This document shows positions 1-64,000 of a stretch of DNA of 64,000 nt, piece by piece. A program made the position numbers and the translations under genes. Within the stretch, counting starts at the first letter, position 1, and every line of letters begins with the position of its first letter. The DNA lies in IMG/VR virus record IMGVR_UViG_3300024354_000017, positions 19,280 through 83,279 of that record; one strand, written 5' to 3'. The notes under the pieces were generated by a model. The model was not told where the DNA came from and searched no databases. It saw only the letters and a list, made by a program, of their open reading frames with translations. This stretch comes from a virus.

Positions 1-1070
1 AAGCATTTGATATTTCTAAATTTAGAAAGTCAATTACTAAGTCTATTGACGGTCTTAGTATTGGCTTTAACGACCCTACTGATTGGGTCAGCACAGGCAA
101 TTTTGCCTTAAACTATTTGATCAGCGGCGATTTCCATAAAGGGGTTCCGTTGGGAAAAGTGACTGTATTTGCCGGTGAATCAGGTGCAGGTAAATCATAT
201 ATCTGTTCCGGTAACCTTATCAAGGCAGCACAGGCACAGGGAATTTATCCTATCTTGATCGATACAGAAAATGCTCTTGACGAAGATTGGCTCAAGGCAT
301 TAGGCGTCGATACTTCAGAAGATAAGTTGCTAAAACTTAATATGGCAATGATCGATGATGTAGCAAAGACCATTACAGAATTTGTTGCTGAATATAAAAC
401 AATGCCAGAGGATACTCGTCCTAAAGTATTGTTTATCCTTGACTCTTTAGGTATGTTGCTTACTCCAACAGATGTTAATCAGTTTGAAGCAGGTGATTTG
501 AAAGGCGATATGGGTCGTAAGCCTAAGGCATTGACAGCACTTGTTCGTAACTGTGTTAATATGTTTGGATCACTTAACATTGGCCTGGTTGCAACTAATC
601 ACACATACGCTTCACAAGATATGTTTGATCCAGATGACAAGATTTCAGGTGGTCAGGGCTTTATCTACGCTAGCTCTATTGTAGTTGCTATGCGTAAGTT
701 AAAGTTAAAAGAAGATGAAGATGGTAACAAGATTTCAGAAGTTAAGGGTATTCGTGCCGCTTGTAAGATTATGAAAACTCGTTATGCTAAACCATTTGAA
801 AGTGTACAAGTGAAGATTCCTTATGAAACAGGTATGAATCCATATAGTGGACTGGTAGATCTGGCAGAAGAAAAAGGTCTTCTAAAGAAAGAAGGTAACA
901 GTCTTGTTTACACAACTAAAGATGGTGAAATCATCAAACAGTTCCGCAAAGCCTGGGAAAGAAATGAAAATGGTGGCTTAGATGCTATTATGTCTGACAT
1001 TTCAAAACATGGTGAAAATTCCGTTTCTGAGATAACTACTAATGTCGAACCTGAAACGGAGAGCGTATAA
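1..1070 (+). CDS. uvsX: UvsX, T4-type RecA-like recombinase (5' end cut by window)
   Basis: Strand-exchange ATPase that loads on single-stranded DNA for phage recombination-dependent replication and repair. The reading frame is open from base 3, upstream of the first in-window start-like codon, so the N-terminus lies outside the window. The residues read there (SIDGLSIGFNDP, then STGNFALNYLISGDF) follow T4 UvsX closely. The Walker A motif GESGAGKS is at about 171-197 and a Walker B-type strand (VLFILDS) follows. About 356 codons are present against roughly 390 in T4, so only a short piece is missing. The next gene overlaps by one base (TAATG), indicating co-transcription. Confidence 0.95.
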   Translation, partial: AFDISKFRKSITKSIDGLSIGFNDPTDWVSTGNFALNYLISGDFHKGVPLGKVTVFAGESGAGKSYICSGNLIKAAQAQGIYPILIDTENALDEDWLKALGVDTSEDKLLKLNMAMIDDVAKTITEFVAEYKTMPEDTRPKVLFILDSLGMLLTPTDVNQFEAGDLKGDMGRKPKALTALVRNCVNMFGSLNIGLVATNHTYASQDMFDPDDKISGGQGFIYASSIVVAMRKLKLKEDEDGNKISEVKGIRAACKIMKTRYAKPFESVQVKIPYETGMNPYSGLVDLAEEKGLLKKEGNSLVYTTKDGEIIKQFRKAWERNENGGLDAIMSDISKHGENSVSEITTNVEPETESV

Positions 1071-1315
1071 TGAAAGAAGACTTAATTGCAGATCTTTGGT
1101 CTGTTGTTGTTGAGGTAATTCCAGAAAAACAACGTGCCAATGTGGCAGCAGACTTTGTCAACACTTTAATGGACTATGGTATTAAAGAATCAACTTTAGA
1201 TAGTCTATTAGGGGTTGACCCTTACCTAGATAATGCTATAGAATATGTTATCGATGGTGAGGAGATTGAAAGTGATGAGGAAGAAAATTACGGTTACGAT
1301 GACGACGAGGAATAA
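1070..1315 (+). CDS. Small acidic phage protein between uvsX and uvsY-like gene
   Basis: 81-residue protein of unknown function. The C-terminal third is strongly acidic (runs of D and E ending DDDEE), and the N-terminal half looks helical. It overlaps the uvsX stop by one base and ends directly before the next ATG, so it is translated within the uvsX-uvsY-like operon. Acidic tails are common in phage DNA mimics and in partners of DNA-binding proteins, but nothing here proves such a role. Confidence 0.75.
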   Translation: MKEDLIADLWSVVVEVIPEKQRANVAADFVNTLMDYGIKESTLDSLLGVDPYLDNAIEYVIDGEEIESDEEENYGYDDDEE

Positions 1316-1771
1316 ATGAATTGGTATGATCGAGTTTCAAAGGATATTTCAAATATTCCAGATGCTGTGGCTTATTATGAAGCCCAATTAACTGAGGCAA
1401 AACAAGATGCCCGTATAGCGGGGAACATCGAGAAAGCGTCTGCGCAGATGCCCGGCATTGTTGAAAATCGATTTAATCAACTTCAAGAAATTGAAGCAAT
1501 TTTAGAATACCTAAACATTGAACTTCGTCGGCTTCGTAGTCAACATTTTCGTAAGTATCTTGAAAACTATCAACGTAGCCTCTCCTCTAGAGATTGTGAA
1601 AAATTTGTAGAGGGCGAGGCCGACGTTGTAGACTTTGAAAAAATTATCAATGACTTTGCCCTACTTAGAAATAAGTGGTTGGGTATTATCAAAGCATTAG
1701 ATCAAAAACAATGGCATCTAAGCAACATTGTTAAACTACGTGTAGCTGGTTTAGAAGACGCTACTCTTTAA
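1316..1771 (+). CDS. uvsY: UvsY-like recombination mediator
   Basis: 151-residue, mostly helical protein directly downstream of uvsX. T4 UvsY (137 aa) loads UvsX onto gp32-coated single-stranded DNA. The match is by size, position and overall character; I recall similar C-terminal segments (LLRNKWLGI, NIVKLRVAGL) in UvsY-annotated proteins of marine T4-like phages. Charged residues are spread evenly and there is no signal peptide or membrane segment. The start follows the preceding TAA immediately. Assignment to UvsY is an inference; a different conserved T4-like protein remains possible. Confidence 0.55.
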   Translation: MNWYDRVSKDISNIPDAVAYYEAQLTEAKQDARIAGNIEKASAQMPGIVENRFNQLQEIEAILEYLNIELRRLRSQHFRKYLENYQRSLSSRDCEKFVEGEADVVDFEKIINDFALLRNKWLGIIKALDQKQWHLSNIVKLRVAGLEDATL

Positions 1772-2562
1772 AACCTCATACCAGGAAATACAGTTTTCTT
1801 AACCTGGTTATTATCGTGATCCATAGTTTTAAATAAATCAAATGGTAGATCTAATTGTTTGCATAGGTCTGCCATTGCTTTTGTGTCTTTAGGCAAACAC
1901 ATTCCTCCATACCCTCGCATTTCTGGTCCGCAGCTAAGATAATCAGGACTTGATGTTTTTCTTAATAAAAAAGTTTCTAATACTTTGTCGTAGTCTGAAT
2001 TTAGTTTATCACAGACTTCGTACATAACGTTTGCAAATACTACTCGCAAAGCATTAAAAGTGTTTGAATAATACTTTAATATCTCTGCTTCAGTGGGCGT
2101 CATTCTAACTGTATTCTTAGGAAGCCAAGAATGTGCTTCACAGACCTTGTGCCAGGACCTGTCTGTATAACATCCTACTGCTAGTACATCGTGATTTCTT
2201 ACAAAATCTTCTAGGGCAGATCGTTCTCTTAAAAATTCAGGAACAAAGCAAATATCTTTATCATTATATTTTTCAATTATAGATTGTGTGGTTCCTGGCA
2301 CCGATGTTGATTTAAGAGCGATCACACCCTGATATTTTAAATTTTTTAAATTAGATATTGTTTGATGCACAATTGACAAATCGCATTCGCCATTTTCACC
2401 CGACGGTGTTGGCACACAAACAAATACAATTTCAGTATCCAATACACTATCGATAGTTGTATTAAATTTAGGATCGTGTTTAGTTACATCGTGTCCTAAC
2501 ATCTTAAATCCTTCACCAACAGCACTACCTACTGCTCCCCAACCAATAATTCCTATTTTCAT
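1768..2562 (-). CDS. Short UDP-glucose/GDP-mannose dehydrogenase family protein
   Basis: 264-residue NAD-dependent nucleotide-sugar dehydrogenase. The Rossmann motif GWGAVGSAVG lies at residues 7-16. FVCVPTPS and ALKSTSVPGTT correspond to conserved family segments, and the catalytic cysteine sits in GYGGMCLPKDT near the C-terminus. Family members are usually about 400 aa; this one stops shortly after the central helical domain and lacks the C-terminal nucleotide-binding domain, so activity on UDP-glucose is uncertain. It is co-transcribed behind the epimerase gene, with a 4-base overlap (2559-2562), and both belong to the phage sugar cluster. Confidence 0.85.
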   Translation of the reverse strand: MKIGIIGWGAVGSAVGEGFKMLGHDVTKHDPKFNTTIDSVLDTEIVFVCVPTPSGENGECDLSIVHQTISNLKNLKYQGVIALKSTSVPGTTQSIIEKYNDKDICFVPEFLRERSALEDFVRNHDVLAVGCYTDRSWHKVCEAHSWLPKNTVRMTPTEAEILKYYSNTFNALRVVFANVMYEVCDKLNSDYDKVLETFLLRKTSSPDYLSCGPEMRGYGGMCLPKDTKAMADLCKQLDLPFDLFKTMDHDNNQVKKTVFPGMRF

Positions 2563-3416
2563 ATTAAGCTCTCAACAGTTTTCTTTAATCCGTCTTTCAA
2601 TGATGTATATTCTGTAAATCCGGTTAATTTTTTCATCAGGGTAGTATCGGGGCAACGTCTTTTTGCACTACCTTTTGGACCTGGAAGTATTTCTAATTTC
2701 TCCGGATCTACTCCCATTATGTCTAAAATAATTCTTGCTACTTCAGCAATTTCATTTTCTTCTTGTCTGCCTACGTTAACTATATAATTTTTATTATTTG
2801 TCACTAGTCTATGAGTTATTTCAACAGCATCGTCGATATAACAAAAACTTCTTGTATCATTGCCTTTGATATAATACTCACCTTTGGCAACACGTTCAAC
2901 AAATTCGCTGATGAAATGATCTACCTGACCAGGACCGTAGATATTAAAGTATCTAATAATTAACCAATCTAATCCAGAATTAGCAACTAAGTTTTCTCCT
3001 AGTGCTTTTGGTAAACTATAGCTCCAGCGAGGATTGATCACATCTTCAAACATCACAGGAACTGATTCATCAGTGGGAACTGGATATAGTCCTTTATCAA
3101 TAGCACCATTAAAAATTTCACAAGTGCTTGTAAAAACAAATTTAGTATCTGTACCTTTATATCTATTAATTAAATTAAATGTTGGTAAAGTATTATTAAA
3201 TGCAACTTCAGTTGGTTTTTCGTAGAACAGTTTGGTTCCATTGGTCGCGGCCATATGAACAACGACATCACAATTTGGAGAAGAATTTGTTATGTCTGGT
3301 AAACAAAGGTCTTGGCCTTCTCTTTTATCAAATACTACGGTTTCGTGTTTATCTTTAATTAAATTATAATAATGGCTACCAATAAATCCTCTATGGCCTG
3401 TAAGTAATATTTTCAT
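2559..3416 (-). CDS. NAD-dependent epimerase/dehydratase (extended SDR)
   Basis: 285-residue nucleotide-sugar epimerase or dehydratase. The N-terminal GHRGFIGS is the GxxGxxG dinucleotide-binding motif, TSTCEIF matches the SDR serine region, and YSLPKALGE carries the YxxxK catalytic pair. RYFNIYGPGQ is also typical of the family. The exact substrate cannot be read from sequence. A late-type TAAATA box ends five bases before the ATG. The gene is first in a two-gene minus-strand operon facing the divergent glycosyltransferase gene. Confidence 0.88.
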   Translation of the reverse strand: MKILLTGHRGFIGSHYYNLIKDKHETVVFDKREGQDLCLPDITNSSPNCDVVVHMAATNGTKLFYEKPTEVAFNNTLPTFNLINRYKGTDTKFVFTSTCEIFNGAIDKGLYPVPTDESVPVMFEDVINPRWSYSLPKALGENLVANSGLDWLIIRYFNIYGPGQVDHFISEFVERVAKGEYYIKGNDTRSFCYIDDAVEITHRLVTNNKNYIVNVGRQEENEIAEVARIILDIMGVDPEKLEILPGPKGSAKRRCPDTTLMKKLTGFTEYTSLKDGLKKTVESLI

Positions 3417-3421
3417 AGAAA

Positions 3422-3427
3422 TATTTA
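3422..3427 (-). promoter_or_regulatory. Late-type promoter box TAAATA for the epimerase operon
   Basis: On the minus strand the sequence reads CGATAAATATTTCTATG; the box is five bases from the start codon. It matches the core of the T4 late promoter TATAAATA. It lies beside an oppositely directed box serving the plus-strand gene. Confidence 0.6.
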
Positions 3428-3432
3428 TCGAC

Positions 3433-3438
3433 TAAATA
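3433..3438 (+). promoter_or_regulatory. Late-type promoter box TAAATA for the plus-strand sugar operon
   Basis: GACTAAATATGAG, 26 bases before the ATG at 3465. It forms a divergent pair with the box at 3422-3427. Confidence 0.6.
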
Positions 3439-3464
3439 TGAGCAGTTAATAGAATTGGACTACA

Positions 3465-4205
3465 ATGCGATCTTTTAGAGTAGTGACTACACAACATAAA
3501 CCTTACTATGACCTTATCGGTAAGGAATGTATTCAATCCTTTTTGAAATATTGGCCTAAAGAGGTTTCAATCGAATTATGGGCAGAAAATTTTGAACCCG
3601 ACATAACAGACCCTAGATTAATAATTAAAGATTTTAATAAAATAAATCCTAGATTTGAAAACTTTAAACAATTAATGTTTTCGTCAACAACAAATGACAA
3701 AGTATTATCTAAGAAAACATTTTGGCTAAAAGGACACGTAGTTTTAACAGCTCTTGAAACTTTTGATTCCGATGTGTTTATATGGTTAGACAGTGATGTA
3801 ATAACTCATAATTATGTTACCATTGAATATTTGAATTCTTTAATTCCAGAAGACACATTAGCTGTTGATGTTCCTGCAGGAGGAAAAGGTCGTGATAAAG
3901 AAGCAGAAACAGGATTTTTTGGATTAAATCTAAAAATGAAAGAATCAAAATCTGTTATCGATTACTATAGAGAATATCATACAACACTAAAAATGTTAGA
4001 TACACCTAGATATATGGAAACATCCGTATGGTGGTCGGCTATAAAAAATTCAGGTGCAAAAGCTAATCATTTAAAAACATCTAAGGATCATTTGATGCCG
4101 TTTATGTATACTGAATTAGCTCAATATATGCGTCATTGGGTAGCACAAAAAAATAAGGCTAATTATTCTAAAGGCAGCAGAGAAAAAACTCAGGAAGAAC
4201 AATGA
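3465..4205 (+). CDS. GT-A-type glycosyltransferase-like protein
   Basis: 246 residues. The segment FIWLDSDVITH carries a DxD metal/nucleotide-sugar motif in a hydrophobic strand, as in GT-A glycosyltransferases. The N-terminal layout (VVTTQHKPYYDLIGKECIQSFLKYWP) is shared with the genes at 8648 and 9373, so these are diverged paralogues. First gene of a plus-strand operon that runs with 1-4 base overlaps to about 9.4 kb. Donor and acceptor are unknown; a role in decorating virions or host envelope is inference from the cluster. Confidence 0.75.
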   Translation: MRSFRVVTTQHKPYYDLIGKECIQSFLKYWPKEVSIELWAENFEPDITDPRLIIKDFNKINPRFENFKQLMFSSTTNDKVLSKKTFWLKGHVVLTALETFDSDVFIWLDSDVITHNYVTIEYLNSLIPEDTLAVDVPAGGKGRDKEAETGFFGLNLKMKESKSVIDYYREYHTTLKMLDTPRYMETSVWWSAIKNSGAKANHLKTSKDHLMPFMYTELAQYMRHWVAQKNKANYSKGSREKTQEEQ

Positions 4206-4780
4206 AATCAACAGCCCAAGCATATCAAGATTTATTCGTATATTCTTTATTCGGTAATAATGGAACATACATTGAAGTTGGTGCTCATAAACCAATAAAA
4301 AACAGTAACACTTATAATTTAGAAGTAACGTGCGGCTGGAAAGGATTTGGCATAGAATTCAATGATTCTTTAAAAGAGTTTTGGGAAAAATCTCCTGAAA
4401 GAAAAAATAAAATTTATTGGGAAGATGCATTGACATTTAATTACATCAATGCATTAACAGAAAATCTTTTACCAACACACATAAATTATTTGTCTTGTGA
4501 TATAGAACCTCCAGAAAATACATTTAATGCTCTTAAGAATATTGTTGGTCAAGGAATTACTTTTGATATAATTACATTTGAACACGATTTATATAATTCA
4601 ACAGTTGACTATAATTTAATTGCTACTGAGTTTTTATTAAACAACGGGTATAAAGTAGCAGTTACCGATGTATATTATAAAAAAGAAGAAAATTTATTCG
4701 AAACATGGTTTTTAAAAGACAACATAGAATTTAAAACTTGTTCGTTTAATGAATGGAAAGAAAGAACAAATTTGTTATGA
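4202..4780 (+). CDS. FkbM-like SAM-dependent methyltransferase
   Basis: 192 residues. YIEVGAHKP followed by an NT..LE...GWKG..IE arrangement is the FkbM-type methyltransferase pattern (SAM-binding loop, then the strand holding the acidic ribose-binding residue). Members O-methylate sugars and lipids. It overlaps its upstream glycosyltransferase by 4 bases and its downstream cytidylyltransferase by 4 bases, so sugar methylation is the likely role. The acceptor is unknown. Confidence 0.7.
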   Translation: MKSTAQAYQDLFVYSLFGNNGTYIEVGAHKPIKNSNTYNLEVTCGWKGFGIEFNDSLKEFWEKSPERKNKIYWEDALTFNYINALTENLLPTHINYLSCDIEPPENTFNALKNIVGQGITFDIITFEHDLYNSTVDYNLIATEFLLNNGYKVAVTDVYYKKEENLFETWFLKDNIEFKTCSFNEWKERTNLL

Positions 4781-5538
4781 AAAAAATTGTTTTAATTACC
4801 GGAGGCTTTGATCCTCTACATTCTGGTCATATTGCTTATTTTAAAGCAGCAAAGGCATTGGGTGATATTTTAGTTGTAGGCGTAAATTCTGACGCTTGGC
4901 TAACACGCAAAAAAGGTGCTCCTTTTATGCCTTATATGGAACGTGCATCAATTGTACGGAATATAGTTGGTGTAGATTTTGTTATAGACTTTAATGACAG
5001 TGACGGTAGTGCTAAACACGCCATACAAATGGTGCGTCAAAGTTATCCTCAAGAACGTATTATTTTTGCCAACGGTGGAGATAGAACCAAAGAAAATATT
5101 CCCGAAATGGACATCAAAGACGACAACCTAGAATTTGTGTTTGGTGTTGGCGGAGAAGATAAAAAGAATTCTAGTTCTTGGATTTTACAGGAATGGAAAG
5201 CACCTAAGACTGAACGTCAATGGGGTTACTATCGTGTTCTGCACGAAGTTCCTGGAATGAAAGTTAAGGAACTAACAGTTAATCCAGGTTGCAAATTATC
5301 AATGCAAAGACATAAGTATCGTTCAGAATATTGGATAGTGAGTGAAGGTAGAGCCGATGTTAACAAAATGATGGACAGCGGTTACTCGTTGCCGACTGCT
5401 AGATTAGAATTGCACGACGAAGAAGATATTCCAGTCGGACAATGGCACCAATTAACAAACCCTTACGATGTGCCTTGTAGAATTGTAGAAATTCAATACG
5501 GTGAGCGTTGCGAAGAAGAGGACATAGAAAGAAAATGA
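4777..5538 (+). CDS. Cytidylyltransferase-like domain fused to a cupin (sugar isomerase-type)
   Basis: 253 residues using the ATG at 4777, which overlaps the previous stop (ATGA); an in-frame ATG at 4753 is less likely. Residues 1-130 form a nucleotidyltransferase: GGFDPLHSGHIAYF carries the HxGH motif of the HldE/TagD superfamily. After a linker, about residues 145-250 form a cupin like that of type II mannose-6-phosphate isomerases (KLSMQRHKYRSEYWIVSEG and GQWHQLTNP). Such a fusion would join nucleotide-sugar activation to isomerisation or product binding; the sugar is unknown. Within the phage sugar operon. Confidence 0.8.
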   Translation: MKKIVLITGGFDPLHSGHIAYFKAAKALGDILVVGVNSDAWLTRKKGAPFMPYMERASIVRNIVGVDFVIDFNDSDGSAKHAIQMVRQSYPQERIIFANGGDRTKENIPEMDIKDDNLEFVFGVGGEDKKNSSSWILQEWKAPKTERQWGYYRVLHEVPGMKVKELTVNPGCKLSMQRHKYRSEYWIVSEGRADVNKMMDSGYSLPTARLELHDEEDIPVGQWHQLTNPYDVPCRIVEIQYGERCEEEDIERK

Positions 5539-6215
5539 TTAGAATATTCATTGGGTACGATCCTCGTGAAGCCGTGGCGTTTCACGTGTGTTCGAACAGT
5601 ATTATTAGACAGGCTAGTTGCCCTGTTAGTATTACTCCCCTGGCGTTGAATACATTCAATGAGTACAAAGAAACACACAGCGATGGTAGTAATCAATTTA
5701 TCTACTCTAGATTCTTAACACCTGCCCTATCGGACTTTATGGGCTGGGCTATATTTGTCGACGGCGATATGATTTTAAGAGATGATATTTTAAAATTATG
5801 GAATCTAAGAGACGAGTCAAAGGCAGTAATGGTAGTCAAACACGACTATAAAACTAAGATGACAGAAAAATATCTAGGCAGTAAGAACGAAGACTATCCT
5901 AGAAAAAATTGGTCTAGTGTTATCTTATGGAATTGCAGCCATCCTAAAAATAGAATCTTAACACCTAACTTCATTGAAAAATCTACAGGTGCACAGCTAC
6001 ATAGATTTACTTGGTTAGAAGACAATGACATTGGCGAATTGCCTAAAGAATGGAACTGGCTGGATGTCGAATATGATTATAACCCAGATGCAAAATTAGT
6101 TCATTATACGTTAGGTACACCTTGCTTCCACGAATTTGCACATCAAGGAAGTTTTTCAGGCGAATGGCATCTTGAAAGAATTTATGCAGATTGGTGTCAA
6201 CAAAGGAATCTATGA
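5535..6215 (+). CDS. GT8-like glycosyltransferase
   Basis: 226 residues from the ATG at 5535, which overlaps the previous TGA. The N-terminus IRIFIGYDPREAVAFHVC and the strand WAIFVDGDMILRDD (DxD) match phage and bacterial GT-A proteins related to GT8. Late HYT and a histidine-rich end (GTPCFHEF) are consistent with metal-dependent transfer. The upstream reading continues without a stop to 5508, but the overlap start fits the operon's pattern. Confidence 0.75.
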   Translation: MIRIFIGYDPREAVAFHVCSNSIIRQASCPVSITPLALNTFNEYKETHSDGSNQFIYSRFLTPALSDFMGWAIFVDGDMILRDDILKLWNLRDESKAVMVVKHDYKTKMTEKYLGSKNEDYPRKNWSSVILWNCSHPKNRILTPNFIEKSTGAQLHRFTWLEDNDIGELPKEWNWLDVEYDYNPDAKLVHYTLGTPCFHEFAHQGSFSGEWHLERIYADWCQQRNL

Positions 6216-7042
6216 ACAATTGGTTATTTTTAAGCAAAGACGGCCAGGACGAATATATTAATATGTTTGCTATCGGCACCGGAGGAAGAGTGGTGTCGAC
6301 TGAAGATTTTATCTTTGAAGATTCCGAAGATCCTATTGTGATGAGAGGAATATTAAAAAAGAAAATAATTCAACAATGCTGGCGTGAACAACGAGATTTT
6401 TATTTTATTGACACTGGATATTTAGGAAATCAAAAAAGTCCTGTAAATCCAATGGGTTGGAAATACTATCATAGAATTGTAAAAAACGATTTGCAATACG
6501 AAGGAGATATAATTCCTAGACCTAATGATAGATTTAAACAGTTAGCTATTCCGATTAGCGATTGGAAAAAAGGCGGAAGAAAAGTTTTAATTGCTGCACC
6601 CGATGAAAAACCTATGAGGTTCTACGGATTAGATCGAGAACAATGGTTGGAAGAAACTATAGAAACAATTAAGAAATATACCGATAGACCGATTGTTGTT
6701 AGGGATAGAGTTAAGAGTAGATTAGATCGTGTAATTCATAATACACTAAAAGAAGCTCTCGATGACGATGTTCATTGCCTAGTTACTTTTAATAGTAATT
6801 CTGCAACTGAGTCAGTCCTACACGGAATACCAGCATTTATACTTGCTCCAAGCCATGCGGCTAGTCCAGTAACATTAAGAGACTTAAGCAAGATTGAAAA
6901 TCCGTATTATGCAGACAAGGATAAAGTTTATGCTTGGGCTTGTCATCTAGCATATCTGCAATATCATAACAACGAACTTAGAGATGGTTCTGCAAAAAAG
7001 ATGTTAGAAGAAACATATGAGTTAATAAAGGAACATAGATGA
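6212..7042 (+). CDS. GT-B-like sugar protein, paralogue 1 of 3
   Basis: 276 residues from ATG 6212 (overlaps the previous TGA). I do not recognise a named family. The C-terminal half has RPIVVRDR, then TFNSNSATESVLHGIPAFI and LSKIENPYY. The same order (RPH/R basic strand, N-S/A-S/P-x-V/E-x-A-I/L-x-G-I/V-P, then 'IENP') recurs in the proteins at 7719 and 10618. That is the arrangement of the donor-binding half of capsule-type GT-B glycosyltransferases. The shared 'E-S/A..G-I-P' loop is the best evidence for function. Confidence 0.65.
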   Translation: MNNWLFLSKDGQDEYINMFAIGTGGRVVSTEDFIFEDSEDPIVMRGILKKKIIQQCWREQRDFYFIDTGYLGNQKSPVNPMGWKYYHRIVKNDLQYEGDIIPRPNDRFKQLAIPISDWKKGGRKVLIAAPDEKPMRFYGLDREQWLEETIETIKKYTDRPIVVRDRVKSRLDRVIHNTLKEALDDDVHCLVTFNSNSATESVLHGIPAFILAPSHAASPVTLRDLSKIENPYYADKDKVYAWACHLAYLQYHNNELRDGSAKKMLEETYELIKEHR

Positions 7043-7722
7043 ACTTAAATTTTATTACCAGTCTTTCTAAAGAATATTGGGAAGGAACAGGAAAATTTTG
7101 TCTAAAGACTTGGAAAAATTTTCCAGGCACAGTGACAGTTTATATCGATCAACAAGAAGGTGACATAGCCTGGATCAATGAACTACCATCATCCTTTGTT
7201 AAAAAATTAGTTCGTGTTCCTAATCTAAATTTAGAAGATAGAGATTCTACAAAAATTAGAAAATTCTGGGGTAAAGCCTGCGCCCAGATATCTGCAATGA
7301 GAGAACGAGGTAAAGATGAAAGAATAGTTTGGATAGATGCTGACGTTGAACAAACAGCATCCACTTTACCAGAATCTATTTTTTCTTTTAGTTTTATGGA
7401 ACCAATTGCAATGTTAAACTCCGGTGACGGCGAAGACTGTTGGGAATCCGGCATAGTTGTTTTTAATCAAACTGCCGATAAGATCGATTTGGTTGTTAGA
7501 AAATATGAAAATATGTATCTAAATCAAGATAACTTGTTTAGTCTATGGAAACCTTACGATGCACAGGCATTAGGTGCTGTGGCAATGGAAAGAGGATTTT
7601 TAAATTTATGCAAGAAAAAATGTCCTAATGCAGAAGCATTAGCTAATAGTCACTTTGCTCCATATTTTAAACATTGGATTAATAAAGATAATAAAAAATT
7701 ATTAATTGAAAAGAATAAATGA
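7039..7722 (+). CDS. GT-A-type glycosyltransferase-like protein
   Basis: 227 residues. The strand RIVWIDADVEQT carries a DxD motif, and ESGIVVFNQ matches the region that usually follows in GT-A enzymes. The first residues (LNFITSLSKEYWEGTGKFCLKTW) resemble the N-termini of the other GT-A proteins here. Overlaps both neighbours by 4 bases. Confidence 0.7.
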   Translation: MNLNFITSLSKEYWEGTGKFCLKTWKNFPGTVTVYIDQQEGDIAWINELPSSFVKKLVRVPNLNLEDRDSTKIRKFWGKACAQISAMRERGKDERIVWIDADVEQTASTLPESIFSFSFMEPIAMLNSGDGEDCWESGIVVFNQTADKIDLVVRKYENMYLNQDNLFSLWKPYDAQALGAVAMERGFLNLCKKKCPNAEALANSHFAPYFKHWINKDNKKLLIEKNK

Positions 7723-8651
7723 CAACAGTAGCGGTATACCACGGTTCTGTACCAAACAAAAAGAGCCAAGAAAAAATTGATCTTTTAAGATACTTCTCTG
7801 AAGGTGCTAGAAGAACAGGATCAATAGTCTACGACTATCTTGATCACTCTTATCGACCATCGGATGTGGCCATTATACAAGGTTGGGTCGCTCCCGGTCG
7901 GCCAACTGGTAAGCATTTACTCTTAAGAAATACTGTTATTCAACAACAACTTAAAAATAAAAGACACGTAATAGGTGTTGACAGCAATTTATTTCTTTAT
8001 AAAAATAAAGAAAATCCTTTGCATTATCTCAGATACAGTTTTGATGGAATATTTCCTAATACAGGAATTTATTGTGATACGGAAATTGATCCATTTCGAT
8101 GGAAAAAAATTAGTCATAATTTAAAAATTCAACCTAAAGAGTGGAGAACTAACGGAGACCATATTTTGTTGTTGCTACAAAGAAACGGCGGATGGAGTAT
8201 GGGAAATCTTGATGTACAAGACTGGGCTAACGATGTTATAGCTCAGGTAAGACAATATTCCGATCGACACATAATTATACGACCACATCCTGGAGATAAA
8301 GATGCTATAAATTATCTTAATCCTAGACTAGGTAGATGTAAAATTAAATTTTCTAAAAGAATCACTCTTAGCTATAATAAAAATTTAGAAGATGATTTAG
8401 TAGATTGTTGGGCAGCAATTAATTATAATTCAAGTCCTGCTGTAGGAGCAGCGATTGAAGGTGTTCCTATTTTTGTAATGGATCCTGCCCGTAGTCAGTG
8501 CGCAGAAATTGCTAATACTGATTTATCTCAAATTGAAAATCCACAAATGCCCTATAGAGACAGATGGCTTGAACGATTAGCCATGTTTCATTGGAATTTT
8601 GACGAACTAAGATCCGGCGAATGCTGGAGCCATATGAAAAAATTTATATGA
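7719..8651 (+). CDS. GT-B-like sugar protein, paralogue 2 of 3
   Basis: 310 residues. RHIIIRPHPGDKD, INYNSSPAVGAAIEGVPIFV and LSQIENPQMPYRDRW give the same C-terminal sequence order as the proteins at 6212 and 10618. These are features of a GT-B nucleotide-sugar pocket or capsule-biosynthesis protein. The N-terminal half is less conserved and probably binds the acceptor. Confidence 0.65.
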   Translation: MTTVAVYHGSVPNKKSQEKIDLLRYFSEGARRTGSIVYDYLDHSYRPSDVAIIQGWVAPGRPTGKHLLLRNTVIQQQLKNKRHVIGVDSNLFLYKNKENPLHYLRYSFDGIFPNTGIYCDTEIDPFRWKKISHNLKIQPKEWRTNGDHILLLLQRNGGWSMGNLDVQDWANDVIAQVRQYSDRHIIIRPHPGDKDAINYLNPRLGRCKIKFSKRITLSYNKNLEDDLVDCWAAINYNSSPAVGAAIEGVPIFVMDPARSQCAEIANTDLSQIENPQMPYRDRWLERLAMFHWNFDELRSGECWSHMKKFI

Positions 8652-9397
8652 AAAAGATTTCTGTTATTACAAGTTTTAACGAAAAATATTATGAGTTAAT
8701 TGGCAAATATTGTGTTGCTACATTTTTAAAAAATTGGCCAACTGACATTAATTTAACCTGTTACGTGGAAGAAATGTCATTAACTCCCGATCCACGTATT
8801 ATACAAATTCCTTTTACAGAACTTCCTGTTGAATATTTTGATTTGCAAAAAACAAAATTTAAACAAAGAGTAAAAACTTTTTCTAAAAAAGGTTATTCTG
8901 TAATTCACGCTATGGAAAACATAGATTGCGATCTATTAATATGGATTGATTCTGATGTATTAACACATACAGCGGTTCCTAGAGAATTTTTAGAAAATTT
9001 ATGTTCGTCTAAAGATCTAACTACGTTTATGGGTGTATGGCACGAAGCAAATGACAAAGAATATTTCAGTTGTGAATCAAGTTTTTTTGTTGTAAACAAA
9101 ACTCATCAAAATTTTTCATTATTTTCAAAGAGATATCGTGAATATTATGATAATCGATTAACTGAGAATTTAAGAAGATTCTATGACGGTGAAGTCCTTG
9201 GAGCAACTATTAAAGATTTAGAAAAATTAGGAGGTATGAATGAAATTAATCCTAACTTTCACAAAACTCCGATGCCAAGAACCATACTAAAAGATTATTT
9301 TACTCATTTTAAGGCAGGACTAAAAGAAGATGATGACCTTGATACGAGTATTGAAGAATTAATTGGCAATATTCAAACTGTTCCAGTTTGCCAATAA
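8648..9397 (+). CDS. GT-A-type glycosyltransferase-like protein
   Basis: 249 residues from ATG 8648, overlapping the preceding stop. LLIWIDSDVLTH is the DxD strand. The N-terminus (SVITSFNEKYYELIGKYCVATFLKNWP) closely parallels the gene at 3465, pointing to duplication inside the phage. It is the last gene of the plus-strand sugar operon and converges on the minus-strand glycosyltransferase, their 3' ends overlapping by 25 bases. Confidence 0.72.
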   Translation: MKKISVITSFNEKYYELIGKYCVATFLKNWPTDINLTCYVEEMSLTPDPRIIQIPFTELPVEYFDLQKTKFKQRVKTFSKKGYSVIHAMENIDCDLLIWIDSDVLTHTAVPREFLENLCSSKDLTTFMGVWHEANDKEYFSCESSFFVVNKTHQNFSLFSKRYREYYDNRLTENLRRFYDGEVLGATIKDLEKLGGMNEINPNFHKTPMPRTILKDYFTHFKAGLKEDDDLDTSIEELIGNIQTVPVCQ

Positions 9398-10188
9398 CTT
9401 TCTTTTCTTCTAACCTTTAGATCTTGAGGCTTACTACGGCCTAGATCTTTTCTACCGCCTTTCAAATGGTCAAGATATGCTCCCCATTCACTGTTAATCA
9501 GCGGATGACCTTCTCCAGTGATAAGATGGCTGCTCCAATCTAATTCATTTAAGGTTGAATTTCGTCGTACGACATCAAATACAAAACTATCATGCCATTC
9601 TTCTAAGGTAAAAATTCCTAATTCTGCACAATCGTACATCCATTGAAATTTTTCTAAGAATTTTTGAACAGCAGGTGAACGCAAATTCATTGCGTAAAGG
9701 CCACATTCACTAAATTTTCCTTTTCTTCCAAGAAAACACAAATCTTTGTCTGCCGGAATTAGACGTTGAATTGTTTCCATGGTAATTGGACTATGACAAA
9801 TGGTATCTGCGTCCATCCAAACTAAAATATCTGCGTCAGTTTCCTTAGCACAGTGAAAAATTGCATAGACTTTGTGGGCAAATCTAACAGCATCCCATTT
9901 AAAACCTTTGCCAGCATCTTTTCTTCGACTTCGAATAGGATCTGCTGATACATCGCCGTTAGCCTTGGGAACATTTTTCCACTTTTCTTTAAATTTCATA
10001 AGCTCTTCAACTTCTTCAAGGCGTTTTAATGTCACGTGATTGTGATTTCGTATTGCAGGATTACAAAGTTCTGGATAAATGTGAAGGGTGACCTCTTCTG
10101 GCCACTTTTCACAAAAACTATCTATCATTTTTTGGCCGTATTTTGCACGACCCGCATCATTAAAAGTTGTTACCACTGCATATTTCAT
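9373..10188 (-). CDS. GT-A-type glycosyltransferase-like protein
   Basis: 271 residues. ATG 10188 overlaps the stop of the upstream gene (ATGA) and is preferred over the in-frame ATG at 10203. ILVWMDADTICHS is the DxD strand; YAVVTTFNDAGRAKYGQKMIDSF parallels the N-termini of the genes at 3465 and 8648. GLYAMNLRS and the SFVFDVVRR region continue the family layout. Second gene of a minus-strand pair. Confidence 0.72.
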   Translation of the reverse strand: MKYAVVTTFNDAGRAKYGQKMIDSFCEKWPEEVTLHIYPELCNPAIRNHNHVTLKRLEEVEELMKFKEKWKNVPKANGDVSADPIRSRRKDAGKGFKWDAVRFAHKVYAIFHCAKETDADILVWMDADTICHSPITMETIQRLIPADKDLCFLGRKGKFSECGLYAMNLRSPAVQKFLEKFQWMYDCAELGIFTLEEWHDSFVFDVVRRNSTLNELDWSSHLITGEGHPLINSEWGAYLDHLKGGRKDLGRSKPQDLKVRRKESYWQTGTV

Positions 10189-10583
10189 TTTCTTTTTTCC
10201 CAAACGTGAAATTTTTTATCAACCGAGGTGCATACCCAGCCTGTATTGTATAGAGCCTTCATTGTTTTTTTGTCTACTATAGAATTTCCTTCGACTATTA
10301 CAACAGATTTAAATCTTGTCCAAAAATTATTCAATTTTTCCAGCCTATCTATTTTATCTAGGTTAAAGTATATGGCCTTTATTTCATATAATGTTTCAAT
10401 ATAGTCAAAATTTTCTCTATAAATTAATTTTTTTGATTTTAAAGATCTATCTTCTGCTTCTATTATAAAAGTTGTGTTATGTAAAGACACTATGTCCTGC
10501 AACATTCCAAAACCGTCACCAATTACCAAAGCATTTTCTGCTCTGCCAATAATTTTTTTGATCTTTTTTTCAAACGAGGCCAT
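10185..10583 (-). CDS. Conserved-looking unknown protein of the sugar cluster
   Basis: 132 residues, function not recognised. A LVIGDGFGM glycine-rich turn near residue 20, followed by FIIEAED, resembles a degenerate Rossmann/SAM-binding start. The size and missing later motifs argue against an active methyltransferase. Translated with the glycosyltransferase downstream through an ATGA overlap. A late-type TAAATA box lies 20 bases upstream. Confidence 0.65.
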   Translation of the reverse strand: MASFEKKIKKIIGRAENALVIGDGFGMLQDIVSLHNTTFIIEAEDRSLKSKKLIYRENFDYIETLYEIKAIYFNLDKIDRLEKLNNFWTRFKSVVIVEGNSIVDKKTMKALYNTGWVCTSVDKKFHVWEKRK

Positions 10584-10591
10584 AAATTAAT

Positions 10592-10597
10592 TAAATA
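10592..10597 (+). promoter_or_regulatory. Late-type promoter box TAAATA (plus strand)
   Basis: AATTAAATACTCTG, 20 bases before the ATG at 10618. Paired divergently with the minus-strand box at 10604-10609. Confidence 0.55.
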
Positions 10598-10603
10598 CTC
10601 TGA

Positions 10604-10609
10604 TATTTA
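10604..10609 (-). promoter_or_regulatory. Late-type promoter box TAAATA (minus strand)
   Basis: Minus strand reads GTAATAAATATCAG, 20 bases before the ATG at 10583. Confidence 0.55.
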
Positions 10610-10617
10610 TTACTCCT

Positions 10618-11442
10618 ATGCGCTTCAAACTTTATCGTGAATACGGTGCCTTAAACAGCGCACCAATTTTTAATGCAGTCGAACAAGGACTGCGTTCACT
10701 TGGCCACGAAATTGTTAATAAAGACGAAGACATACCGGTAATTTGGTCAGTTTTATGGTCAGGCAGGATGAAAAACAATCAAGCCATATATCATAATGCT
10801 ATAAAAAATAAAAAATCTGTTTTAATTATAGAAGTTGGAAATTTAAAAAGGAACGAGACCTGGAGAATTTCTTTAAACCATATAAACGGATTAGGCGTTT
10901 TTAATAATCTTACAAATTTAGACTCCTCGAGACCAGGAAAATTAGGTATAGAATTAAAATCTCCTCCTAACAAAACAAGAGGAGAGATACTAGTGGCTTG
11001 CCAACATCAAGAAAGTCTTCAATGGGAAGGTATGCCAACTATGGCAGAATGGTGTAAGGATACGATTTCTAAAATTAGACGGCACTCACAGCGCAGGATT
11101 ATAGTTAGACCACATCCAAGGTCTCCATTTCCGTTTAGTGTGCCTAATGTAATATTAGAGAGGCCTAGACATATTCCAAACACCTATGATAATTTTGATA
11201 TTTTTTACAACTATCATTGCGTGATTAATTATAATGCAGGACCGTCTGTTCAAGCTCCTATAAATGGGATTCCCGTGCTCTGTGATTCTTCTAGCCTAGC
11301 TGGCGAATTAAGCATTAAATGGGAAAATCTTGAAAATCCCACATTGCCAGATAGAGAAGAATGGTTTCTCAAACTCTGCCATACCGAATGGACTGTTGAC
11401 GAAATAAGTCAAGGTATTCCTTTGGCAAGATTGTTCGGTTGA
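10618..11442 (+). CDS. GT-B-like sugar protein, paralogue 3 of 3
   Basis: 274 residues. RRIIVRPHPRSPF, INYNAGPSVQAPINGIPVLC and WENLENPTLPDREEW reproduce the C-terminal order seen at 6212 and 7719, so the three are paralogues of one family. This copy stands apart from the long operon, with its own late-type box. Its TGA stop lies inside the TTGACT -35 element of the next promoter. Confidence 0.65.
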   Translation: MRFKLYREYGALNSAPIFNAVEQGLRSLGHEIVNKDEDIPVIWSVLWSGRMKNNQAIYHNAIKNKKSVLIIEVGNLKRNETWRISLNHINGLGVFNNLTNLDSSRPGKLGIELKSPPNKTRGEILVACQHQESLQWEGMPTMAEWCKDTISKIRRHSQRRIIVRPHPRSPFPFSVPNVILERPRHIPNTYDNFDIFYNYHCVINYNAGPSVQAPINGIPVLCDSSSLAGELSIKWENLENPTLPDREEWFLKLCHTEWTVDEISQGIPLARLFG

Positions 11443-11467
11443 CTTTCATATCTGCCTGTTATATAAT
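11439..11467 (+). promoter_or_regulatory. Sigma-70 promoter TTGACT-17-TATAAT upstream of uvsW operon
   Basis: -35 at 11439-11444, -10 at 11462-11467, spacer 17. The ATG at 11474 is 7 bases from the -10 end, so the transcript would be leaderless. The upstream gene's TGA stop is within the -35. Confidence 0.75.
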
Positions 11468-11473
11468 AATTAA

Positions 11474-12661
11474 ATGTTAAGCTCTGTGTATGCCGAAGAC
11501 ATTTTTCTTCGTTTTTATACTCTTGTTCAATCTGGTCAACTACACGTTCAGCACCAGGACTTCTCGCCTATTCTTAGTTTTCACGAGAAAATTTCCAATG
11601 ACAGCGAACTAACAAAAAATCAAGCTAACTACATTTTAAAAATATTAGAAAAATACAAAAATGTATCGGCATTATTGGGTTTTGATTACAAAGACGCATT
11701 GTTAACAGCGCAATGGCAAAGACCTTTTAGAGTACTAGATCTTACAAAAAAAATCTATGTAGAAAACAAAGATGGATCTTTAGAAATTTGTCTAAAATTT
11801 CCATATCAATTGAAAAAAGAGTTTGACGATGAAATAAATGTTAACTTGCCTAATTCAACTAGAGTCAGTCATTGGGATCAAGAAGACAAAGTTCGACGTT
11901 TAAAATTTTACGAATACAACTTGATCAGTCTATATGAATTTGCTAATAAACACAACTTTGTAATTGACGACAGTTTTATGAGTGTGTTGTCAGATGTTGA
12001 AGAAATATGGCAAAATTCAGACAACATTATTCCCTGTTCGGAAATAATTAATTCAAAAGTTGAATTAGTAAATGCTGATCCAGAAACCGAAGAATGGTGG
12101 TCAAATACTCGCACCGAATCATTAAACAATGATTTATTACTGGCTAAGAGTATGGGATTTCCATTGAAAAAAAATCCGGTAAGTTTAGTAGAAAAAATAG
12201 CATCTTCGTCTGAAAATTTATTCTGGATTAAAAATGTTCAAGATTTCTTTAACATTAGCACTACCGTTAAAGGCAGAGTCTGTATAATTTTAGATAGAAC
12301 ATCTGACACACTAAAATGGTTACAAGAATTTGTAAAAGCAGCTGATCAAAATAGTGTTCCTAGAGAAGAAATTAAGGTATGTTTTAGAGATACTAAAGAT
12401 TCAAAGACCGGTCTTAATGACTGGATTAAACTAGCAGGTGTTGGCGGCAAAGTGGATACTGGAAAATTTTTAATATTTGAATCTAAGCCAGCTAAATGGT
12501 TGTTTAAAGATAACCTTGATGTTAAAATGTTAGTAACAAATAACATTTATCCGCCAACAAGTGTTATTACAAAAGATTGGTTTGATTCTCATCCTTGTGT
12601 AATTTATCTAGGTGCAGCAAAACCAAGCACTCATAAAGGAAGAAAGATTGTCGAATTGTAA
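11474..12661 (+). CDS. T4-like phage protein upstream of uvsW, function unknown
   Basis: 395 residues, no recognised catalytic motif, signal peptide or membrane segment. The C-terminus (ILDRTSDTLKWLQEFV..., LVTNNIYPP) alternates strands and helices like a Rossmann-type fold, but without a glycine-rich loop. It overlaps the start of uvsW by up to 50 bases, indicating translational linkage, so a role in replication or recombination is plausible but unproven. The initiation codon sits about 7 bases after a -10 box. Confidence 0.75.
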   Translation: MLSSVYAEDIFLRFYTLVQSGQLHVQHQDFSPILSFHEKISNDSELTKNQANYILKILEKYKNVSALLGFDYKDALLTAQWQRPFRVLDLTKKIYVENKDGSLEICLKFPYQLKKEFDDEINVNLPNSTRVSHWDQEDKVRRLKFYEYNLISLYEFANKHNFVIDDSFMSVLSDVEEIWQNSDNIIPCSEIINSKVELVNADPETEEWWSNTRTESLNNDLLLAKSMGFPLKKNPVSLVEKIASSSENLFWIKNVQDFFNISTTVKGRVCIILDRTSDTLKWLQEFVKAADQNSVPREEIKVCFRDTKDSKTGLNDWIKLAGVGGKVDTGKFLIFESKPAKWLFKDNLDVKMLVTNNIYPPTSVITKDWFDSHPCVIYLGAAKPSTHKGRKIVEL

Positions 12662-14102
12662 ACTTACAATTAGAGATGAAGTTAACATTAAAGTCGATGG
12701 ACTTAGTGTTGAAACACGAAGAAAAATTGTCAACAAATTAAAATTTGACCTTCCCTATGCAAGGCATATGCCAGCCTACAAACTAGGTCGCTGGGACGGA
12801 ACTAAAACATATTTTAGCATTGGTGGCAACGGTTATCTTGCACACTTAGATGTTATTCTTCCTATAATAGATGAAGCAGGATACGACATTGAAGTTGAAG
12901 ATTTAAGATCTTCTCATGATTTTAAATTCGATCCAGTAACTGAAAACTATTGGGCAGACAAAGGAAAAACTTGGCCTAAAGGTCATCCTGCCGAAGGACA
13001 GCCAATTGTTTTACGTGATTATCAATATGACGTTGTTAATAAATTTTTAGAAAATCCACAAGCTCTACAGGAGGTAGCAACAGGTGCCGGCAAGACAATT
13101 ACTACTGCGACGTTATCGCATCTTTGTGAACCGTATGGCCGTACGATGGTTATTGTTCCGAACAAATCGCTTGTTGTCCAAACTGAAGAAGACTACAAAA
13201 ATTTAGGATTAGATGTAGGAGTTTATTTTGGTGATAGAAAAGAACTTAACAGAACGCACACTATCTGTACTTGGCAAAGTCTTAACGTCTTGGATAAAAA
13301 GAGTTATGACGAAGAGAGTCTTTCGTTAGCAGAGTTTTGTGAAGGAGTAGTAGCAATCATTGTTGACGAAGTCCATCAGGCTAAGGCAGATGTATTAACA
13401 AAACTTCTTACACAAAACTTTAGAAATTGTGCCATTCGTTGGGGATTAACTGGAACTGTCCCTAAGGAAAATTGGGAATTTCAAGGTATCCTTGCTAGCA
13501 TTGGTCCAGTTATTAATAACGTATCTGCACACGATCTACAACAAAAAGGAGTGTTGGCAAATCTTAATATTAATATTGTTCAAACTAACGATGTTGAGGT
13601 GTTTAGAAGTTATCAAGAAGAGTATACTTGGTTAGTAACTGATCCAAAAAGATTAACTTGGATAGCAAATAAAATTAAAGAATTAAGTCAATCAGGCAAC
13701 ACCCTAGTCCTCATCAATCGCATTGATACTGGAAATAAACTAATGGAGCAATTGCCAGATGCGGTGTTTATCAACGGTAGCGTTAAGTTAGATGATCGAA
13801 AGGAAGAATACGATGAAGTACGGACTAGCAATGAAAAGATTATTGTGGCGACTTATGGTGTGGCCGCTGTGGGTATTAATATCCCTAGGATTTTTAATTT
13901 GGTTCTTTTGGAACCCGGAAAGAGCTTTGTTAGGGTTATACAATCTATTGGGCGAGGTATTAGAAAAGCAGAAGACAAAGACCACGTTGAAATCTGGGAT
14001 ATAACTAGTACCTGCAAATATGCAAAACGACATTTAACAGAACGTAAAAAATACTATAAGGAGGCGAAATACCCCTTTACAATTATTAAGGTGAATACAT
14101 GA
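12612..14102 (+). CDS. uvsW: UvsW-type DEAD/H-box helicase
   Basis: Superfamily 2 helicase that processes R-loops and stalled forks and drives the switch to recombination-dependent replication in T4. 496 residues from ATG 12612; a TTG at 12648 with an upstream AAGGAA would give 484 and a shorter overlap. Motifs in order: ATGAGKT (residues 156-162), VDEVHQ (DEVH box), GLTGT, and QSIGRGIRK (motif VI). The N-terminal domain (LGRWDGTKTYF) resembles T4 UvsW's small domain. Length matches T4 UvsW (about 500 aa). Confidence 0.92.
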   Translation: MQQNQALIKEERLSNCKLTIRDEVNIKVDGLSVETRRKIVNKLKFDLPYARHMPAYKLGRWDGTKTYFSIGGNGYLAHLDVILPIIDEAGYDIEVEDLRSSHDFKFDPVTENYWADKGKTWPKGHPAEGQPIVLRDYQYDVVNKFLENPQALQEVATGAGKTITTATLSHLCEPYGRTMVIVPNKSLVVQTEEDYKNLGLDVGVYFGDRKELNRTHTICTWQSLNVLDKKSYDEESLSLAEFCEGVVAIIVDEVHQAKADVLTKLLTQNFRNCAIRWGLTGTVPKENWEFQGILASIGPVINNVSAHDLQQKGVLANLNINIVQTNDVEVFRSYQEEYTWLVTDPKRLTWIANKIKELSQSGNTLVLINRIDTGNKLMEQLPDAVFINGSVKLDDRKEEYDEVRTSNEKIIVATYGVAAVGINIPRIFNLVLLEPGKSFVRVIQSIGRGIRKAEDKDHVEIWDITSTCKYAKRHLTERKKYYKEAKYPFTIIKVNT

Positions 14103-14605
14103 AAATTTTAACATTAAACAATCAGGCATTTGATTTAAATGACCTGCCCGACGAAGTAGATGAAGACACTAGGTTTAGTGTATTAGATAACAGTAATCCG
14201 CAAGAACCTGATTTCTTTTTTATGCCGTTGATATTCTTAGAATCATTTAACAGTCCTGCTATTTTATTGAATATAGGAGGACACGAAATTCAAATGCCGT
14301 TGGATTGGTGTATGGTAGTAGGAGATAAAGATTGCGGTATGGATCCCGAAGTTCTTCCGTTAACAAGTATTAATGAACGAGGATTTGACGCATTAGTATT
14401 CAATCCTATTAAAGGGTTTAGAGCAGAATTTATGCCAATTGAAATTGTTAATATCTTTCAAGATGTTCGATGGTATTTTCCAAAAATGAAAAACGGACAG
14501 TTATTAACAGTTCCGTTAACTGACGGTGTTAATCCTCCTTGTGTATATTTTGTAAAAGAAGTTAGCCGTCAAAGTGAAGTGTTACAACTACATAAGTTAT
14601 TATGA
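14099..14605 (+). CDS. Conserved-looking phage protein downstream of uvsW
   Basis: 168 residues, beta-rich, no motif I can name. It overlaps uvsW by 4 bases and the next gene by 4 bases, and is probably co-expressed with the replication core. Sequence segments such as MPLIFLES and PIEIVNIFQDVRWYF suggest a compact soluble protein. Confidence 0.72.
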   Translation: MKILTLNNQAFDLNDLPDEVDEDTRFSVLDNSNPQEPDFFFMPLIFLESFNSPAILLNIGGHEIQMPLDWCMVVGDKDCGMDPEVLPLTSINERGFDALVFNPIKGFRAEFMPIEIVNIFQDVRWYFPKMKNGQLLTVPLTDGVNPPCVYFVKEVSRQSEVLQLHKLL

Positions 14606-14820
14606 TGTGGGACGACGAGGCGTTTAAGCGGAGATGTATTGGCTGGGTTGATAAGTTTGTTATAATCCCTCGCAAGTGTCACTACACAAGTAAATATTTG
14701 TGGTTGAAACGTGCTTATCTTGGCACAGCAATGATAACAGGTCCGGGTGAACCTGTATTTGAATATAGATGGTGTGATAAAGATCAATATCTATTTCTTA
14801 AAATTAAAGGTATCGTATGA
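14602..14820 (+). CDS. Small unknown protein
   Basis: 72 residues, rich in W, Y and K, with no recognised domain. Starts in ATGATG overlapping the upstream stop and overlaps the cupin gene by 4 bases. Real coding is supported by this tight spacing on both sides. Confidence 0.65.
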   Translation: MMWDDEAFKRRCIGWVDKFVIIPRKCHYTSKYLWLKRAYLGTAMITGPGEPVFEYRWCDKDQYLFLKIKGIV

Positions 14821-15170
14821 AAGCTGGAAAAGTTTGGGGTGTTACAGAATTATTAGAAGCCAACGGTGTATTAGAGTTTCATCGCATTGAAGCCAAAGCA
14901 GGCGGAGTCTGTTCTAAACATAAACACAAATATAAGTGGAACGGATTCTTTGTTGAAAAAGGAAAGATGATTATTCGTGTATGGAAGAATAATTATGATC
15001 TAGTAGATGAAACGCTATTAGAGGCTGGACAATATACTAAAGTTGCTCCTGGCGAATATCATCAGTTTGAAGCAATTGAAGACTGTGTTGCTTTTGAATT
15101 ATATTGGGCAGAATTTGATCACGACGACATTGAAAGAGAAACTGTGGGGTACAATAATGGGATCGCTTAA
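14817..15170 (+). CDS. Cupin-domain protein
   Basis: 117 residues forming one cupin barrel. The first cupin motif is visible as KHKHKYKWNGFFVEKG (two histidines and a later glutamate-type position), and the second as APGEYHQFEAIED. The metal-binding residues are therefore largely present. Substrate unknown; small cupins in phage are often sugar isomerase- or dioxygenase-like. Lies between replication genes. Confidence 0.72.
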   Translation: MKAGKVWGVTELLEANGVLEFHRIEAKAGGVCSKHKHKYKWNGFFVEKGKMIIRVWKNNYDLVDETLLEAGQYTKVAPGEYHQFEAIEDCVAFELYWAEFDHDDIERETVGYNNGIA

Positions 15171-15453
15171 ACCAGGAGCAGAATATATCTATGAGCGCCA
15201 AGGCGGCACAGTTTATGCACGTGAGTTTGGTTCAGACCCGTCAACAAGAGTTGCCATAGGTTGGGATTATGAGCAGGAAACTAATCCGGCAAGGGTCAGA
15301 GGATTAGATCAAAAAACAGGAAAAGCCGAACTCGACGATCATAATGAATGGATTAAGATCAGGTTAGCCGGAAAAAAGAATCCTACTTTACAAGAGGCTA
15401 TTGATCGTGTTAAAATAATATATCATTTGAGTAAAGACGATGGGCAAAAATAA
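15157..15453 (+). CDS. Small conserved-looking phage protein
   Basis: 98 residues from the ATG at 15157; a longer open frame reaching back to 15043 would overlap the cupin gene by 128 bases. The protein starts MGSLKPGAEYIYERQGGTVY and is basic with a beta-rich first half. I recall similar proteins in T4-like marine phages but no function. It overlaps the gp62-like gene by 14 bases. Confidence 0.68.
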   Translation: MGSLKPGAEYIYERQGGTVYAREFGSDPSTRVAIGWDYEQETNPARVRGLDQKTGKAELDDHNEWIKIRLAGKKNPTLQEAIDRVKIIYHLSKDDGQK

Positions 15454-15919
15454 ACACGTAGACCTTTTTAAAGATATGATTCCTGCTGTGGATATGGGCT
15501 TAAAAGAGCTTTGGGATGCCGCCACTGAAGAAGGTCGTAAAGAGATCAAAGGCGACCTGTGGAATCTTAATCGCTATATTAGTAATGTAAAAAGTAACAA
15601 TTCAGAGTTACAAGAACATTACCTAATGACAGTGAATGAATTTTACAATAAGAATTGGGCAGACATTAGTAAGCATCCAAAACTGCAATGGCTTACTCTC
15701 GCAATGTGCAGCCATGAAAGTAAGAAAACACAATTCCACGAGTGGTTACCGTTAAAACGTGAAAAGAATAAGAAAGAAGAATTTTTAGCAGAACTATTTC
15801 CTAATATGAAGAGAGCAGACATTGAAACACTTGCAGCCATTACCTCAGACAAAGAAATCAAACAATATTGCGAGTCTCTTGGTTGGGATAAAAAAGAAGT
15901 CAATGGAATTAAATTATAA
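15440..15919 (+). CDS. 62: Clamp-loader small subunit, gp62-like
   Basis: 159 residues, all-helical. T4 gp62 joins gp44 to load the gp45 sliding clamp. The segments NRYISNVKSNN, HYLMTVNEFYNKNW and KHPKLQWLTLAMC match the pattern I know from gp62 of marine T4-like phages, while similarity to T4's own gp62 is weak. No gp44 or gp45 is seen in this window. Position among uvsW, primase and helicase supports the call. Confidence 0.6.
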   Translation: MGKNKHVDLFKDMIPAVDMGLKELWDAATEEGRKEIKGDLWNLNRYISNVKSNNSELQEHYLMTVNEFYNKNWADISKHPKLQWLTLAMCSHESKKTQFHEWLPLKREKNKKEEFLAELFPNMKRADIETLAAITSDKEIKQYCESLGWDKKEVNGIKL

Positions 15920-16586
15920 ATGTGAATATTGCGGTAAGTTATTTGCCAAAGAAAAAACTTTGGTAGTTCATATTTGCGAACAAAAACGTCGACATCTTAG
16001 CAAAAATGAGAAGCACGTTCAGATGGGTCTAATGACCTATCAAAAATTCTACGAGATCGCACAAAAAGGGAAAAGTCAAAAATCATTTGACGAATTTGCA
16101 TCTAGCCCGTACTACACCGCTTTTATCAAGTTTGGTAGTTTTATGGTTAATACTGCACCAATACATCCAGACAAATTTATTGAATTTGTAATCAAGAGCG
16201 GCGTGAAACTTGATCACTGGTGTAGAGACGAACTCTACGAAACATATGTAAAAGAATTAATTAAAATAGAACCAGCAGACGGAGCCATACAGCGTACAAT
16301 ACAGACTATGATGGACTGGGGTGAGAAAAACAATTCGTCTTGGGAACATTATTTTGCCTACGTGAATCTTAATCGTGCAACTCACGATATTAAAGAAGGA
16401 TTGATTAGTCCTTGGGTAATTTTAAATACTAAAGAAGGCAAAACAATGCTTCAAAAAATGAACGACGAACAATTAGAAATCGTTGGACAATATATCGATC
16501 CTCAGTTTTGGATGCGTAGATTTAAGTCATTGCCAGCAGACACAGAACTAGTAAAAGATGTTATTAAAGAGGCAAAAATATTATGA
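15903..16586 (+). CDS. Zinc-finger phage protein in the replication cluster
   Basis: 227 residues from ATG 15903, overlapping the previous gene by 17 bases. The N-terminus has a C2H2-like finger: CEYCGKLF, then VVHICEQKRRH about 15 residues later. The rest is helical and charged, without catalytic motifs. A nucleic-acid or protein-binding role near the clamp-loader gene is plausible; I cannot name the family. Confidence 0.72.
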   Translation: MELNYKCEYCGKLFAKEKTLVVHICEQKRRHLSKNEKHVQMGLMTYQKFYEIAQKGKSQKSFDEFASSPYYTAFIKFGSFMVNTAPIHPDKFIEFVIKSGVKLDHWCRDELYETYVKELIKIEPADGAIQRTIQTMMDWGEKNNSSWEHYFAYVNLNRATHDIKEGLISPWVILNTKEGKTMLQKMNDEQLEIVGQYIDPQFWMRRFKSLPADTELVKDVIKEAKIL

Positions 16587-16771
16587 AAGACAATGAAGAA
16601 TATATTTCAAGAGATGATCTTGATATTGAAGTTATGAGCACCTCTGATGAAGAGCCCTGCGTTTATGTTAAATTTTCAAATTTTGCAGACGCTGAAGATG
16701 CAGAAGAATATGCAGATTTTTTAGCAGAAACATTACCTCTATTGTTATTTGAAACTACTAGGATGCAATAA
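16583..16771 (+). CDS. Small acidic protein
   Basis: 62 residues, strongly acidic (many D/E), ending in a hydrophobic helix (FLAETLPLLLFE). It overlaps the upstream stop by 4 bases; the next ATG follows one base after its own stop. Unknown function. Confidence 0.65.
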   Translation: MKDNEEYISRDDLDIEVMSTSDEEPCVYVKFSNFADAEDAEEYADFLAETLPLLLFETTRMQ

Positions 16772-16772
16772 T

Positions 16773-17351
16773 ATGCCTGATATCGATATTGACTTTGTTG
16801 ATAGAGACAATGCCTTAAAACACTTTAAACACGTTAAGGCAAGTCGTATTGACGACGGAAAATTAGTCAAGCACAATACGGGCGTGTATATGCACGAAGT
16901 ACCTATGAGTTCCCTCGAAGCAGTATGTGCGGTACCTTACGACAAAGCAGAAGAACAGGGTTATTTTAAAATTGACTTTTTGAATGTAGGTTTATACAAA
17001 GGTGTTCGAGACGAAGAACATCTTGTACAATTAATGAACACGGAGCCACTATGGGATCTTCTAGAGCAAGACGATTTCGTCAACTTACTCTTTCACGTAA
17101 ACGGGCATGGTTCTATATTAAGGCAAATGAAGCCGACGAGTGTGGAACAACTGGCGGCCATTCTAGCAATGATACGCCCAGCGAAACGTTATCTGATTGG
17201 CAAAGATTGGACTACGGTGATGACGGAAGTTTGGACGAAACCGGAGAATGACGAATACTATTTTAAAAAATCACACGCTACAGCGTATGCGGTAGCTATT
17301 GTGGTTCAGATGAATTTAATCTGCGAAGGTATTAGTTACGGATTTAGTTAA
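16773..17351 (+). CDS. DNA polymerase III alpha-like fragment
   Basis: 192 residues starting MPDIDIDFVDR at ATG 16773, which directly follows the upstream stop. PDIDIDF is the metal-binding motif of the C-family (DnaE) polymerase palm, and FKKSHATAYAVAIVVQ matches the later 'F.KSHA.AYA' segment of DnaE. The full enzyme is over 1000 residues, so this is a stand-alone remnant or a repurposed palm piece without PHP or fingers domains. I recall short DnaE-like proteins in other T4-like phages. Whether it polymerises DNA is doubtful. Confidence 0.7.
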   Translation: MPDIDIDFVDRDNALKHFKHVKASRIDDGKLVKHNTGVYMHEVPMSSLEAVCAVPYDKAEEQGYFKIDFLNVGLYKGVRDEEHLVQLMNTEPLWDLLEQDDFVNLLFHVNGHGSILRQMKPTSVEQLAAILAMIRPAKRYLIGKDWTTVMTEVWTKPENDEYYFKKSHATAYAVAIVVQMNLICEGISYGFS

Positions 17352-17719
17352 GAACTTTTTCTGACCAAAGTAATAGATTTTCTTTTAATTCTTTTAACAA
17401 TGATATCATTTAAACTGGTACAGGGTCCAAGAATTATTTTAACATCTTTTGTACTAAAGTTTTTAATGACATATTTGAATACAGCAATTTCTTTAAGTAA
17501 GAAAATGTTAATAGGAATCTGCCTATTAGATTCCCACCACCAGGCTTCGCCCAGTTCTAGAAATCGTTGTTTTTCTGTTTCTGTACGTATTGCAGAGTAG
17601 TCGTAAAAGCTAGTTACTTGTGCATCCTGGTTGATAATGATTCCTACGTACTCTTGATTAACGTGGGTTATAACGCTGATGAACGGAAAGTTTTCTTGTA
17701 AGTTAGTTGTTATTCTCAT
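17348..17719 (-). CDS. Small unknown phage protein
   Basis: 123 residues, beta-rich and basic at the C-terminus (VKRIKRKSITLVRKSS). No named domain. It is the only minus-strand gene in this replication stretch and overlaps the 3' end of the Pol III-like gene by 4 bases. Confidence 0.65.
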   Translation of the reverse strand: MRITTNLQENFPFISVITHVNQEYVGIIINQDAQVTSFYDYSAIRTETEKQRFLELGEAWWWESNRQIPINIFLLKEIAVFKYVIKNFSTKDVKIILGPCTSLNDIIVKRIKRKSITLVRKSS

Positions 17720-17723
17720 TCGA

Positions 17724-17729
17724 TAAATA
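17724..17729 (+). promoter_or_regulatory. Late-type promoter box TAAATA
   Basis: CGATAAATATG, 18 bases before the virion-protein ATG at 17748; an AAAGG ribosome site lies between. Confidence 0.65.
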
Positions 17730-17747
17730 TGCTAAAGGTCCGTAAAA

Positions 17748-18827
17748 ATGCAATTTAATCCAGTTTATTTATACACAAATAAGTTAGACGTATTTACAAG
17801 TCCCTCGGACGCTTGGTCATCAGAGAGGTATCGTAAAGTGTACAATCGCAATTTAAAAATATATCGTGGTGTTGATAATCGCATTGACATCCAAGTTCGT
17901 AATCCCGATCAAAAAGCCAGTAACATAACTGGTTCTACTTTGGTATTTAATCTAATTTCTAAAGTGACAAAAGATTTAGTATTACAGAAAGATTTTGACA
18001 CAATGGATTTATCTACAGGAAAAGTAACAGTAATTTTAACTGACAACGAATTGTTAAACGTTGATAACGGATTCTACGAATATAGTATTGTTAAAGAAAT
18101 TAGAGAAACAGTTGATTCAACAGATTACCGAGTAACTTCTAAGATGCCATTGTATGTTGACAGTCAATACGGACCAACTGGGGTTTTAGAAATCCTAGGT
18201 GATGTTTATGGAACTGTAGAAAGCAGTAAGATAATCAATACCTTTAATTACGTCAATCCATTTACACAAGGAGATACTACTCCTGCTTGGTTTGAAAGCG
18301 AAATTATAGATGCAAGACCGAAAATAAAAACAGGAAATGCCCTACACACATTTCAATTTTACTCTACTAACTACGACGGATCAGTAATCATACAAGGAAG
18401 TCTAGACGATCAAGGAGCATCGCCTAGGCACGATAAATGGGTCAATATCGATTCTGTAGATCTAACTGTTGAAAGCTATAAAAACATAATTGGTAATTGG
18501 AGTTGGTTTAGAATTAAACATATTCCTTCGAGGTCATCTAACACAGCTCAATTTGTTATTAGCCAAACAATGTTATTGAATTATCAGGCATCTGTTTACA
18601 GCCCAGGTCAAGGATACCAAATTGGAGACACAATTACTATACCAGGAAATCAATTAGGCGGTGAACTAGGTACTAATGATCTAGTTATTACAGTCACAGG
18701 CGTAAGTCCCGGTGGTGCAATTGTATCTATAGATTGGACAGGTCTTTCTTATAACGGCGTCAAAACTTTTGTTCTTTCTGGCACAACTTCCGGCATTGGA
18801 AGTCTTGACAAAGTTCTCTATAGATAA
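17748..18827 (+). CDS. Virion structural protein (tail/baseplate-like)
   Basis: 359 residues, almost all beta. The N-terminal half (RVDNRIDIQVRNPD-like ligand, TGSTLVFNLISK) resembles the immunoglobulin-like start of phage baseplate upper proteins. Near the C-terminus, VYSPGQGYQIGDTITIPG and the following glycine-rich segment match a motif common in structural proteins of marine myoviruses. Driven by a late-type box, which agrees with a virion role. Its last codons contain the -35 of the primase promoter. Confidence 0.75.
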   Translation: MQFNPVYLYTNKLDVFTSPSDAWSSERYRKVYNRNLKIYRGVDNRIDIQVRNPDQKASNITGSTLVFNLISKVTKDLVLQKDFDTMDLSTGKVTVILTDNELLNVDNGFYEYSIVKEIRETVDSTDYRVTSKMPLYVDSQYGPTGVLEILGDVYGTVESSKIINTFNYVNPFTQGDTTPAWFESEIIDARPKIKTGNALHTFQFYSTNYDGSVIIQGSLDDQGASPRHDKWVNIDSVDLTVESYKNIIGNWSWFRIKHIPSRSSNTAQFVISQTMLLNYQASVYSPGQGYQIGDTITIPGNQLGGELGTNDLVITVTGVSPGGAIVSIDWTGLSYNGVKTFVLSGTTSGIGSLDKVLYR

Positions 18828-18833
18828 TATACT
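18805..18833 (+). promoter_or_regulatory. Sigma-70 promoter TTGACA-17-TATACT for primase
   Basis: -35 at 18805-18810 inside the virion gene's last codons, -10 at 18828-18833, spacer 17. The primase ATG at 18840 coincides with the expected transcription start, so the mRNA would be leaderless. Confidence 0.75.
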
Positions 18834-18839
18834 ATATCT

Positions 18840-19889
18840 ATGACACTAGTCGTAGATAAATTTCGAACGTTACTTCCTCCGCGAGCCAAACACTCGCCGT
18901 CTGGTTGGACATCGTTTAACGCCCCTTGTTGCCAGCATCGTGGCCATAGTCCCGATACTCGCAAACGTGGTGGTATTAGGTTTGACGGAAATAGTGTAGT
19001 TTATAATTGCTTTAACTGCAAGTTTTCTACAGGCTGGCAACCAGGGGCACCCTTTGGTGAAAAAATGAAAACACTGGCGCGATGGATGGGCGCCAGTGAA
19101 GACCTTATAAAAGATCTAGTGTTTGAAGCTCTTAAAACAGAAGGTCCCGATTATCACGAATATCATTCAGAAGATAACACCCCAATAAATTTTACAGATA
19201 AAGCATTACCAGAAGGTGCGATGCCTTTGGCAGAATGGGGGAATTTAATAGAAGGCGAAGTTGAAGAACAGATTGGTGAAGACTATTCAAACGTATTAAG
19301 ATATCTAATCAGCAGAGGATATAACAATCCATTTGAATATGATTTTTATTGGAGCCCGGCTCCTGGATATATTGATAGAGTTATTGTTCCTTTTAGATGG
19401 GAAGGAAGAATAGTAGGAAATACAGCTAGAAAAGTTAGAGACGGAAAACCAAAATATCTTTCAGATCAACATCCACATTTTGTATTCAACTTTGACCGTC
19501 AAAAAGAAAATCAGAAGTATATATTTGTCTGCGAAGGTCCATTTGATGCATTGGCAATAGACGGTGTTGCTCTTCTTACTAACGATATAGCTGAACAACA
19601 ATCTAGGATAATTAATAGTCTAGGTGCTGAAGTTATTGTAATTCCGGATCAAGATCAAGCAGGACTAGTATTATTTGACAGAGCTGCCGAATTAAATTGG
19701 TCAGTGGCTATGCCTAACTGGGACGACGATGTAAAAGACGTTGCAGATGCTGTAAAATCCTACGGAAAATTATTTGTTATTGTTGATGCAATAAAGACAG
19801 CACAAAAAGGATCGATTAAAATTAATATGGCTAAGAAGCAACAAGAACACAAATTGGAGAGACTCGAATATGCTAAAGAAAATACTTAA
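18840..19889 (+). CDS. 61: DNA primase, gp61/DnaG type
   Basis: 349 residues. Lays down RNA primers with the gp41 helicase. The N-terminal zinc-binding region has CC.HRGH (about residues 24-29) and CFNC (about 57-60). A Toprim domain follows: FVCEGPFDALAIDG holds the catalytic glutamate, and IPDQDQAG the DxD. The length is close to T4 gp61. The helicase gene lies three genes downstream. Start codon appears leaderless (see promoter). Confidence 0.9.
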   Translation: MTLVVDKFRTLLPPRAKHSPSGWTSFNAPCCQHRGHSPDTRKRGGIRFDGNSVVYNCFNCKFSTGWQPGAPFGEKMKTLARWMGASEDLIKDLVFEALKTEGPDYHEYHSEDNTPINFTDKALPEGAMPLAEWGNLIEGEVEEQIGEDYSNVLRYLISRGYNNPFEYDFYWSPAPGYIDRVIVPFRWEGRIVGNTARKVRDGKPKYLSDQHPHFVFNFDRQKENQKYIFVCEGPFDALAIDGVALLTNDIAEQQSRIINSLGAEVIVIPDQDQAGLVLFDRAAELNWSVAMPNWDDDVKDVADAVKSYGKLFVIVDAIKTAQKGSIKINMAKKQQEHKLERLEYAKENT

Positions 19890-19986
19890 TATCATTTTAT
19901 ATCCCTACAGAAAATATCAAGAACATCAAAGATTTAAAAAACGGATCGCTGAATTAAGAAAACGGGATCCTTTCATTTACAAATGA
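19870..19986 (+). CDS. 38-residue basic microprotein
   Basis: MLKKILNIILYPYRKYQEHQ begins a very basic 38-aa protein with a short hydrophobic first turn. It overlaps the end of the primase gene by 20 bases, and its TGA overlaps the next ATG (ATGA). Tight coupling on both sides, with an intact frame, argues it is real. Possibly membrane-surface associated; function unknown. Confidence 0.6.
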   Translation: MLKKILNIILYPYRKYQEHQRFKKRIAELRKRDPFIYK

Positions 19987-20927
19987 TAAGCTGGGGAATA
20001 AACGCACTTAATCACGGCTCTAGTCTTGCCGTGTTTAAAGACGGAAAATTTATTTCAAATACCTTTGATAAGACTGACACGTTAGATACTAAGACTATTA
20101 CAACTGCTCTACATCACGGAGCACCTTCGGATATATTTTGGTACGAAAGGCCTTGGATTAAAAAAGCAAGACAGGCCTATGCAGGTCAATGGCATAGAGT
20201 CTTTGATTTTCAAGCAATACCTAGTGCCTATATTAGAAGTATACGTGCTAATTATGCAAAGATGCATTATACTCCGCATCACGCAAGTCACGCTGCCGCT
20301 GGTTACTATACCAGTCCATTTAACCATTGTGCCATTGTTGTGCTTGATGCGATTGGCGAATGGGAATGCGCTACAATATGGGAAGGTAAACACGGCGAAA
20401 TGAAAAAAGTATGGAGTAAGACATATCCTAACAGTTTAGGATTATTTTATTCCGCTTTCACTGAGTTAATAGGGCATACTCCTATTCAAGATGAATTTCT
20501 TTTACAAAAAGATGCAGAACTAGGCGATCCTAACAAATATTATTTTGATGTAAAAGAATATATGGGCAGCGTTATTAATGCGCATCAAAATATGCATCAA
20601 GGCATTTGGAATTGGCCGTATGAAATTACCAATGAAGACAAGGTACACATTGCCGCTGCCGTTCAGGAAGTGTTTGAAGAACAAATTGATATGGTAATGA
20701 AAATTGCCAAAGATTTAACAGGAGCCGATTGTCTAGTATATATGGGTGGCTGTGCTATGAATAGTCGAGCAAACAAAAAGGTAGTAGAACCAAAATTTAA
20801 TTACATTTGGTCATTGCCGCAACCTGGCGATCCTAGTAGCAGTATTGGCGCTGTACTGTATCACACTAAGCAAAGAGTTTGGGATGCAAACCTTGGGGTT
20901 GTAAAACATATCGAGATTCGTGTATAA
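19983..20927 (+). CDS. NodU/TobZ-family carbamoyltransferase, N-terminal domain only
   Basis: 314 residues. ISWGINALNHGSSLAVF matches the N-terminal ASKHA-like fold of NodU/TobZ carbamoyltransferases, and HHASHAAAGYY is their metal-binding signature. GGCAMNSRANKK and PQPGDPSSSIGA are later conserved segments. Typical members are about 550-600 aa and carry a C-terminal YrdC-like domain that makes carbamoyl-AMP; that part is absent. It would carbamoylate a sugar or nucleotide hydroxyl only if a partner supplies the activated group. Confidence 0.82.
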   Translation: MISWGINALNHGSSLAVFKDGKFISNTFDKTDTLDTKTITTALHHGAPSDIFWYERPWIKKARQAYAGQWHRVFDFQAIPSAYIRSIRANYAKMHYTPHHASHAAAGYYTSPFNHCAIVVLDAIGEWECATIWEGKHGEMKKVWSKTYPNSLGLFYSAFTELIGHTPIQDEFLLQKDAELGDPNKYYFDVKEYMGSVINAHQNMHQGIWNWPYEITNEDKVHIAAAVQEVFEEQIDMVMKIAKDLTGADCLVYMGGCAMNSRANKKVVEPKFNYIWSLPQPGDPSSSIGAVLYHTKQRVWDANLGVVKHIEIRV

Positions 20928-20928
20928 T
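20899..20928 (+). promoter_or_regulatory. Possible sigma-70 promoter TTGTAA-18-TATAAT
   Basis: -10 TATAAT at 20923-20928, -35 TTGTAA at 20899-20904. The ATG at 20935 is 7 bases after the -10, the same leaderless geometry as at 11474 and 18840. Confidence 0.5.
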
Positions 20929-20934
20929 AGTATT

Positions 20935-21552
20935 ATGTTGAGTACAGAAAAAAAATTTACTAGCGGAAATCAATGGATCATCGATTCGGAATATCCTAAC
21001 TATAAAAATTTGTATAAATTTTTATTGCCTAGTAACGAGCAAGAATATAGTTCCGAGACATCGGCGCATTTTGCAAAACAATATCCATTGTGGAGAGATC
21101 CTAATCTTTCTGACGAATACTATTCACATAAAAAATTCAATAACGATAATTCTTCAATACCTTGGCAGCAAGAACTCGACAACATTACAAAATGGACTCA
21201 GGCAAAATTAATAGAGCATCATATCATTAAACAAATCACGCCTGTAATATCTTGGTGGATGGACTATGAGCCAGGTGGCTGGCAGGCGATGCATACGCAT
21301 AGTGTAAATTGTATTACACAGGTAATTTATATGGATGAGCCCAATATTAATGAAAGTACTGCGGCAAAGGATTATACGCCTGGATCAATGTATGCGTTAA
21401 TGACAGATGGAAAACCAGTATATATTCCATTTGTTGGATTTCCTGGTAGAAGTATTTTAATGACAGGAGATGTATTTCACGGAGTATATCCTGTTAAGAC
21501 CACACCAAGAAGATCAATTATTATAGATTACATTTACAACAAAAATGATTAA
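20935..21552 (+). CDS. 2OG-Fe(II) oxygenase-like protein
   Basis: 205 residues from ATG 20935; a GTG at 20920 is possible but the ATG fits the -10 position. Double-stranded beta-helix signs: WQAMHTHSVNCITQVIYM (first His), GDVFHGVYPVKTTPRRSIIIDY (distal His and the 2-oxoglutarate-binding Arg). Such enzymes hydroxylate proteins, nucleic acids or small molecules. The substrate is unknown. One of three oxygenases in the window. Overlaps the helicase gene by 8 bases. Confidence 0.75.
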   Translation: MLSTEKKFTSGNQWIIDSEYPNYKNLYKFLLPSNEQEYSSETSAHFAKQYPLWRDPNLSDEYYSHKKFNNDNSSIPWQQELDNITKWTQAKLIEHHIIKQITPVISWWMDYEPGGWQAMHTHSVNCITQVIYMDEPNINESTAAKDYTPGSMYALMTDGKPVYIPFVGFPGRSILMTGDVFHGVYPVKTTPRRSIIIDYIYNKND

Positions 21553-22984
21553 AGACTACGGATACGAACTACAAAAATTATATCTTGAGCTAATGCTAGC
21601 AGACGCAGAAGTGTTTGTACGTTGCCAAGGTATTTTTGATCACACACTTTTTGACAGAAAATTACAAGATGCAGCAGAGTTTATTAATCTCTATGCAAAA
21701 GAATATTCTGTTATGCCTGACTACGAAATGGTTAATGCATCGTGTAGATCAGATCTTAAAAAGCCAGAAGATATCAAAGAAGGTCACAACGATTGGCTAA
21801 TGGACGAGTTTGAAAACTTTACTCGCCATAAGGCATTAGAACGTGCAATTATTAATTCTGCAGATTTACTTGAAAAGAAAGACTACGGTCAAGTAGAATC
21901 TATGATTAAAGAAGCAGTACAAATTTCTTTAACTAAAGATCTAGGCACTGATTATTTTGAAGATCCTAGACAGCGATTAATGCGTATCAAAGACAAGAAT
22001 GGTCAAATTAGCACAGGCTGGCCTACTCTTGATCGTAGACTATTTGGAGGAATGAATCGTGGAGAACTTAACATTTTTGCTGGTGGATCAGGTGCAGGTA
22101 AATCCCTCTTTCTTGCTAACCTTGGCGTGAATTGGTGTCTACAAGGACTTAATGTTTTATATCTAACATTAGAACTTTCAGAAGACCTAGTAGCTATGCG
22201 TATTGATGCAATGACTACTGGTATTTCAACAAAAGAGATTTTTAAAGATCTAGAAAACGTTGAAATGAAAGTTCGTGTTATTGGTAAGAAGGCTGGTAAA
22301 CTACAAATCAAATATATGCCTAGTGGCAAGACTGCCAATGACCTTAGAGCATATATGAAAGAGTTTGAAATCAAAACAGGTGCTAAGATTGATGTATTAC
22401 TAGTAGATTACTTAGACTTGTTAATGCCAGCAAGTCGTAAGATTTCAGCAGAAAACTTGTTTATTAAAGACAAGTATGTTTCTGAAGAATTACGCAACCT
22501 AGCAATGGAAAAACAATGTATTCTAGTTACTGCGGCACAGTTGAACCGTGGTGCTGTTGAAGAAGTTGAATTTGACCACAGTCATATTTCAGGCGGTCTT
22601 TCTAAGATTCAAACAGCAGATAACGTGTTTGGTATCTTTACGTCACGTGCTATGCGTGAGCGTGGACGTTATCAAATACAATTAATGAAAACTCGTTCTA
22701 GTTCAGGTGTAGGACAAAAGGTAGATCTAGAGTTTAATCTAGAAACGCTTAAGATTAGCGATTTGCCCGAAGATGAACAAGAGTCGCATAACGGAGCAAA
22801 TAGAGGCACAAGCAGTATCATTGACAGCATTAAACGTAAAACAGAAATTAATAAAGTAGATCCAGAAACAGGCGAAATAGATCCAACCCAAGGCGCTAGC
22901 ATAGGCAAAGTTCGAGCAAATGTAGGTTCGTCAAAACTACGTGAAATCTTGAACAGTATGGGTGGTGATGATGAAGACATCTAA
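21545..22984 (+). CDS. 41: Replicative DNA helicase, gp41/DnaB type
   Basis: 479 residues. Hexameric 5'-3' helicase of the phage replisome. Residues 1-130 form the DnaB-like N-terminal domain; the RecA-like core has Walker A GGSGAGKS (about 180-187), VLLVDYLDLL (Walker B), and VTAAQLNRG followed by HISGG, the DnaB-type sensor segments. The C-terminus is long and polar. Length agrees with T4 gp41 (475 aa). Confidence 0.93.
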   Translation: MIKDYGYELQKLYLELMLADAEVFVRCQGIFDHTLFDRKLQDAAEFINLYAKEYSVMPDYEMVNASCRSDLKKPEDIKEGHNDWLMDEFENFTRHKALERAIINSADLLEKKDYGQVESMIKEAVQISLTKDLGTDYFEDPRQRLMRIKDKNGQISTGWPTLDRRLFGGMNRGELNIFAGGSGAGKSLFLANLGVNWCLQGLNVLYLTLELSEDLVAMRIDAMTTGISTKEIFKDLENVEMKVRVIGKKAGKLQIKYMPSGKTANDLRAYMKEFEIKTGAKIDVLLVDYLDLLMPASRKISAENLFIKDKYVSEELRNLAMEKQCILVTAAQLNRGAVEEVEFDHSHISGGLSKIQTADNVFGIFTSRAMRERGRYQIQLMKTRSSSGVGQKVDLEFNLETLKISDLPEDEQESHNGANRGTSSIIDSIKRKTEINKVDPETGEIDPTQGASIGKVRANVGSSKLREILNSMGGDDEDI

Positions 22985-23207
22985 GGTAGAGCTGTTAAAG
23001 TGGTTACCACACGAGGGCGAATATATTGAAATCGATTGGCCTAAAGTACACCGTACGATTGGTGTAGATCATACTAAATGGTTGTTAAATCAAAATCATA
23101 CTAATTGTCAGGTTGTGCTTGAAAGAAACGATATGTATTGTCGTTTAATAGCAGAATTCTACGATGAACGCACCTTAGCTACTTACTATCTAATGTGGGC
23201 TAAATAA
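22971..23207 (+). CDS. Small unknown protein after helicase
   Basis: 78 residues from ATG 22971 (in-frame ATG 22968 and GTG 22962 are alternatives). Overlaps the helicase stop by 14 bases. Contains paired tryptophans and mixed charge but no recognised motif. Confidence 0.6.
   Translation: MKTSKVELLKWLPHEGEYIEIDWPKVHRTIGVDHTKWLLNQNHTNCQVVLERNDMYCRLIAEFYDERTLATYYLMWAK
23201..23206 (+). promoter_or_regulatory. Late-type promoter box TAAATA
   Basis: GGCTAAATAATGATATG: the box is five bases from the ATG at 23212 and overlaps the upstream stop codon. Confidence 0.6.
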
Positions 23208-23211
23208 TGAT

Positions 23212-23592
23212 ATGCGAGCCAAAGAATTTATTAACGAAGCTAGAGAAGGCAGTATCCAAGACGATGTTGCTGATGCACTACCATCAACCTTTTCTATTCC
23301 ATCATTACAGAACCAAGATCCGTACAAACAATACAGATTTGGTATGGCCCTAGCTAGAGCAGGTGGAAGTAAGCCTGCAGATCGAGACCAGTTTTCCCCT
23401 AACACTCCTTGGGGCGAAAACGCTATTGTTGTAGCATATGACAACGAAAGCGAAAAAATGGTCAAGCAGGCAGCAAAAGAAGTTCACGCAGGTGCCGTTA
23501 AACTAATTAGCACTCCAAAATCAACCGAAGCTAAAGATGTTAATATAACAAGTTCTGTAGCAAAGCCAAAACGTAACAAATACGGAGTTTAA
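23212..23592 (+). CDS. Conserved virion-type protein with MRAKEFINEA N-terminus
   Basis: 126 residues. The first ten residues look like a T4-type capsid-targeting peptide (M-R-x-x-E-F-I-x-E-A). The body, with IPSLQNQDPYKQYRFG and WGENAIVVAYD, matches a protein I know from many marine T4-like phages that lacks an assigned function. Expressed from a late-type box. Confidence 0.75.
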   Translation: MRAKEFINEAREGSIQDDVADALPSTFSIPSLQNQDPYKQYRFGMALARAGGSKPADRDQFSPNTPWGENAIVVAYDNESEKMVKQAAKEVHAGAVKLISTPKSTEAKDVNITSSVAKPKRNKYGV

Positions 23593-23593
23593 T

Positions 23594-24307
23594 ATGCGTT
23601 TACGTGAATTAGATGAATCTTCAGATTTTGTTACCGTAAACTCAAAACTAAACCCTAAAATTTGGGCAAGTGACAAACTCAATCCAGAAGTTAGAAATAA
23701 ATTAATTGAAATTGCACACGCCTTTGAAGAATTTGTAGGCATTGATCTAGAAGTAGAAGATTACACAATCACCGGATCTAATGCTAATTATACTTGGACA
23801 CAGTATTCAGATCTAGATTTACACATTATCATCCCAGGCACAGCAACAGACGAACAACGTGAATTATTTTCCGCTAAAAAGGCACTTTGGGCAGAACAAC
23901 ACGACATCACTATCAAAGGCTTGCCCGTAGAATGCTACGTACAAGGCGCAGATGAACCACATCACTCAACAGGCGTTTTTTCTCTGTTAGATGATAAGTG
24001 GCTCGTAGAGCCCAAGAAGGTAAAACCTCAAGTAGACGATGCTGCAATTGAAGCCAAAAAAGATGCAATACTGCGTCAGATCGAACACGCATTATTGAGC
24101 AAGGATATCGATAAGTTACGCACAGTAAAAGATAAAGTTACACAGATGCGCAAGAGCGGATTGGAACGTGCGGGCGAGTGGTCAGTAGAAAATCTTGTAT
24201 TCAAAATACTTCGTAACCTTGGACTTATCGACGAGCTCACTGACAAAATTAGAGAATTGGAAGATCAAGAACTTTCTCTAGAACAGGCTATACAACCGCT
24301 TGACTAA
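23594..24307 (+). CDS. Nucleotidyltransferase-fold phage protein
   Basis: 237 residues. ITGSNANYTWTQYSDLDLHI is the GS-x(n)-DxD active-site pattern of the Pol beta-type nucleotidyltransferase fold, with both aspartates present. The N-terminus MRLRELDES is another short M-R-x-x-E-L leader. The target (tRNA, protein or small molecule) is unknown. Follows the preceding gene with one base between. Confidence 0.78.
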   Translation: MRLRELDESSDFVTVNSKLNPKIWASDKLNPEVRNKLIEIAHAFEEFVGIDLEVEDYTITGSNANYTWTQYSDLDLHIIIPGTATDEQRELFSAKKALWAEQHDITIKGLPVECYVQGADEPHHSTGVFSLLDDKWLVEPKKVKPQVDDAAIEAKKDAILRQIEHALLSKDIDKLRTVKDKVTQMRKSGLERAGEWSVENLVFKILRNLGLIDELTDKIRELEDQELSLEQAIQPLD

Positions 24308-24329
24308 TGACATTTTTTGTCTTATAATA

Positions 24330-24335
24330 TAAATA
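24330..24335 (+). promoter_or_regulatory. Late promoter TATAAATA
   Basis: Full T4 consensus TATAAATA at 24328-24335, 21 bases before the ATG at 24357. Confidence 0.7.
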
Positions 24336-24356
24336 CGCATATTATGGGGCACAAAA

Positions 24357-24794
24357 ATGTTACACATCATCCAAGACTTATCAGATAATCTACTTAATTT
24401 AATCAAAGACGATCCTGTTCGTCCTGAAATTCCCGTTGAACAAAGAGTTAATCAAAACTCAAAAATCTTTGTTCTTCGCGACGAAACCACACAAGAACCT
24501 CTGGCAGTGACCTGCGTAAAGTTCTTAGAAAAAATTCCTAGTTCTGTGAACGATCTAGCCGAAGCTGCAATTAACACAAATACCGCAGTATTCTATACTA
24601 TTTGGTCATATGCTGCTGGTGCAGGCCGTACTCTAATCGAACAGGCTCAAGAGCACATTAAAAAGGAACACCCTGAAGTGGAAACCTATGTTACTCTAAG
24701 TCCTAAGACAGAAATGGCCAAGAGATTTCACTTGAAAAACGGTGCTGAGATTCATAGAGAAAACGAAGATAGTGTAAACTACCTATACCACTAA
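24357..24794 (+). CDS. GNAT-like acyltransferase domain protein
   Basis: 145 residues. FYTIWSYAAGAGRTLIEQAQ resembles the acetyl-CoA-binding loop and helix of GNAT-type transferases, and TEMAKRFHLKNGAEIHREN resembles their C-terminal strand pair. The catalytic base is not evident. Late expression fits a virion or late-modification role. Confidence 0.55.
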   Translation: MLHIIQDLSDNLLNLIKDDPVRPEIPVEQRVNQNSKIFVLRDETTQEPLAVTCVKFLEKIPSSVNDLAEAAINTNTAVFYTIWSYAAGAGRTLIEQAQEHIKKEHPEVETYVTLSPKTEMAKRFHLKNGAEIHRENEDSVNYLYH

Positions 24795-25714
24795 CCAGCG
24801 TGGTATCCTCTAGACTGCATAACTTTTTCTACCCCAGACCGCTTTTTCCAAGGCAGGTTCCATTTTGAAGTCTGTATTTCTTTGATAAAGAATTCTACGG
24901 CCTGGGGATTCAATTCACCTTCGACAAGATCCTGGTCAGACAGCCAATCTGGACCAATCAGCTCTGTATGAAATCCTGAGGTAAGATCCAAGGGTTGACC
25001 TTTGACCAAGGTGTCTAGAATCTTTTTAACTAGGACATCGTGATTGCACAGGCACATATGATTGTATCTACAGTCTCCGCCCTGGAAATATCCCGAGTGT
25101 CCTTGGTCCAGCATTTCATCTAGTTTTTTCTTATCCTTGTATTCGCCCCATTGAATAAAAGATAAATTTCCCTGAGCAAACAACAGATGTTCATATTGAT
25201 CGCAGCCAACTAGGTCCATATCAAAGCCCGGAATAACTAGAGCACGATTTAGACCTCTTCTGGCAATTTCGTAGGCAATGAGTCCTAGGCGCGATCGCAT
25301 TGCTAGACTATCAATGTGTGGTCTTTGTATGTGCTTGATAAACAGTTCAATGGCCTTGGCCTGTTCTGAAGATATGTGTTGATCAAGATCCATGATATTC
25401 CAGTTACTGATCGTAGGTTCATCTTCAAAGTACCAAAATCTTGCTGGACTGGTTAGAATAAAGATCACAATGTCATTGGGATCTATTAAATGAACAACTT
25501 TTAGGAATTCATTTAGGGCCCAGTCCTGTGCAGAACCTACCAATGAATTATTGCGTAACTGTATTACTTCACCTAGCTCAGTGGCCAAGGCGTGACTCAG
25601 TTGACGTGTCCATACGCGAATAGGATCGCGATCGGGCCACAGCGCAGACCAGCTATCACCAAATATCCATAGTCTGCGAGGATCTTTTTTAGCTTCTGGG
25701 TGTGTATGATTCAA
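24791..25714 (-). CDS. SGNH/GDSL hydrolase-like protein
   Basis: About 307 residues from TTG 25714, which has an AAGG site; the open frame extends to a TTG at 25786 but would then overlap the upstream gene by 98 bases. LWIFGDSWSALWP holds the block I serine (GDS), NNSLVGSA the block II/III glycine-asparagine, and NHMCLCNH a candidate C-terminal histidine. Family members are esterases acting on sugars or lipids. In phage they often deacetylate surface glycans. Confidence 0.72.
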   Translation of the reverse strand: MNHTHPEAKKDPRRLWIFGDSWSALWPDRDPIRVWTRQLSHALATELGEVIQLRNNSLVGSAQDWALNEFLKVVHLIDPNDIVIFILTSPARFWYFEDEPTISNWNIMDLDQHISSEQAKAIELFIKHIQRPHIDSLAMRSRLGLIAYEIARRGLNRALVIPGFDMDLVGCDQYEHLLFAQGNLSFIQWGEYKDKKKLDEMLDQGHSGYFQGGDCRYNHMCLCNHDVLVKKILDTLVKGQPLDLTSGFHTELIGPDWLSDQDLVEGELNPQAVEFFIKEIQTSKWNLPWKKRSGVEKVMQSRGYHAG

Positions 25715-25880
25715 CTTCTGCCTTCCATTGATCCAGCGTTCGCTGCTCTTGTTGAACAGCAAAATCTTGGGCCAATCTCCAGGCAAGGTCTTCGTTGGTG
25801 ATTAGACGGCCGTCGATCTGCTGTCTTTCTATTCTAATGCGTGTTTTTAAATTTCGGGCCATTACTCTATATGCTATCAC
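25689..25880 (-). CDS. Small basic protein
   Basis: 63 residues starting at GTG 25880, which has AGGAG seven bases upstream; an in-frame ATG at 25862 has a weaker site. Rich in R and Q, predicted helical. First gene after a late-type box, followed by the SGNH hydrolase. Unknown function. Confidence 0.6.
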   Translation of the reverse strand: MIAYRVMARNLKTRIRIERQQIDGRLITNEDLAWRLAQDFAVQQEQRTLDQWKAEVESYTPRS

Positions 25881-25901
25881 GGGTCGTCTCCTGTAATAGT
25901 A

Positions 25902-25907
25902 TATTTA
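25902..25907 (-). promoter_or_regulatory. Late-type promoter TATAAATA (minus strand)
   Basis: Minus strand GGTATAAATATAC, 21 bases before GTG 25880; full T4 octamer. Confidence 0.65.
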
Positions 25908-26492
25908 TACCCTTGTGGTTGTGTAATTGAAGATCACACAGATACGCTGTTGATGTTCTTGAGGACGTCCAGTCCAGCGCCAGTGTGTGCCGTCAAAGTC
26001 GTACCAAGTACCACCACGGGGTTCTAGACGATGCACAATGTTCTCCAAATTCTGGGGTAATTCCCAGTCCTGCATCCAAGAACGTTCACGAAGAATGTCT
26101 GTGGTGCCGTCGGAATCCATGGGGAAATAAATGCCAGTTTGATGTGGGCCTGTGATGTCAATGTGCGGTTGGCTATTGCCACGATCTCCGGGTAGAGAAT
26201 TAACTACTCTTATTTTAAAAATTCTACTTAGGTTTTTGCCCTGATGATCCAAGGCTCGGAATAGGATCATTTGACAGATGTCCATTAGTTCTTCGTTGAT
26301 CACGGTGTCGTTGTCATAGACCACATTGGTATATTGGTGCCAGTCGTATCTGCGAATATCTCGGGCCATTTCTGGAGGAAAAAATCCCCAATTAGTCAAT
26401 GGGTTGCCGATGCGTTCAGCTAGCCAGCCCCGGACCTGACCCTCAAAAAGGTCATCAATTTGAGTCAGTTTAGGCAACAGTTCTTCAGTCAT
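25905..26492 (-). CDS. 2OG-Fe(II) oxygenase-like protein
   Basis: 195 residues. QPHIDITGPHQTGIYFPMD supplies the HxD iron ligands and a strand pair. THWRWTGRPQEHQQRICVIFNY supplies the distal histidine and arginine of the jelly-roll fold. Substrate unknown. It faces a second oxygenase gene across a short divergent intergenic region. Confidence 0.75.
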   Translation of the reverse strand: MTEELLPKLTQIDDLFEGQVRGWLAERIGNPLTNWGFFPPEMARDIRRYDWHQYTNVVYDNDTVINEELMDICQMILFRALDHQGKNLSRIFKIRVVNSLPGDRGNSQPHIDITGPHQTGIYFPMDSDGTTDILRERSWMQDWELPQNLENIVHRLEPRGGTWYDFDGTHWRWTGRPQEHQQRICVIFNYTTTRV

Positions 26493-26537
26493 AGTATCTC
26501 CTTGTCACATACTTATCCCATAAACTGGTCAGTGAAT

Positions 26538-26543
26538 TAAATA
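26538..26543 (+). promoter_or_regulatory. Late-type promoter box TAAATA
   Basis: AATTAAATATTGATATG: five bases from the ATG at 26549. Confidence 0.6.
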
Positions 26544-26548
26544 TTGAT

Positions 26549-27172
26549 ATGCAGACCCTAGGCTTATTTTCCGAACCCGTGACTCGCCAACAGATTTGGC
26601 CCGGAACCTGGCAACAGCAGCTTGATCAGATTCCCTGTGAATATCAGACCAATCACTGTTACTCCCTGTCCCAGAGAGTTTTGGACACAGTTCCAGATCT
26701 ACACCAAATAATTGAACAAAGGGTTCAACAGTGGGCTGAACAGGTTCTGGGCATCACGGATACACTCTACATCACAGAAAGTTGGATCAATGTCTATAAT
26801 ACCGGCGACTCCATACATCAGCACAGCCACCCTAATTCCATAGTGTCGGGAACTTGGTATTGGTCAACACCCGAAACAGAGATTAGATTTCACAAACAGG
26901 GCTTAAACTCATCTACACACTGGACTATGAAACTGGATCAAAGGCCCACAGCCTGGTCACAGACAGAAGTCATACTGCCCGTAGAACAAGGTGATCTACT
27001 CCTATGGCCCAGTTATCTACAGCACTCAACCACAGCACACACCAGCGAAGAACCAAGAAAAACTCTGAGCTTTAATGCAATGCCTAGATCTTGGGGAAGT
27101 AATTTCTATAGAGTCGGCGAAGCCGCAGCGCAAATTCCTGAGCGCGAAGCGCAGCAGCGCAAGATTTTTTAG
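26549..27172 (+). CDS. 2OG-Fe(II) oxygenase (phage type)
   Basis: 207 residues. SWINVYNTGDSIHQHSHPNS, SGTWYWSTPE and GDLLLWPSYLQHSTTAHTS give the HxH-like first iron site and distal His typical of the putative 2OG-Fe(II) oxygenases frequent in marine myoviruses; RKTLSFN ends the fold. The C-terminal 20 residues are encoded by a GC-rich, repeat-like stretch (AGCGCAGCAGCGCAAG) and may be a recent extension. Confidence 0.8.
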   Translation: MQTLGLFSEPVTRQQIWPGTWQQQLDQIPCEYQTNHCYSLSQRVLDTVPDLHQIIEQRVQQWAEQVLGITDTLYITESWINVYNTGDSIHQHSHPNSIVSGTWYWSTPETEIRFHKQGLNSSTHWTMKLDQRPTAWSQTEVILPVEQGDLLLWPSYLQHSTTAHTSEEPRKTLSFNAMPRSWGSNFYRVGEAAAQIPEREAQQRKIF

Positions 27173-27204
27173 AAGAATTATCTGCGCATATATCCGCAGA
27201 AGCC

Positions 27205-27468
27205 CTATCTACAAGAGAATTTAGTCAGTAAATCTTGATCAAAGTCTTCGAACAGAGTGCGCATTATACGCGAGTGTTCAGGATACTGTAGAAGCCATTG
27301 TGTGGCCAATTTTGGCACTCCAAAAAGCAGCCAGTAGTCTGTGGGAATAGCAGAGTTATAGGCATCAGTGTGAGCATAACTACGAGGCCAATAGTGTACT
27401 GAGTCGCGCCAAGAATTAAGTAAGGTAATCTGCGACTGGCGAAATGGCTCTAGGTACACAAGTAGCAT
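27205..27468 (-). CDS. Unknown small protein, late-type box upstream
   Basis: 87 residues, rich in aromatic residues (W, Y, F), no recognised family. A TAAATA box is eight bases upstream of the ATG. Codons here favour CTA and TAG-containing hexamers, unlike the AT-rich replication region. Confidence 0.55.
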   Translation of the reverse strand: MLLVYLEPFRQSQITLLNSWRDSVHYWPRSYAHTDAYNSAIPTDYWLLFGVPKLATQWLLQYPEHSRIMRTLFEDFDQDLLTKFSCR

Positions 27469-27476
27469 TACACTAG

Positions 27477-27482
27477 TATTTA
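27477..27482 (-). promoter_or_regulatory. Late-type promoter box TAAATA (minus strand)
   Basis: Minus strand GATGTAAATACTAG; ATG at 27468 begins eight bases downstream. Confidence 0.5.
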
Positions 27483-27530
27483 CATCAAACCCTTATATCT
27501 ATGTGAGATCCCAAGGGCAGTTTGCGTCGT

Positions 27531-27731
27531 TTAAGCCACTGATGTTGATGAGTTATGAATCTGTGCATTGGCGAGACTGAACTTGTGTATAACAGGATCT
27601 ATGACAAACTCTAGAGTCTGCTTATGAGCTAGAATGGGATCCGGTTTAAATGACAGATCTAGAGTGGATACATACTGCGCCGTAAACTCAAAGGTTCGGC
27701 GCCAATCGGGGTGGGGACTAAATGTCTGCAT
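27531..27731 (-). CDS. Unknown small protein
   Basis: 66 residues, no recognised motif. Four bases separate it from the upstream 61-aa gene. Modest support: correct strand, dense packing and an intact frame. Confidence 0.45.
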   Translation of the reverse strand: MQTFSPHPDWRRTFEFTAQYVSTLDLSFKPDPILAHKQTLEFVIDPVIHKFSLANAQIHNSSTSVA

Positions 27732-27734
27732 ACA

Positions 27735-27920
27735 CTATATATCATCTAGAACACGAAACACTGAAGTAAACCGTAGTAAAAACTCAGTTAATATAGGACT
27801 GGAATCAATCCATACACGAGTACGATTTAAGTGGATTTCGTGACGGAGACTGTGTTGCTCTATAAAAGCAAAGAATTCTCTAAGCTGGGGATCAGAGTTT
27901 AGGAGTGCGTACTGTGGCAT
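27735..27920 (-). CDS. Unknown small protein
   Basis: 61 residues, overlapping the methyltransferase 3' end by 22 bases. No recognised motif. Likely co-translated with its neighbours. Confidence 0.45.
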   Translation of the reverse strand: MPQYALLNSDPQLREFFAFIEQHSLRHEIHLNRTRVWIDSSPILTEFLLRFTSVFRVLDDI

Positions 27921-28399
27921 ATAACTAGATTGTTAGTAACAGAGCCAAGAGTAAAGTACTGACTAAGCTGACTTAGCCACCATTCTAGGGGTTCTTGTAT
28001 AAGATGAAGATTTTGTCCGTTAGGGAATGAACTACGTGCAGGCACTGACGATATGTTAACATAGGCTACTTTTAGAGTCAAAGACTGTAGATGTGCCAAG
28101 ACTGAGTGAATACACTGAGGTTCTATGTGCTCTAAGACATCTACGCAGACTACGAGATCTCTAGGTTGTGGCAGAGTAGAATAAGCTGGGATTCCGGGAT
28201 CATAGTTATCCACAGGGACTAGATCGCCGATTTTTTTACTGAGCAGAGCTTGTCCACAGCCGTAGTCCAAGATGTGCGCACAGGAGTATTGATGATAAAG
28301 CTCTAAGATATGTTCAGAGTAACGATGACCAACATCGCCCCAGGGTCTGCGCAGATGTTCTTGAACCAGCATCTGTTGATATTTGGGTGTATAAAGCAT
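27899..28399 (-). CDS. Class I SAM-dependent methyltransferase
   Basis: 166 residues. HILDYGCGQALLSKK is motif I (SAM-binding glycine loop) and VVCVDVLEHIEP is the motif IV region typical of small-molecule methyltransferases (Methyltransf_11/23-like). The family is commonly about 200-250 aa, so this is a compact form. Target unknown. No clear promoter is seen upstream. Confidence 0.75.
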   Translation of the reverse strand: MLYTPKYQQMLVQEHLRRPWGDVGHRYSEHILELYHQYSCAHILDYGCGQALLSKKIGDLVPVDNYDPGIPAYSTLPQPRDLVVCVDVLEHIEPQCIHSVLAHLQSLTLKVAYVNISSVPARSSFPNGQNLHLIQEPLEWWLSQLSQYFTLGSVTNNLVICHSTHS

Positions 28400-28561
28400 A
28401 GACTAGTATATACTAAGAAAAGGGTTTTAGAGGTCAAAAATTTGGCCGCGCAAAAAATTTGGGTGGAGTACTTTTCATTTCAGGGTGGTGATTTTAGACC
28501 CCATACCGCTAGTAAAACTACTACTATAGTATACACACTATACCGGCCACCCCCCACCACC
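28400..28561. other. Intergenic region between methyltransferase and small lipoprotein gene
   Basis: About 160 bases with no gene. Holds a CTAGTAAAACTACTACTATAG imperfect hairpin, a GC-rich CCGGCC stretch and several TATACT-like strings, but no promoter with good spacing. Confidence 0.5.
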
Positions 28562-28762
28562 TCAGCACCGGTCGGTCATCTCCGGTGTCCTCAGTTCAGG
28601 TCTAACCTGACCTCCACAGCGTCGAAGAGCCTCGCCAGGTTGATTGGGAATCTGATCAAACTTCTGATGATAGGGCCGTGACCAAGCTGCGTCTCTACGA
28701 TCGTAGGCTGTACAGGCAGCTAGATTAGCTAGAGCTAAGGCTACGAATAAGCGCACGAACAT
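28562..28762 (-). CDS. Small putative lipoprotein
   Basis: 66 residues. MFVRLFVALALANLAAC has a basic-hydrophobic signal and an L-A-A-C lipobox, predicting a lipidated outer- or inner-membrane protein of about 50 residues after processing. Size would suit an o-spanin-type lysis lipoprotein, but no partner is identified. It overlaps the gene upstream by 38 bases. Confidence 0.55.
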   Translation of the reverse strand: MFVRLFVALALANLAACTAYDRRDAAWSRPYHQKFDQIPNQPGEALRRCGGQVRPELRTPEMTDRC

Positions 28763-28952
28763 CTTCAGTGATCTCCATATGTTGATCCATCACAGCAGCG
28801 ATCATTAGATCGTGTATGACTACAGCATCCTTTTGATATGCGGGGGGCAGGTTCCGTATAAGCCGCTCAACATCTGCTTGCGATTCACAGCTCCAGATCA
28901 TGTCTGCGATCTGATGTTGTTGACGATTAAGTCCGTGTAGTTCTATAGTCAT
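28725..28952 (-). CDS. Small helical early protein
   Basis: 75 residues, helical, amphipathic; no named domain. Its ATG overlaps the stop of the membrane-protein gene upstream (ATGA). Part of a three-gene early operon. Confidence 0.6.
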   Translation of the reverse strand: MTIELHGLNRQQHQIADMIWSCESQADVERLIRNLPPAYQKDAVVIHDLMIAAVMDQHMEITEDVRALIRSLSSS

Positions 28953-29131
28953 TGCTGAGCCCTCTGGATCATAAGTGTACCTGCATACATTGCACCTAGT
29001 CCAGTTACTGCAACAGCTAGGGCCTGTAGCAGCTCTGTGTTGGTGATGCTATTCTCTACACCACCTGTGCCCAACATAGTGATCACAAGTCCTACTATGA
29101 CGACAAACATTCCCTGACCTTCTGTAACCAT
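28949..29131 (-). CDS. Small membrane protein (two TM segments)
   Basis: 60 residues: MFVVIVGLVITMLGTGGV and LLQALAVAVTGLGAMYAGTL are hydrophobic helices joined by a short loop. Holin-like in size and layout, but the early promoter argues against lysis timing. AGGAG precedes the ATG. First gene after the promoter at 29164-29192. Confidence 0.6.
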   Translation of the reverse strand: MVTEGQGMFVVIVGLVITMLGTGGVENSITNTELLQALAVAVTGLGAMYAGTLMIQRAQQ

Positions 29132-29163
29132 TTTCAGCTCCTAGTTGTTTAGTGTATGTGTAT

Positions 29164-29192
29164 ATTATACGATCGAACTGGCCGTTTGTCAA
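29164..29192 (-). promoter_or_regulatory. Sigma-70 promoter TTGACA-17-TATAAT
   Basis: Perfect consensus -35 (29187-29192) and -10 (29164-29169), minus strand, driving the operon 29131-28562. Followed by ATACACATACA, a recurrent initial sequence. Confidence 0.88.
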
Positions 29193-29197
29193 CCAAT

Positions 29198-29434
29198 TTA
29201 GGCCACTTCTTTGAACACACGATAGCCACGGCCCTGAAGCACACGGATCGCGGCCTGTACTTCTTGATAGTTCTTTTCTTCCCAATCCAACATCTCTTTG
29301 GCGCCTTTGATGGTGTCTTCATCGCAGGTGTTACCTGTGGCAAAGTGACGGTAGAAGTAGTAGCGGCCTTCGTCACCCTCGACTGCCTGGATAGAGCCGA
29401 TGTTCTTGTAGAGTTGAACTTCGTTGTGTTTCAT
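29198..29434 (-). CDS. Small unknown early protein
   Basis: 78 residues, charged, with a YYFYRHF segment and a basic C-terminal strand. No recognised family. AGGGAG ribosome site upstream; own sigma-70 promoter. Its stop lies a few bases before the next promoter's -35. Confidence 0.65.
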   Translation of the reverse strand: MKHNEVQLYKNIGSIQAVEGDEGRYYFYRHFATGNTCDEDTIKGAKEMLDWEEKNYQEVQAAIRVLQGRGYRVFKEVA

Positions 29435-29463
29435 TTGCGCTCCCTATTTGTTAATATGCGTGT

Positions 29464-29492
29464 ATTATACGATCTTTTGGAAGACCTGTCAA
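29464..29492 (-). promoter_or_regulatory. Sigma-70 promoter TTGACA-17-TATAAT
   Basis: -35 at 29487-29492, -10 at 29464-29469. The upstream gene's TGA stop lies within TTGACA. Drives the 78-aa gene. Confidence 0.88.
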
Positions 29493-29749
29493 CCTCTAGG
29501 GTTATTGCGCACAAACTGCCACATCTTAAACGCTTCCCCACGCAGACCCATTAGAATCCCTTCGTAGTCTGCATAGGAGCAGCAGGCCCAAAGACTCTGA
29601 GGACGATAGGTGTAGCTGCCTGAGCCATCGCCCCAATCATACTCGCGTTCTGTGTTGTGCTGTGTGACGATCCTTTTCGCAGTTGCAGCCAGCTTGTAAT
29701 ACTTCTGCATATGACCCGAACGCTGATCGTAGACTACCCAACCTGACAC
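29489..29749 (-). CDS. Small unknown early protein
   Basis: 86 residues from GTG 29749 with GGAGG five bases upstream. Starts MSGWVVYDQRSGHMQKYYKL; W/Y-rich. The GTG overlaps the TGATG end of the upstream microprotein. The TGA stop is within the downstream promoter's -35. Confidence 0.65.
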   Translation of the reverse strand: MSGWVVYDQRSGHMQKYYKLAATAKRIVTQHNTEREYDWGDGSGSYTYRPQSLWACCSYADYEGILMGLRGEAFKMWQFVRNNPRG

Positions 29750-29750
29750 A

Positions 29751-29864
29751 TCAACCTCCGAAGACTATGGTTCCCGCAGCAGCGGCCGTGATTAAGATGG
29801 CCTGAGCAATGCCAAAGTGGAACAGAGCCCAGGTAACTGCAATCCATCCGATGAGTTTGATCAT
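29751..29864 (-). CDS. 37-residue single-pass membrane microprotein
   Basis: MIKLIGWIAVTWALFHFGIA starts a nearly all-hydrophobic 37-aa peptide with an AGGAGCGA ribosome site directly after a sigma-70 promoter. Translationally coupled to the 86-aa gene. Probably an inner-membrane micropeptide; function unknown. Confidence 0.6.
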   Translation of the reverse strand: MIKLIGWIAVTWALFHFGIAQAILITAAAAGTIVFGG

Positions 29865-29891
29865 TGTTCGCTCCTTTGTTTCAGTGTTTAT

Positions 29892-29920
29892 AGTATAGGA
29901 TCTTTAGCCCAAACTGTCAA
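29892..29920 (-). promoter_or_regulatory. Sigma-70 promoter TTGACA-17-TATACT
   Basis: -35 at 29915-29920, -10 at 29892-29897; drives the membrane microprotein and the 86-aa gene. Confidence 0.8.
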
Positions 29921-30141
29921 CCAAAATAGTGGAATAACCCTGCGGCGCATACGGATATGCCCGCTAGGTTAACGATCATCTGTGGCTTATTTGCCACACG
30001 GTAGCTCCAAGCAAAATAGCACAGGCCACCGCAGAGTCCCAAGACGATCTGCAGAGGATGCAGAGTGTGGAAGAAGTTCATAACCACATACATTCCTAAG
30101 AGGAATGCAGTACCGGACCATTGGAGTAAGTTGTTTATCAT
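29917..30141 (-). CDS. Small membrane protein (three hydrophobic segments), leaderless start
   Basis: 74 residues with three hydrophobic stretches (FLLGMYVVMNFF, IVLGLCGGLCYFAW, IVNLAGISVCAAGLF). A similar protein occurs, to my recollection, in other T4-like phages. The ATG is only six bases after the -10 box, with no room for a ribosome site, so initiation is probably leaderless. The 3' end overlaps the next promoter's -35. Confidence 0.65.
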   Translation of the reverse strand: MINNLLQWSGTAFLLGMYVVMNFFHTLHPLQIVLGLCGGLCYFAWSYRVANKPQMIVNLAGISVCAAGLFHYFG

Positions 30142-30147
30142 ATGTGT

Positions 30148-30176
30148 ATTTTAACAGCCTTTTACCAATCTGTCAA
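30148..30176 (-). promoter_or_regulatory. Sigma-70 promoter TTGACA-17-TAAAAT
   Basis: -35 at 30171-30176, -10 at 30148-30153; the downstream ATG at 30141 coincides with the expected start point. Confidence 0.78.
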
Positions 30177-30181
30177 CCATA

Positions 30182-30493
30182 TTAGCCCAGGTGTTTGCAG
30201 GCACCTCTAAATGTAAATCCTGGACAGGTACAGGTTTTCTCTGCGTCGTTGACTGTGTAAGTTTTGCCGTTTGAGCCTTGGACTGTGCGTGTGTCATTTG
30301 ATGCCTTTACTTTGAATGGGTTTGGTGTTACGGTTTGGAACTTCCGGCCTCGCTTGTCGAAGCCTTTGATTCCTGACTTGAAATAGAATGGCGTAGTTTC
30401 CCCTTGCTTGATATAGGCAACCAGCGTTGTGCCATCGAGTAGGTAAGTGTGGGCAGGAAACTGCCCCCCAGTGGTTTCCTGTAGGGCTTCCAT
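30182..30493 (-). CDS. SWIM zinc-finger protein
   Basis: 103 residues. The C-terminus TCTCPGFTFRGACKHLG is a SWIM finger (CxC...CxH), a DNA- or protein-binding module. The remainder is beta-rich (YLLDGTTLVAYIKQG, GSNGKTYTVND). Starts at TAATG overlapping the previous gene. A host-takeover or DNA-targeting role is inference. Confidence 0.75.
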   Translation of the reverse strand: MEALQETTGGQFPAHTYLLDGTTLVAYIKQGETTPFYFKSGIKGFDKRGRKFQTVTPNPFKVKASNDTRTVQGSNGKTYTVNDAEKTCTCPGFTFRGACKHLG

Positions 30494-30675
30494 TACGCTG
30501 CCTCTTCAGTGTTCTCTTGTATAAAGTCCAGCACGTCATCCGCTGAGTTTTCAATTTGTGTGTGGATGTAGTAGCATTCGTCGCTGGCGCCCATTGCTGA
30601 CTGTACCAATGCGTCTGCTTCCTGCAGTAGTTCCACAGCCCTGAGCAGTTGCTGGTTTTGCTTGTTTGTTAACAT
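30493..30675 (-). CDS. Small acidic helical early protein
   Basis: 60 residues, acidic, coiled-coil-like (LLRAVELLQEADALVQ). AAGGAGCGAAG site before the ATG. Paired with the SWIM protein in a two-gene operon, so the two may interact. No recognised family. Confidence 0.62.
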   Translation of the reverse strand: MLTNKQNQQLLRAVELLQEADALVQSAMGASDECYYIHTQIENSADDVLDFIQENTEEAA

Positions 30676-30700
30676 CTTCGCTCCTTGTTAGTATGTGTAT

Positions 30701-30729
30701 ATTGTATGCCCAAACAGCCAATCTGTCAA
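30701..30729 (-). promoter_or_regulatory. Sigma-70 promoter TTGACA-17-TACAAT
   Basis: -35 at 30724-30729, -10 at 30701-30706; followed by ATACACATACT. Drives the acidic protein and the SWIM protein. Confidence 0.85.
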
Positions 30730-30747
30730 CCAATTTGTAATAACCCT

Positions 30748-31140
30748 TTAGCTTGTAGGGCTATCCTTGATCATATACTCATTGCCTTCCACTACGGTAC
30801 AGCGAACATTGCGCAGTGACTCAGCCATACGATTGATGAGTTCTTCACGTGAAGTGCCTTGGCCTAGGAACCGATCGTTGTCCTTGCGGAAAGCATAGAG
30901 CATTTCACCGTGCTTTTCCACCTTGATTTCGATGTGATCTAACTCAGGTTCATCATGCTCAGGTTCAGGGATAGTGAGGCCATTGGCACGAGCCACACGA
31001 ATCAAATCCTGATTCTTCACGCCCAACTCCTTGAGGATCATGGAGAAAGCAGTGAGATGAATGCGGGTCGCAGCCCTGTTACCTAGGAACCAACCCAGGG
31101 CAAAGAATATAGCTAGTGTGATCCAATCAATAAGTTCCAT
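30748..31140 (-). CDS. Membrane-anchored early protein
   Basis: 130 residues. MELIDWITLAIFFALGWFLG forms one N-terminal membrane helix; the rest is a charged cytoplasmic domain with an acidic stretch (PEPEHDEPELDH). No named family. AGGAGAGCG ribosome site. Confidence 0.65.
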   Translation of the reverse strand: MELIDWITLAIFFALGWFLGNRAATRIHLTAFSMILKELGVKNQDLIRVARANGLTIPEPEHDEPELDHIEIKVEKHGEMLYAFRKDNDRFLGQGTSREELINRMAESLRNVRCTVVEGNEYMIKDSPTS

Positions 31141-31159
31141 CGCGCTCTCCTATTGTTTA

Positions 31160-31188
31160 ATTATATATTCAAAAACGCCAGTTGTCAA
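31160..31188 (-). promoter_or_regulatory. Sigma-70 promoter TTGACA-17-TATAAT
   Basis: -35 at 31183-31188, -10 at 31160-31165. Directly downstream (transcription-wise) of the terminator at 31191-31225. Confidence 0.88.
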
Positions 31189-31190
31189 CC

Positions 31191-31225
31191 AAAAAAAACC
31201 CTACTGTACGTGTATACAGTAGGGT
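31191..31225 (-). terminator. Rho-independent terminator
   Basis: Minus strand: stem ACCCTACTGTA / TACAGTAGGGT with a 6-base loop, then eight T. Ends the transcript of the 103-aa gene before the next promoter. Confidence 0.85.
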
Positions 31226-31258
31226 GTTAAGACCGCCGATACCGGGAGCGAATCGGGT

Positions 31259-31570
31259 TTATTCGGCGATAGCTTCTGTCTTCGCGACAGTAGTCTTACT
31301 TACCTTGGCAGCTGTGGCCAAAGGGTTCTTCTTGACAATGTAAGCAACAGCAGCTTCTACAGCAGCATTGCCCTTGCCAAAGCCAGTTTCGACCATATAG
31401 GCACCAATCTCAGCCTTGGTCATTTCACGTGGAAGATCCACGAGGTTGATGTCAGTGTGACCATTCTTGGCAAGGATCTTGATGCGCATCACGTCATTAG
31501 CGAAACGAACCTTGGTCTTACCTGCTTGAGTGGAAACACCAGCAACCGCAAACTTCTTATCTGTAGCCAT
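31259..31570 (-). CDS. Conserved T4-like early protein, Ala/Lys-rich
   Basis: 103 residues. Segments FAVAGVSTQAGKTKVRFAND and RIKILAKNGHTDINLVDLP resemble a protein I recall from marine T4-like phages, function unknown. C-terminal tail is rich in A, K, T and V. Stand-alone unit with its own promoter, a 5'-end hairpin and a strong terminator, suggesting high expression. Confidence 0.72.
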   Translation of the reverse strand: MATDKKFAVAGVSTQAGKTKVRFANDVMRIKILAKNGHTDINLVDLPREMTKAEIGAYMVETGFGKGNAAVEAAVAYIVKKNPLATAAKVSKTTVAKTEAIAE

Positions 31571-31596
31571 TTAAATTACCTCTTTCTGTGTGTGTT

Positions 31597-31618
31597 AAAA
31601 AATATACCTTTTTGGTAT
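31597..31618 (-). other. 5'-end hairpin with U-tract
   Basis: Minus strand ATACC-AAAAA-GGTAT then ATTTTTT. It begins at about the expected transcription start, between promoter and ribosome site. Could stabilise the mRNA 5' end or act as a weak attenuator. Confidence 0.5.
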
Positions 31619-31624
31619 GTTATA

Positions 31625-31653
31625 AATGTAGCATCAAGTGCCACTTCTGTCAA
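31625..31653 (-). promoter_or_regulatory. Sigma-70 promoter TTGACA-17-TACATT
   Basis: -35 at 31648-31653, -10 at 31625-31630. Drives the 103-aa protein. Confidence 0.75.
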
Positions 31654-31840
31654 CCATTCGGTTGTCCAATTTAGACACTCGAATGGTCACAGACTCTTTC
31701 TCGTCTAGGGCGGCGATAAACTCGTCGTCATAGACCAGATCCTGAAAGGCCAAATCGAGCATTTCCTCGACCCGGACCTCGTCCGCTGTGCCTGAACCTC
31801 CACAGATGACTTCTAATCGATAGTTAAAGGTTCTCGACAT
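31634..31840 (-). CDS. Small unknown early protein
   Basis: 68 residues, beta-alpha pattern, acidic. Overlaps the upstream gene by 17 bases and its 3' end spans the promoter at 31625-31653. No recognised family. Confidence 0.6.
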   Translation of the reverse strand: MSRTFNYRLEVICGGSGTADEVRVEEMLDLAFQDLVYDDEFIAALDEKESVTIRVSKLDNRMVDRSGT

Positions 31841-32138
31841 TTTCCCAAAATTCCTTGCGTAACATAAACATCGTGTAGGCTTCCTTGCTCAGATACAGCG
31901 ATGATTTCTCTGCATCCCAGGCCCAAACCGGCTGATGTCCATCGAAGTAAGTGGGCCGGGCGCAGAACAATTCTCCTGAAGGACCAAACTGTTGCCACAG
32001 CCAGTTGCGAGCTCGAACCCATTGTGCAATTCGAGTCTGCTTCTGGCCATGTGGCTGATAGCCTGTGAACTCGACTCTATGACTGAAGCGATCGTGCCCG
32101 TCATAGCGTCGGTCCATTTTGACCACAGTCATTGTCAT
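31824..32138 (-). CDS. Unknown early protein, Trp-rich
   Basis: 104 residues with many aromatics (ARNWLWQQFGP, PVWAWDAEKSSLYLS). ATG overlaps the upstream TGA (ATGA). Middle gene of a three-gene early operon. No recognised family. Confidence 0.62.
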   Translation of the reverse strand: MTMTVVKMDRRYDGHDRFSHRVEFTGYQPHGQKQTRIAQWVRARNWLWQQFGPSGELFCARPTYFDGHQPVWAWDAEKSSLYLSKEAYTMFMLRKEFWENVENL

Positions 32139-32758
32139 AGAGACTTCAACTCCAGGTTCTTGTCAACACCATCTTTGATCCACTCTGTGAGTTCTTCTTC
32201 TTCCTCTTCCTGGAACTCACGGATAGCCTCAGCGATGCAGAACGCTTCGTCTAGTTCTGGGTAATCCCGTTCGATCTCATCAGCAGTCATGCCTTCGAGG
32301 CTAAAGTCCTCGCAGTTGCCGTCCTCATATACACCAGCAAAAGCCATACCTGATTCATAGAACTGTGCAGAAACTCGGAAGCCTAGTTGCTCTAACTTCT
32401 GATAAGCATTCACGGGTGGAGACCATGCTGAATCAAAGGTAGTGAACAGCGTCTTACCATCAGGGTGAATATCAGTCTGTCCATCGCCACCTACATCCCA
32501 TTTGGTTCCCCACTCGCCGACGCAGTAGTCATACCAGTTGCTGTAGCCAAACTTTTCAACATTGGACTTCATCTGTGCTTCCAATGCGGCCTGCTTGTCT
32601 CCGTCCCCGTAGGAACCAGCCATGGTTTCTGTGAGTTCTTTGGGCACAGGAATGAACTCCTGCAGGAACTCTCCACGATCCAGTGCTTCTTTGGCACGAG
32701 TAATCATTGCTGGATCATCGTGCTCAAGGGTCAATGTGTTGTTGCACCAATTTGGCAT
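32135..32758 (-). CDS. Api92/YubB-type ferredoxin-like phage protein
   Basis: 207 residues from ATG 32758, which has AAGGAGCG upstream; the open frame reaching 32815 runs through the promoter and is not used. MPNWCNNTLTL, then FIPVP and a W-rich centre (WGTKWDVGG, TFDSAWSPP) are the signature of the Api92-like/YubB ferredoxin-like domain common in phages and plasmids. Biochemical function is unknown in this family. The C-terminus is very acidic. Confidence 0.8.
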   Translation of the reverse strand: MPNWCNNTLTLEHDDPAMITRAKEALDRGEFLQEFIPVPKELTETMAGSYGDGDKQAALEAQMKSNVEKFGYSNWYDYCVGEWGTKWDVGGDGQTDIHPDGKTLFTTFDSAWSPPVNAYQKLEQLGFRVSAQFYESGMAFAGVYEDGNCEDFSLEGMTADEIERDYPELDEAFCIAEAIREFQEEEEEELTEWIKDGVDKNLELKSL

Positions 32759-32759
32759 A

Positions 32760-32963
32760 TCACGCTCCTTCTGTTTCAGTATTAGTATTATACAACCGAT
32801 CTTCGATGTTGTCAACCAAATTCTGTTCCAAAGTGTCAGCGGAGCGACTCAGAATCTGGGCCATAGTGCGTTCCACCTTAATCCTCTCTGGAAGGCTCAT
32901 GGGTGTTTCCAAGGCCTTGACGGCTCGTTGAATGTATTGAAATTCCGTAGGGGTCATCGCCAA
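32760..32963 (-). CDS. Small helical early protein
   Basis: 67 residues, helical and charged. Overlaps the gene upstream by 10 bases. The 3' end covers the next promoter, the nested layout seen throughout this region. No recognised family. Confidence 0.58.
   Translation of the reverse strand: MAMTPTEFQYIQRAVKALETPMSLPERIKVERTMAQILSRSADTLEQNLVDNIEDRLYNTNTETEGA
32787..32815 (-). promoter_or_regulatory. Sigma-70 promoter TTGACA-17-TATAAT
   Basis: -35 at 32810-32815, -10 at 32787-32792; drives 32758-31634. Confidence 0.88.
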
Positions 32964-33202
32964 TCCTTCTTGTTACCATCACGCTCGTTGTCGTTGTAGC
33001 CGGCCATGTATTCAGCCACTGAAGCCTCGTCGTTGACCGAGACTCGGGCGCCGGAATCGCCTCCCACTCCACCGTAGTGAGGATCACGTGCCCTACCGTA
33101 GTAGGAGTCTGCGGATCCACGATCATACAAGCAACCATGGGTTCCACGCACGAACTGCCAACCCTTTAGGGCATTTACAACACGCTGTTTTTCTGTTATC
33201 AT
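32954..33202 (-). CDS. Small unknown early protein, Gly/Tyr-rich
   Basis: 82 residues with a Gly/Tyr/Asp/Arg-rich middle (DSYYGRARDPHYGGVGG) that looks disordered, after a short helical start. AAGGAGCG site. No recognised family. Confidence 0.62.
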   Translation of the reverse strand: MITEKQRVVNALKGWQFVRGTHGCLYDRGSADSYYGRARDPHYGGVGGDSGARVSVNDEASVAEYMAGYNDNERDGNKKDWR

Positions 33203-33225
33203 CGTTCGCTCCTTATCATAGTTCT

Positions 33226-33254
33226 ATTGTATGATCAAGCAGCCAATTTGTCAA
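33226..33254 (-). promoter_or_regulatory. Sigma-70 promoter TTGACA-17-TACAAT
   Basis: -35 at 33249-33254 lies inside the upstream gene's codons for VDK; -10 at 33226-33231. Drives 33202-32760. Confidence 0.85.
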
Positions 33255-33375
33255 CCAATTTCAACTCAGGTTTTCCTACAACACGGCCGCCGTTGATTGT
33301 GGCGTACATTTCCGCTACAGCCCGAACGTAGAACTTCTGGGAGTTGCCATTGGGGTAAATCACGGTGTATTCCAT
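33235..33375 (-). CDS. 46-residue early microprotein
   Basis: MEYTVIYPNGNSQKFYVRAV begins a compact beta-hairpin-plus-helix peptide of 46 aa. AGGAGAGCG site, own promoter. Ends LVDKLAA, whose codons include the next -35 element. Confidence 0.6.
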   Translation of the reverse strand: MEYTVIYPNGNSQKFYVRAVAEMYATINGGRVVGKPELKLVDKLAA

Positions 33376-33397
33376 TCGCTCTCCTAACTATGTGTCA

Positions 33398-33426
33398 ATT
33401 ATAGCAAGGATCAGCCAAAGTGTCAA
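33398..33426 (-). promoter_or_regulatory. Sigma-70 promoter TTGACA-17-TATAAT
   Basis: -35 at 33421-33426, -10 at 33398-33403. Drives the 46-aa gene; overlaps the stop region of the upstream gene. Confidence 0.87.
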
Positions 33427-33689
33427 CCAGTTTTTTTAGCGATATGTGGATAACCTTTGAGTTTGGCGGGTTTCTTCTTGACCTTAAACTCTTTCTCAAC
33501 ATAGTATTTGAGCAGCTCTGTTTGGATCATTTTGACCAAATCCGAACCGTTAGATTCCGGGCAGATGAACCGAACCGGACAGTGACCCCAACTCATATGC
33601 TCTAGGAATTGGTTGTAGTAGCGTCTGTGCATCTTGTTCCTTGGATCAAAGGCTACAAGGGGGCGGGCGTAGTATTCTAATTTGCTCAC
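33423..33689 (-). CDS. Small basic early protein
   Basis: 88 residues from GTG 33689, which overlaps the upstream TGA (GTGA). Very basic C-terminus (EFKVKKKPAKLKGYPHIAKKTG) suggests nucleic-acid binding. No named family. Confidence 0.62.
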   Translation of the reverse strand: MSKLEYYARPLVAFDPRNKMHRRYYNQFLEHMSWGHCPVRFICPESNGSDLVKMIQTELLKYYVEKEFKVKKKPAKLKGYPHIAKKTG

Positions 33690-33862
33690 GAATTTACAGT
33701 CTCAAACGGATCGTAGGAATCGTCTGTGGTTAGCCCGTTACCGGCGATCCAATCATAGACCATCTCTGTGGGGCACTCCAACATGAGAGCAATCATCTTA
33801 GGCGAATGACCTTCGATATACAGTTGCTCGATATCATAGGCAAGATCTGCGACTTTACTCAT
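33686..33862 (-). CDS. 58-residue helix-turn-helix-like regulator
   Basis: Begins MSKVADLAYDIEQLYIEGHS, then PKMIALMLECPTEMVYDWI, which reads as a helix-turn-helix of the type that asks 'which promoter': helix, IALML turn, recognition helix. Similar small proteins occur in T4-like phages. Coupled to both neighbours (ATGA upstream, GTGA downstream). Could regulate early transcription; binding site unknown. Confidence 0.65.
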   Translation of the reverse strand: MSKVADLAYDIEQLYIEGHSPKMIALMLECPTEMVYDWIAGNGLTTDDSYDPFETVNS

Positions 33863-33991
33863 TTAGCATTCTCCATAACTCCAGTTACAACCGTGTGGGT
33901 GGTATCAACAGCATTACCAACGATGGTCTTAGTAACAGCAGGGTACAGGACAGCCAATGTTAAAAATACTCCTAACAAGAATTTAAGCATT
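33860..33991 (-). CDS. 43-residue membrane microprotein
   Basis: MLKFLLGVFLTLAVLYPAVT is one hydrophobic helix, followed by a Thr/Val-rich tail. AGGAGTG site after a sigma-70 promoter. May be exported, since residues 1-18 resemble a signal peptide. First gene of a three-gene operon. Confidence 0.6.
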
Positions 33992-34022
33992 TTATCACTC
34001 CTTACTTTGTTACGATATCTAT

Positions 34023-34051
34023 ATTATACAACCAATCTACCTATCTGTCAA
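34023..34051 (-). promoter_or_regulatory. Sigma-70 promoter TTGACA-17-TATAAT
   Basis: -35 at 34046-34051, -10 at 34023-34028; drives 33991-33423. Confidence 0.87.
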
Positions 34052-34075
34052 GACCTAGATTCACGCACACACGTA

Positions 34076-34086
34076 GCAGCGGGGCC
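34076..34086. repeat. Dispersed GCAGCGGGGCC repeat, copy 1
   Basis: Exact 11-mer, followed by ACTT. Four more copies lie at 42614, 42840, 43040 and 43402. Confidence 0.6.
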
Positions 34087-34095
34087 ACTTAGGAA

Positions 34096-34117
34096 GTTGT
34101 GGCTTTTTAGCCACAAC
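34096..34117. terminator. Strong hairpin after the VWA gene
   Basis: GTTGTGGCT-TTTT-AGCCACAAC, a perfect 9-bp stem. No T-run follows on either strand, so it may be a 3'-end stabiliser or weak terminator for the minus-strand VWA gene. Confidence 0.5.
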
Positions 34118-34131
34118 CCCCGGCACTCCGG

Positions 34132-35337
34132 TTAGCCCGTTTCCTTTTCGTAGATAACAGTCTGACCAAAGGGTGCTTGAGCAGATGTGTTACCTTTAAC
34201 GATAAAGATTGTGTCGCAGTAGTCCTCAGGACCCCAACTACCGCAGGGATAGCCGTCTGTGAACATAATGAACTTCTTAGGGCGAATGTCATTCTCTTCC
34301 ATAAAGGTAAAGTTGACATCGAAGTCTGTGCCACCGCCACCTTGAGGTTCATACTCAACCAAGTCTTCAGCGTTGTCGTGGCTGATGCTTTGGTGATTGT
34401 AGATCTCTGTGTCAAAACACCACAGGTTGATCTTGAAGTCCTCGTATTGATCCATAATGCCTTTGATCTCAGAAAGGAATACAGTTGCATCCTCTTCACC
34501 GATCGAACCCGACATATCGATTGCAATAGCCACGTCAATGGTAGTTGCTTCTTTCATACCAGGAAGCACCGCACCTGAGTGTTGGCTCTTACGATTGTAG
34601 CGAGCGAATGAGTAGTCATTACGCACAATAGATTGGATCTCTTGCTGAACCAATTGGCGCCAGTCCATTTTAGGCTCAGTCATAGTCTTGATCATACGCA
34701 TAATGCCCGCAGGAGTCTTACCTGCACCAGCGGCCGCGGCACTTTGGATCATAGCCTCTTTGATCTCTTGACGCAGTTTCTCAGCTTCTTCCTTACTGAG
34801 CGTAGGCTTCTCTTTGCCGTCTTTGGTCTTGTCGCCAGGGCTACCAGCACCTTCTTCTTCTTTAATGTGCTCGTCCAAAAGGTCACCCAATTGCTTCAGC
34901 AGTTGATCCATAGGGATCTTCTCTGCTTGTTCATACAATTGATCGTAGATTTCTTCCCAAGCCATACCACGATACTTGGGATCGTAGCAGATCTTAACCT
35001 CGGTGATCTTCTCACCGATGCGTTCGTCTACAAGGATTTGGTTTACGGCATAGTCCTGTGCGATGTTAGACAGCATACGATCACGTGAACCTACGCGACC
35101 AAAGTGATCAAAAACGCAGTGGCAGATCTCGTGTGCCAGCAGGAACTCTAACTTCTTAACAGACAGTTTGTTAATGAAGTCCTTGTTATACATAAAGTCA
35201 CGGCCGTTAGTTGCCGCGGTAGGGCACCAGTCTGAAGCGTCCATCAAACGCATACGGGTGGCCATATTGCCGAAGAAGGGTGCTTTCAAAAGCAGGCCTA
35301 CTCGTGCAGTAGTTAGTTTCTCAACGATTGGATCCAT
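34132..35337 (-). CDS. VWA-domain protein with metallopeptidase-like N-terminus (MoxR partner)
   Basis: 401 residues. N-terminal zinc-peptidase-like domain: LEFLLAHEICHCVFDH holds HExxH at residues 69-73. The middle is a charged linker. The C-terminal VWA fold has the MIDAS elements: DMSGS, GGGGTDF and MFTDGYP. This is the architecture of putative metallopeptidase/VWA-like proteins that work with MoxR AAA+ ATPases. The MoxR gene is directly upstream (35444-36529). Together they probably remodel or extract metal-dependent target complexes; target unknown. Confidence 0.85.
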   Translation of the reverse strand: MDPIVEKLTTARVGLLLKAPFFGNMATRMRLMDASDWCPTAATNGRDFMYNKDFINKLSVKKLEFLLAHEICHCVFDHFGRVGSRDRMLSNIAQDYAVNQILVDERIGEKITEVKICYDPKYRGMAWEEIYDQLYEQAEKIPMDQLLKQLGDLLDEHIKEEEGAGSPGDKTKDGKEKPTLSKEEAEKLRQEIKEAMIQSAAAAGAGKTPAGIMRMIKTMTEPKMDWRQLVQQEIQSIVRNDYSFARYNRKSQHSGAVLPGMKEATTIDVAIAIDMSGSIGEEDATVFLSEIKGIMDQYEDFKINLWCFDTEIYNHQSISHDNAEDLVEYEPQGGGGTDFDVNFTFMEENDIRPKKFIMFTDGYPCGSWGPEDYCDTIFIVKGNTSAQAPFGQTVIYEKETG

Positions 35338-35362
35338 AAGTCGCTCTCCTTAGTATGTATAT

Positions 35363-35391
35363 ATTATAGCACCGGAAATCCAATGCGTCAA
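35363..35391 (-). promoter_or_regulatory. Sigma-70 promoter TTGACG-17-TATAAT
   Basis: -35 at 35386-35391, -10 at 35363-35368; drives the VWA gene. Confidence 0.82.
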
Positions 35392-35395
35392 CCGT

Positions 35396-35426
35396 AAAAA
35401 AAGGGTGTTGTATTTCTACAACACCC
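35396..35426 (-). terminator. Rho-independent terminator after MoxR gene
   Basis: Minus strand: GGGTGTTGTA / TACAACACCC 10-bp stem, 4-base loop, then seven T. Separates the MoxR and VWA transcripts. Confidence 0.87.
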
Positions 35427-35443
35427 CCGCAATGGGCGAGGTC

Positions 35444-36529
35444 TTAATTCTCCATTGCTGAAAGAACATACTTGCCGAAACGCTTGTGGAACTCGTCGAA
35501 CGACTTCATCTTAGTAGCGTCCAGGGGCAGGTCGTAGTTAGTAAGAGCAGTCTTTGCACCCATAACAACCAACTCTGTTGGGAAGTTAGCCATCATATAG
35601 GCAAAGAAGTTATCTGCCATACCGTCCCAGTCCTTGACCTTCTTCTCAGCACGGTCTTTCAACTCGTAGCAGAGTGAAACAGTCAACGAATACATCGCAG
35701 ACACTTCTTTGATCTGCAGGTCCTTGACCTTGCCATCCAAAATGTCTTCTGCCTTAGGCAGTTTGCCTGCGATCTTACGGTGAGCCATAAACTTATTGCT
35801 CAGACCGTCACCAACGGCACCCGCAATCAGGGTAGCCAAAGTCTCGTTGTCAACATCGTCGTCGCTGAGCAGGTCAGAAACGAACATCCAAGAACGAGGA
35901 GTAGCAAATGACTTGCTAGGGCTCTTAGGATCGAAGTCATACAGGTCTTGCTTGGCAAAGCCTACATAACCTACGACATCTGGATGCACCTTGTTCAAGG
36001 TAGCCCAGTCTTGCCAGTCATCAAAGTCCACTTTCATTTCCAAGTGAACGAAACGGTTAGCCAGCGGAGCAGGCATACGGTAGGTAACACCACGGTCACC
36101 TTCACGGTTACCAGCGGCGACTACGTCAACACCCTTAGGCAGTTCGTAGGTACCAACACGACGGTTCAGAATCAACTGATAGGCCGCGGCCTGAACAGCA
36201 GGAGGAGCAGAGTTCAATTCATCCAAGAAGATGATTGCCTTGCTATCTGGGTCCACAGGCAGTTCTGCAGGAGGAGCCCAAGTCATTTTGCCTTGATCGG
36301 CATTGTAATAAGGAATACCCTTGATGTCGGTGGGCTCCCAAAGTGCTAGGCGGACGTCGATGACCTCACGACCTGCGTCTTCACCGATCTGCTTGACGAG
36401 ATCGGATTTACCAATGCCTGGAGGACCCCACAGGAACACTGGACGGCGAACATTGACCGCCTTACGAATTGCCTTCTTGGCGTTTTTAGGACCAACTTGG
36501 CGAACGGAAACATCTACTTGCTTTGACAT
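35444..36529 (-). CDS. MoxR-family AAA+ ATPase
   Basis: 361 residues. Walker A GPPGIGKS at residues 35-42, Walker B AIIFLDELNSAP, sensor 1 VVAAGNREGD and a downstream sensor/arginine-finger region (MPAPLANRFVHLE). These are the MoxR subgroup features. Acts as a chaperone-like ATPase with a VWA-domain partner, here the adjacent gene. Expressed from its own near-perfect early promoter. Confidence 0.9.
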   Translation of the reverse strand: MSKQVDVSVRQVGPKNAKKAIRKAVNVRRPVFLWGPPGIGKSDLVKQIGEDAGREVIDVRLALWEPTDIKGIPYYNADQGKMTWAPPAELPVDPDSKAIIFLDELNSAPPAVQAAAYQLILNRRVGTYELPKGVDVVAAGNREGDRGVTYRMPAPLANRFVHLEMKVDFDDWQDWATLNKVHPDVVGYVGFAKQDLYDFDPKSPSKSFATPRSWMFVSDLLSDDDVDNETLATLIAGAVGDGLSNKFMAHRKIAGKLPKAEDILDGKVKDLQIKEVSAMYSLTVSLCYELKDRAEKKVKDWDGMADNFFAYMMANFPTELVVMGAKTALTNYDLPLDATKMKSFDEFHKRFGKYVLSAMEN

Positions 36530-36578
36530 AAGACCTCGCTTAAAAAACAGTTAAAACAATTACTCTCTCAGTATCATT

Positions 36579-36607
36579 ATTGTAGCACCAGGTGCCCAAC
36601 CTGTCAA
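36579..36607 (-). promoter_or_regulatory. Sigma-70 promoter TTGACA-17-TACAAT
   Basis: -35 at 36602-36607 contains the upstream gene's TGA stop; -10 at 36579-36584. Drives the MoxR gene. Confidence 0.87.
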
Positions 36608-37245
36608 CTGATGATTTTCACATAATTTAGGGCTGTTGTTTTATCGCCACGATGCTGTTTGATCTTGGCCTTCACCCGCAGTTCACCTTCTACAGCACGT
36701 GAGAACCAAAAGTCCACAAATGACTCACCTGCACGGGCGTAGATCTTGAACTTGTTGTATTCAGGATTGTAACGCGAACGTATTACAGTCAGAGAGATCA
36801 CAACAGTATCCCCTACAGCGCCCGGGAGTTGCTCACTTTGGAACAGTTCTCGTTTCATCTCCGTCCGGGATTGCTCCATGCGAGCTGACTGGGGCAAGCA
36901 GCTGACAATGGCGAAGTCCAACATATCACGGCCCGTGAACTCGTCCTTTTGGGCAATCTTGAGAGCAGTCTGCTCGAAGTCTGTGATCTTCCCAGTCAGC
37001 AGCTTCATGGTGAAGGTGTTGATCTGTGCGCGATATTGCTGTCCCTGAGCGATCTCTTCTGCTGTAGGCTGCACATTGTCGCGGAGCCATTGCTTGACCA
37101 AGACCTTGTTTGGTTGCTTGATCACGGTGTTGTAGTCTATCCCGTGGGTGGCAGTAGCAGCATAGACTGGCTCTTTGCAGTAGCCGCCATTTTGAACATC
37201 AGCCCTAACAGCCAGGCCCCATACTTGATCTGCTGTGAATTGCAT
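36604..37245 (-). CDS. Unknown early protein
   Basis: 213 residues. Two parts: an N-terminal helical part (DQVWGLAVRADVQNGG, EEIAQGQQYRAQ) and a beta-rich C-terminal part (VVISLTVIRSRYN..KIYARAGESF). No catalytic motif recognised. The last strand ends KIIS* with the TGA inside the next promoter. Confidence 0.68.
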   Translation of the reverse strand: MQFTADQVWGLAVRADVQNGGYCKEPVYAATATHGIDYNTVIKQPNKVLVKQWLRDNVQPTAEEIAQGQQYRAQINTFTMKLLTGKITDFEQTALKIAQKDEFTGRDMLDFAIVSCLPQSARMEQSRTEMKRELFQSEQLPGAVGDTVVISLTVIRSRYNPEYNKFKIYARAGESFVDFWFSRAVEGELRVKAKIKQHRGDKTTALNYVKIIS

Positions 37246-37272
37246 TCTTCGCTCCGTTGTCTAACTGTCTCT

Positions 37273-37301
37273 ATTATATAGCTGATCGCCCAAGTTGTCA
37301 A
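37273..37301 (-). promoter_or_regulatory. Sigma-70 promoter TTGACA-17-TATAAT
   Basis: -35 at 37296-37301, -10 at 37273-37278; drives the 213-aa gene. Confidence 0.87.
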
Positions 37302-37349
37302 CCGGTTTGGAGAGTGCCGGCCGGTGTGGCATTTTTGCAACATCCAGCC

Positions 37350-37377
37350 AAAAGAAAAGCCGCTGTAGTAGCGGCTC
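37350..37377 (-). terminator. Rho-independent terminator after winged-helix gene
   Basis: Minus strand: AGCCGCT / AGCGGCT stem, 5-base loop, then TTTTCTTTT. Confidence 0.78.
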
Positions 37378-37426
37378 AAAGAAAGTCCCCGGGAGCGAAT
37401 CGGATCGTTTACTTTAGGAGCGACTC

Positions 37427-37699
37427 TTAAAGAGTGATACCCATTGCGCGAGCTTTGTAGCCAAGTGCTACGATCTCACGGCTTGGTTGGCCCAACTCGT
37501 ATTCGGTAACAGTCACACCGTTGCCAGCAACACGAGTGTTGGCATAAACAGCGTAACCATGCTGACGAATGCGGCTTGCTTCAGCAGCCAAGTTACCTAC
37601 GCCGAAACGCTTAGTTGCTTCGGATTGGGTAAGTTTTGCACCATTGTAAAGTGCGTTGAAGACCTTGAAAGTCTTGGTGTCTTTAGAAATGCGTTTCAT
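37427..37699 (-). CDS. Winged helix-turn-helix DNA-binding protein
   Basis: 90 residues, basic. FNALYNGAKLTQSEATKRFG, then a recognition helix (NLAAEASRIRQHGY) and a beta-hairpin wing (YANTRVAGNGVTVTEYEL) make a compact winged-helix domain. AAGGAA precedes the ATG. A perfect 8-bp inverted repeat spans its own -10 box, so autorepression is likely. Stand-alone unit with a terminator. Confidence 0.78.
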   Translation of the reverse strand: MKRISKDTKTFKVFNALYNGAKLTQSEATKRFGVGNLAAEASRIRQHGYAVYANTRVAGNGVTVTEYELGQPSREIVALGYKARAMGITL

Positions 37700-37741
37700 T
37701 TTGTTTCCTTTTAAGTTAATATAGCTGATTACTTGTTCTTC

Positions 37742-37768
37742 AGCGTTCTTAAATATTAGCAGAACGCT
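37742..37768. promoter_or_regulatory. Inverted-repeat operator AGCGTTCT-N11-AGAACGCT
   Basis: Arms at 37742-37749 and 37761-37768, perfect over 8 bp, bracketing the -10 of the winged-helix gene. Good candidate autoregulatory site. Confidence 0.7.
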
Positions 37769-37781
37769 CTGGAAGAATCAA
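37753..37781 (-). promoter_or_regulatory. Sigma-70 promoter TTGATT-17-TAATAT
   Basis: -35 at 37776-37781, -10 at 37753-37758, weaker than most here; overlapped by the inverted repeat. Confidence 0.65.
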
Positions 37782-37783
37782 CC

Positions 37784-37981
37784 TCAATCTTTCCTTTTTA
37801 CGGATACATTCGCTCGAAAGAAAGTTCCTAGGATCACAACAGCAGCCCAAGTAGCCAAACCAAATTCAATAGCCAGGCTAGGGAACAGCGTGTTCAGTGA
37901 CCAGATCACAAGCCACGGTCCAATCGCCAACAATACAACGATCAGCAAGAATGCCAATGCGATCTTAATTACGGTACTCAT
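37784..37981 (-). CDS. Small two-TM membrane protein
   Basis: 65 residues: IKIALAFLLIVVLLAIGPWLVIW and LATWAAVVILGTFF are hydrophobic helices; the C-terminus is basic (VSVKRKD). Last gene of the AAA ATPase operon, overlapping its upstream neighbour by 4 bases. Function unknown. Confidence 0.65.
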   Translation of the reverse strand: MSTVIKIALAFLLIVVLLAIGPWLVIWSLNTLFPSLAIEFGLATWAAVVILGTFFRANVSVKRKD

Positions 37982-38208
37982 AGTAATTCTCCTATCTCTT
38001 CTGCTAGTTTAACAGACTCGATTTCCTTTTGCAAGAGCTTTTCTGCTCGTTTTCCATTTACTGAAGTGCCACCCTGATATACTTTGTAGAAGTGGTCAGC
38101 ACAGTAGCTCTTTCCAGTTAGATTGGGCTTACCGCAGTAGTGAACAGAACCCTTGCGGGGGTCCTGTTCGGGCCCAATCCACTGACAGGTCAGCGGACGG
38201 TAATCCAT
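37978..38208 (-). CDS. GcrA-like zinc-binding small protein
   Basis: 76 residues. TCQWIG...HYCGKPNLTGKSYCADHFYKVY has the C-x(n)-CG..-x(n)-G-x-YC-x-x-H layout at the C-terminal end of GcrA-type regulators of alphaproteobacteria. The rest is a helical tail. GcrA controls sigma-70 transcription of methylated promoters in Caulobacter, so a transcription-related role is conceivable. Only this short motif supports it. Confidence 0.55.
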   Translation of the reverse strand: MDYRPLTCQWIGPEQDPRKGSVHYCGKPNLTGKSYCADHFYKVYQGGTSVNGKRAEKLLQKEIESVKLAEEIGELL

Positions 38209-39314
38209 TATGCAATTCCTTTCATAACAGTGACCTTGGCCATATTCTGCCAGTTAGATGGGAAGCTCTTGCGCAGGTCTGCGACTTTGAGCACAGTACG
38301 CAGGCTCAGTTCACGCATAGTAGCGCGATTGTCGTCGATGAAGCTGACAACCTCATCTTTGGCAATGTCCTCCAGCTCGTAGCTATCCAACATACCATCC
38401 TTGACAATCTGCTTGATACGCAGTACCTTCTCGCGATCTGTGTCCATACGCAGATCAATATAGTGACAGCGTGACTCTAGGGCCGCCAAGTGCTCCTGCA
38501 GTTTCTTAGAGCGAACGTTCTCAAACTTCAAGTTAGTGATAAAGATAGCACCACCCTTGAACTCGAAACGATCTGGCACTCCTTCTGAACGAAGCAGACG
38601 GCTGTCAGTGTTCCACGAAATGGTACGCTTCTTGCTAGAGTCCAAAGCGGCCTTAAGAATGTTAAGTGCAATGTCGTCCAAAAGAATTGAGTCACAGTCG
38701 TCGAACACAAGAATGTTCTTAGCGTCTGAGTATTTGTAGAGCTTAGTGTACAGACCAATGGCTGACATTGCGCCCTTGACGATCTCATATTTGGGCTTAC
38801 GCTGACCCATCATATCAAACAGATCGTCTTTGGCAAGTACTTCTTCAACGCCAAAGGATTTGCCCACACCTGGAGGGCCTGTGACGATCATAGCACGTAC
38901 ATCACCATTCTTGACAGCTTTAGTCATATCTTTGAGGATGTCAAAGCGCAGACGAGTGCGTTCGATGATGTCCTCGTCGGACTCGTGTGCTACAGCAGTA
39001 TCGGGCACCTTGATCTGAGTGAAATCGGTGACCTCTGCGCCTTTGGCACTCTTTGACTTTAAAGCAGTCAGCATTGATACCCCTTGTGGAATTTGTGTTG
39101 CTTGAACAGTACCTGCGACAGCATAGTCGCCCTGACGGCACTTGATTCGGATATTGCGCTCAGGGAAGCCCTCTACACTAGTACCATCAACAGTAACATA
39201 GCCGTCGCCGTTCTTAGACACTTTGTAATCTTCTACAAGATTAAAAGTAAGTCCTGCAACGTTAACAGGTTGACCCTTGATGTTGTACCAGCCTTCAGTG
39301 AATGTAATCTGCAT
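38208..39314 (-). CDS. AAA ATPase
   Basis: 368 residues. N-terminal beta-rich part (about 1-100), then a AAA core: VTGPPGVGKSFG (Walker A), ILVFDDCDSIL (Walker B with DDCD), GGAIFITNLKF (sensor 1). C-terminal helical lid. Not obviously MoxR, FtsH or clamp-loader type. Three-gene operon with the GcrA-like and membrane proteins. May remodel host complexes early in infection. Confidence 0.85.
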   Translation of the reverse strand: MQITFTEGWYNIKGQPVNVAGLTFNLVEDYKVSKNGDGYVTVDGTSVEGFPERNIRIKCRQGDYAVAGTVQATQIPQGVSMLTALKSKSAKGAEVTDFTQIKVPDTAVAHESDEDIIERTRLRFDILKDMTKAVKNGDVRAMIVTGPPGVGKSFGVEEVLAKDDLFDMMGQRKPKYEIVKGAMSAIGLYTKLYKYSDAKNILVFDDCDSILLDDIALNILKAALDSSKKRTISWNTDSRLLRSEGVPDRFEFKGGAIFITNLKFENVRSKKLQEHLAALESRCHYIDLRMDTDREKVLRIKQIVKDGMLDSYELEDIAKDEVVSFIDDNRATMRELSLRTVLKVADLRKSFPSNWQNMAKVTVMKGIA

Positions 39315-39344
39315 CTTCGCTCCGTTTTGTTTAACTATGACTCT

Positions 39345-39373
39345 ATTGTACCATCAAACAGCCAACCTGTCAA
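39345..39373 (-). promoter_or_regulatory. Sigma-70 promoter TTGACA-17-TACAAT
   Basis: -35 at 39368-39373, -10 at 39345-39350; drives 39314-37784. Confidence 0.86.
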
Positions 39374-39381
39374 CCCCTAAA

Positions 39382-39405
39382 AATAACCCTTAGTCTTCTA
39401 GGGTT
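39382..39405 (-). terminator. Possible terminator overlapping a stop codon
   Basis: Minus strand AACCCTAG-AAGA-CTAAGGGTT (one bulge) then ATTTTT; the TAA stop is in the right arm. Confidence 0.55.
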
Positions 39406-39830
39406 TCTGCTTCCATCAACACAGCAGCGAGCAAGCGGTAGGGGCGTCCGTATTCGGAAACATACCACTGATCGTCCGAACGGAAGATATACTCGTATTC
39501 CTCGTACTGGTGATCCTTGACGTAGGCTTCGTAGTTAGCGAAAACAGCAGCTTCAGTATCGCTCTCACCACGATCTCGACCGTAGGCACAGGTCCAGTTG
39601 TTGCGGTGATCTTCGTTGGTATAGCGAGCATCGAAGTCGTGAGGCTCACCGATCTCAGGACGCAGCGAGCTGATCGATCCCAAGAGCATGAGTGCCAGGA
39701 CCTTGGCACGATCTGTATAATGTTCGCTGAGAATTTGACCGTTGTGATCAATGTAGCCGTCCCAGTGGCAGTAGATCTGCATTACGCGGCCGTCGGGTTG
39801 CTCCATTGCAATAGTGCTTCGTGTAGCCAT
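39390..39830 (-). CDS. Conserved-looking phage early protein
   Basis: 146 residues. MATRSTIAMEQPDGRVMQIY and HWDGYIDHNGQILSEHY resemble a protein found in many phages without known function. Acidic and aromatic C-terminus (YEEYEYIFRSDDQWY). Own promoter with an inverted repeat in its spacer. Confidence 0.72.
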   Translation of the reverse strand: MATRSTIAMEQPDGRVMQIYCHWDGYIDHNGQILSEHYTDRAKVLALMLLGSISSLRPEIGEPHDFDARYTNEDHRNNWTCAYGRDRGESDTEAAVFANYEAYVKDHQYEEYEYIFRSDDQWYVSEYGRPYRLLAAVLMEAETLED

Positions 39831-39859
39831 TGTTCGCTCCTGTGTGTTGCTAAGCCTAT

Positions 39860-39888
39860 ATTATAACAGGGCCCGTAGGCCCTGTCAA
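39860..39888 (-). promoter_or_regulatory. Sigma-70 promoter TTGACA-17-TATAAT with palindromic spacer
   Basis: -35 at 39883-39888, -10 at 39860-39865. The spacer contains ACAGGGCC-N4-GGCCCTGT (39866-39885), an operator-like or hairpin element. Confidence 0.85.
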
Positions 39889-39892
39889 CCCC

Positions 39893-40246
39893 TTAAATTG
39901 CTTCAAATGCCTTAAGGGCTTCTTGTGCGCTCTCGTCCAAATAGACAGCGTCCATAGCCCGTTGCTTCTCAGCGGCTACCAACTTGCGATATGCTTCCAG
40001 CTCTGCTTTCTTTGCTTCCATAGCAGGCCACTCCACGTCCGTAGGGTTGAGGTAAGGACCCGTGTAGTCTACCTTGTCTGCTTTAAGGGTAATCTCGCCT
40101 GAGCGGATGCCCTCAAAGACCATACCCCACGTAGGCTGTTCTGGACGGCCACTTGCGCCGTAAAGTTCTACAGCCTTAGCCTGCACCTTCTCTTGTGCTA
40201 CTTCGTTAAGACGACGGACAAAATACTCACGTGCTTGCGCTTCCAT
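39893..40246 (-). CDS. Small helical early protein
   Basis: 117 residues from ATG 40246 (AAGGAGCGAAAC upstream); an open frame to 40309 runs through the promoter. Helical and Ala/Glu/Lys-rich, with a W-M-V-F-E-G-I-R segment. No recognised family. Confidence 0.65.
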   Translation of the reverse strand: MEAQAREYFVRRLNEVAQEKVQAKAVELYGASGRPEQPTWGMVFEGIRSGEITLKADKVDYTGPYLNPTDVEWPAMEAKKAELEAYRKLVAAEKQRAMDAVYLDESAQEALKAFEAI

Positions 40247-40280
40247 AGTTTCGCTCCTTAGTTGCGTTGTTGAAGTGTTT

Positions 40281-40309
40281 ATTATACTGTCAAAAGCAGG
40301 GGCTGTCAA
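40281..40309 (-). promoter_or_regulatory. Sigma-70 promoter TTGACA-17-TATAAT
   Basis: -35 at 40304-40309, -10 at 40281-40286. CAGGGG / CCCCTG inverted arms flank the -35. Confidence 0.86.
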
Positions 40310-40321
40310 CCCCTGTTGTTT

Positions 40322-40666
40322 TTATGCAAACAAATTAAACTTTGCATCCCACGCACTAATAAACGCAGCGCCTACGTCTAAGCTAACGTAATTGTCGCCT
40401 TGCATCCCTTGCTCGCTATAGTCTATGTCTAAGTTGTTAAGACCCTGCAGCGCGAGGAAGTTGCGCAAGTCTGTCATAAATCCCTCGTCTGTGTAAATGA
40501 GACCGTCTGTGTCTACATCCCAAAACTTAGTGTTAAAGTATACACGCAGCTCGCCGAAGTCTTTTTCGTCGTTTACATATGCAAGTCGCATATCTGTAAC
40601 GTGTACAGGCTTTGCAACGTTAGACCAGTAGCCGTCGCCGCTAGTGCTAAAAATTGTCTGTTTCAT
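40322..40666 (-). CDS. Unknown early protein
   Basis: 114 residues, beta-rich (LAYVNDEKDFGELRVYFNTKFWD) with an acidic surface. AAGGAGCG site. Unlike its neighbours it uses runs of ACG/GCG-ended and CGT codons. No recognised family. Confidence 0.65.
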   Translation of the reverse strand: MKQTIFSTSGDGYWSNVAKPVHVTDMRLAYVNDEKDFGELRVYFNTKFWDVDTDGLIYTDEGFMTDLRNFLALQGLNNLDIDYSEQGMQGDNYVSLDVGAAFISAWDAKFNLFA

Positions 40667-40695
40667 TTCGCGCTCCTTTGTGTTACTAAGTCTCT

Positions 40696-40724
40696 ATTGT
40701 ATGCTCACGCAGCCAATTTGTCAA
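40696..40724 (-). promoter_or_regulatory. Sigma-70 promoter TTGACA-17-TACAAT
   Basis: -35 at 40719-40724 inside the upstream gene's VDK codons, -10 at 40696-40701. Confidence 0.86.
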
Positions 40725-41073
40725 CCTCTACACGCAATAACCCTTCAATTAGCTCGGGTAATCGTTTCTTAGCTTCTTCCTCTGCTTGCCAGATCAGATC
40801 AGCAGCACAACCGTCCCTGAGAACCTCGCGAGCATCTTCGTAGAGGTAGCCACCGCAGATCGACGATCCCAGTTCCATGTCATTGAACATGACACGAGCC
40901 CTGAGCATAAACCAATCCAAATCGCCCCGGTTAACCTTGCGCTCTAAGTCCTCTACATCACAGCAGGTATCATCAAAGAGATCGCGGATAGTGCAATCTT
41001 CCCAGGTCTTGTCCACGATCACAGTGACCCCATTGTGCTGTTCGCGCAGCAGTTCGTCCCAGTAACGCATCAT
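40705..41073 (-). CDS. Unknown early protein
   Basis: 122 residues, acidic and helical, with paired cysteines (DDTCCDVEDLE; SSICGGYL; DGCAAD). Ends VDKLAA. ATG overlaps the upstream TGA. No recognised family. Confidence 0.63.
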   Translation of the reverse strand: MMRYWDELLREQHNGVTVIVDKTWEDCTIRDLFDDTCCDVEDLERKVNRGDLDWFMLRARVMFNDMELGSSICGGYLYEDAREVLRDGCAADLIWQAEEEAKKRLPELIEGLLRVEVDKLAA

Positions 41074-41249
41074 GCAGTCTCCTTGATAGAATCAGCAACC
41101 AATTTGTGGCAGGTGTTCAGGGTCAGCATCATCACGTGTGCAGCCAGCGCAGCATCCTGGCCTGTGAACTGATTGATTATATCGTGCAGCTCGTTGAGAT
41201 CTGCGGGAGTGTGCCAAATATTGCTATGTGGAATCGGGTTAGTCATCAT
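41070..41249 (-). CDS. 59-residue early protein
   Basis: Starts MMTNPIPHSNIWHTPADLNE; the middle is helical (LHDIINQFTGQDAALAAHVMML). AAGGAGCG site and own promoter. Coupled to the 122-aa gene by ATGA. Function unknown. Confidence 0.6.
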   Translation of the reverse strand: MMTNPIPHSNIWHTPADLNELHDIINQFTGQDAALAAHVMMLTLNTCHKLVADSIKETA

Positions 41250-41275
41250 TCGCTCCTTAACGTTACAATACCTGT

Positions 41276-41304
41276 ATTATACTGCCGAACACCCAAGGTG
41301 TCAA
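41276..41304 (-). promoter_or_regulatory. Sigma-70 promoter TTGACA-17-TATAAT
   Basis: -35 at 41299-41304 contains the TGA stop of the upstream GIY-YIG gene; -10 at 41276-41281. Confidence 0.87.
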
Positions 41305-41633
41305 TCACCTCGAATGTCCGTGTTCAGTGTAGGGTTAACAGCTCTACGGATTTCTACTTCCCTACGGTGTGCAGCCGCTTTGCCGCGGATGACCTCATGT
41401 ACAAGTACTTCAATCTCGTTCTTGTTCGCGAGCTTGCGCAGTTCTTGACACAAGAGCCAGTTCTTCGACTCTGTTTTGGCACGATAGAAGTGTTTCGCGG
41501 CACGTGCCAACACTGACTTATTAATAGTTGACTCTGTCTTGGCAGTGACGCCAATGTAGTTTTGACCATTAACACGCAGTTCGTAGATGATGTGATTGCG
41601 ATCTACACGCTTCTTTCGTTGTACAGTGGTCAT
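41301..41633 (-). CDS. GIY-YIG-type endonuclease
   Basis: 110 residues from ATG 41633 (AAGGAGCGAGCA); the frame to 41690 crosses the promoter. HIIYELRVNGQNYIGVTAKTE is the GIY-YIG motif, and SVLARAAKHFY follows with the arginine helix. EVLVHEV supplies a candidate catalytic glutamate. Size is like T4 endonuclease II (136 aa), which cuts host DNA. A homing role is less likely without a DNA-binding tail. Confidence 0.72.
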   Translation of the reverse strand: MTTVQRKKRVDRNHIIYELRVNGQNYIGVTAKTESTINKSVLARAAKHFYRAKTESKNWLLCQELRKLANKNEIEVLVHEVIRGKAAAHRREVEIRRAVNPTLNTDIRGD

Positions 41634-41657
41634 TGCTCGCTCCTTCAACATATGTAT

Positions 41658-41686
41658 ATTGTACGATCGAACTGCCAAAATGTCAA
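41658..41686 (-). promoter_or_regulatory. Sigma-70 promoter TTGACA-17-TACAAT
   Basis: -35 at 41681-41686, -10 at 41658-41663; drives the GIY-YIG gene. Confidence 0.86.
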
Positions 41687-41700
41687 CCAATTTGTTAAAG

Positions 41701-41719
41701 ACCCTAGAGGGCCTAGGGT
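41701..41719 (-). terminator. Short terminator-like hairpin
   Basis: ACCCTAG-N5-CTAGGGT with CTTT following on the minus strand; directly after the 42-aa gene. Confidence 0.5.
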
Positions 41720-41847
41720 TATTTGACGTGATCCTCGATTAGCTGCGCGAGTGCAGCAATTGCGTCTTGCTGAGCTTCGTCGTCGAGATCCGTGTAGTGC
41801 TGTATACGTGCTAAAGCAGCGTAGAAGACGTGCTGTAGTTCTGTCAT
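41719..41847 (-). CDS. 42-residue helical early microprotein
   Basis: Starts MTELQHVFYAALARIQHYTD and continues as an acidic helix. AAGGACAG site upstream and its own promoter. Function unknown. Confidence 0.58.
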   Translation of the reverse strand: MTELQHVFYAALARIQHYTDLDDEAQQDAIAALAQLIEDHVK

Positions 41848-41869
41848 TGCTGTCCTTGTTTAAATGCAT

Positions 41870-41898
41870 ATTATACAAGCAAACAGCATTTTGGACAA
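41870..41898 (-). promoter_or_regulatory. Sigma-70 promoter TTGTCC-17-TATAAT
   Basis: -10 at 41870-41875 is perfect; -35 at 41893-41898 is weak. Confidence 0.65.
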
Positions 41899-41934
41899 GA
41901 AAAAACCCTATAGTTTACTAGGCTATAGGGTTTC
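41898..41934 (-). terminator. Rho-independent terminator of the tRNA operon
   Basis: Minus strand AAACCCTATAG / CTATAGGGTTT, 9-base loop, then TTTC. Follows the last tRNA. Confidence 0.8.
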
Positions 41935-41980
41935 TCCCGTGCTGCTGCACTCTGCGCCAGTGACTAGATGGCTCGCAGCT

Positions 41981-42058
<78 letters not shown>

Positions 42059-42062
42059 TAAC

Positions 42063-42139
42063 TGGCCACGCATAAGGGATTCGAACCCCTGACCCACAGC
42101 TTAGAAGGCTGTTGCTCTATCCAACTGAGCTAATGCGTG
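42063..42139 (-). tRNA. tRNA-Arg(TCT)
   Basis: 77 nt with encoded CCA. Acceptor CACGCAT/ATGCGTG, D-stem GCTC/GAGC, anticodon loop CTTCTAA, T-arm AGGGG-TTCGAAT-CCCTT (one G-T-type pair). Reads AGA, a codon abundant in this phage's AT-rich genes. Confidence 0.92.
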
Positions 42140-42146
42140 ATTTAAA

Positions 42147-42231
42147 TGGTGCGACTGACCAGAATCGAACTGGTATGCATTGCTGCGAGGGATTTTAAGT
42201 CCCTTGTGTCTACCTATTTCACCACAGTCGC
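42147..42231 (-). tRNA. tRNA-Leu(TAA)
   Basis: 85 nt with encoded CCA. Acceptor GCGACTG/CAGTCGC, anticodon loop CTTAAAA, long variable arm typical of Leu, T-arm ACCAG-TTCGATT-CTGGT. Reads TTA/TTG. Confidence 0.92.
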
Positions 42232-42247
42232 GACGTCTTACTAGTAG

Positions 42248-42511
42248 TTAATCTCGATTCTCTAAAGGTTGTGTTACTTCTGGATTGTACGCAGCAACCA
42301 TCCTGTGCAGGGGTTCCATACGCTGCTGCATAACGTGAGGCGCTGCTCGTTCAATTTGATCTAGATCCCACGATGAAGGATAGTGTCGTAAGATGCTGCG
42401 AGCTTCCTCACGAACTGCCTTGGGCACACGGGCATAATGCCCACCCGCTAGACGTTGAAGAAACTCTGCTGCGGTCTTAACACTACGATACCGCTCATCT
42501 GGAAGTGTCAT
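42248..42511 (-). CDS. Small unknown early protein upstream of tRNAs
   Basis: 87 residues from ATG 42511 with AGGAG upstream; a further in-frame ATG at 42550 lies at the promoter's start point and could be a leaderless alternative. Basic and helical (AAEFLQRLAGGHYARVPKAVREEARSIL region). Shares its transcript with the three tRNAs. Confidence 0.62.
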   Translation of the reverse strand: MTLPDERYRSVKTAAEFLQRLAGGHYARVPKAVREEARSILRHYPSSWDLDQIERAAPHVMQQRMEPLHRMVAAYNPEVTQPLENRD

Positions 42512-42556
42512 TGATTCTCTGCTCCTAGTTAGTGCTCGTTTCTTAAGCATATGTAT

Positions 42557-42585
42557 ATTATACGAGCAGAACCCCAACTTGTCAA
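42557..42585 (-). promoter_or_regulatory. Sigma-70 promoter TTGACA-17-TATAAT for the tRNA operon
   Basis: -35 at 42580-42585, -10 at 42557-42562, followed by ATACATATG. Confidence 0.87.
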
Positions 42586-42599
42586 CTCTTTTTGGCAAA

Positions 42600-42827
42600 T
42601 TAGTCAGTATTCTGCAGCGGGGCCTTCCCCAGTTTCCGTGCTGCACGTTCACGAATTGCTGCAAAGATCTTATAGTTGTGATTGTCCCGCCAGATCATCT
42701 CAGCTACGCAGCGTGCCAGAAAGCCCGTGGCCCAAATGAATGCCAGAGTCTTGTCTTGACTAGTATAGGGATTAACTCCCGCGATCTCACGCAGAACCCA
42801 TTCAGCTATGTCTTTTGAGTCTTTCAT
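42600..42827 (-). CDS. Small unknown protein
   Basis: 75 residues, helical with W and basic residues (IFAAIRERAARKLGKAP). A GCAGCGGGGCC copy lies within its last codons and another 12 bases before its ATG. No clear promoter upstream. No recognised family. Confidence 0.6.
   Translation of the reverse strand: MKDSKDIAEWVLREIAGVNPYTSQDKTLAFIWATGFLARCVAEMIWRDNHNYKIFAAIRERAARKLGKAPLQNTD
42614..42624. repeat. Dispersed GCAGCGGGGCC repeat, copy 2
   Basis: Exact 11-mer, in the 3' codons of the 75-aa gene. Confidence 0.55.
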
Positions 42828-42839
42828 TATGTTACCTAC

Positions 42840-42850
42840 GCAGCGGGGCC
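42840..42850. repeat. Dispersed GCAGCGGGGCC repeat, copy 3
   Basis: Exact 11-mer followed by ACT, just upstream of the 75-aa gene's ribosome site. Confidence 0.6.
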
Positions 42851-42851
42851 A

Positions 42852-42998
42852 CTATAAGCAGAGACTCAGGATAATGGCTAGACCACAGGCAAGCACTATA
42901 CGAGCATGACGGCGCTCTAGCCAACTCTTACTGTATATAGATTCGTATATGAGTATGAGGACCAAGGGCAGAGTTGCACAGCATATATAGGTTAACAT
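42852..42998 (-). CDS. 48-residue membrane protein
   Basis: MLTYICCATLPLVLILIYES, then a basic segment (WLERRHAR) and a second hydrophobic helix (IVLACGLAIILSLCL). Start chosen at ATG 42998 with AGGAGCGATCTG upstream. Two-TM micropeptide of unknown role. Confidence 0.6.
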   Translation of the reverse strand: MLTYICCATLPLVLILIYESIYSKSWLERRHARIVLACGLAIILSLCL

Positions 42999-43039
42999 CA
43001 GATCGCTCCTGAGTATACAGTATATATCTAGAATCACTC

Positions 43040-43050
43040 GCAGCGGGGCC
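43040..43050. repeat. Dispersed GCAGCGGGGCC repeat, copy 4
   Basis: Exact 11-mer followed by ACT, as in copies 1 and 3. Confidence 0.6.
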
Positions 43051-43052
43051 AC

Positions 43053-43486
43053 TGTATATAGGTCGTTAGAACAGTCTAGAACGCTAGTTCTAGAGTGAAT
43101 TCGTGTCTAGAAAACGGTCAAACGGTTCGAACTAGGGAGATCTACTGTAAATTTTATAGTAGACTAAAAGTCTAGAACGGTGGTATGAGAGGCTATGCTC
43201 AAATGGTCACACAATTTCACACTTTATCACACTTTCTACTACTTTTCTGCACCCTTTTCCAATCCCCACCAGGTCGCTAGACCTCTATACGCATCTTGGG
43301 GGTCAGTAAATCACACTTACTGAGCTTTTTCCAGCGTATATACGCACATTGAGCGTGCTCACGCTAGACTTATTATGCGTATACGTATATGTCACTATAG
43401 CGCAGCGGGGCCTTTAATGACTTAGTATATAGTAAACATAGTATACACATACTACCGCTATGCTCACTACCAGTGCTTGTGTTCGA
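43053..43486. other. Non-coding, repeat-rich region
   Basis: About 430 bases with no supported gene. Visible: TCTAGA hexamers at 43075, 43089, 43106 and 43171 (another at 43027), a near-perfect 23-base palindrome at 43141-43163, repeats of TAGTATA/TATACG strings, and a GCAGCGGGGCC copy at 43402. Candidate replication or regulatory site; no function shown. Confidence 0.5.
43402..43412. repeat. Dispersed GCAGCGGGGCC repeat, copy 5
   Basis: Exact 11-mer, followed by TTT rather than ACT. Confidence 0.55.
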
Positions 43487-43744
43487 TTATCCATTTGTAA
43501 ATAACTCCTCACTCTCTATAGTATCTTCTACTATGCAGTAAGTTGCTTCTAGTATGTCTCCGTCTATGTTACGACACAACTCTACTTCCCAGTTATCAAA
43601 CATATATACACGTTCAATACGAGTTATGAAACCCAGTCTATGATTACGCGATCTCTGTGCTATACGAGCACCAGCAAGAGTTCTGTACCATTTTAGGCGT
43701 CTCAGAGTATCTTTATGCACTAAGTAATAGACCGTTGTCTGCAT
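43487..43744 (-). CDS. Small unknown late protein
   Basis: 85 residues, beta-alpha mix (VYYLVHKDTLRRLKWYRT, YMFDNWEVELCRNIDGDI). A TAAATA box ends five bases before the ATG. No recognised family. Confidence 0.58.
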   Translation of the reverse strand: MQTTVYYLVHKDTLRRLKWYRTLAGARIAQRSRNHRLGFITRIERVYMFDNWEVELCRNIDGDILEATYCIVEDTIESEELFTNG

Positions 43745-43749
43745 AGGGA

Positions 43750-43755
43750 TATTTA
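43750..43755 (-). promoter_or_regulatory. Late-type promoter box TAAATA (minus strand)
   Basis: GGTTAAATATCCCTATG: five bases between box and ATG. Confidence 0.55.
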
Positions 43756-43763
43756 ACCAAGGT

Positions 43764-43970
43764 ATGCGAGATACTAGATTATTTTGTTATAGATTACGCT
43801 CTGACGTTGACTATGATTCGGAGATTGTTTGGGCATATGTACAGCGTTCGGGCGGCCATATTAGTATTAGAGCAGACTCCATAGACTTTTGGGTCTCGCC
43901 CTCTGCGGAACTATTCTTGATCTGTGCGTGGCCTTTATTAGAGCGTAGGAGAAACGAAGACTATGTATAA
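43764..43970 (+). CDS. Small unknown protein
   Basis: 68 residues, W/Y/R-rich with HISIRADSIDFWVSPSAELF. No recognised family or ribosome site of note. Confidence 0.5.
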   Translation: MRDTRLFCYRLRSDVDYDSEIVWAYVQRSGGHISIRADSIDFWVSPSAELFLICAWPLLERRRNEDYV

Positions 43971-44038
43971 AAAATCGCTGCCGGATTTTTGCTGCGCTGC
44001 TGCTTCGCAGCCAGTGAATTATCCCAAGCTCGTTTGGG
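43971..44038. repeat. GC-rich hairpin stretch related to the 27.1 kb tract
   Basis: GCTGCG-N9-CGCAGC and CCCAA-N5-TTTGGG hairpins with ATCGCTGCC and poly-A. Its complement resembles the GCGAAGCGCAGCAGCGCAAG tract at about 27141-27160. Confidence 0.45.
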
Positions 44039-44044
44039 TAAATA
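44039..44044 (+). promoter_or_regulatory. Late-type promoter box TAAATA
   Basis: GGGTAAATATTAGACTATG: seven bases before the ATG at 44052. Confidence 0.6.
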
Positions 44045-44051
44045 TTAGACT

Positions 44052-44279
44052 ATGAATGAACTACGTTATTTTAAAATCATCGATGAATCAGTGATTCCTG
44101 ACATAGAACTTTGGGTCGCAGATCTCGCTAATAGATCTACACTGATACGAGCTTCGGACGGTGCCAGTGTGGTCATTGACATTGAGCCCTGGAGGACGAT
44201 ACCTTCGGAGCGAGATCGCAGTCTAGAGTTTGAACGTAGATTTGGCTCTGCGGTCTTGCGATCTGAGTTTCCTAGGTAA
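44052..44279 (+). CDS. Small unknown late protein
   Basis: 75 residues, acidic, beta-rich first half (LRYFKIIDESVIPDIELWV). Leaderless-like distance from a late box. No recognised family. Confidence 0.55.
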   Translation: MNELRYFKIIDESVIPDIELWVADLANRSTLIRASDGASVVIDIEPWRTIPSERDRSLEFERRFGSAVLRSEFPR

Positions 44280-44282
44280 ATA
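44277..44282 (+). promoter_or_regulatory. Late-type promoter box TAAATA
   Basis: AGGTAAATATCATATG: four bases before the ATG at 44287; overlaps the upstream stop. Confidence 0.55.
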
Positions 44283-44286
44283 TCAT

Positions 44287-44664
44287 ATGCGCCTAATTAT
44301 TCTCTCTGCGGTGTTTTGGTTATCTGGTTGTGCCACTGTCACTCAGTGGATTCCTTCATTTTGGGATGCAAATCAAAGTCACTATATAGTTGAGGCTAGA
44401 TTGAAGATCGAGCAGATCAACTGTGAAGAACCACAGCGAGCACAGGTCCTACGAGTACAAGAGGATCTACGCAGATTTGAACTATATTCACAGTCTAAGG
44501 GTCGTCTACAAGCAGATGTTCTACGTGTGGTCCGGCCCATTAAAACACAGGTAGATGAGTGGGTAGAACGTGGCGAGGGCACTCGGGGCTACTGCACAGT
44601 TAAAAAGAAGCTATTGACTCAGGAAGCACAACGAGCTGCTGAAGTCGTACTAGGGAGATGGTAA
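44287..44664 (+). CDS. Putative phage lipoprotein
   Basis: 125 residues from ATG 44287. MRLIILSAVFWLSGC is a signal sequence with a lipobox (L-S-G-C). The mature part is helical and charged (VLRVQEDLRRFELYSQSKGR). Likely lipid-anchored in the envelope; could serve lysis or exclusion. Late-type box upstream. Confidence 0.68.
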   Translation: MRLIILSAVFWLSGCATVTQWIPSFWDANQSHYIVEARLKIEQINCEEPQRAQVLRVQEDLRRFELYSQSKGRLQADVLRVVRPIKTQVDEWVERGEGTRGYCTVKKKLLTQEAQRAAEVVLGRW

Positions 44665-44897
44665 TGAAAGAACAGTTACAGTACGTGATAGAAAACGCAC
44701 CTAGTTGGGCTAGTGAACGTGCAAAATACGCTCTAGAGATTACCCAAATGTACGAGTCGGGCGAGCTCAAAGAATCAGAATATCAGGAACTTCTGCGTGA
44801 CCTAATCACAGCAGATGAGTTCCACAAGGAAGCAGACAATCTAGAAGTAAAAAACTACCTAGTGGCTGCTGTGATGTTAGGGGCTAAATTAGCATGA
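44664..44897 (+). CDS. Small acidic helical protein
   Basis: 77 residues from ATG 44664 (TAATG with the upstream stop). Helical and acidic, with a hydrophobic C-terminus (NYLVAAVMLGAKLA). No recognised family. Confidence 0.62.
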   Translation: MKEQLQYVIENAPSWASERAKYALEITQMYESGELKESEYQELLRDLITADEFHKEADNLEVKNYLVAAVMLGAKLA

Positions 44898-45382
44898 GAA
44901 TCAACGAAATACTTAAAGAAAATATCTTTACCTGTGACTATCACAAGGTCATGGACGCTGTGGCCGCACTCTATGACAACCACTATGGCATCAACATTTG
45001 GAACAATGCCAAGGGTCACGATGAAGCTGCCAAGGTCCTAATGAAAGAACACCCTACAGATGATGAGCTAGACTACATCATCGATACTTCAGAACTACCC
45101 GAGCGTTTTATGGAATTGGACTTTCCTCTAAACGATGAGATCATGTATGGCGTCCAGAGTGATGATGAAGCCGTCGCGGAAGAACCCGCGTCCAGAGCAC
45201 TCTGCACATCAGGTAAGCCAGACTCAGCCCTGGGTGCATCAAACCTAGCCAGCTGTAAGTCACAGGGCTATCGCAGTCGCGAAGGGGGCAAGAGCCACAA
45301 GATTGGCTCAGAGCGTGTCAAGGTCCGCGGCAAGAAGATCTTGGGTAAAAAGTACGGGGGTCCGCTCCCAGACTGGAGTTGA
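44894..45382 (+). CDS. Virion-type protein with MRINEILKE leader
   Basis: 162 residues. M-R-I-N-E-I-L-K-E looks like a T4-style capsid-targeting leader. A helical acidic middle is followed by a Ser/Lys/Arg/Gly-rich tail (EGGKSHKIGSERVKVRGKK), suitable for DNA contact inside the head. Overlaps the previous gene by 4 bases. Confidence 0.65.
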   Translation: MRINEILKENIFTCDYHKVMDAVAALYDNHYGINIWNNAKGHDEAAKVLMKEHPTDDELDYIIDTSELPERFMELDFPLNDEIMYGVQSDDEAVAEEPASRALCTSGKPDSALGASNLASCKSQGYRSREGGKSHKIGSERVKVRGKKILGKKYGGPLPDWS

Positions 45383-45383
45383 T

Positions 45384-45947
45384 ATGTCTACCAGGGTACG
45401 TCCAACTGACCTACTCATAGCACCCCCAACAATGCCGGACACCAGATTCCGGAACTCAGTATTAATGGTCACACATACTAACCCCCAGGGCTCATTTGCG
45501 CTCTGTGTTAATAGACCCCTAGACCAAACTCTCAACGACATAGCAGACGGCATAGACCTAGACGTTGGGGGCCTACCCAATTTACCCCTACACTGGGGTG
45601 GCCCTATGAGCCCTCAGAGCCTATGGATGCTGCATTCAGCAGAGTGGGTGATTTCGGGATCTGTTATGATAACTTCGGCCTGGGCTATGACCAGCAATGA
45701 AGCAATGTTTCATCACTTGGCCGACGGTGACTTCCCTAGACACTTTAGAATGATTATGGGTTTTGCCAGCTGGGCCCCGGGTCAGCTGGAATTAGAAATG
45801 AATGGGCAGGGGCCTTGGAGTCAGAAACACAGCTGGCTAGTGGCTCAGAATCTAGGCCCAGAATGGCTGTTTGATCAAAGCTGTGAGGACCTATGGGGTA
45901 ACGTGATTACCCTTAGTTCGCACCAGGCTGTCGATAGTTGGCTTTGA
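45384..45947 (+). CDS. YqgE/AlgH-family protein (UPF0301)
   Basis: 187 residues from ATG 45384 with GGAG upstream. LLIAPPTMPDTRFRNSVLMVTH, FALCVNRPLDQTL, LPLHWGGPM and RMIMGFASWAPGQLE are the characteristic segments of the YqgE/AlgH family, about 187 aa in bacteria. The cellular role of the family is poorly known (linked to alginate regulation in Pseudomonas). Unusual as a phage gene; probably of host origin. Confidence 0.88.
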   Translation: MSTRVRPTDLLIAPPTMPDTRFRNSVLMVTHTNPQGSFALCVNRPLDQTLNDIADGIDLDVGGLPNLPLHWGGPMSPQSLWMLHSAEWVISGSVMITSAWAMTSNEAMFHHLADGDFPRHFRMIMGFASWAPGQLELEMNGQGPWSQKHSWLVAQNLGPEWLFDQSCEDLWGNVITLSSHQAVDSWL

Positions 45948-46182
45948 AGCGTTCCATTTTAGTCTGGCAGTGAATACAGAACTGCACACCCGGAATCGCT
46001 TGCCTACGTGCTTCAGGAATATCTTCCCCACATTCTTCGCAGAACTCAGCTGAAGGTTGGCTGCGCTGTTTGGCCAGTTCTCGCTGTAGAGCACCCACAG
46101 CGTTCATATTCATAATCAGAGAGTTGATCTGTGCAACTTCTGCTTCTTCTTCGTTGTTATATTCAAATTCGTTTTCAATCAT
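45913..46182 (-). CDS. DksA/TraR-type zinc-finger protein
   Basis: 89 residues from ATG 46182 (AGGAG five bases upstream). CEECGEDIPEARRQAIPGVQ then FCIHCQ is the C4 zinc finger of DksA/TraR proteins. The N-terminal coiled coil is short, as in TraR and phage homologues that bind RNA polymerase's secondary channel. Likely alters host transcription. Converges with the YqgE gene, 3' ends overlapping by 35 bases. Confidence 0.82.
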   Translation of the reverse strand: MIENEFEYNNEEEAEVAQINSLIMNMNAVGALQRELAKQRSQPSAEFCEECGEDIPEARRQAIPGVQFCIHCQTKMERFKANYRQPGAN

Positions 46183-46184
46183 AA

Positions 46185-46451
46185 TCACTCCTTGTCCGAT
46201 GTCTTGATAGTTGTTAATAGTTCGTTGCGATGTTCTCTATACTTAGCCCACGATGCCCAAAATGCGTCCCATAGGCACCATTTGGTCAGCCAAAATGCAA
46301 TTATAATCGAGCTGATGCTCCAAAGATACTTCTGAGCTTCGGCGCTGGCATTGATACCAGCCCCCAGGAAGAAAAAGGCCACAAGAAAGGTCTTTTGCCA
46401 GGTCTCCTGCTTGTTCCAAACCCAACGTATCCATCCAAAGAATTCTTTCAT
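46185..46451 (-). CDS. Small membrane protein
   Basis: 88 residues, Trp-rich, with two hydrophobic segments (FLVAFFFLGAGINA; ISSIIIAFWLTKWCLW). Follows the previous gene by one base. Unknown function. Confidence 0.65.
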   Translation of the reverse strand: MKEFFGWIRWVWNKQETWQKTFLVAFFFLGAGINASAEAQKYLWSISSIIIAFWLTKWCLWDAFWASWAKYREHRNELLTTIKTSDKE

Positions 46452-46452
46452 A

Positions 46453-46692
46453 TCAGTCTTTCTTTTTAAGTTGTTCTAGGACCTGTTCTTTGGCTCTACG
46501 ATCTAGATCAGTGTCTTCTGCTTCGATCATCTTCCAGGCAATCATATCCATAAACTCTACCACAGCCTGTTTACCATCATCAGTAAGGTGACTATAGTCT
46601 TTGCCCACAGAACTCTTATAGTAGTAGTTGCGGTTGTTCAGTAGTTCTAGCATACCGCCATAGCATAGATCTTTGATAGCACCTTTTTTCAT
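46453..46692 (-). CDS. Small protein downstream of ligase
   Basis: 79 residues from ATG 46692 (TAATATG after the ligase stop). Starts MKKGAIKDLCYGGMLELL; helical, acidic-basic end (EQVLEQLKKKD). No recognised family. Confidence 0.65.
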   Translation of the reverse strand: MKKGAIKDLCYGGMLELLNNRNYYYKSSVGKDYSHLTDDGKQAVVEFMDMIAWKMIEAEDTDLDRRAKEQVLEQLKKKD

Positions 46693-46693
46693 A

Positions 46694-48016
46694 TTAGATT
46701 TTCTCACCTTTTGTAAAGCCTCGGAATCGTAGGAAGCGCGGAAACCGTAGCGACCAAATGTCCTCACTATCCTGGCTCCGAGTCGCTGCATCTGCACGGA
46801 CTTCCACGACCTGCCCAATGAGCGAATCCTTAGCTTCCCAAAATTCTGCTCTTTGTTCATCTGTAAAACCTGAACCGCAGTTGACCACAATCCTTTTACC
46901 ATCATCAGTTCCTTCACATACAATAGCACCCAACTTACCCACATTACGTCCTGTACCTTCTTCGACGCTGGTAACACTCAAACTTACTTCAATAAAGGGT
47001 TTCATTTTGAGCCAGGCAGTGGAACGCTTACATTCGTAGACAGCATTTGGATCTTTGATCATTACACCTTCGTAGCCTGCTGCAACCATTTCTTTCATAT
47101 AGTCTTTGAATTCAATTTCTTCAACCATTGAATCAAGATTAAAAGTCTTCTGTGGCACAATTTGGATAAAGCCCGAATCTGTAAAGATGTTTTCAAAGCC
47201 CTTGAGGAACTGTGAACGACTCTTTTGTTTCATTGTGCTCTTACCCTGTTTAAACTCAAACAAGGGCACAATATCAAACACATTGAGAACAGCATCTGAT
47301 GCTGAGACATTGTCTTTGCGATGTACCTGCTTCATAAGGTCTTGGAAGCTGTTGCTCATAATTTCACCGTCAATGACATAGGAGCGTCCAAATTCTTCAA
47401 TGAAGTTGCTCAAATAGTCTGTGATGTGACTAAAGTTAGCCAACTCTTTGCCGTTGCGAGTATACTGCACCACAGTTTTGTTTTCATAGTCTACGACAGT
47501 TAGACAGCGAACACCATCCAACTTACGTTCTACAATTTTAGTACCTGTGAGCTTGCCTTCGTGATTGGCCGAATCGTGACTCAATTGGCATTCAAACACA
47601 GGAACTCGATATTGATCTTTCTTAGACTTTTTGGCCACGGAGTTCACTGTCTTTTCACTTACACCACAGCGTAGGTCTTTGATAAGGATACGACGATAAA
47701 AGTCGTTCCATTGTTCTTTAGTAGCCACATCCATAGCCAATTGAATAGCATCACGAGCAGCGTGACCAGTAAGCTCACGACGGTAAAGGCTTTCTGCCAG
47801 TTGTTTGAAGTTATCCCAGCTTAGTCCTTGTCCGTCCTTGTCGGATGTAGGAACTTGCTTTACACCAAAAGTATAAAGATTGTCCAATGCCATACGAACG
47901 CCTTCGAAGAACTCGTCTAGGCCTTCCGTCATTGCTTCTGCAAGGATAGCTTCTTTGGCAAGACGACTATTGTCTGCTTCAAGTCGTTGAATAATTGCTT
48001 GTGGTTGTGTACGCAT
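46694..48016 (-). CDS. 30: ATP-dependent DNA ligase (T4 gp30-like)
   Basis: 440 residues. Seals nicks in phage DNA replication and recombination. The nucleophile lysine is in ERKLDGVRC (K165), followed by VIDGEIMS (motif III), EGVMIKDP (motif IV) and WLKMKP (motif V). An N-terminal helical domain and C-terminal OB-fold (LRFPRFLRFRG) complete it. Slightly shorter than T4 ligase (487 aa). Sits in an operon behind the 117-aa gene with a sigma-70 promoter. Confidence 0.93.
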   Translation of the reverse strand: MRTQPQAIIQRLEADNSRLAKEAILAEAMTEGLDEFFEGVRMALDNLYTFGVKQVPTSDKDGQGLSWDNFKQLAESLYRRELTGHAARDAIQLAMDVATKEQWNDFYRRILIKDLRCGVSEKTVNSVAKKSKKDQYRVPVFECQLSHDSANHEGKLTGTKIVERKLDGVRCLTVVDYENKTVVQYTRNGKELANFSHITDYLSNFIEEFGRSYVIDGEIMSNSFQDLMKQVHRKDNVSASDAVLNVFDIVPLFEFKQGKSTMKQKSRSQFLKGFENIFTDSGFIQIVPQKTFNLDSMVEEIEFKDYMKEMVAAGYEGVMIKDPNAVYECKRSTAWLKMKPFIEVSLSVTSVEEGTGRNVGKLGAIVCEGTDDGKRIVVNCGSGFTDEQRAEFWEAKDSLIGQVVEVRADAATRSQDSEDIWSLRFPRFLRFRGFTKGEKI

Positions 48017-48024
48017 TTTAGTCC

Positions 48025-48378
48025 TTATACAATTGCGGGTTTATGTTTAGGGCGATAGTCTGAATAGATTTTGGAATAGTGATTAACACGAATCCAATCT
48101 ACTAGACTTTGAGGATCGGCAATCATCCAATCCTCTACATCTTTAAACTCTATGTCATCATTTGTGGTAAACACATAGATTTCATAACAGCGTTGCGAAT
48201 TAAATCGAGCACGAAGTTTCATATGCTCAATTTGTTGTGCAAGAGGATTGCGTTGCGGCTTGTTACCTTTAAGGGCTTCTATTATTTGCCCTTTTTCAAA
48301 GTGATCTGGATGCTTAGAAGTGATATCTTCTAGACATTCAAAACCTTCTTGATCCCACGATGCCAAAATGTAGCGCAT
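48025..48378 (-). CDS. Unknown early protein before ligase
   Basis: 117 residues, mixed alpha/beta (CYEIYVFTTNDDIEFKDVEDW). First gene of the ligase operon. I recall related unnamed proteins in phages; no function. Confidence 0.68.
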   Translation of the reverse strand: MRYILASWDQEGFECLEDITSKHPDHFEKGQIIEALKGNKPQRNPLAQQIEHMKLRARFNSQRCYEIYVFTTNDDIEFKDVEDWMIADPQSLVDWIRVNHYSKIYSDYRPKHKPAIV

Positions 48379-48406
48379 CCTTGCTCCTAATTTCTAAGTT
48401 GCTAAT

Positions 48407-48435
48407 ATTATAGCACCAAGAAGCAAGGATGTCAA
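48407..48435 (-). promoter_or_regulatory. Sigma-70 promoter TTGACA-17-TATAAT for the ligase operon
   Basis: -35 at 48430-48435, -10 at 48407-48412, perfect consensus. Next to the stop of the HNH gene. Confidence 0.88.
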
Positions 48436-48954
48436 TCACTCTACACCCAAATAGGTTGCCCAACTTGGGTGATGCAAATGGTAGCCTTTTAGTTTACGCT
48501 TTTCAACCAAATCCCAAAAGTGAGGTTTGTAAGGTGCGTTCTTTGGCTTCATTTTGCCCACGTGAGCAGCTTTCTTGTAGTTACAAGGTTTGCAGGCTGT
48601 GGTAGAGTTTTCCCAAGTTGTCTTACCGCCTTTGGAAACAGGATGCACGTGATCCAAAGTAGCAGTTTGATCTGTTACTTCTGTGCCACAGTATTGGCAG
48701 GTATATTGGTCACGTAAGAATACATTACGCTTTGATAGGCGCATTGTGTTCTTTGGCTTCTGATATTCTTTTAACAATAATACAGCAGGCACACGAGTTT
48801 CCCAACGAGCGGAATGAACAATCCATTCGTCGTGCCACTCAAGGACTTCAGCCTTGTCCAAAACCATATAGCGAATAGCCTCCTGCCAATCCACAACGGA
48901 TAGAGGAAGCAAGCTGATTGGTTGCATATCTGCATTTAATAATAGGGTACTCAT
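48436..48954 (-). CDS. HNH endonuclease
   Basis: 172 residues. CQYCGTEVTDQTATLDHVHPVSKGG, then ENSTTACKPCNYKK, is an HNH nuclease with two CxxC zinc ligands. The layout is that of stand-alone HNH enzymes found in many bacteria and phages. Could be homing-type or DNA-processing. Both a late box and a sigma-70 promoter lie upstream. Confidence 0.88.
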   Translation of the reverse strand: MSTLLLNADMQPISLLPLSVVDWQEAIRYMVLDKAEVLEWHDEWIVHSARWETRVPAVLLLKEYQKPKNTMRLSKRNVFLRDQYTCQYCGTEVTDQTATLDHVHPVSKGGKTTWENSTTACKPCNYKKAAHVGKMKPKNAPYKPHFWDLVEKRKLKGYHLHHPSWATYLGVE

Positions 48955-48977
48955 TTCGGAATTTTCTTACAAAACAG

Positions 48978-48983
48978 TATTTA
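48978..48983 (-). promoter_or_regulatory. Late-type promoter box TAAATA (minus strand)
   Basis: CAGTTAAATACTG, 23 bases upstream of the HNH ATG. Confidence 0.5.
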
Positions 48984-49005
48984 ACTGTAGTTGAACGATA
49001 GAGCT

Positions 49006-49034
49006 ATTATATACTCAGATTATGGTCAGAACAA
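49006..49034 (-). promoter_or_regulatory. Possible sigma-70 promoter TTGTTC-17-TATAAT
   Basis: -10 at 49006-49011 is perfect, -35 at 49029-49034 partial; for the HNH gene. Confidence 0.6.
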
Positions 49035-49039
49035 GAGTC

Positions 49040-49068
49040 TTGACAATAATTAATAGAACAGTTACACT
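49040..49068 (+). promoter_or_regulatory. Sigma-70 promoter TTGACA-17-TACACT for clpP/heptose operon
   Basis: -35 at 49040-49045, -10 at 49063-49068; AAAGGAAC ribosome site and ATG follow at 49096. Confidence 0.68.
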
Positions 49069-49095
49069 TTAATTTTACAACCTTAAAGGAACAAA

Positions 49096-49686
49096 ATGAG
49101 TTTGGTACCAGTAGTTATTGAGTCTACATCCAAAGGCGAACGAGCCTATGACATTTACAGTCGTTTGCTTCGCGAGCGTATTATTATGCTAAACGGTCCT
49201 GTAGAAGACCATATGGCTAATTTGATTGTATCTCAGTTATTGTTTTTAGAATCAGAAGATCCAAATAAAGATATCAATTTGTTTATTAATAGTCCAGGCG
49301 GTGTAGTCACAGCAGGCCTAAGCATTTATGATACTATGCAATTTATTAAATGCGATGTAGCAACCTATGTAATGGGACAGGCCTGTTCAATGGGCTCGTT
49401 CCTTGCCAATGCAGGAGCAGCAGGCAAACGTTTTATGCTGCCAAATGCTCGTCATATGATCCATCAACCATCGGGTGGTGCGAGAGGTATGGCATCTGAC
49501 ATTGAGATTTCATACAAAGAAATTATGCATATTAAGAAACGTTTAACAGAACTATATGTTAAGCACAACACCAAAGGTAAGACCTACCAAGACTTCGAAC
49601 GCGATATGGATCGTGATAAGTTTATGAGTGCAGAAGAAGCTCTAGAGTACGGACTTATCGATAAAGTTATTGAGAAGCGACCATGA
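49096..49686 (+). CDS. clpP: ClpP serine protease subunit
   Basis: 196 residues, full length for bacterial ClpP. Catalytic serine 98 in GQACSMGS, histidine 123 in HMIHQPSGG, and the aspartate in the [12 protein letters not shown] region. No ClpX or ClpA is in the window, so it would use the host unfoldase. Phage ClpP may redirect proteolysis. Leads the operon that continues into the heptose genes with a 4-base overlap. Confidence 0.95.
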
Positions 49687-50069
49687 CAAGATTAACAGGT
49701 AAAGTAGACAAGGGTTGGGGCTACGAAATTATTTGGGCCACCAACGACAAATACTGCGGAAAGATTATGGTATTCGAACGTGAAGGTGCAAAGTTTAGTA
49801 TGCACTTTCACAAAGAAAAAGAAGAAACTTGGTTTGTTAACGCAGGCAAGTTTAGGTTAGTTTACTGCGATACAAAAACGGCAACCTACGTTGAAAAGAT
49901 TCTTAACGAAGGCGAAACCTGGCATAATCCTCCAATGATGCCGCATCAACTAATTGCTCTTCAACCTAACTCTATGATCTTTGAAGTGAGTACAGCAGAC
50001 AGCGTAGAGGATAACTATAGAATTATCCCCGGAGACAGCCAGAATGGAACAACAGACAAACCAGCCTAA
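49683..50069 (+). CDS. Cupin protein, mannose-6-phosphate isomerase-like
   Basis: 128 residues, one cupin barrel. [15 protein letters not shown], then [17 protein letters not shown] (metal ligands HxH and E) and MMPHQLIAL. This resembles the cupin half of type II sugar isomerases. In this operon it most likely acts on a sugar phosphate, but isomerase activity is unproven. Overlaps both neighbours. Confidence 0.75.
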
Positions 50070-50652
50070 GATTTCTTGGTCAGGCGGAGAGTTTAGAACA
50101 AAATGTGTAGTGGGCTTAGATCGTGACGGAGTTATCAATCGTGATCTAGGTACCTATTGCTACAAGGTAGAAGACTTTGATCCTATCCCAGGAAGCATTG
50201 ATGCTATTGCTACTCTTAGACGCAAAGGTTATAAAATTGCAATCATCTCAGACCAAGGTGGTATTGAAAAAGGCATCTACACTCAAGAAGATGTTGAAAC
50301 AGTACACACTCATATGTTTGAACTGTTAGGTGCCGCAGGCTGTTTCAGTATTGACGCATTGTATTATTCTGCTTCTAGTCGCAAAGACGATCCGTTTGCA
50401 AAACCCAACACTGGTATGTTCAAACGATGTGAGAAAGAAGTACCAGATATGAAATTCAAAGGCGGTTATTACGTTGGCGATAAAATGAAAGACCTTAAGG
50501 CTGCAATAAACATTGGAGCTAGACCTGTGTTGGTTAGAACTGGTTACGGTGAAGAAACAGAAAAAGAACTAAACAAGTTTACATATAGAAAGATTAAACC
50601 AAAAGTTTTAATTTTTGATAATCTTGAACAATTCGTAGAAAGTTTACCATGA
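50044..50652 (+). CDS. gmhB: D-glycero-D-manno-heptose-1,7-bisphosphate phosphatase-like HAD enzyme
   Basis: 202 residues. GLDRDGVIN is the HAD nucleophile motif in the GmhB form; ISDQGGIEKG and YVGDKMKDLKAA are the later HAD motifs. GmhB removes the C7 phosphate of heptose bisphosphate. The neighbouring kinase, adenylyltransferase and epimerase genes support this substrate over histidinol phosphate. Overlaps the cupin gene by 26 bases. Confidence 0.85.
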   Translation: MEQQTNQPKISWSGGEFRTKCVVGLDRDGVINRDLGTYCYKVEDFDPIPGSIDAIATLRRKGYKIAIISDQGGIEKGIYTQEDVETVHTHMFELLGAAGCFSIDALYYSASSRKDDPFAKPNTGMFKRCEKEVPDMKFKGGYYVGDKMKDLKAAINIGARPVLVRTGYGEETEKELNKFTYRKIKPKVLIFDNLEQFVESLP

Positions 50653-51050
50653 AAAAAATTATTGTAAATGGAACTTTTGATATATTACACATCGGACACA
50701 TTAAACTATTAGAATTTGCAAAGGGCTTCCCTGATGCTTATGTTTATGTTTTAATTGACAGCGATCAAAGAGTTCGACGGCTCAAAGGTCCAAGTCGGCC
50801 AATCAATAATGAATACGATAGAGCTAGTATGTTGTTTGCTTTGAAGTCAGTGGACCGTGTTAGGATATTTGACACCGACAACGAACTGGCAGAACTTATT
50901 AAAAACTATAGCCCGGATATTATGGTCAAAGGCAGTGACTATAAAGACAAACCAATCATTGGATCAGAATACTGTAAAGATATAATGTTTTATGACAGAA
51001 CAGAACACTCAACAACAAAAACAATTCAAGATATTATTGATAGGCGATAA
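50649..51050 (+). CDS. Heptose-1-phosphate adenylyltransferase (HldE C-terminal domain type)
   Basis: 133 residues. VNGTFDILHIGHIKLLEFA carries the HxGH nucleotidyl-transfer motif; VLIDSDQRVRRLKGPSRP and IMVKGSDYKD match the HldE C-terminal/RfaE2 domain. Makes ADP-heptose from heptose-1-phosphate and ATP. Encoded apart from the kinase, as in split HldA/HldC systems. Overlaps the kinase gene by 59 bases in another frame. Confidence 0.85.
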   Translation: MKKIIVNGTFDILHIGHIKLLEFAKGFPDAYVYVLIDSDQRVRRLKGPSRPINNEYDRASMLFALKSVDRVRIFDTDNELAELIKNYSPDIMVKGSDYKDKPIIGSEYCKDIMFYDRTEHSTTKTIQDIIDRR

Positions 51051-51750
51051 TTGCAAAGACATCTATCAGTACGGTACAATTGATCGATTAAGTCCTGAAG
51101 CTCCAGTACCTGTGTTCGTTCCTACTTATGTAGAAGAACGTGATGGTATGGCAGGCAATGTGTTTAACAATCTAGAGTCGCTAGGCTGCGAAGTAAACTA
51201 TCTGTTCGGTGAAACCAGCACCAAGACTAGACTAATCGATGCTCGTAGCAAACAACAGATTGTACGCATTGACAATGACATCGTATCTGACCCGTTGACG
51301 TTTGAAACAGCTATTCCTAAGGTCTACGATGCTATTGTTATCAGTGATTACAATAAAGGCACAATAACTTACGATGTTATAGAAGAAGCTATCGCTACTA
51401 GAATTCCTGTGTTCATCGATACCAAGAAGACTGACCTAGAGCGTATGCAAGGAGCGTGGGTTAAGATCAATGAATTAGAACACAGCAAAATTAAAAGTGA
51501 ATGTAGTGGGTTAATTGTCACACGCGGCAGCAAAGGTGCAGAAGCTGTGCATCACGAGTATACCTCTAAAGCACCAAAGGTTGAAGTTGTTGATGTTACG
51601 GGAGCAGGAGATACATTCCTTGCTGCACTAGTCTATAACTTTCTACATACCAAAGACATCAAACAAGCAATGGACTTTGCTAATCAGGCTGCTGCCGTTA
51701 CAGTTCAGCACGTTGGCTGCTATGCTCCTACTATGGAAGAAATATTATGA
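50992..51750 (+). CDS. D-beta-heptose-7-phosphate kinase (HldE N-terminal domain type)
   Basis: 252 residues. IDRLSPEAPVPVFVPT is diagnostic of HldA/HldE kinases, and VDVTGAGDTFLAAL is the PfkB-family catalytic motif. Phosphorylates heptose-7-phosphate at C1. Slightly shorter than the roughly 310-residue bacterial kinase domain. The 59-base overlap with the transferase gene suggests splitting of an ancestral hldE with reversed domain order. Confidence 0.88.
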   Translation: MTEQNTQQQKQFKILLIGDNCKDIYQYGTIDRLSPEAPVPVFVPTYVEERDGMAGNVFNNLESLGCEVNYLFGETSTKTRLIDARSKQQIVRIDNDIVSDPLTFETAIPKVYDAIVISDYNKGTITYDVIEEAIATRIPVFIDTKKTDLERMQGAWVKINELEHSKIKSECSGLIVTRGSKGAEAVHHEYTSKAPKVEVVDVTGAGDTFLAALVYNFLHTKDIKQAMDFANQAAAVTVQHVGCYAPTMEEIL

Positions 51751-52613
51751 TTATATTAACTGGTGCAGGCGGATTTATCGGTAGTGTGGTATTAGGTTAC
51801 CTAAACAAACAAGGAAGGGATGATATTGTATTGTTTGACGATTTGCCAACAGCTGATCAATATAAAAATTTAACAAATAAAAAATACATATCTCTACACT
51901 CTACAGATGAAATGCCCAGTGACTCAGATACGATTGAAGCAGTCATACACATAGGTGCAGACTCTAGTACACTACAGCGTGATTGGAAAAGTCTTTATAA
52001 TACCAACGTGTTGAGCACACGCCGTTGGAATCATTTTTGTTCTGAAAACAATATCCCGTTTATCTTTACAAGTTCAGCAGCAGTCTACGGTAACGGTAAC
52101 GGCCCACTAAATCATTATGCATTTAGCAAGCAGGTAAGCGAAAATGAAATCAACGGAGTTGTTCTAAGATTGTTTAATGTCTATGGACCAAACGAATATC
52201 ATAAGGGCCGTATGGCCAGTACAATATACCATTGGTACAATCAACTTCAAAAAGAAGAAGTTATAAAGATATTTGAAAACAGCAAACAATTTAAAAGAGA
52301 CTTTATCTGGGTAGAAGATGTTGCCAGTACAATCTATCACTTTATACAGAATTATCAACCGGGTGTCTATGACCTAGGCACAGGCGAAAGTGTTGACTTT
52401 GAAAGTATCGCAAACATAGTTATTCACGAATCTTCTAAAGGTAGTAAAGTTTATATTCCTATGCCCGACGATCTAAAAGCACAGTATCAAACAGATACAA
52501 AGGCCGATACTCGAGCATTGGAACAAGCAGGTGTAAAGACAGATTTGTTTTTAGAACCTTGGGAAGGAATTAAAAAGTATTTTACATTCCTTACTTCAAA
52601 TCAAATTTACTAA
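51747..52613 (+). CDS. hldD: ADP-L-glycero-D-manno-heptose-6-epimerase-like protein
   Basis: 288 residues. [20 protein letters not shown] (NAD motif), [35 protein letters not shown] and [12 protein letters not shown] follow HldD closely, including the YHKGRM segment. The catalytic pair is in NHYAFSK (YxxxK). Converts ADP-D- to ADP-L-heptose. Last gene of the operon, converging with the 5-aminolevulinate synthase gene. Confidence 0.88.
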
Positions 52614-53799
52614 AACTTTCTTTGAGAGCAGCGATTAAGTCTTCAATCATTCCGTCATCGTGAAACGGTGTAGGTGCAAACCGTAGTCGTTCTGTGCCTA
52701 CATCGACAGTTGGATAATTAATAGGCTGCACATAGATATTATGTTCGTTGAGTAGGTCATCGCTAATGGCCTTACACTTCTTAGCTTCCCCTATCAGTAC
52801 CGGCACTATGTGAGTAGTAGAACATTCCATAACTGGAATACCGTTATTGTTCAATCTATGTTTTAGTTTGCGAGCACGTTCTTGATGTTTCTCACGAATC
52901 TCGTTGTGCTCTTTTAGGTATTTGACAGCAGCAAGAGCACCTGCACAGGTAACAGGACTTAGACTTGTAGTAAAGATAAATCCAGCTGCCACTGAACGAA
53001 TAGCATCAATTACATCAGCATCGGCAGCTATATAGCCACCTTGGACACCATACGCCTTGCCTAGAGTTCCATTGATTATATCAATTCGGTGTTCAAGGCC
53101 TAGCTCTTCAACTTTGCCGCCACCGTGCGTTCCGTATAGCCCTACCGCGTGTACTTCATCAATATAAGTGATTGCTTCATACTTGTCTGCTAGATCACAG
53201 ATTCCTTTTATCTCCCCTACATCTCCGTCCATTGAGTAAACACTTTCAAACACAATACACGGAGTCTGACCAGCTAACTTTACTGAACACAGTATATCTT
53301 CTAAATGTTGTAGATCGTTGTGTTTGAACACAGTCTTAGAAGCACGACTATGACTCATACCTATGATTAAACTGTTATGATTATTTTCGTCGCTGACAAA
53401 ATGTATATTAGGAATGATCTTACTTAGAGCAATCAATGTCCATTCGTTGGCAACATACGCAGAGCTAAACAAAAGAGCACTGGCTTTATTATGTAATTTT
53501 GCTAGTTCGTGTTCTAGAGCAACGTGATAGTGGCTAGTGCCGCCAATATTACGAGTACCTCCCGAACCAGCACCAGTCATATCTAGAGCTGTGTGCATAG
53601 CATCTAAAACAACTTTAGATTGACCCATACCTAAATAATCATTAGAACACCAATTAACTATATTTTTAATGGCATACGGTCCGTACCAAATAGCCTGTGG
53701 AAACTTGCCGTTTTCACGAAGAATGTCGTTAAACACACGATATTTTCCGTTAGATTTTAGATCTTTTATTAAATGTTTGAAGGGTTCTTTGTTTATCAT
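52591..53799 (-). CDS. hemA: 5-aminolevulinate synthase
   Basis: 402 residues from ATG 53799; an upstream in-frame codon at 53841 lies beyond the late box. PLP-dependent condensation of glycine and succinyl-CoA, first step of the C4 heme path. Signatures: [52 protein letters not shown] (PLP lysine), and the end [16 protein letters not shown]. All match ALAS rather than KBL or BioF. Length agrees with alphaproteobacterial HemA. Confidence 0.92.
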
Positions 53800-53807
53800 A
53801 GTAACTG

Positions 53808-53813
53808 TATTTA
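53808..53813 (-). promoter_or_regulatory. Late-type promoter box TAAATA for 5-aminolevulinate synthase
   Basis: GCGTAAATACAGTTACTATG: eight bases between box and ATG. Confidence 0.6.
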
Positions 53814-53816
53814 CGC

Positions 53817-53822
53817 TAAATA
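53817..53822 (+). promoter_or_regulatory. Late-type promoter box TAAATA for virion operon
   Basis: CGCTAAATATTAG, 19 bases before the ATG at 53842, with CGGAG as ribosome site. Forms a divergent pair with 53808. Confidence 0.65.
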
Positions 53823-53841
53823 TTAGATCGGAGATTATCAA

Positions 53842-54249
53842 ATGGATATTGTACAGTTAGACGTTCCTCTTTTTATTAGATTATTAGAATTAGCTCGCGA
53901 AGATGTCAAACAGGATGCTGATCTACACGATGTAGCAGAAATTGTAACTAAATTATCGCAAGAGGGCCCTGTAACAATGGACGCATATGACAGCATTGTT
54001 TCATTTATGCAGAAACAGGGCAAACCAGCTAAAGAAGAAACTGGGTATGCTGATAACGATATTAAAAGATTTAGGCAGATTGTTGATATGGCCAATCAGC
54101 AGACTATTAGCACAGAGCCACAAGAACAATATGCTGGCATTGATGCAGTTACTAAGGATGCAGGTGCCGACCAATGGCAGGGTACGAAAGAGCCAGAAGA
54201 TATTAGAGGTAACTCATTTAGAATTTACCCAAGCAAGGATAGACCATAA
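53842..54249 (+). CDS. Virion-associated conserved protein
   Basis: 135 residues. [20 protein letters not shown], then an acidic helical region and a Gln/Glu-rich tail ending [10 protein letters not shown]. Similar proteins are known from marine T4-like phage structural regions. Likely minor head protein or scaffold-type component. Confidence 0.7.
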
Positions 54250-54473
54250 TGTCAGCTAACGGAATCTCAACTCTAGCCAATAAGAAATTAAGACAAGAAG
54301 CTAAATTAGCATTAGCTGGACAGGATCGAGCAGATCGTAATGCAGTTGAACCGGGACGTTATTCTGATACAACAGCAGACATTACTCAATTGCCTACAAA
54401 ATATAAAGCAGATAATACTATTGAAGATAATGCCAACGTAGGCGGGCTCATTGCTGGCAGACCTTGGGCGTAA
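54249..54473 (+). CDS. Small virion-associated protein
   Basis: 74 residues, polar, Ala/Asp-rich, probably disordered (KLALAGQDRADRNAVEPGRY). Overlaps the upstream stop by one base and precedes the large structural gene by three bases. Unknown role. Confidence 0.65.
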   Translation: MSANGISTLANKKLRQEAKLALAGQDRADRNAVEPGRYSDTTADITQLPTKYKADNTIEDNANVGGLIAGRPWA

Positions 54474-54476
54474 CAT

Positions 54477-55808
54477 ATGCCGATCTTAAATCCTAATAGC
54501 ACTAACTACGAACATCCTTGGGAACCTAACCTTGCTGATCTTCACTTGGTTATGGAGTACAATCAGTTAGGACAGCCTACACTAAGAACCACTAACAAAG
54601 TAGGACAGACAGATGCGTTCGGCCGCATACGTATGAGCGAGCCATTTACTCTAGGAGACTACAAACACTTATACGGACTAGATCCTAACTTCATTGACTA
54701 CACAGTGAACGGTGGAACTGTAGAATTTCAATCAAACAAAGCCTGTGCTAGACTAACAACTACCAGCAACTCTGCTAGTCGTGTTGTTCATCAGACTAAG
54801 TTCTATCATCACTATATGCCAGGCAAAAGTCAGCAGATACTTTCAAGTTTTAACTTCTATGCGGCTACTACTAATGTTACAAAACGCACAGGTTACTTTG
54901 ATGACAACAATGGTATATACTTTGAACAAGCAGGAGACGGTACACTAAGTTGGGTAATAAGAACATACACATCTGGCGCACCTGTAGAAAATCGTAAGAC
55001 ACAATCAGAGTGGAATATTGATAAATGTGACGGAACAGGCGGAAGTACATTTGATATAGATATTACTAAGACACAACTATCATTTATAGAATTCCAATGG
55101 CTAGGTGTAGGATCAGTTACTGTAGGATTTGTACACGAAGGTGCCTTTATTCCCTGTCATCAATTTCATCATTCAAATAGTTTAACCACAGTTTATATGA
55201 GTACACCAAACTTGCCTGTACGCTGTGAGATTGTAAACACAGGCACTACCACAGGTGCGTACTTTGATCAGATTTGCTCTACTGTGGCATCAGAAGGCGG
55301 CTATGTAGAAGCAGGTACCGATTGGGCTGTGAGTAGTCCTAGCCTAAGAGCATTAGCTTCAGGGGCTACATTGCCAGTCTTAGCCATTAGACTAAAGACA
55401 ACCTTTAAAACCTATGCTAACCGTATGATAGTTCGCGCAGGTAATATAAATGTATTCAGCGACGGCGAGAATATTAAATGGCGTTTAATTAAATTACCAG
55501 CTCAATCACAGTTAACAGGTTCAACTTGGGTCGATGTTGATGATGACAGTGGTGTACAATACAACGCTACCTGTACAGCATTTACAGACGGCGATGAACT
55601 TGATAACGGATTTGTTGGAGCCAGCACACAAGGAAGTCAAAAGGCTGGCGGAGCACCGGCAGCAAACATCCCTAGTTCAGCCAAAAAGAATTATATTATA
55701 CAAAACTATGATAGTTCCGACAGCGAGATATATGTAGTAGTGGCAACTAATCTCGGAGCACAAAGTACAAATGTTGGAGTTGGCTTTCAATGGCGAGAGA
55801 TTTATTAA
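54477..55808 (+). CDS. Major structural-type protein, marine myovirus family
   Basis: 443 residues, predominantly beta. FGRIRMSEPFTLGDYKHLYG and GDGTLSWVIRTYTSG resemble a structural protein widespread in marine T4-like phages; the C-terminus IYVVVATNLGAQST.VGVGFQWREIY closes a jelly-roll-like fold. No enzyme motif. Probably decorates capsid or tail. Confidence 0.75.
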   Translation: MPILNPNSTNYEHPWEPNLADLHLVMEYNQLGQPTLRTTNKVGQTDAFGRIRMSEPFTLGDYKHLYGLDPNFIDYTVNGGTVEFQSNKACARLTTTSNSASRVVHQTKFYHHYMPGKSQQILSSFNFYAATTNVTKRTGYFDDNNGIYFEQAGDGTLSWVIRTYTSGAPVENRKTQSEWNIDKCDGTGGSTFDIDITKTQLSFIEFQWLGVGSVTVGFVHEGAFIPCHQFHHSNSLTTVYMSTPNLPVRCEIVNTGTTTGAYFDQICSTVASEGGYVEAGTDWAVSSPSLRALASGATLPVLAIRLKTTFKTYANRMIVRAGNINVFSDGENIKWRLIKLPAQSQLTGSTWVDVDDDSGVQYNATCTAFTDGDELDNGFVGASTQGSQKAGGAPAANIPSSAKKNYIIQNYDSSDSEIYVVVATNLGAQSTNVGVGFQWREIY

Positions 55809-55817
55809 GGAAGTACT

Positions 55818-55967
55818 ATGAGCGAATACCAAAGACTTACGTGTAATCATTGTAAACATCCCGCACATTGCGGACATAGCTGTTTAGAAGAAACCTGCGA
55901 TCACTGTTCAGAATGTGCCTGCGATCGTTGTCAAGCAGAAGATGAACACAAACGTGGTTATAACTGA
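55818..55967 (+). CDS. 49-residue Cys/His-rich zinc-binding microprotein
   Basis: Starts MSEYQRLTCNHCKHPAHCGH; nine cysteines and seven histidines in 49 residues (CxxC, CxxxxC, CDHCSECACDRC). Probably binds two metal ions. TAAGGAAGT ribosome site upstream; overlaps the next gene by 26 bases. Function unknown. Confidence 0.65.
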   Translation: MSEYQRLTCNHCKHPAHCGHSCLEETCDHCSECACDRCQAEDEHKRGYN

Positions 55968-56586
55968 TAACAAGTTTGATCCAAACGGTTATTGGGATCA
56001 ACCTATTGCTAAGATATTGTTTTTACCCACAGCAGAAGATGTAGCATTGTTTGATCAAAACGGCTACGATCTTACTGTACTAGAACAACATTTTGCCTAC
56101 GGTAATTACGCTAAACCAAAGAAGCACAGAGAACATATACGTGCTTTGAAACAAGATTGGTTTGTACAAGAGCCTACTATTGTGGGCCCTGTACTTAATC
56201 ATAGTTTGTTGTTTGAACGTAAAGGCTATACAGGAGAGGCCCTTGAAGAGCTACAAAATTGGGCCAAATCATTGCCATTAATTTATAAAATTATATCTCT
56301 TCGCCCTAAGTGGGGATTAGATTTTAGTATGGACTGGGTTGATACTAAAGGTAATGTTTTTGAAATATTACACTGGGAATGGGATAGTTTTAACTACGAA
56401 GAAATAGAAAGCATTCGCAAAACCGTAGAACCTATATTGTTGTCCATTGACTGGCTTGATGCAGGAAAACAAATATTAAATCTCAAGGAACAATGGCATC
56501 ATTTAGATTTTTTTGCTCAAAGCCGTTGGAAATGCGATTATTTTGGTATTCCTGAAGAAAGATTTAAGATGGTATCCTGGAAATAA
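55942..56586 (+). CDS. Unknown phage protein
   Basis: 214 residues from ATG 55942. Aromatic-rich alpha/beta protein (FLPTAEDVALFDQNGYDL, WGLDFSMDWVDTKGNVFEILHWEWD). No recognised family or signal. Its stop overlaps the late box of the next gene. Confidence 0.68.
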   Translation: MNTNVVITDNKFDPNGYWDQPIAKILFLPTAEDVALFDQNGYDLTVLEQHFAYGNYAKPKKHREHIRALKQDWFVQEPTIVGPVLNHSLLFERKGYTGEALEELQNWAKSLPLIYKIISLRPKWGLDFSMDWVDTKGNVFEILHWEWDSFNYEEIESIRKTVEPILLSIDWLDAGKQILNLKEQWHHLDFFAQSRWKCDYFGIPEERFKMVSWK

Positions 56587-56589
56587 ATA
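56584..56589 (+). promoter_or_regulatory. Late-type promoter box TAAATA
   Basis: AAATAAATACACAG, 25 bases before the ATG at 56615; contains the upstream TAA stop. Confidence 0.6.
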
Positions 56590-56614
56590 CACAGTTAATT
56601 TTAGGATAACCGTA

Positions 56615-57415
56615 ATGAATAAATTTTTAATTATATTAGCACTTTTTACTTCTCAGGCATTTGCTTGGGAACAACGTGCTCCACTACCAGTTGATGCCTG
56701 CAAAGTACACAGCCCCTATGGATGGGCACAGACTGTACGTCAGATACAGCCTATTTGCAGAGAAGCATATCTAGTAGGCTATGATGCTCCTGTTAAGATT
56801 CCTGCTTATGTAAGCTACACATTATTGCCACAAAATGCTCTAGGTTGTTTTCCTAGAACAGATGCTTTTGTTGCGGACAAATCAGTCCCAAACGGAGCGA
56901 CCCCGTCGGACTATGCTGGGACTGGCTACGACAAGGGCCATGCAGCACCGGACGGGGATATGAGCTGGAGTCAACAAGTAGAGTACGAAAGTTTTTTGAT
57001 GACGAATATGTATCCCCAACACGGGAGCCTAAATCGTGGGATTTGGAAGTTACTGGAAACTTCCGTGCGTGGGTGGGCCTTTCAACAGAACCGCCCGTTT
57101 ACCGTATACGTTGGGGCTATATATGGCGCTGGTGACAAATACATCGGTAACGGAGTTATAGTTCCACACGCTTACTATAAGATCGTTGTTGATCAACAAA
57201 CAGGCGCTGTGGCAGGTTGGAGATTTCCACACGGTGCTCCCTACGGCAACCTAGGCAACGACCTAACTAAATTTAGAACTGCTATACGCGATATTCAAGC
57301 AGAAGCAAATGTTGTATTTGGTTTTCCAGGTACTGCCAAAGAGCTGGCACCAGGGCAAGAATGGCCCGTAGATTTTGGTGCTTTGACTAATGCAAAACGA
57401 GCTAAATGCAAATAA
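56615..57415 (+). CDS. Secreted DNA/RNA non-specific endonuclease
   Basis: 266 residues from ATG 56615 (TTAGGATAAC). MNKFLIILALFTSQAFA is a Sec signal peptide with AFA cleavage. The nuclease core shows TGYDKGHAAPDGDM (the D-x-GH catalytic motif of NUC-family enzymes) and NMYPQHGSLNRGIWKLLE (the Asn/metal-binding helix). In the periplasm it could degrade DNA after lysis or block rival phage DNA. Late expression. Confidence 0.88.
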   Translation: MNKFLIILALFTSQAFAWEQRAPLPVDACKVHSPYGWAQTVRQIQPICREAYLVGYDAPVKIPAYVSYTLLPQNALGCFPRTDAFVADKSVPNGATPSDYAGTGYDKGHAAPDGDMSWSQQVEYESFLMTNMYPQHGSLNRGIWKLLETSVRGWAFQQNRPFTVYVGAIYGAGDKYIGNGVIVPHAYYKIVVDQQTGAVAGWRFPHGAPYGNLGNDLTKFRTAIRDIQAEANVVFGFPGTAKELAPGQEWPVDFGALTNAKRAKCK

Positions 57416-57418
57416 ATA
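57413..57418 (+). promoter_or_regulatory. Late-type promoter box TAAATA
   Basis: AAATAAATATATTATG: four bases before the ATG at 57423. Confidence 0.6.
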
Positions 57419-57422
57419 TATT

Positions 57423-58298
57423 ATGCGACCAGAATCTTACCAAATATTTGCCCAACTTTTAGAAGGACACTTAGACGAAGCTAGTACTTCTATGAATCTT
57501 ATTGCCGGACAGCCTGGCGGTAAAGAAGTAGTTCAGGCTCTACACAAAGACCTAAAACTTGCACACGATATTGGATATCGTCCAGTAGATAAAATATCTT
57601 GGAGCGATTTAAAAAATGCCTATGAAGGTGCCTGGGTTATTATACAAGGAGCCAAGGGTACCGGAGCTATTAAATCCGGACGTAACGGTACCTATGATGC
57701 AGTTGCCAGTAGCGGTGGCCCGATTGACACTACATCAGACGGTCGTGGCGGAAATATTCTAGATTTCTTAAAATCAAAAATTGGTAAGCTACAAAAGTTT
57801 TATGTGGGCAAGAACACTAGAGCAGTCACTGATAAACAGCGCAAACGTGCAGATGCACAACAAGGCGCCGGCGGCACACAAGAAGTTACACAAGAAACTC
57901 TAGTTAAAAAATTTCGCCCAATGTGGATTCGTGCTACCACAGCGGCCATAGCAGACGTTAAAGGTCACGTGGCCAATATGATCAAGAACGATGCGTTTGA
58001 AAAAGCACAAAAGAAACTTAATCACGTAAGTAAACTGCAAAGCGGATTAGAAGCATTAGAAGCAGGCGAAGATGTTACGCCAGAGTTTGTTACTAATGCT
58101 ATTAACGTTTCGGTGTTAATGGCCGCAAGTCATTATTATCCAGAACAGACTGGTAGTATAACAAAAAGTTATGGTAGTAGATTTAGTGCCCAACGTTCAG
58201 AAGGCACACAACAATTATTAAAAGACATTGCCGGTGGAGATCAAAAGAAGCTTGGAGCAGTTCTTTCATTCTTTAAAAGGGCTTTGATAACAGGATGA
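57423..58298 (+). CDS. Probable internal virion protein
   Basis: 291 residues from ATG 57423. N-terminus MRPESYQIFAQLLEGHLDEA resembles an extended capsid-targeting leader. The rest is helical and basic with Gly/Ser-rich linkers (RNGTYDAVASSGGP). Overlaps the next gene by 4 bases. No enzyme motif. Confidence 0.65.
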   Translation: MRPESYQIFAQLLEGHLDEASTSMNLIAGQPGGKEVVQALHKDLKLAHDIGYRPVDKISWSDLKNAYEGAWVIIQGAKGTGAIKSGRNGTYDAVASSGGPIDTTSDGRGGNILDFLKSKIGKLQKFYVGKNTRAVTDKQRKRADAQQGAGGTQEVTQETLVKKFRPMWIRATTAAIADVKGHVANMIKNDAFEKAQKKLNHVSKLQSGLEALEAGEDVTPEFVTNAINVSVLMAASHYYPEQTGSITKSYGSRFSAQRSEGTQQLLKDIAGGDQKKLGAVLSFFKRALITG

Positions 58299-59416
58299 AA
58301 CTAGATCAAATCGTATTAGAAGCCAACATTGCGGCAAAATTAAAAGATCCAAAGACTGTTAAGATGCTTGGAATTGCAATGCGTCACGACAGCACATTAC
58401 CAAAAGATAAGGTTGCTAAGTTAGGTCCTAAACCAGACGATCAAGCAATTTTACAACTATGGAGTGAACTATTAGATACATCACTTCGTTCAACAGACTA
58501 CGGCGACCTTTCACAAGACGGTAAGTTTGACGATTGGTTGACACGTCTTTATATGAACGGTGTAGTAGACTATGAGGATATCAACGGTGAAGGTGGGGAT
58601 GCCCTAGGTGCTTGGAAAGCTCTAAGTATACGCGGTAAGCTCAAAGAGCCGCATCAGGATTTTAATCGTTTTAAAAATCTACGCCAGATTCAAGCAATTG
58701 TACAGACTAGAGAATACCGAGACGAATTACGTAAGATTAAAGATGCTGAAGTTATTGAGAAACATAAGCGTGAAAAGAAAGAATCTATATTGATCAACAA
58801 TGATCGTTTCCTAGTAACATTACCTTACAACTACGGTGCTTGTTATACATTCAATAACTCCGAAGGTTATCAGGCAAGTTTCTGTACAGGATCTAGTTCA
58901 GGTCTACGTTGGTTTGAACGCTATGCTCCAGAAGGTCCTATCGTTAGTATTGTTGATAAACAAAATCAAGACGATGTAAACGGTAAGTGGCAGATGCACG
59001 CCCCAACAGGACAGATGAACAACGGTAATCAATCGTTGAGTTATAGCCGTGGAGATGAAAAGTTTGCTGAACTATTCCCCGGATTGCTTAAAGAAATTAT
59101 CGCTGCTATGAAATCTAAAGCAGAAGAAATCAAGCAGAATTCTAAAGATATAACTCCAGACGGTTACGACATTGATAAAGCAATTGCAGACATTAAATCT
59201 AGATTGCCATATTCATATGCATCTGAACCAGAGAAGAAAGAAGATGAGCCAGCTGAAGAAGGTCCCGGAATGTTTATAGTTACACTTCTTCAAAATGGAC
59301 GAACAGCTCGTATTGAAGCAGAAAGCGAAGAAGATGCTATTCGTAGAGTTATTGAAAGACATCCAAGTATTCATAGAGAACAACTTAGAGTCGAAAGAGA
59401 TCGCGAAGGCAATTAA
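58295..59416 (+). CDS. Large virion-associated protein of unknown function
   Basis: 373 residues. Leader MKLDQIVLEANIA again has an L-x-E-A end. Middle: ILINNDRFLVTLPYNYGACYTF, WFERYAPEGPIVSIVDKQNQ and GKWQMHAPTGQM. These read like a beta-rich binding domain of a type shared with other large phages and some ADP-ribosyltransferase-associated proteins, but I cannot name it. Acidic C-terminus followed by a compact alpha/beta tail. Confidence 0.65.
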   Translation: MKLDQIVLEANIAAKLKDPKTVKMLGIAMRHDSTLPKDKVAKLGPKPDDQAILQLWSELLDTSLRSTDYGDLSQDGKFDDWLTRLYMNGVVDYEDINGEGGDALGAWKALSIRGKLKEPHQDFNRFKNLRQIQAIVQTREYRDELRKIKDAEVIEKHKREKKESILINNDRFLVTLPYNYGACYTFNNSEGYQASFCTGSSSGLRWFERYAPEGPIVSIVDKQNQDDVNGKWQMHAPTGQMNNGNQSLSYSRGDEKFAELFPGLLKEIIAAMKSKAEEIKQNSKDITPDGYDIDKAIADIKSRLPYSYASEPEKKEDEPAEEGPGMFIVTLLQNGRTARIEAESEEDAIRRVIERHPSIHREQLRVERDREGN

Positions 59417-59530
59417 AAACACCCTACCTTAGGACGTTATCGTTACTTTGGGTGGCCCGGCTGCTGGGCAGGGGATTATGGGAGTCGTGCCCCGGAATGG
59501 TCCCCTAAGTGAGCATTTACATTTTGTCCA
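59417..59530 (+). ncRNA. Structured leader RNA, possible riboswitch-like pseudoknot
   Basis: GC-rich island in AT-rich DNA between two genes. CACCC (59420-59424) can pair with GGGTG (59450-59454). CTTAGG (59428-59433) in its loop can pair with CCTAAG (59504-59509), forming a pseudoknot. GCCC/GGGC (59455-59458/59466-59469) and GGGG/CCCC (59471-59474/59490-59493) form two hairpins. GGGCA/TGCCC (59466-59470/59488-59492) is a mutually exclusive alternative. No named family recognised. Confidence 0.55.
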
Positions 59531-60154
59531 ATGAAAATTGCTTTATTCATACATCAACCTGTTTGCGCAGTTGATTCAGCTAATGGAATTATAAAAGCAT
59601 TATCCCCCCAACATTCTTTTAAATTATTCTCCAAAGACGAAGTAGAAACCACTTTCTTTGATGATGTGGACTGTGTATGCTTTCCAGGAGGCTTTGGAGA
59701 TGCAGACAGATTTGATACATTAGTAAAATGGAATTATGATGCTGTAAAACACTTCGTTAGCAATGGCGGAAAGTATTTAGGAATATGTATGGGAGCGTAT
59801 TGGGCCGGCCCAGACTATTTTGATTTATTAGATAACGTTGAGGTTACACAATATATCAAACGTCCCAATACCTGCACTAGAAGACCCCACCCTAAAGCAA
59901 TGCCAGTGAAGTGGCTAGACAATTTTGAAAGGATGTATTTCTATGACGGTTGTGCATTTGTTGGGAATAATATGGACGTTGTGGCTAGCTATAGCAATAG
60001 TGATCCTATGGCGATTGTGCAAAAGAATATCGGACTAATAGGTTGCCATCCAGAAAGCGAACAGTGGTGGTATGATAAAAAATACCTTGAGCCGCATTGG
60101 CATCAAGGTACTCATTATCAGTTACTGTTAGATTTTGTTAACCGTTTACGATAA
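59531..60154 (+). CDS. Class I glutamine amidotransferase-like protein
   Basis: 207 residues. VCFPGGFGDAD, then GICMGAYWAG (nucleophile elbow cysteine) and GCHPESEQW (His-Glu of the triad) follow the class I GATase layout, closest to BPL_N-type stand-alone domains. No synthase partner is adjacent. Preceded by the structured RNA. The glutaminase could feed ammonia to the phage sugar or nucleotide enzymes; speculative. Confidence 0.8.
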   Translation: MKIALFIHQPVCAVDSANGIIKALSPQHSFKLFSKDEVETTFFDDVDCVCFPGGFGDADRFDTLVKWNYDAVKHFVSNGGKYLGICMGAYWAGPDYFDLLDNVEVTQYIKRPNTCTRRPHPKAMPVKWLDNFERMYFYDGCAFVGNNMDVVASYSNSDPMAIVQKNIGLIGCHPESEQWWYDKKYLEPHWHQGTHYQLLLDFVNRLR

Positions 60155-60725
60155 TTTCGTAAATGTCTTTCCAGGATTGAACTCTTGGAATTTCTGCGTG
60201 TTCAAAATCCATATTGTGACCGTGTTCCATAAGCAGAGGTTTTAGTCCTACGTTATGACCAGCGACGGCATTGGTGATTTTATCTTCAATCCACCAGCAG
60301 CCTGTCCCACGATATTGTTCTAACACTTCGTCTTTGTCTGCACCTGTGTCTAGGATAATAAACTTATCAAATGCAGTTTCACCAAACAACTTACGCATAT
60401 TCATCTTACGTAGTTTTTGAGCGTTACGATCTTTGCTTAGGCTAGTGATACAATGGAATACATAACCGTGTTCTTCGTGTAAGCGTTTTACATAATGTTG
60501 AGCATCACGTAGGGCAGGTAAAAATCCCATATGAGCAGATTCATTAAAAATCTTAATCAGCTTCTTGCCCTGCTCCATATCAATACCGTAGCGTTTACCA
60601 ATGCTATAAACAAATTGGCTACCTTCTTGACGTTTGAATCCGTGTTCCTGCATCCAAACATCAAATGCCCATTCCCAATCTAGTAGAACGCCATCGGCGT
60701 CAGTGAGTATTACTTTGTCTTTCAT
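60138..60725 (-). CDS. HAD-family phosphatase/5'-nucleotidase-like
   Basis: 195 residues. ILTDADGVLLDW is the HAD nucleophile motif, CITSLSK motif II and WWIEDKITNAVAG the acidic motif IV. Similar HAD proteins in phages include deoxyribonucleotidases. Early promoter, unlike its late neighbours. Converges with the amidotransferase gene, 3' ends overlapping by 17 bases. Confidence 0.82.
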   Translation of the reverse strand: MKDKVILTDADGVLLDWEWAFDVWMQEHGFKRQEGSQFVYSIGKRYGIDMEQGKKLIKIFNESAHMGFLPALRDAQHYVKRLHEEHGYVFHCITSLSKDRNAQKLRKMNMRKLFGETAFDKFIILDTGADKDEVLEQYRGTGCWWIEDKITNAVAGHNVGLKPLLMEHGHNMDFEHAEIPRVQSWKDIYEIIVNG

Positions 60726-60755
60726 TGTATGTCCAATCTATTATTTTACTCTAAT

Positions 60756-60784
60756 ATTATATACTCAGATAATGATTTTGTCAA
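60756..60784 (-). promoter_or_regulatory. Sigma-70 promoter TTGACA-17-TATAAT
   Basis: -35 at 60779-60784, -10 at 60756-60761; drives the HAD gene. Confidence 0.87.
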
Positions 60785-60801
60785 GTCCTCTAGAAGAGCC
60801 A

Positions 60802-60807
60802 TAAATA
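60802..60807 (+). promoter_or_regulatory. Late-type promoter CATAAATA for isocitrate lyase
   Basis: GCCATAAATACTAG, 22 bases before the ATG, followed by TAAGGAGAACC as ribosome site. Confidence 0.68.
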
Positions 60808-60829
60808 CTAGGCTTTTAAGGAGAACCAA

Positions 60830-62038
60830 ATGAAGAAGCGCAACTACACACAAGACACAGTCCGCAAGTTACAAGGCTCATTACAAATTGAGCATACTTT
60901 AGCCAAACGTGGTGCAACCAAACTACGTGAGTTACTAGCAACAGAACCATACGTTAACACGCTAGGAGCGTACAGCGGCCAACAAGCCGTACAACACGCC
61001 AAAGCAGGACTCAAAGCAATTTATCTATCAGGCTGGCAAGTGGCCGCAGCCGCAAATACAGCAGGACAAACATATCCTGATCAAAGTTTATATCCAGTAA
61101 ATTCAGTGCCCACAATCGTTAAGCAAATCAATAATGCGTTCCGTCGTGCCGATCAAATCGAACACAGTGAAGGCAATTTAACAACAGATTATTTCTTGCC
61201 AATTGTAGCTGACGCAGAAGCAGGTTTTGGTGGCGCATTAAACGCATATGAACTTATGATGGCTATGATCGAAGCAGGCGCCGCAGGCGTACACTTTGAA
61301 GATCAACTATCTAGCGAAAAGAAATGTGGACACTTAGGCGGTAAGGTTTTAATTCCCACTAGCCAAGCTATTCGTAACCTACAGGCCGCACGTCTTGCTA
61401 GCGATGTAGCAGGAGTAGAAACAGTTATTATGGCACGTACCGACGCAGAGTCTGCTACACTTATTACCAGCAATCACGATCCATTGGACAAGGACTTTAT
61501 TATTGATGAACGCACTGACGAAGGCTTTTACAAATTTAAAAACGGGCTTGATGCTTGTATTAGCAGAGGTCTTGCTTATGCCCCTTACGCTGATCTCCTT
61601 TGGTTCGAAACTAGCACACCTGATATCGCACAGGCTAGAAAGTTTGCTGAAGCGATCCGTGCCCAGTATCCTGATCAAATGCTTGCTTATAATTGCAGTC
61701 CTAGTTTTAATTGGCAAAAGTTTTTAAGCATTGAAGAATGTGAAACATTCCAACGTGAATTAGGTGCGTTAGGCTATAAGTTTCAGTTCATTACACTAGC
61801 AGGATTCCATTCAGTTAACCTTGCTACATTTGAATTAGCAGAAGCCTATAAACAACGTGGTATGGCTGGGTATTCAGAAATGCAACAGCGTGAGTTTGAA
61901 GCACAGGCTCGTGGCTTTACAACAGTTAAACATCAACGTGAAGTTGGCGTTGGTTACTTTGATTTGATTAGTGAAGCAGTTGGTGCTACATCAACAGTTG
62001 CTAATAAGTCCAGCACAGAGGCAGATCAGTTCCACTAA
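60830..62038 (+). CDS. aceA: Isocitrate lyase
   Basis: 402 residues, close to bacterial AceA (about 430). Cleaves isocitrate to glyoxylate and succinate, the entry to the glyoxylate shunt. Catalytic signature [13 protein letters not shown] at residues 164-176 (Cys166). [25 protein letters not shown] and ARTDAES supply the metal- and substrate-binding residues. C-terminus STEADQFH is also typical. Strong ribosome site, late-type promoter. No malate synthase is in the window. Confidence 0.95.
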
Positions 62039-62041
62039 ATA
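62036..62041 (+). promoter_or_regulatory. Late-type promoter box TAAATA for desaturase
   Basis: CACTAAATATTAGATG: overlaps the isocitrate lyase TAA and is four bases from the ATG at 62046. Confidence 0.6.
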
Positions 62042-62045
62042 TTAG

Positions 62046-62750
62046 ATGGAAATTATTTTAGCAACGTTAGTGATGACGCACATCACAATAGTGTGCGTCA
62101 CACTATACCTGCATCGTGGACAGGCTCATAGAGGCATAACCTTTAATTTTATATTTGAACATCTAATACGTTTTTGGTTATGGCTTACTACTGGTATGGT
62201 CACAAAACAATGGGTGGCGATACATCGTAAGCATCACAGATTTAGTGATGAACAAGGCGACCCGCATAGTCCGCACGTATACGGTATTTGGCGTGTGTTG
62301 TTTAAAGGTGCTGTATTATATCATACTGCAAGTAAAGATTCTGAAATGATTCAACAATACGGAGTTGGTACTCCGGATGATTGGATCGAACGTAATTTGT
62401 ATACCCCACACAGTCGCTGGGGGATTCTCTTAATGTTGGTCATAGACCTTGTTCTTTTTGGACCTGTAGGACTAGTAGTTTGGGGTATACAAATGCTTTG
62501 GATTCCTTTCTGGGCAGCAGGAGTTATCAACGGAGTAGGACATTGGTATGGATATAAAAACGGAATTAGCAATGATCGTAGTCGCAATATTAGTCCTTGG
62601 GGTATTATCATTGGTGGGGAAGAGCTTCATAACAATCATCACCTTAGCCCAGCAAGTCCTAAACTAAGCCGTCGATGGTTTGAGTTTGACATTGGTTGGA
62701 TGTGGTTAAGTTTGTTTAGAGTTTTAAGGATAGCTGAATTAAGGAAGTAA
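62046..62750 (+). CDS. Acyl-CoA/acyl-lipid desaturase (type 1 fatty acid desaturase)
   Basis: 234 residues. Integral membrane di-iron enzyme introducing a double bond into fatty acyl chains. Three histidine boxes: HRGQAH (residues 23-28), HRKHH (about 60-64) and HNNHH (about 198-202). Four hydrophobic segments, including LLMLVIDLVLFGPVGLVVW. Somewhat short for the family but all ligands are present. Confidence 0.9.
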   Translation: MEIILATLVMTHITIVCVTLYLHRGQAHRGITFNFIFEHLIRFWLWLTTGMVTKQWVAIHRKHHRFSDEQGDPHSPHVYGIWRVLFKGAVLYHTASKDSEMIQQYGVGTPDDWIERNLYTPHSRWGILLMLVIDLVLFGPVGLVVWGIQMLWIPFWAAGVINGVGHWYGYKNGISNDRSRNISPWGIIIGGEELHNNHHLSPASPKLSRRWFEFDIGWMWLSLFRVLRIAELRK

Positions 62751-62751
62751 G

Positions 62752-63336
62752 ATGATTGTTTACATACACGGTGCTAGTGCAACTTCTGAAAGTTTCACTC
62801 ACATTAGACAATATGTAAGAGATTATTTTGACGAACCCGATATTATGCTTGAGTACAAAAGCGAAGATGGGTTTGAACATAATCTAAAACAAATGAAGGG
62901 CAAATTAGATGATGCTGATAGACTTTTCTTTATCAGTCATAGTCTAGGAGGTATCTACGCTCTGCATCTGGCCAATTATTATAAAGAAACTACACACGGA
63001 GGAGTTAGCCTGTCGACACCCTATGGTGGCAGCGAACAAGCAGACTTTGCTAGGTACTTTGTACCATTCAATCAATTAATGAAAGATATTGGAACAATGA
63101 GTACACCGATGCGTGAATCGAGGGATTTACCTGCTCCTCCAAATTGGACTCAGATAGTTTCTACTGTTGGGCAAAGTCCTTGGATACAAGGTGATAATGA
63201 CGGAGTAGTTACATTAAAGAGTATGCGCAGTCGCAAAGACTTTGAACAAATAGAGCTTCCATTAAATCATTACGAAGTTGTGATCAGCGATAAGACTGTT
63301 AAAATCATTTTAGAAAAAATATCCAAAGCACTATAA
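62752..63336 (+). CDS. Alpha/beta-hydrolase (lipase/esterase-like)
   Basis: 194 residues. VYIHGASAT is the oxyanion-loop strand, FFISHSLGGIYAL the nucleophile elbow (SHSLGG), GDNDGVV supplies the acid and LNHYEVV the histidine. One base after the desaturase stop, so the two form a late lipid-directed pair. Substrate unknown. Confidence 0.82.
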   Translation: MIVYIHGASATSESFTHIRQYVRDYFDEPDIMLEYKSEDGFEHNLKQMKGKLDDADRLFFISHSLGGIYALHLANYYKETTHGGVSLSTPYGGSEQADFARYFVPFNQLMKDIGTMSTPMRESRDLPAPPNWTQIVSTVGQSPWIQGDNDGVVTLKSMRSRKDFEQIELPLNHYEVVISDKTVKIILEKISKAL

Positions 63337-63370
63337 AAGAAAAAGCACTCCGAAGAGTGCTTTTCTTTTT
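63337..63370. terminator. Bidirectional rho-independent terminator
   Basis: AAAAGCACTC-CGAA-GAGTGCTTTT, then TTCTTTTTT on the plus strand and TTCTTTT on the minus. Serves convergent genes on both sides. Confidence 0.9.
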
Positions 63371-63399
63371 TCTATTATATTTGCTCTATGAGCCTAATA

Positions 63400-63681
63400 T
63401 TATTTCTTCACGCCGTTGTTAACAAATGCGTACATTTTTTCGGCGGTTTCTAATACTTTATCTAGGCCTGGGAATTCAGGCATACCTACCTTAGTTACAA
63501 TTTGACCAGTCTTTTCATCACGTTCTGCTGTTAATTCCCAACCTTGGAACTTAACGTGGAAGTCTTGAGAAACAAGCTCTTTAGCCATTTCTAAGATTTC
63601 TGTACGGATTTCATAACCGTTTTTGTTGAATTTAACTTCTGGTGTTTTCATTTCTGGTGTTTTAAAAAATTCATTAGACAT
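63400..63681 (-). CDS. Conserved T4-like phage protein
   Basis: 93 residues, mixed alpha/beta (NGYEIRTEILEMAKELVSQD, GWELTAERDEKTGQIV). GGAGAAAATT ribosome site. Related unnamed proteins occur in marine T4-like phages to my recollection. Second gene of the pair behind 63938. Confidence 0.68.
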   Translation of the reverse strand: MSNEFFKTPEMKTPEVKFNKNGYEIRTEILEMAKELVSQDFHVKFQGWELTAERDEKTGQIVTKVGMPEFPGLDKVLETAEKMYAFVNNGVKK

Positions 63682-63725
63682 AATTTTCTCCTTGTGTGTG
63701 TTTGTGTCTATATCCGTTAGGTGGA

Positions 63726-63938
63726 TTAGGCCTTCTTTGGAAACAATACACTAGCGTATGCGTCCGTAGAATATTTAGCAAGATCAATAGCGTTTTGGCT
63801 AACGGTCTTAGCAAAAGCTGTTTGTGCATCGATTAAGTCTAGTACAGATTGTTTGATAACCTTGTCAGTTACAACTGTATTGACAAAAACACGCTTGGTG
63901 TTTTGATATGCTTCAATAAATGAATCTGGTGTGAACAT
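63726..63938 (-). CDS. Small helical phasin-like phage protein
   Basis: 70 residues, one long amphipathic helix pair (SFIEAYQNTKRVFVNTVVTD, AQTAFAKTVSQNAIDLAKY). The alternation resembles phasins, and similar proteins are seen in T4-like marine phages; 'phasin' is a likeness, not a function claim. GAGGAGAAAA ribosome site. Confidence 0.65.
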   Translation of the reverse strand: MFTPDSFIEAYQNTKRVFVNTVVTDKVIKQSVLDLIDAQTAFAKTVSQNAIDLAKYSTDAYASVLFPKKA

Positions 63939-63964
63939 TTTTTCTCCTCTGTGTTAATGTGTAA

Positions 63965-63993
63965 AGTATATATCTTTTGTTGATAAAAATCAA
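63965..63993 (-). promoter_or_regulatory. Sigma-70 promoter TTGATT-17-TATACT
   Basis: -35 at 63988-63993, -10 at 63965-63970. GTTGAT-N4-ATCAAC overlaps the -35 and, with the following T6 on the plus strand, also looks like a small hairpin. Confidence 0.65.
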
Positions 63994-64000
63994 CTTTTTT

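Follow-up and report, generated by a model that had tools for sequence, protein, structure and literature searches.

An uncatalogued structured RNA family of uncultivated large phages with loops complementary to conserved ribosomal RNA sites

Segment 59417–59514 (+) of the window, the 64,000-nucleotide stretch of viral DNA analysed here, is a member of a large structured RNA family that is present as a single copy in many uncultured large phages. The stems P1, P2 and P3 of this RNA covary, and its loops show more antisense matching to rRNA than expected by chance, and do so on one strand alone. On balance we lean towards a trans-acting phage RNA that, in infected cells, would base-pair with rRNA or with ribosomal subunits; in this reading the complementarity is observed, and binding and effect are what it suggests.

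The RNA family and its genomic context

The window comes from an 83-kb IMG/VR virus record that carries T4-like genes for replication and for the virion (UvsW-type helicase, primase, DnaB-type helicase and a virion protein). The features of the locus are collected in Table 1. A GC-rich non-coding segment, as described in the first-pass annotation, is present between the stop codon at 59414–59416 and the ORF start at 59531; of the extent given there (59417–59530) the start is retained, and the structure ends at 59514. The upstream ORF has no Pfam or PHROG family match. Further along the window, a phage-encoded isocitrate lyase gene (60830–62038, +, Pfam ICL E 5e-101) is adjoined by a fatty-acid desaturase gene (62046–62750), which is an unusual metabolic pair for a T4-like phage. 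In the region 25001–49000 of the window, the GC content rises from ~0.36 to 0.45–0.50, the GC skew changes and the long ORFs run predominantly on the − strand; genes for three tRNAs (Met, Arg and Leu) are located at 41981–42231.

Table 1. Coordinates of the RNA, its parts and the flanking genes in the window
Feature	Position	Strand	Remarks
Upstream ORF, 373 aa	58295..59416	+	Stop codon 59414–59416, ncRNA directly after
ncRNA, three stem-loop domains and tail	59417..59514	+	Model R1 match 1–98, full-length, 91.5 bits, E 7e-19
P1 5′ strand CACCC	59420..59424	+	Pairs with 59450–59454
L1 motif CTACCTTAGGAC	59424..59435	+	All 12 nt complementary to E. coli 23S rRNA 1922–1933 (H69 3′ side and onward strand)
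Small inner hairpin and GTTAC	59434..59446	+	Antisense of H69 5′ side; in R1 alignment to antisense 23S
P1 3′ strand GGGTG	59450..59454	+	Pairs with 59420–59424
P2 hairpin GCCC-GGCTGCT-GGGC	59455..59469	+	Outer two pairs covary GC/CG/AU
L2 motif CGGCTGCTGG	59458..59467	+	Exact 10-nt complement of 16S rRNA 518–527 (530 loop)
P3a 5′ strand AGGGGATTAT	59470..59479	+	Pairs with 59497–59506
P3b hairpin GGG-AGTCGTG-CCC, loop type A	59480..59492	+	Stem covaries; loop invariant within type A
P3a 3′ strand ATGGTCCCCT	59497..59506	+	Includes 3′ arm of earlier-proposed pseudoknot
Invariant tail AAGTGAGC	59507..59514	+	7 nt complementary to 23S 1099–1105, not significant alone
Class-I glutamine amidotransferase (GATase)-like ORF	59531..60154	+	Pfam GATase E 2e-5, BPL_N E 7e-10

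A first pattern search of IMG/VR on conserved words returned more than 100 stretches, and three broader pattern searches of the same database raised the set to at least 257 distinct copies, all of them from uncultivated viruses. Most of the collection patterns demanded the words of loop 1 and loop 2, so that conservation there is partly due to selection; the exception was one scan keyed solely on loop 3B and the tail, whose matches kept a loop-1 word, altered in some, and a loop-2 word, bar a few that were off-target or truncated. Model R1 was built from phage sequences only, without any rRNA, and its E-values are rough. Exactly one R1 copy per record was found in 36/36 carrying records, which range from 52 to 365 kb, the match in one of them (G018) being marginal. 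This match (L218, 1501–1589, −) scores 21 bits, carries CACCTTAGGGACCGTTGTCGTCACGG and differs in the second hairpin, and may represent a remoter branch of the family. The idea of a repeated 3′-end element or mobile cassette was dropped because every carrying record has one copy.

The covariance-model search placed the RNA in no known family. At the gathering score of Rfam 15, the window and four member loci match nothing except tRNAs, and under permissive settings the best hit (E 0.51) is a piece of an unrelated lncRNA outside the element. Blastn with several queries against cultured phages (INPHARED) gave short chance matches only, and two exact patterns did not find the RNA in GTDB genomes. 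By the searches made, the family is absent from these three collections.

In most loci the RNA starts 0–6 nt past the stop codon of the upstream same-strand gene. The upstream genes vary and lie on the + strand in 84/100 loci, the downstream gene may be on either strand, and the proteins on both sides belong to tens of unrelated clusters each way. A small protein family of ~87 aa is encoded just downstream of the RNA in ~24 loci (L083, L105, L186 and others), a frequency equal to that of GATase. In the 364-kb record G015, the RNA is situated ~86 kb from the GATase locus that led to the record. Given the varied flanks, the single copy and this distance, the pattern is that of a free-standing RNA gene rather than of a cis-regulator of one gene. 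Thus the RNA probably stands on its own as an ncRNA generated from the 3′ ends of mRNAs; its position suggests that it is probably cut or stopped from the transcript of the upstream ORF.

The GATase-like ORF, which has many viral relatives, is a neighbour of the RNA and not its defining partner. The first-pass annotation had taken the RNA for a leader of this gene, perhaps a riboswitch sensing nitrogen or glutamine, or a ribozyme. The RNA does lie by a GATase gene in the window and in 20 other close loci, but same-strand RNA is present in only 21/80 of the closest GATase loci and most GATase relatives are without it; in records G016 and G017, for example, the GATase gene has another upstream sequence and the RNA is absent by R1. 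Most copies of the RNA precede other or convergent genes, many of them unrelated, with an opposite-strand downstream gene in 15/100 loci, and in many members the stretch separating the RNA from the next gene contains promoter-like sequences. With no constant position before one regulated gene type and no Rfam match either, it is in our view extremely improbable that the RNA controls the GATase gene as a riboswitch or ribozyme leader.

The same context bears on a cis-acting 3′-end element, that is, a terminator, RNase stop or processing site that would protect the upstream mRNA and insulate it from the next promoter. Such an element would fit the start 0–6 nt past stop codons, as well as the promoter-like sequences, T4-late type included, that are enriched just downstream of the RNA: within 20 nt, the late-promoter-like RATAAATA occurs in 16/189 members and TTGAC[AT] in 19/189. 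TTTTT is also enriched there, in a minority of members. But a general signal would recur, whereas this one has a single copy in genomes of up to 365 kb, behind many different genes, and would have no need of invariant loops. We consider it unlikely. An intrinsic terminator in particular was rejected, since a tail of 8–10 nt separates P3 from the T-rich stretch, TTTTT is confined to a minority and each record has one copy.

Fold and strand of the RNA

P1 encloses CTTAGGA, a small hairpin and GTTAC; P2 carries the loop GGCTGCT; and P3 consists of two parts. Loop 3 is found as type A (AGTCGTG(C), the one in the window), type B (ATTCGCTAC), which is the commonest, and less often as type C (CCGGGAAT) or type D (..ACGCCA..). 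P3 is followed by the tail. In reduced forms, P1 bears just a 9-nt loop, CTTAGGACC.

The proposal of a structured RNA was borne out by conservation with compensatory changes in the collected relatives, and the CACCC/GGGTG stem (now P1) exists together with the two hairpins, at 59455–59469 and 59470–59506. Across the nine pairs of P2, P3a and P3b, a MAFFT alignment of 99 copies has 96.7% paired cells and 214 double changes, with a covariation score of 0.664 versus 0.218 in shuffles (0/500 reach 0.664) and at most 0.115 for slid structures. P3a shows 95.3% paired cells and double changes in 3/3 tested pairs; in P2, the inner CC/GG and the loop are invariant in A1. The strands of P1 differ between members with the pairing kept, true pairs being 5.28 long versus 4.40 (sd 0.06) when strands are re-dealt between copies. 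Single-sequence folding gives a z of −0.74 and is uninformative for this RNA.

Two other pairings of the first-pass annotation fell away. CTTAGG/CCTAAG (59428–59433 with 59504–59509) is treated as a chance pairing: among 99 relatives it has no double-sided change, the outermost pair is broken in 81/99, the 5′ arm does not vary and the 3′ arm is taken up by the well-covarying P3a stem. The competing GGGCA/TGCCC pairing would disrupt P2 and P3b, both of which are supported by covariation. HDV-like and other ribozyme folds, suggested by the P1/pseudoknot layout, were dropped once the pseudoknot failed, and no result in this analysis points to a ribozyme.

The helices contain 145 G-U versus 29 A-C cells (127 versus 8 in P3a), the P1 helices in these counts having been picked by best fit so that the P1 share leans to pairing, and the + strand folds more stably than the − strand (Wilcoxon p 3e-11). 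This asymmetry and the more stable folding identify the + strand as the RNA. It might be argued that the − strand is the functional one, acting as an rRNA-like decoy that offers the sequences of H69 and the 530 loop to enzymes or toxins that target rRNA, since hairpin loops of the reverse complement indeed carry sense rRNA words. However, with the G-U/A-C asymmetry and the folding energy both in favour of the + strand, and the upstream gene lying on it in 84/100 loci, this seems very unlikely.

Some distant members carry an insert (CCTAAGGCG or AATGGCGTC) that could pair with the loops of the same RNA. In L220, L222, L237, L261, L271, L291 and L320, an insert between P1 and P2 (CCTAAGGCGTC or AATGGCGTCA) complements the RNA's own loop 1 or loop 3D, and it is possible that it would serve as a switch hiding the antisense loops.

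Complementarity of the loops to ribosomal RNA

The E. coli rrnB operon was used as the rRNA reference. ACCTTAGGACCG is the complement of 23S 1920–1931, CGGCTGCTGG that of 16S 518–527, TTCGCTACC (L3 type B) that of 23S 1929–1937 and ACGCCATT that of 23S 1969–1976. In the established structure of the ribosome, the predicted target sites lie in H69 with the strand after it, which forms intersubunit bridge B2a and faces the decoding centre, and in the 530 loop within the decoding centre. These sites are among the least variable rRNA sequences; they are folded in finished ribosomes, which speaks against pairing.

Among the 257 gathered copies, the P1 domain finds its best antisense site at 23S 1905–1935 in 244, with a mean match of 12.05 nt versus 8.3 nt in sense and 7.9 nt in shuffled comparisons; L2 finds its best site at 16S 510–527 in 254, over 10–11 nt; and the P3 domain does so in the 23S 1920s in 122. 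Altered loop-1 words (e.g. CCCTAGGACCGTTA) mostly keep a long 23S complement. Six motifs summed give 53 for antisense and 39 for sense rRNA, against 40.9 ± 2.1 for dinucleotide-shuffled rRNA (z 5.8, an optimistic value since the motif boundaries were set after the matches had been seen), and 0/715 phage windows reach 53; the whole-family and covariance-model tests are less affected by this choice. For L1, L2 and L3B, the same sites also come out on top when ranked by duplex energy. Run on rrnB, R1 hits antisense 23S 1878–1940 with 20.1 bits (E 7e-4) over ~27 nt, in an alignment of CUACCUUAGGAaCGuUAuuuGUUAC with antisense 23S CUACCUUAGGACCGUUAUA-GUUAC that spans the whole P1 domain. L3 of type A, as in the window, and of type C has rRNA complementarity at background only, and the 7 nt by which the tail complements the 23S GTPase centre are not above chance.

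The poor match of L3 types A and C, together with the swapping of three loop types, would also suit an RNA that binds protein, for instance a scaffold or sponge for an RNA-binding protein of the host, be it ribosomal, rRNA-processing or other. The likeness to antisense rRNA would then be a matter of history or structure and play no part in pairing; covarying stems with invariant loops mark protein sites as well. What such an RNA does not predict is antisense matches of 10–15 nt to two universal rRNA sites in ~95% of the gathered members, and we give it a minor though real chance. Loop 1 resembles the I-CeuI site, and a homing-endonuclease site was considered and rejected, because it leaves the RNA covariation, the 530-loop match and the split sites unexplained.

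Possible action on host ribosomes and relation to known systems

In the trans-acting reading that we favour, an ncRNA of ~75–105 nt, single-copy and on the + strand, would be formed at the 3′ end of whichever late-region gene precedes it, and its three stem-loops would display short antisense loops. Loop 1 with the inner hairpin would address 23S ~1906–1933 (H69 and the following strand), loop 2 the 16S 530 loop (518–527), and the commonest loop 3 would address 23S 1929–1937. Because the sites are folded in finished ribosomes, nascent rRNA, assembly intermediates and free subunits are the likeliest partners, and the loops would most likely kiss nascent or pre-assembly rRNA or free subunits, where the sites are least buried. 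The outcome may be that ribosome assembly or subunit joining is blocked or re-programmed in infection. Since the target sites are so invariant, an RNA antisense to them would be effective whatever the bacterial host. From the sequences we infer transcription, 3′-end formation and physical binding, as well as the state of the ribosome bound and the benefit to the phage. The complementarity could also be partly inherited, by descent from antisense rDNA, or be mimicry for a protein rather than serve pairing.

A more specific version is put forward tentatively, as a serious possibility: large T4-like phages may encode a dedicated anti-ribosome RNA whose three loops would together engage the H69–H71 region of 23S rRNA and the 530 loop of 16S rRNA, covering both halves of the decoding centre as well as bridge B2a, and so halt the assembly of new host ribosomes or lock or re-program the subunits. 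If confirmed, this would add an RNA arm to the takeover of ribosomes by phages, for which only proteins have so far been described, and would identify two universally conserved rRNA sites as natural targets of antisense. The mechanism aside, the family is an uncatalogued one, found across uncultivated large phages of many kinds and kept at one copy per genome.

The box C/D and H/ACA guide RNAs of archaea and eukaryotes are small stable RNAs with short antisense stretches to conserved rRNA sites. The phage RNA resembles them in this mode of recognition; the guides, however, need their boxes and partner proteins, whereas the motifs of the phage RNA are other ones. To our knowledge, no bacterial or phage guide RNA of this kind has been described. 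Ribosome-associated rancRNAs are likewise small ncRNAs, for which the proposed target is the ribosome and not an mRNA, but those reviewed are cellular; the passages of their review covered here do not describe antisense pairing of loops with rRNA, and the word "phage" is absent from the review as a whole (PMC8938821). The protein phiKZ014 of phage phiKZ binds 5S rRNA of the 50S subunit (PMC10914614), so that there, too, a phage product targets host ribosomes via rRNA; the analogy is one of strategy only. In a review of phage sRNAs, rRNA goes unmentioned, and no phage RNA targeting rRNA by base pairing was found in the part of the open-access literature that was searched.

The stable RNAs C and D of T4 (rnaC, rnaD) are also small stable RNAs of a T4-like phage, but they sit in a tRNA cluster, their rRNA antisense matches are at background (8–9 nt) and their locus (L443) has no R1 match, so homology was not found. 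RNA D (1554–1672 of this locus) has a hairpin CCGG-GTCGCTA-CCGG in which TCGCTACC matches loop 3B and complements 23S 1929–1936; beyond this word, it has no other similarity to the family. A homologue of ribosomal protein bS21 is encoded in 9/22 records examined (G002, G003, G006, G007, G008, G010, G015, G017 and G019). With this frequency it was rejected as a co-occurring partner of the RNA; its presence, not strictly tied to the RNA, is consistent with ribosome takeover by these phages.
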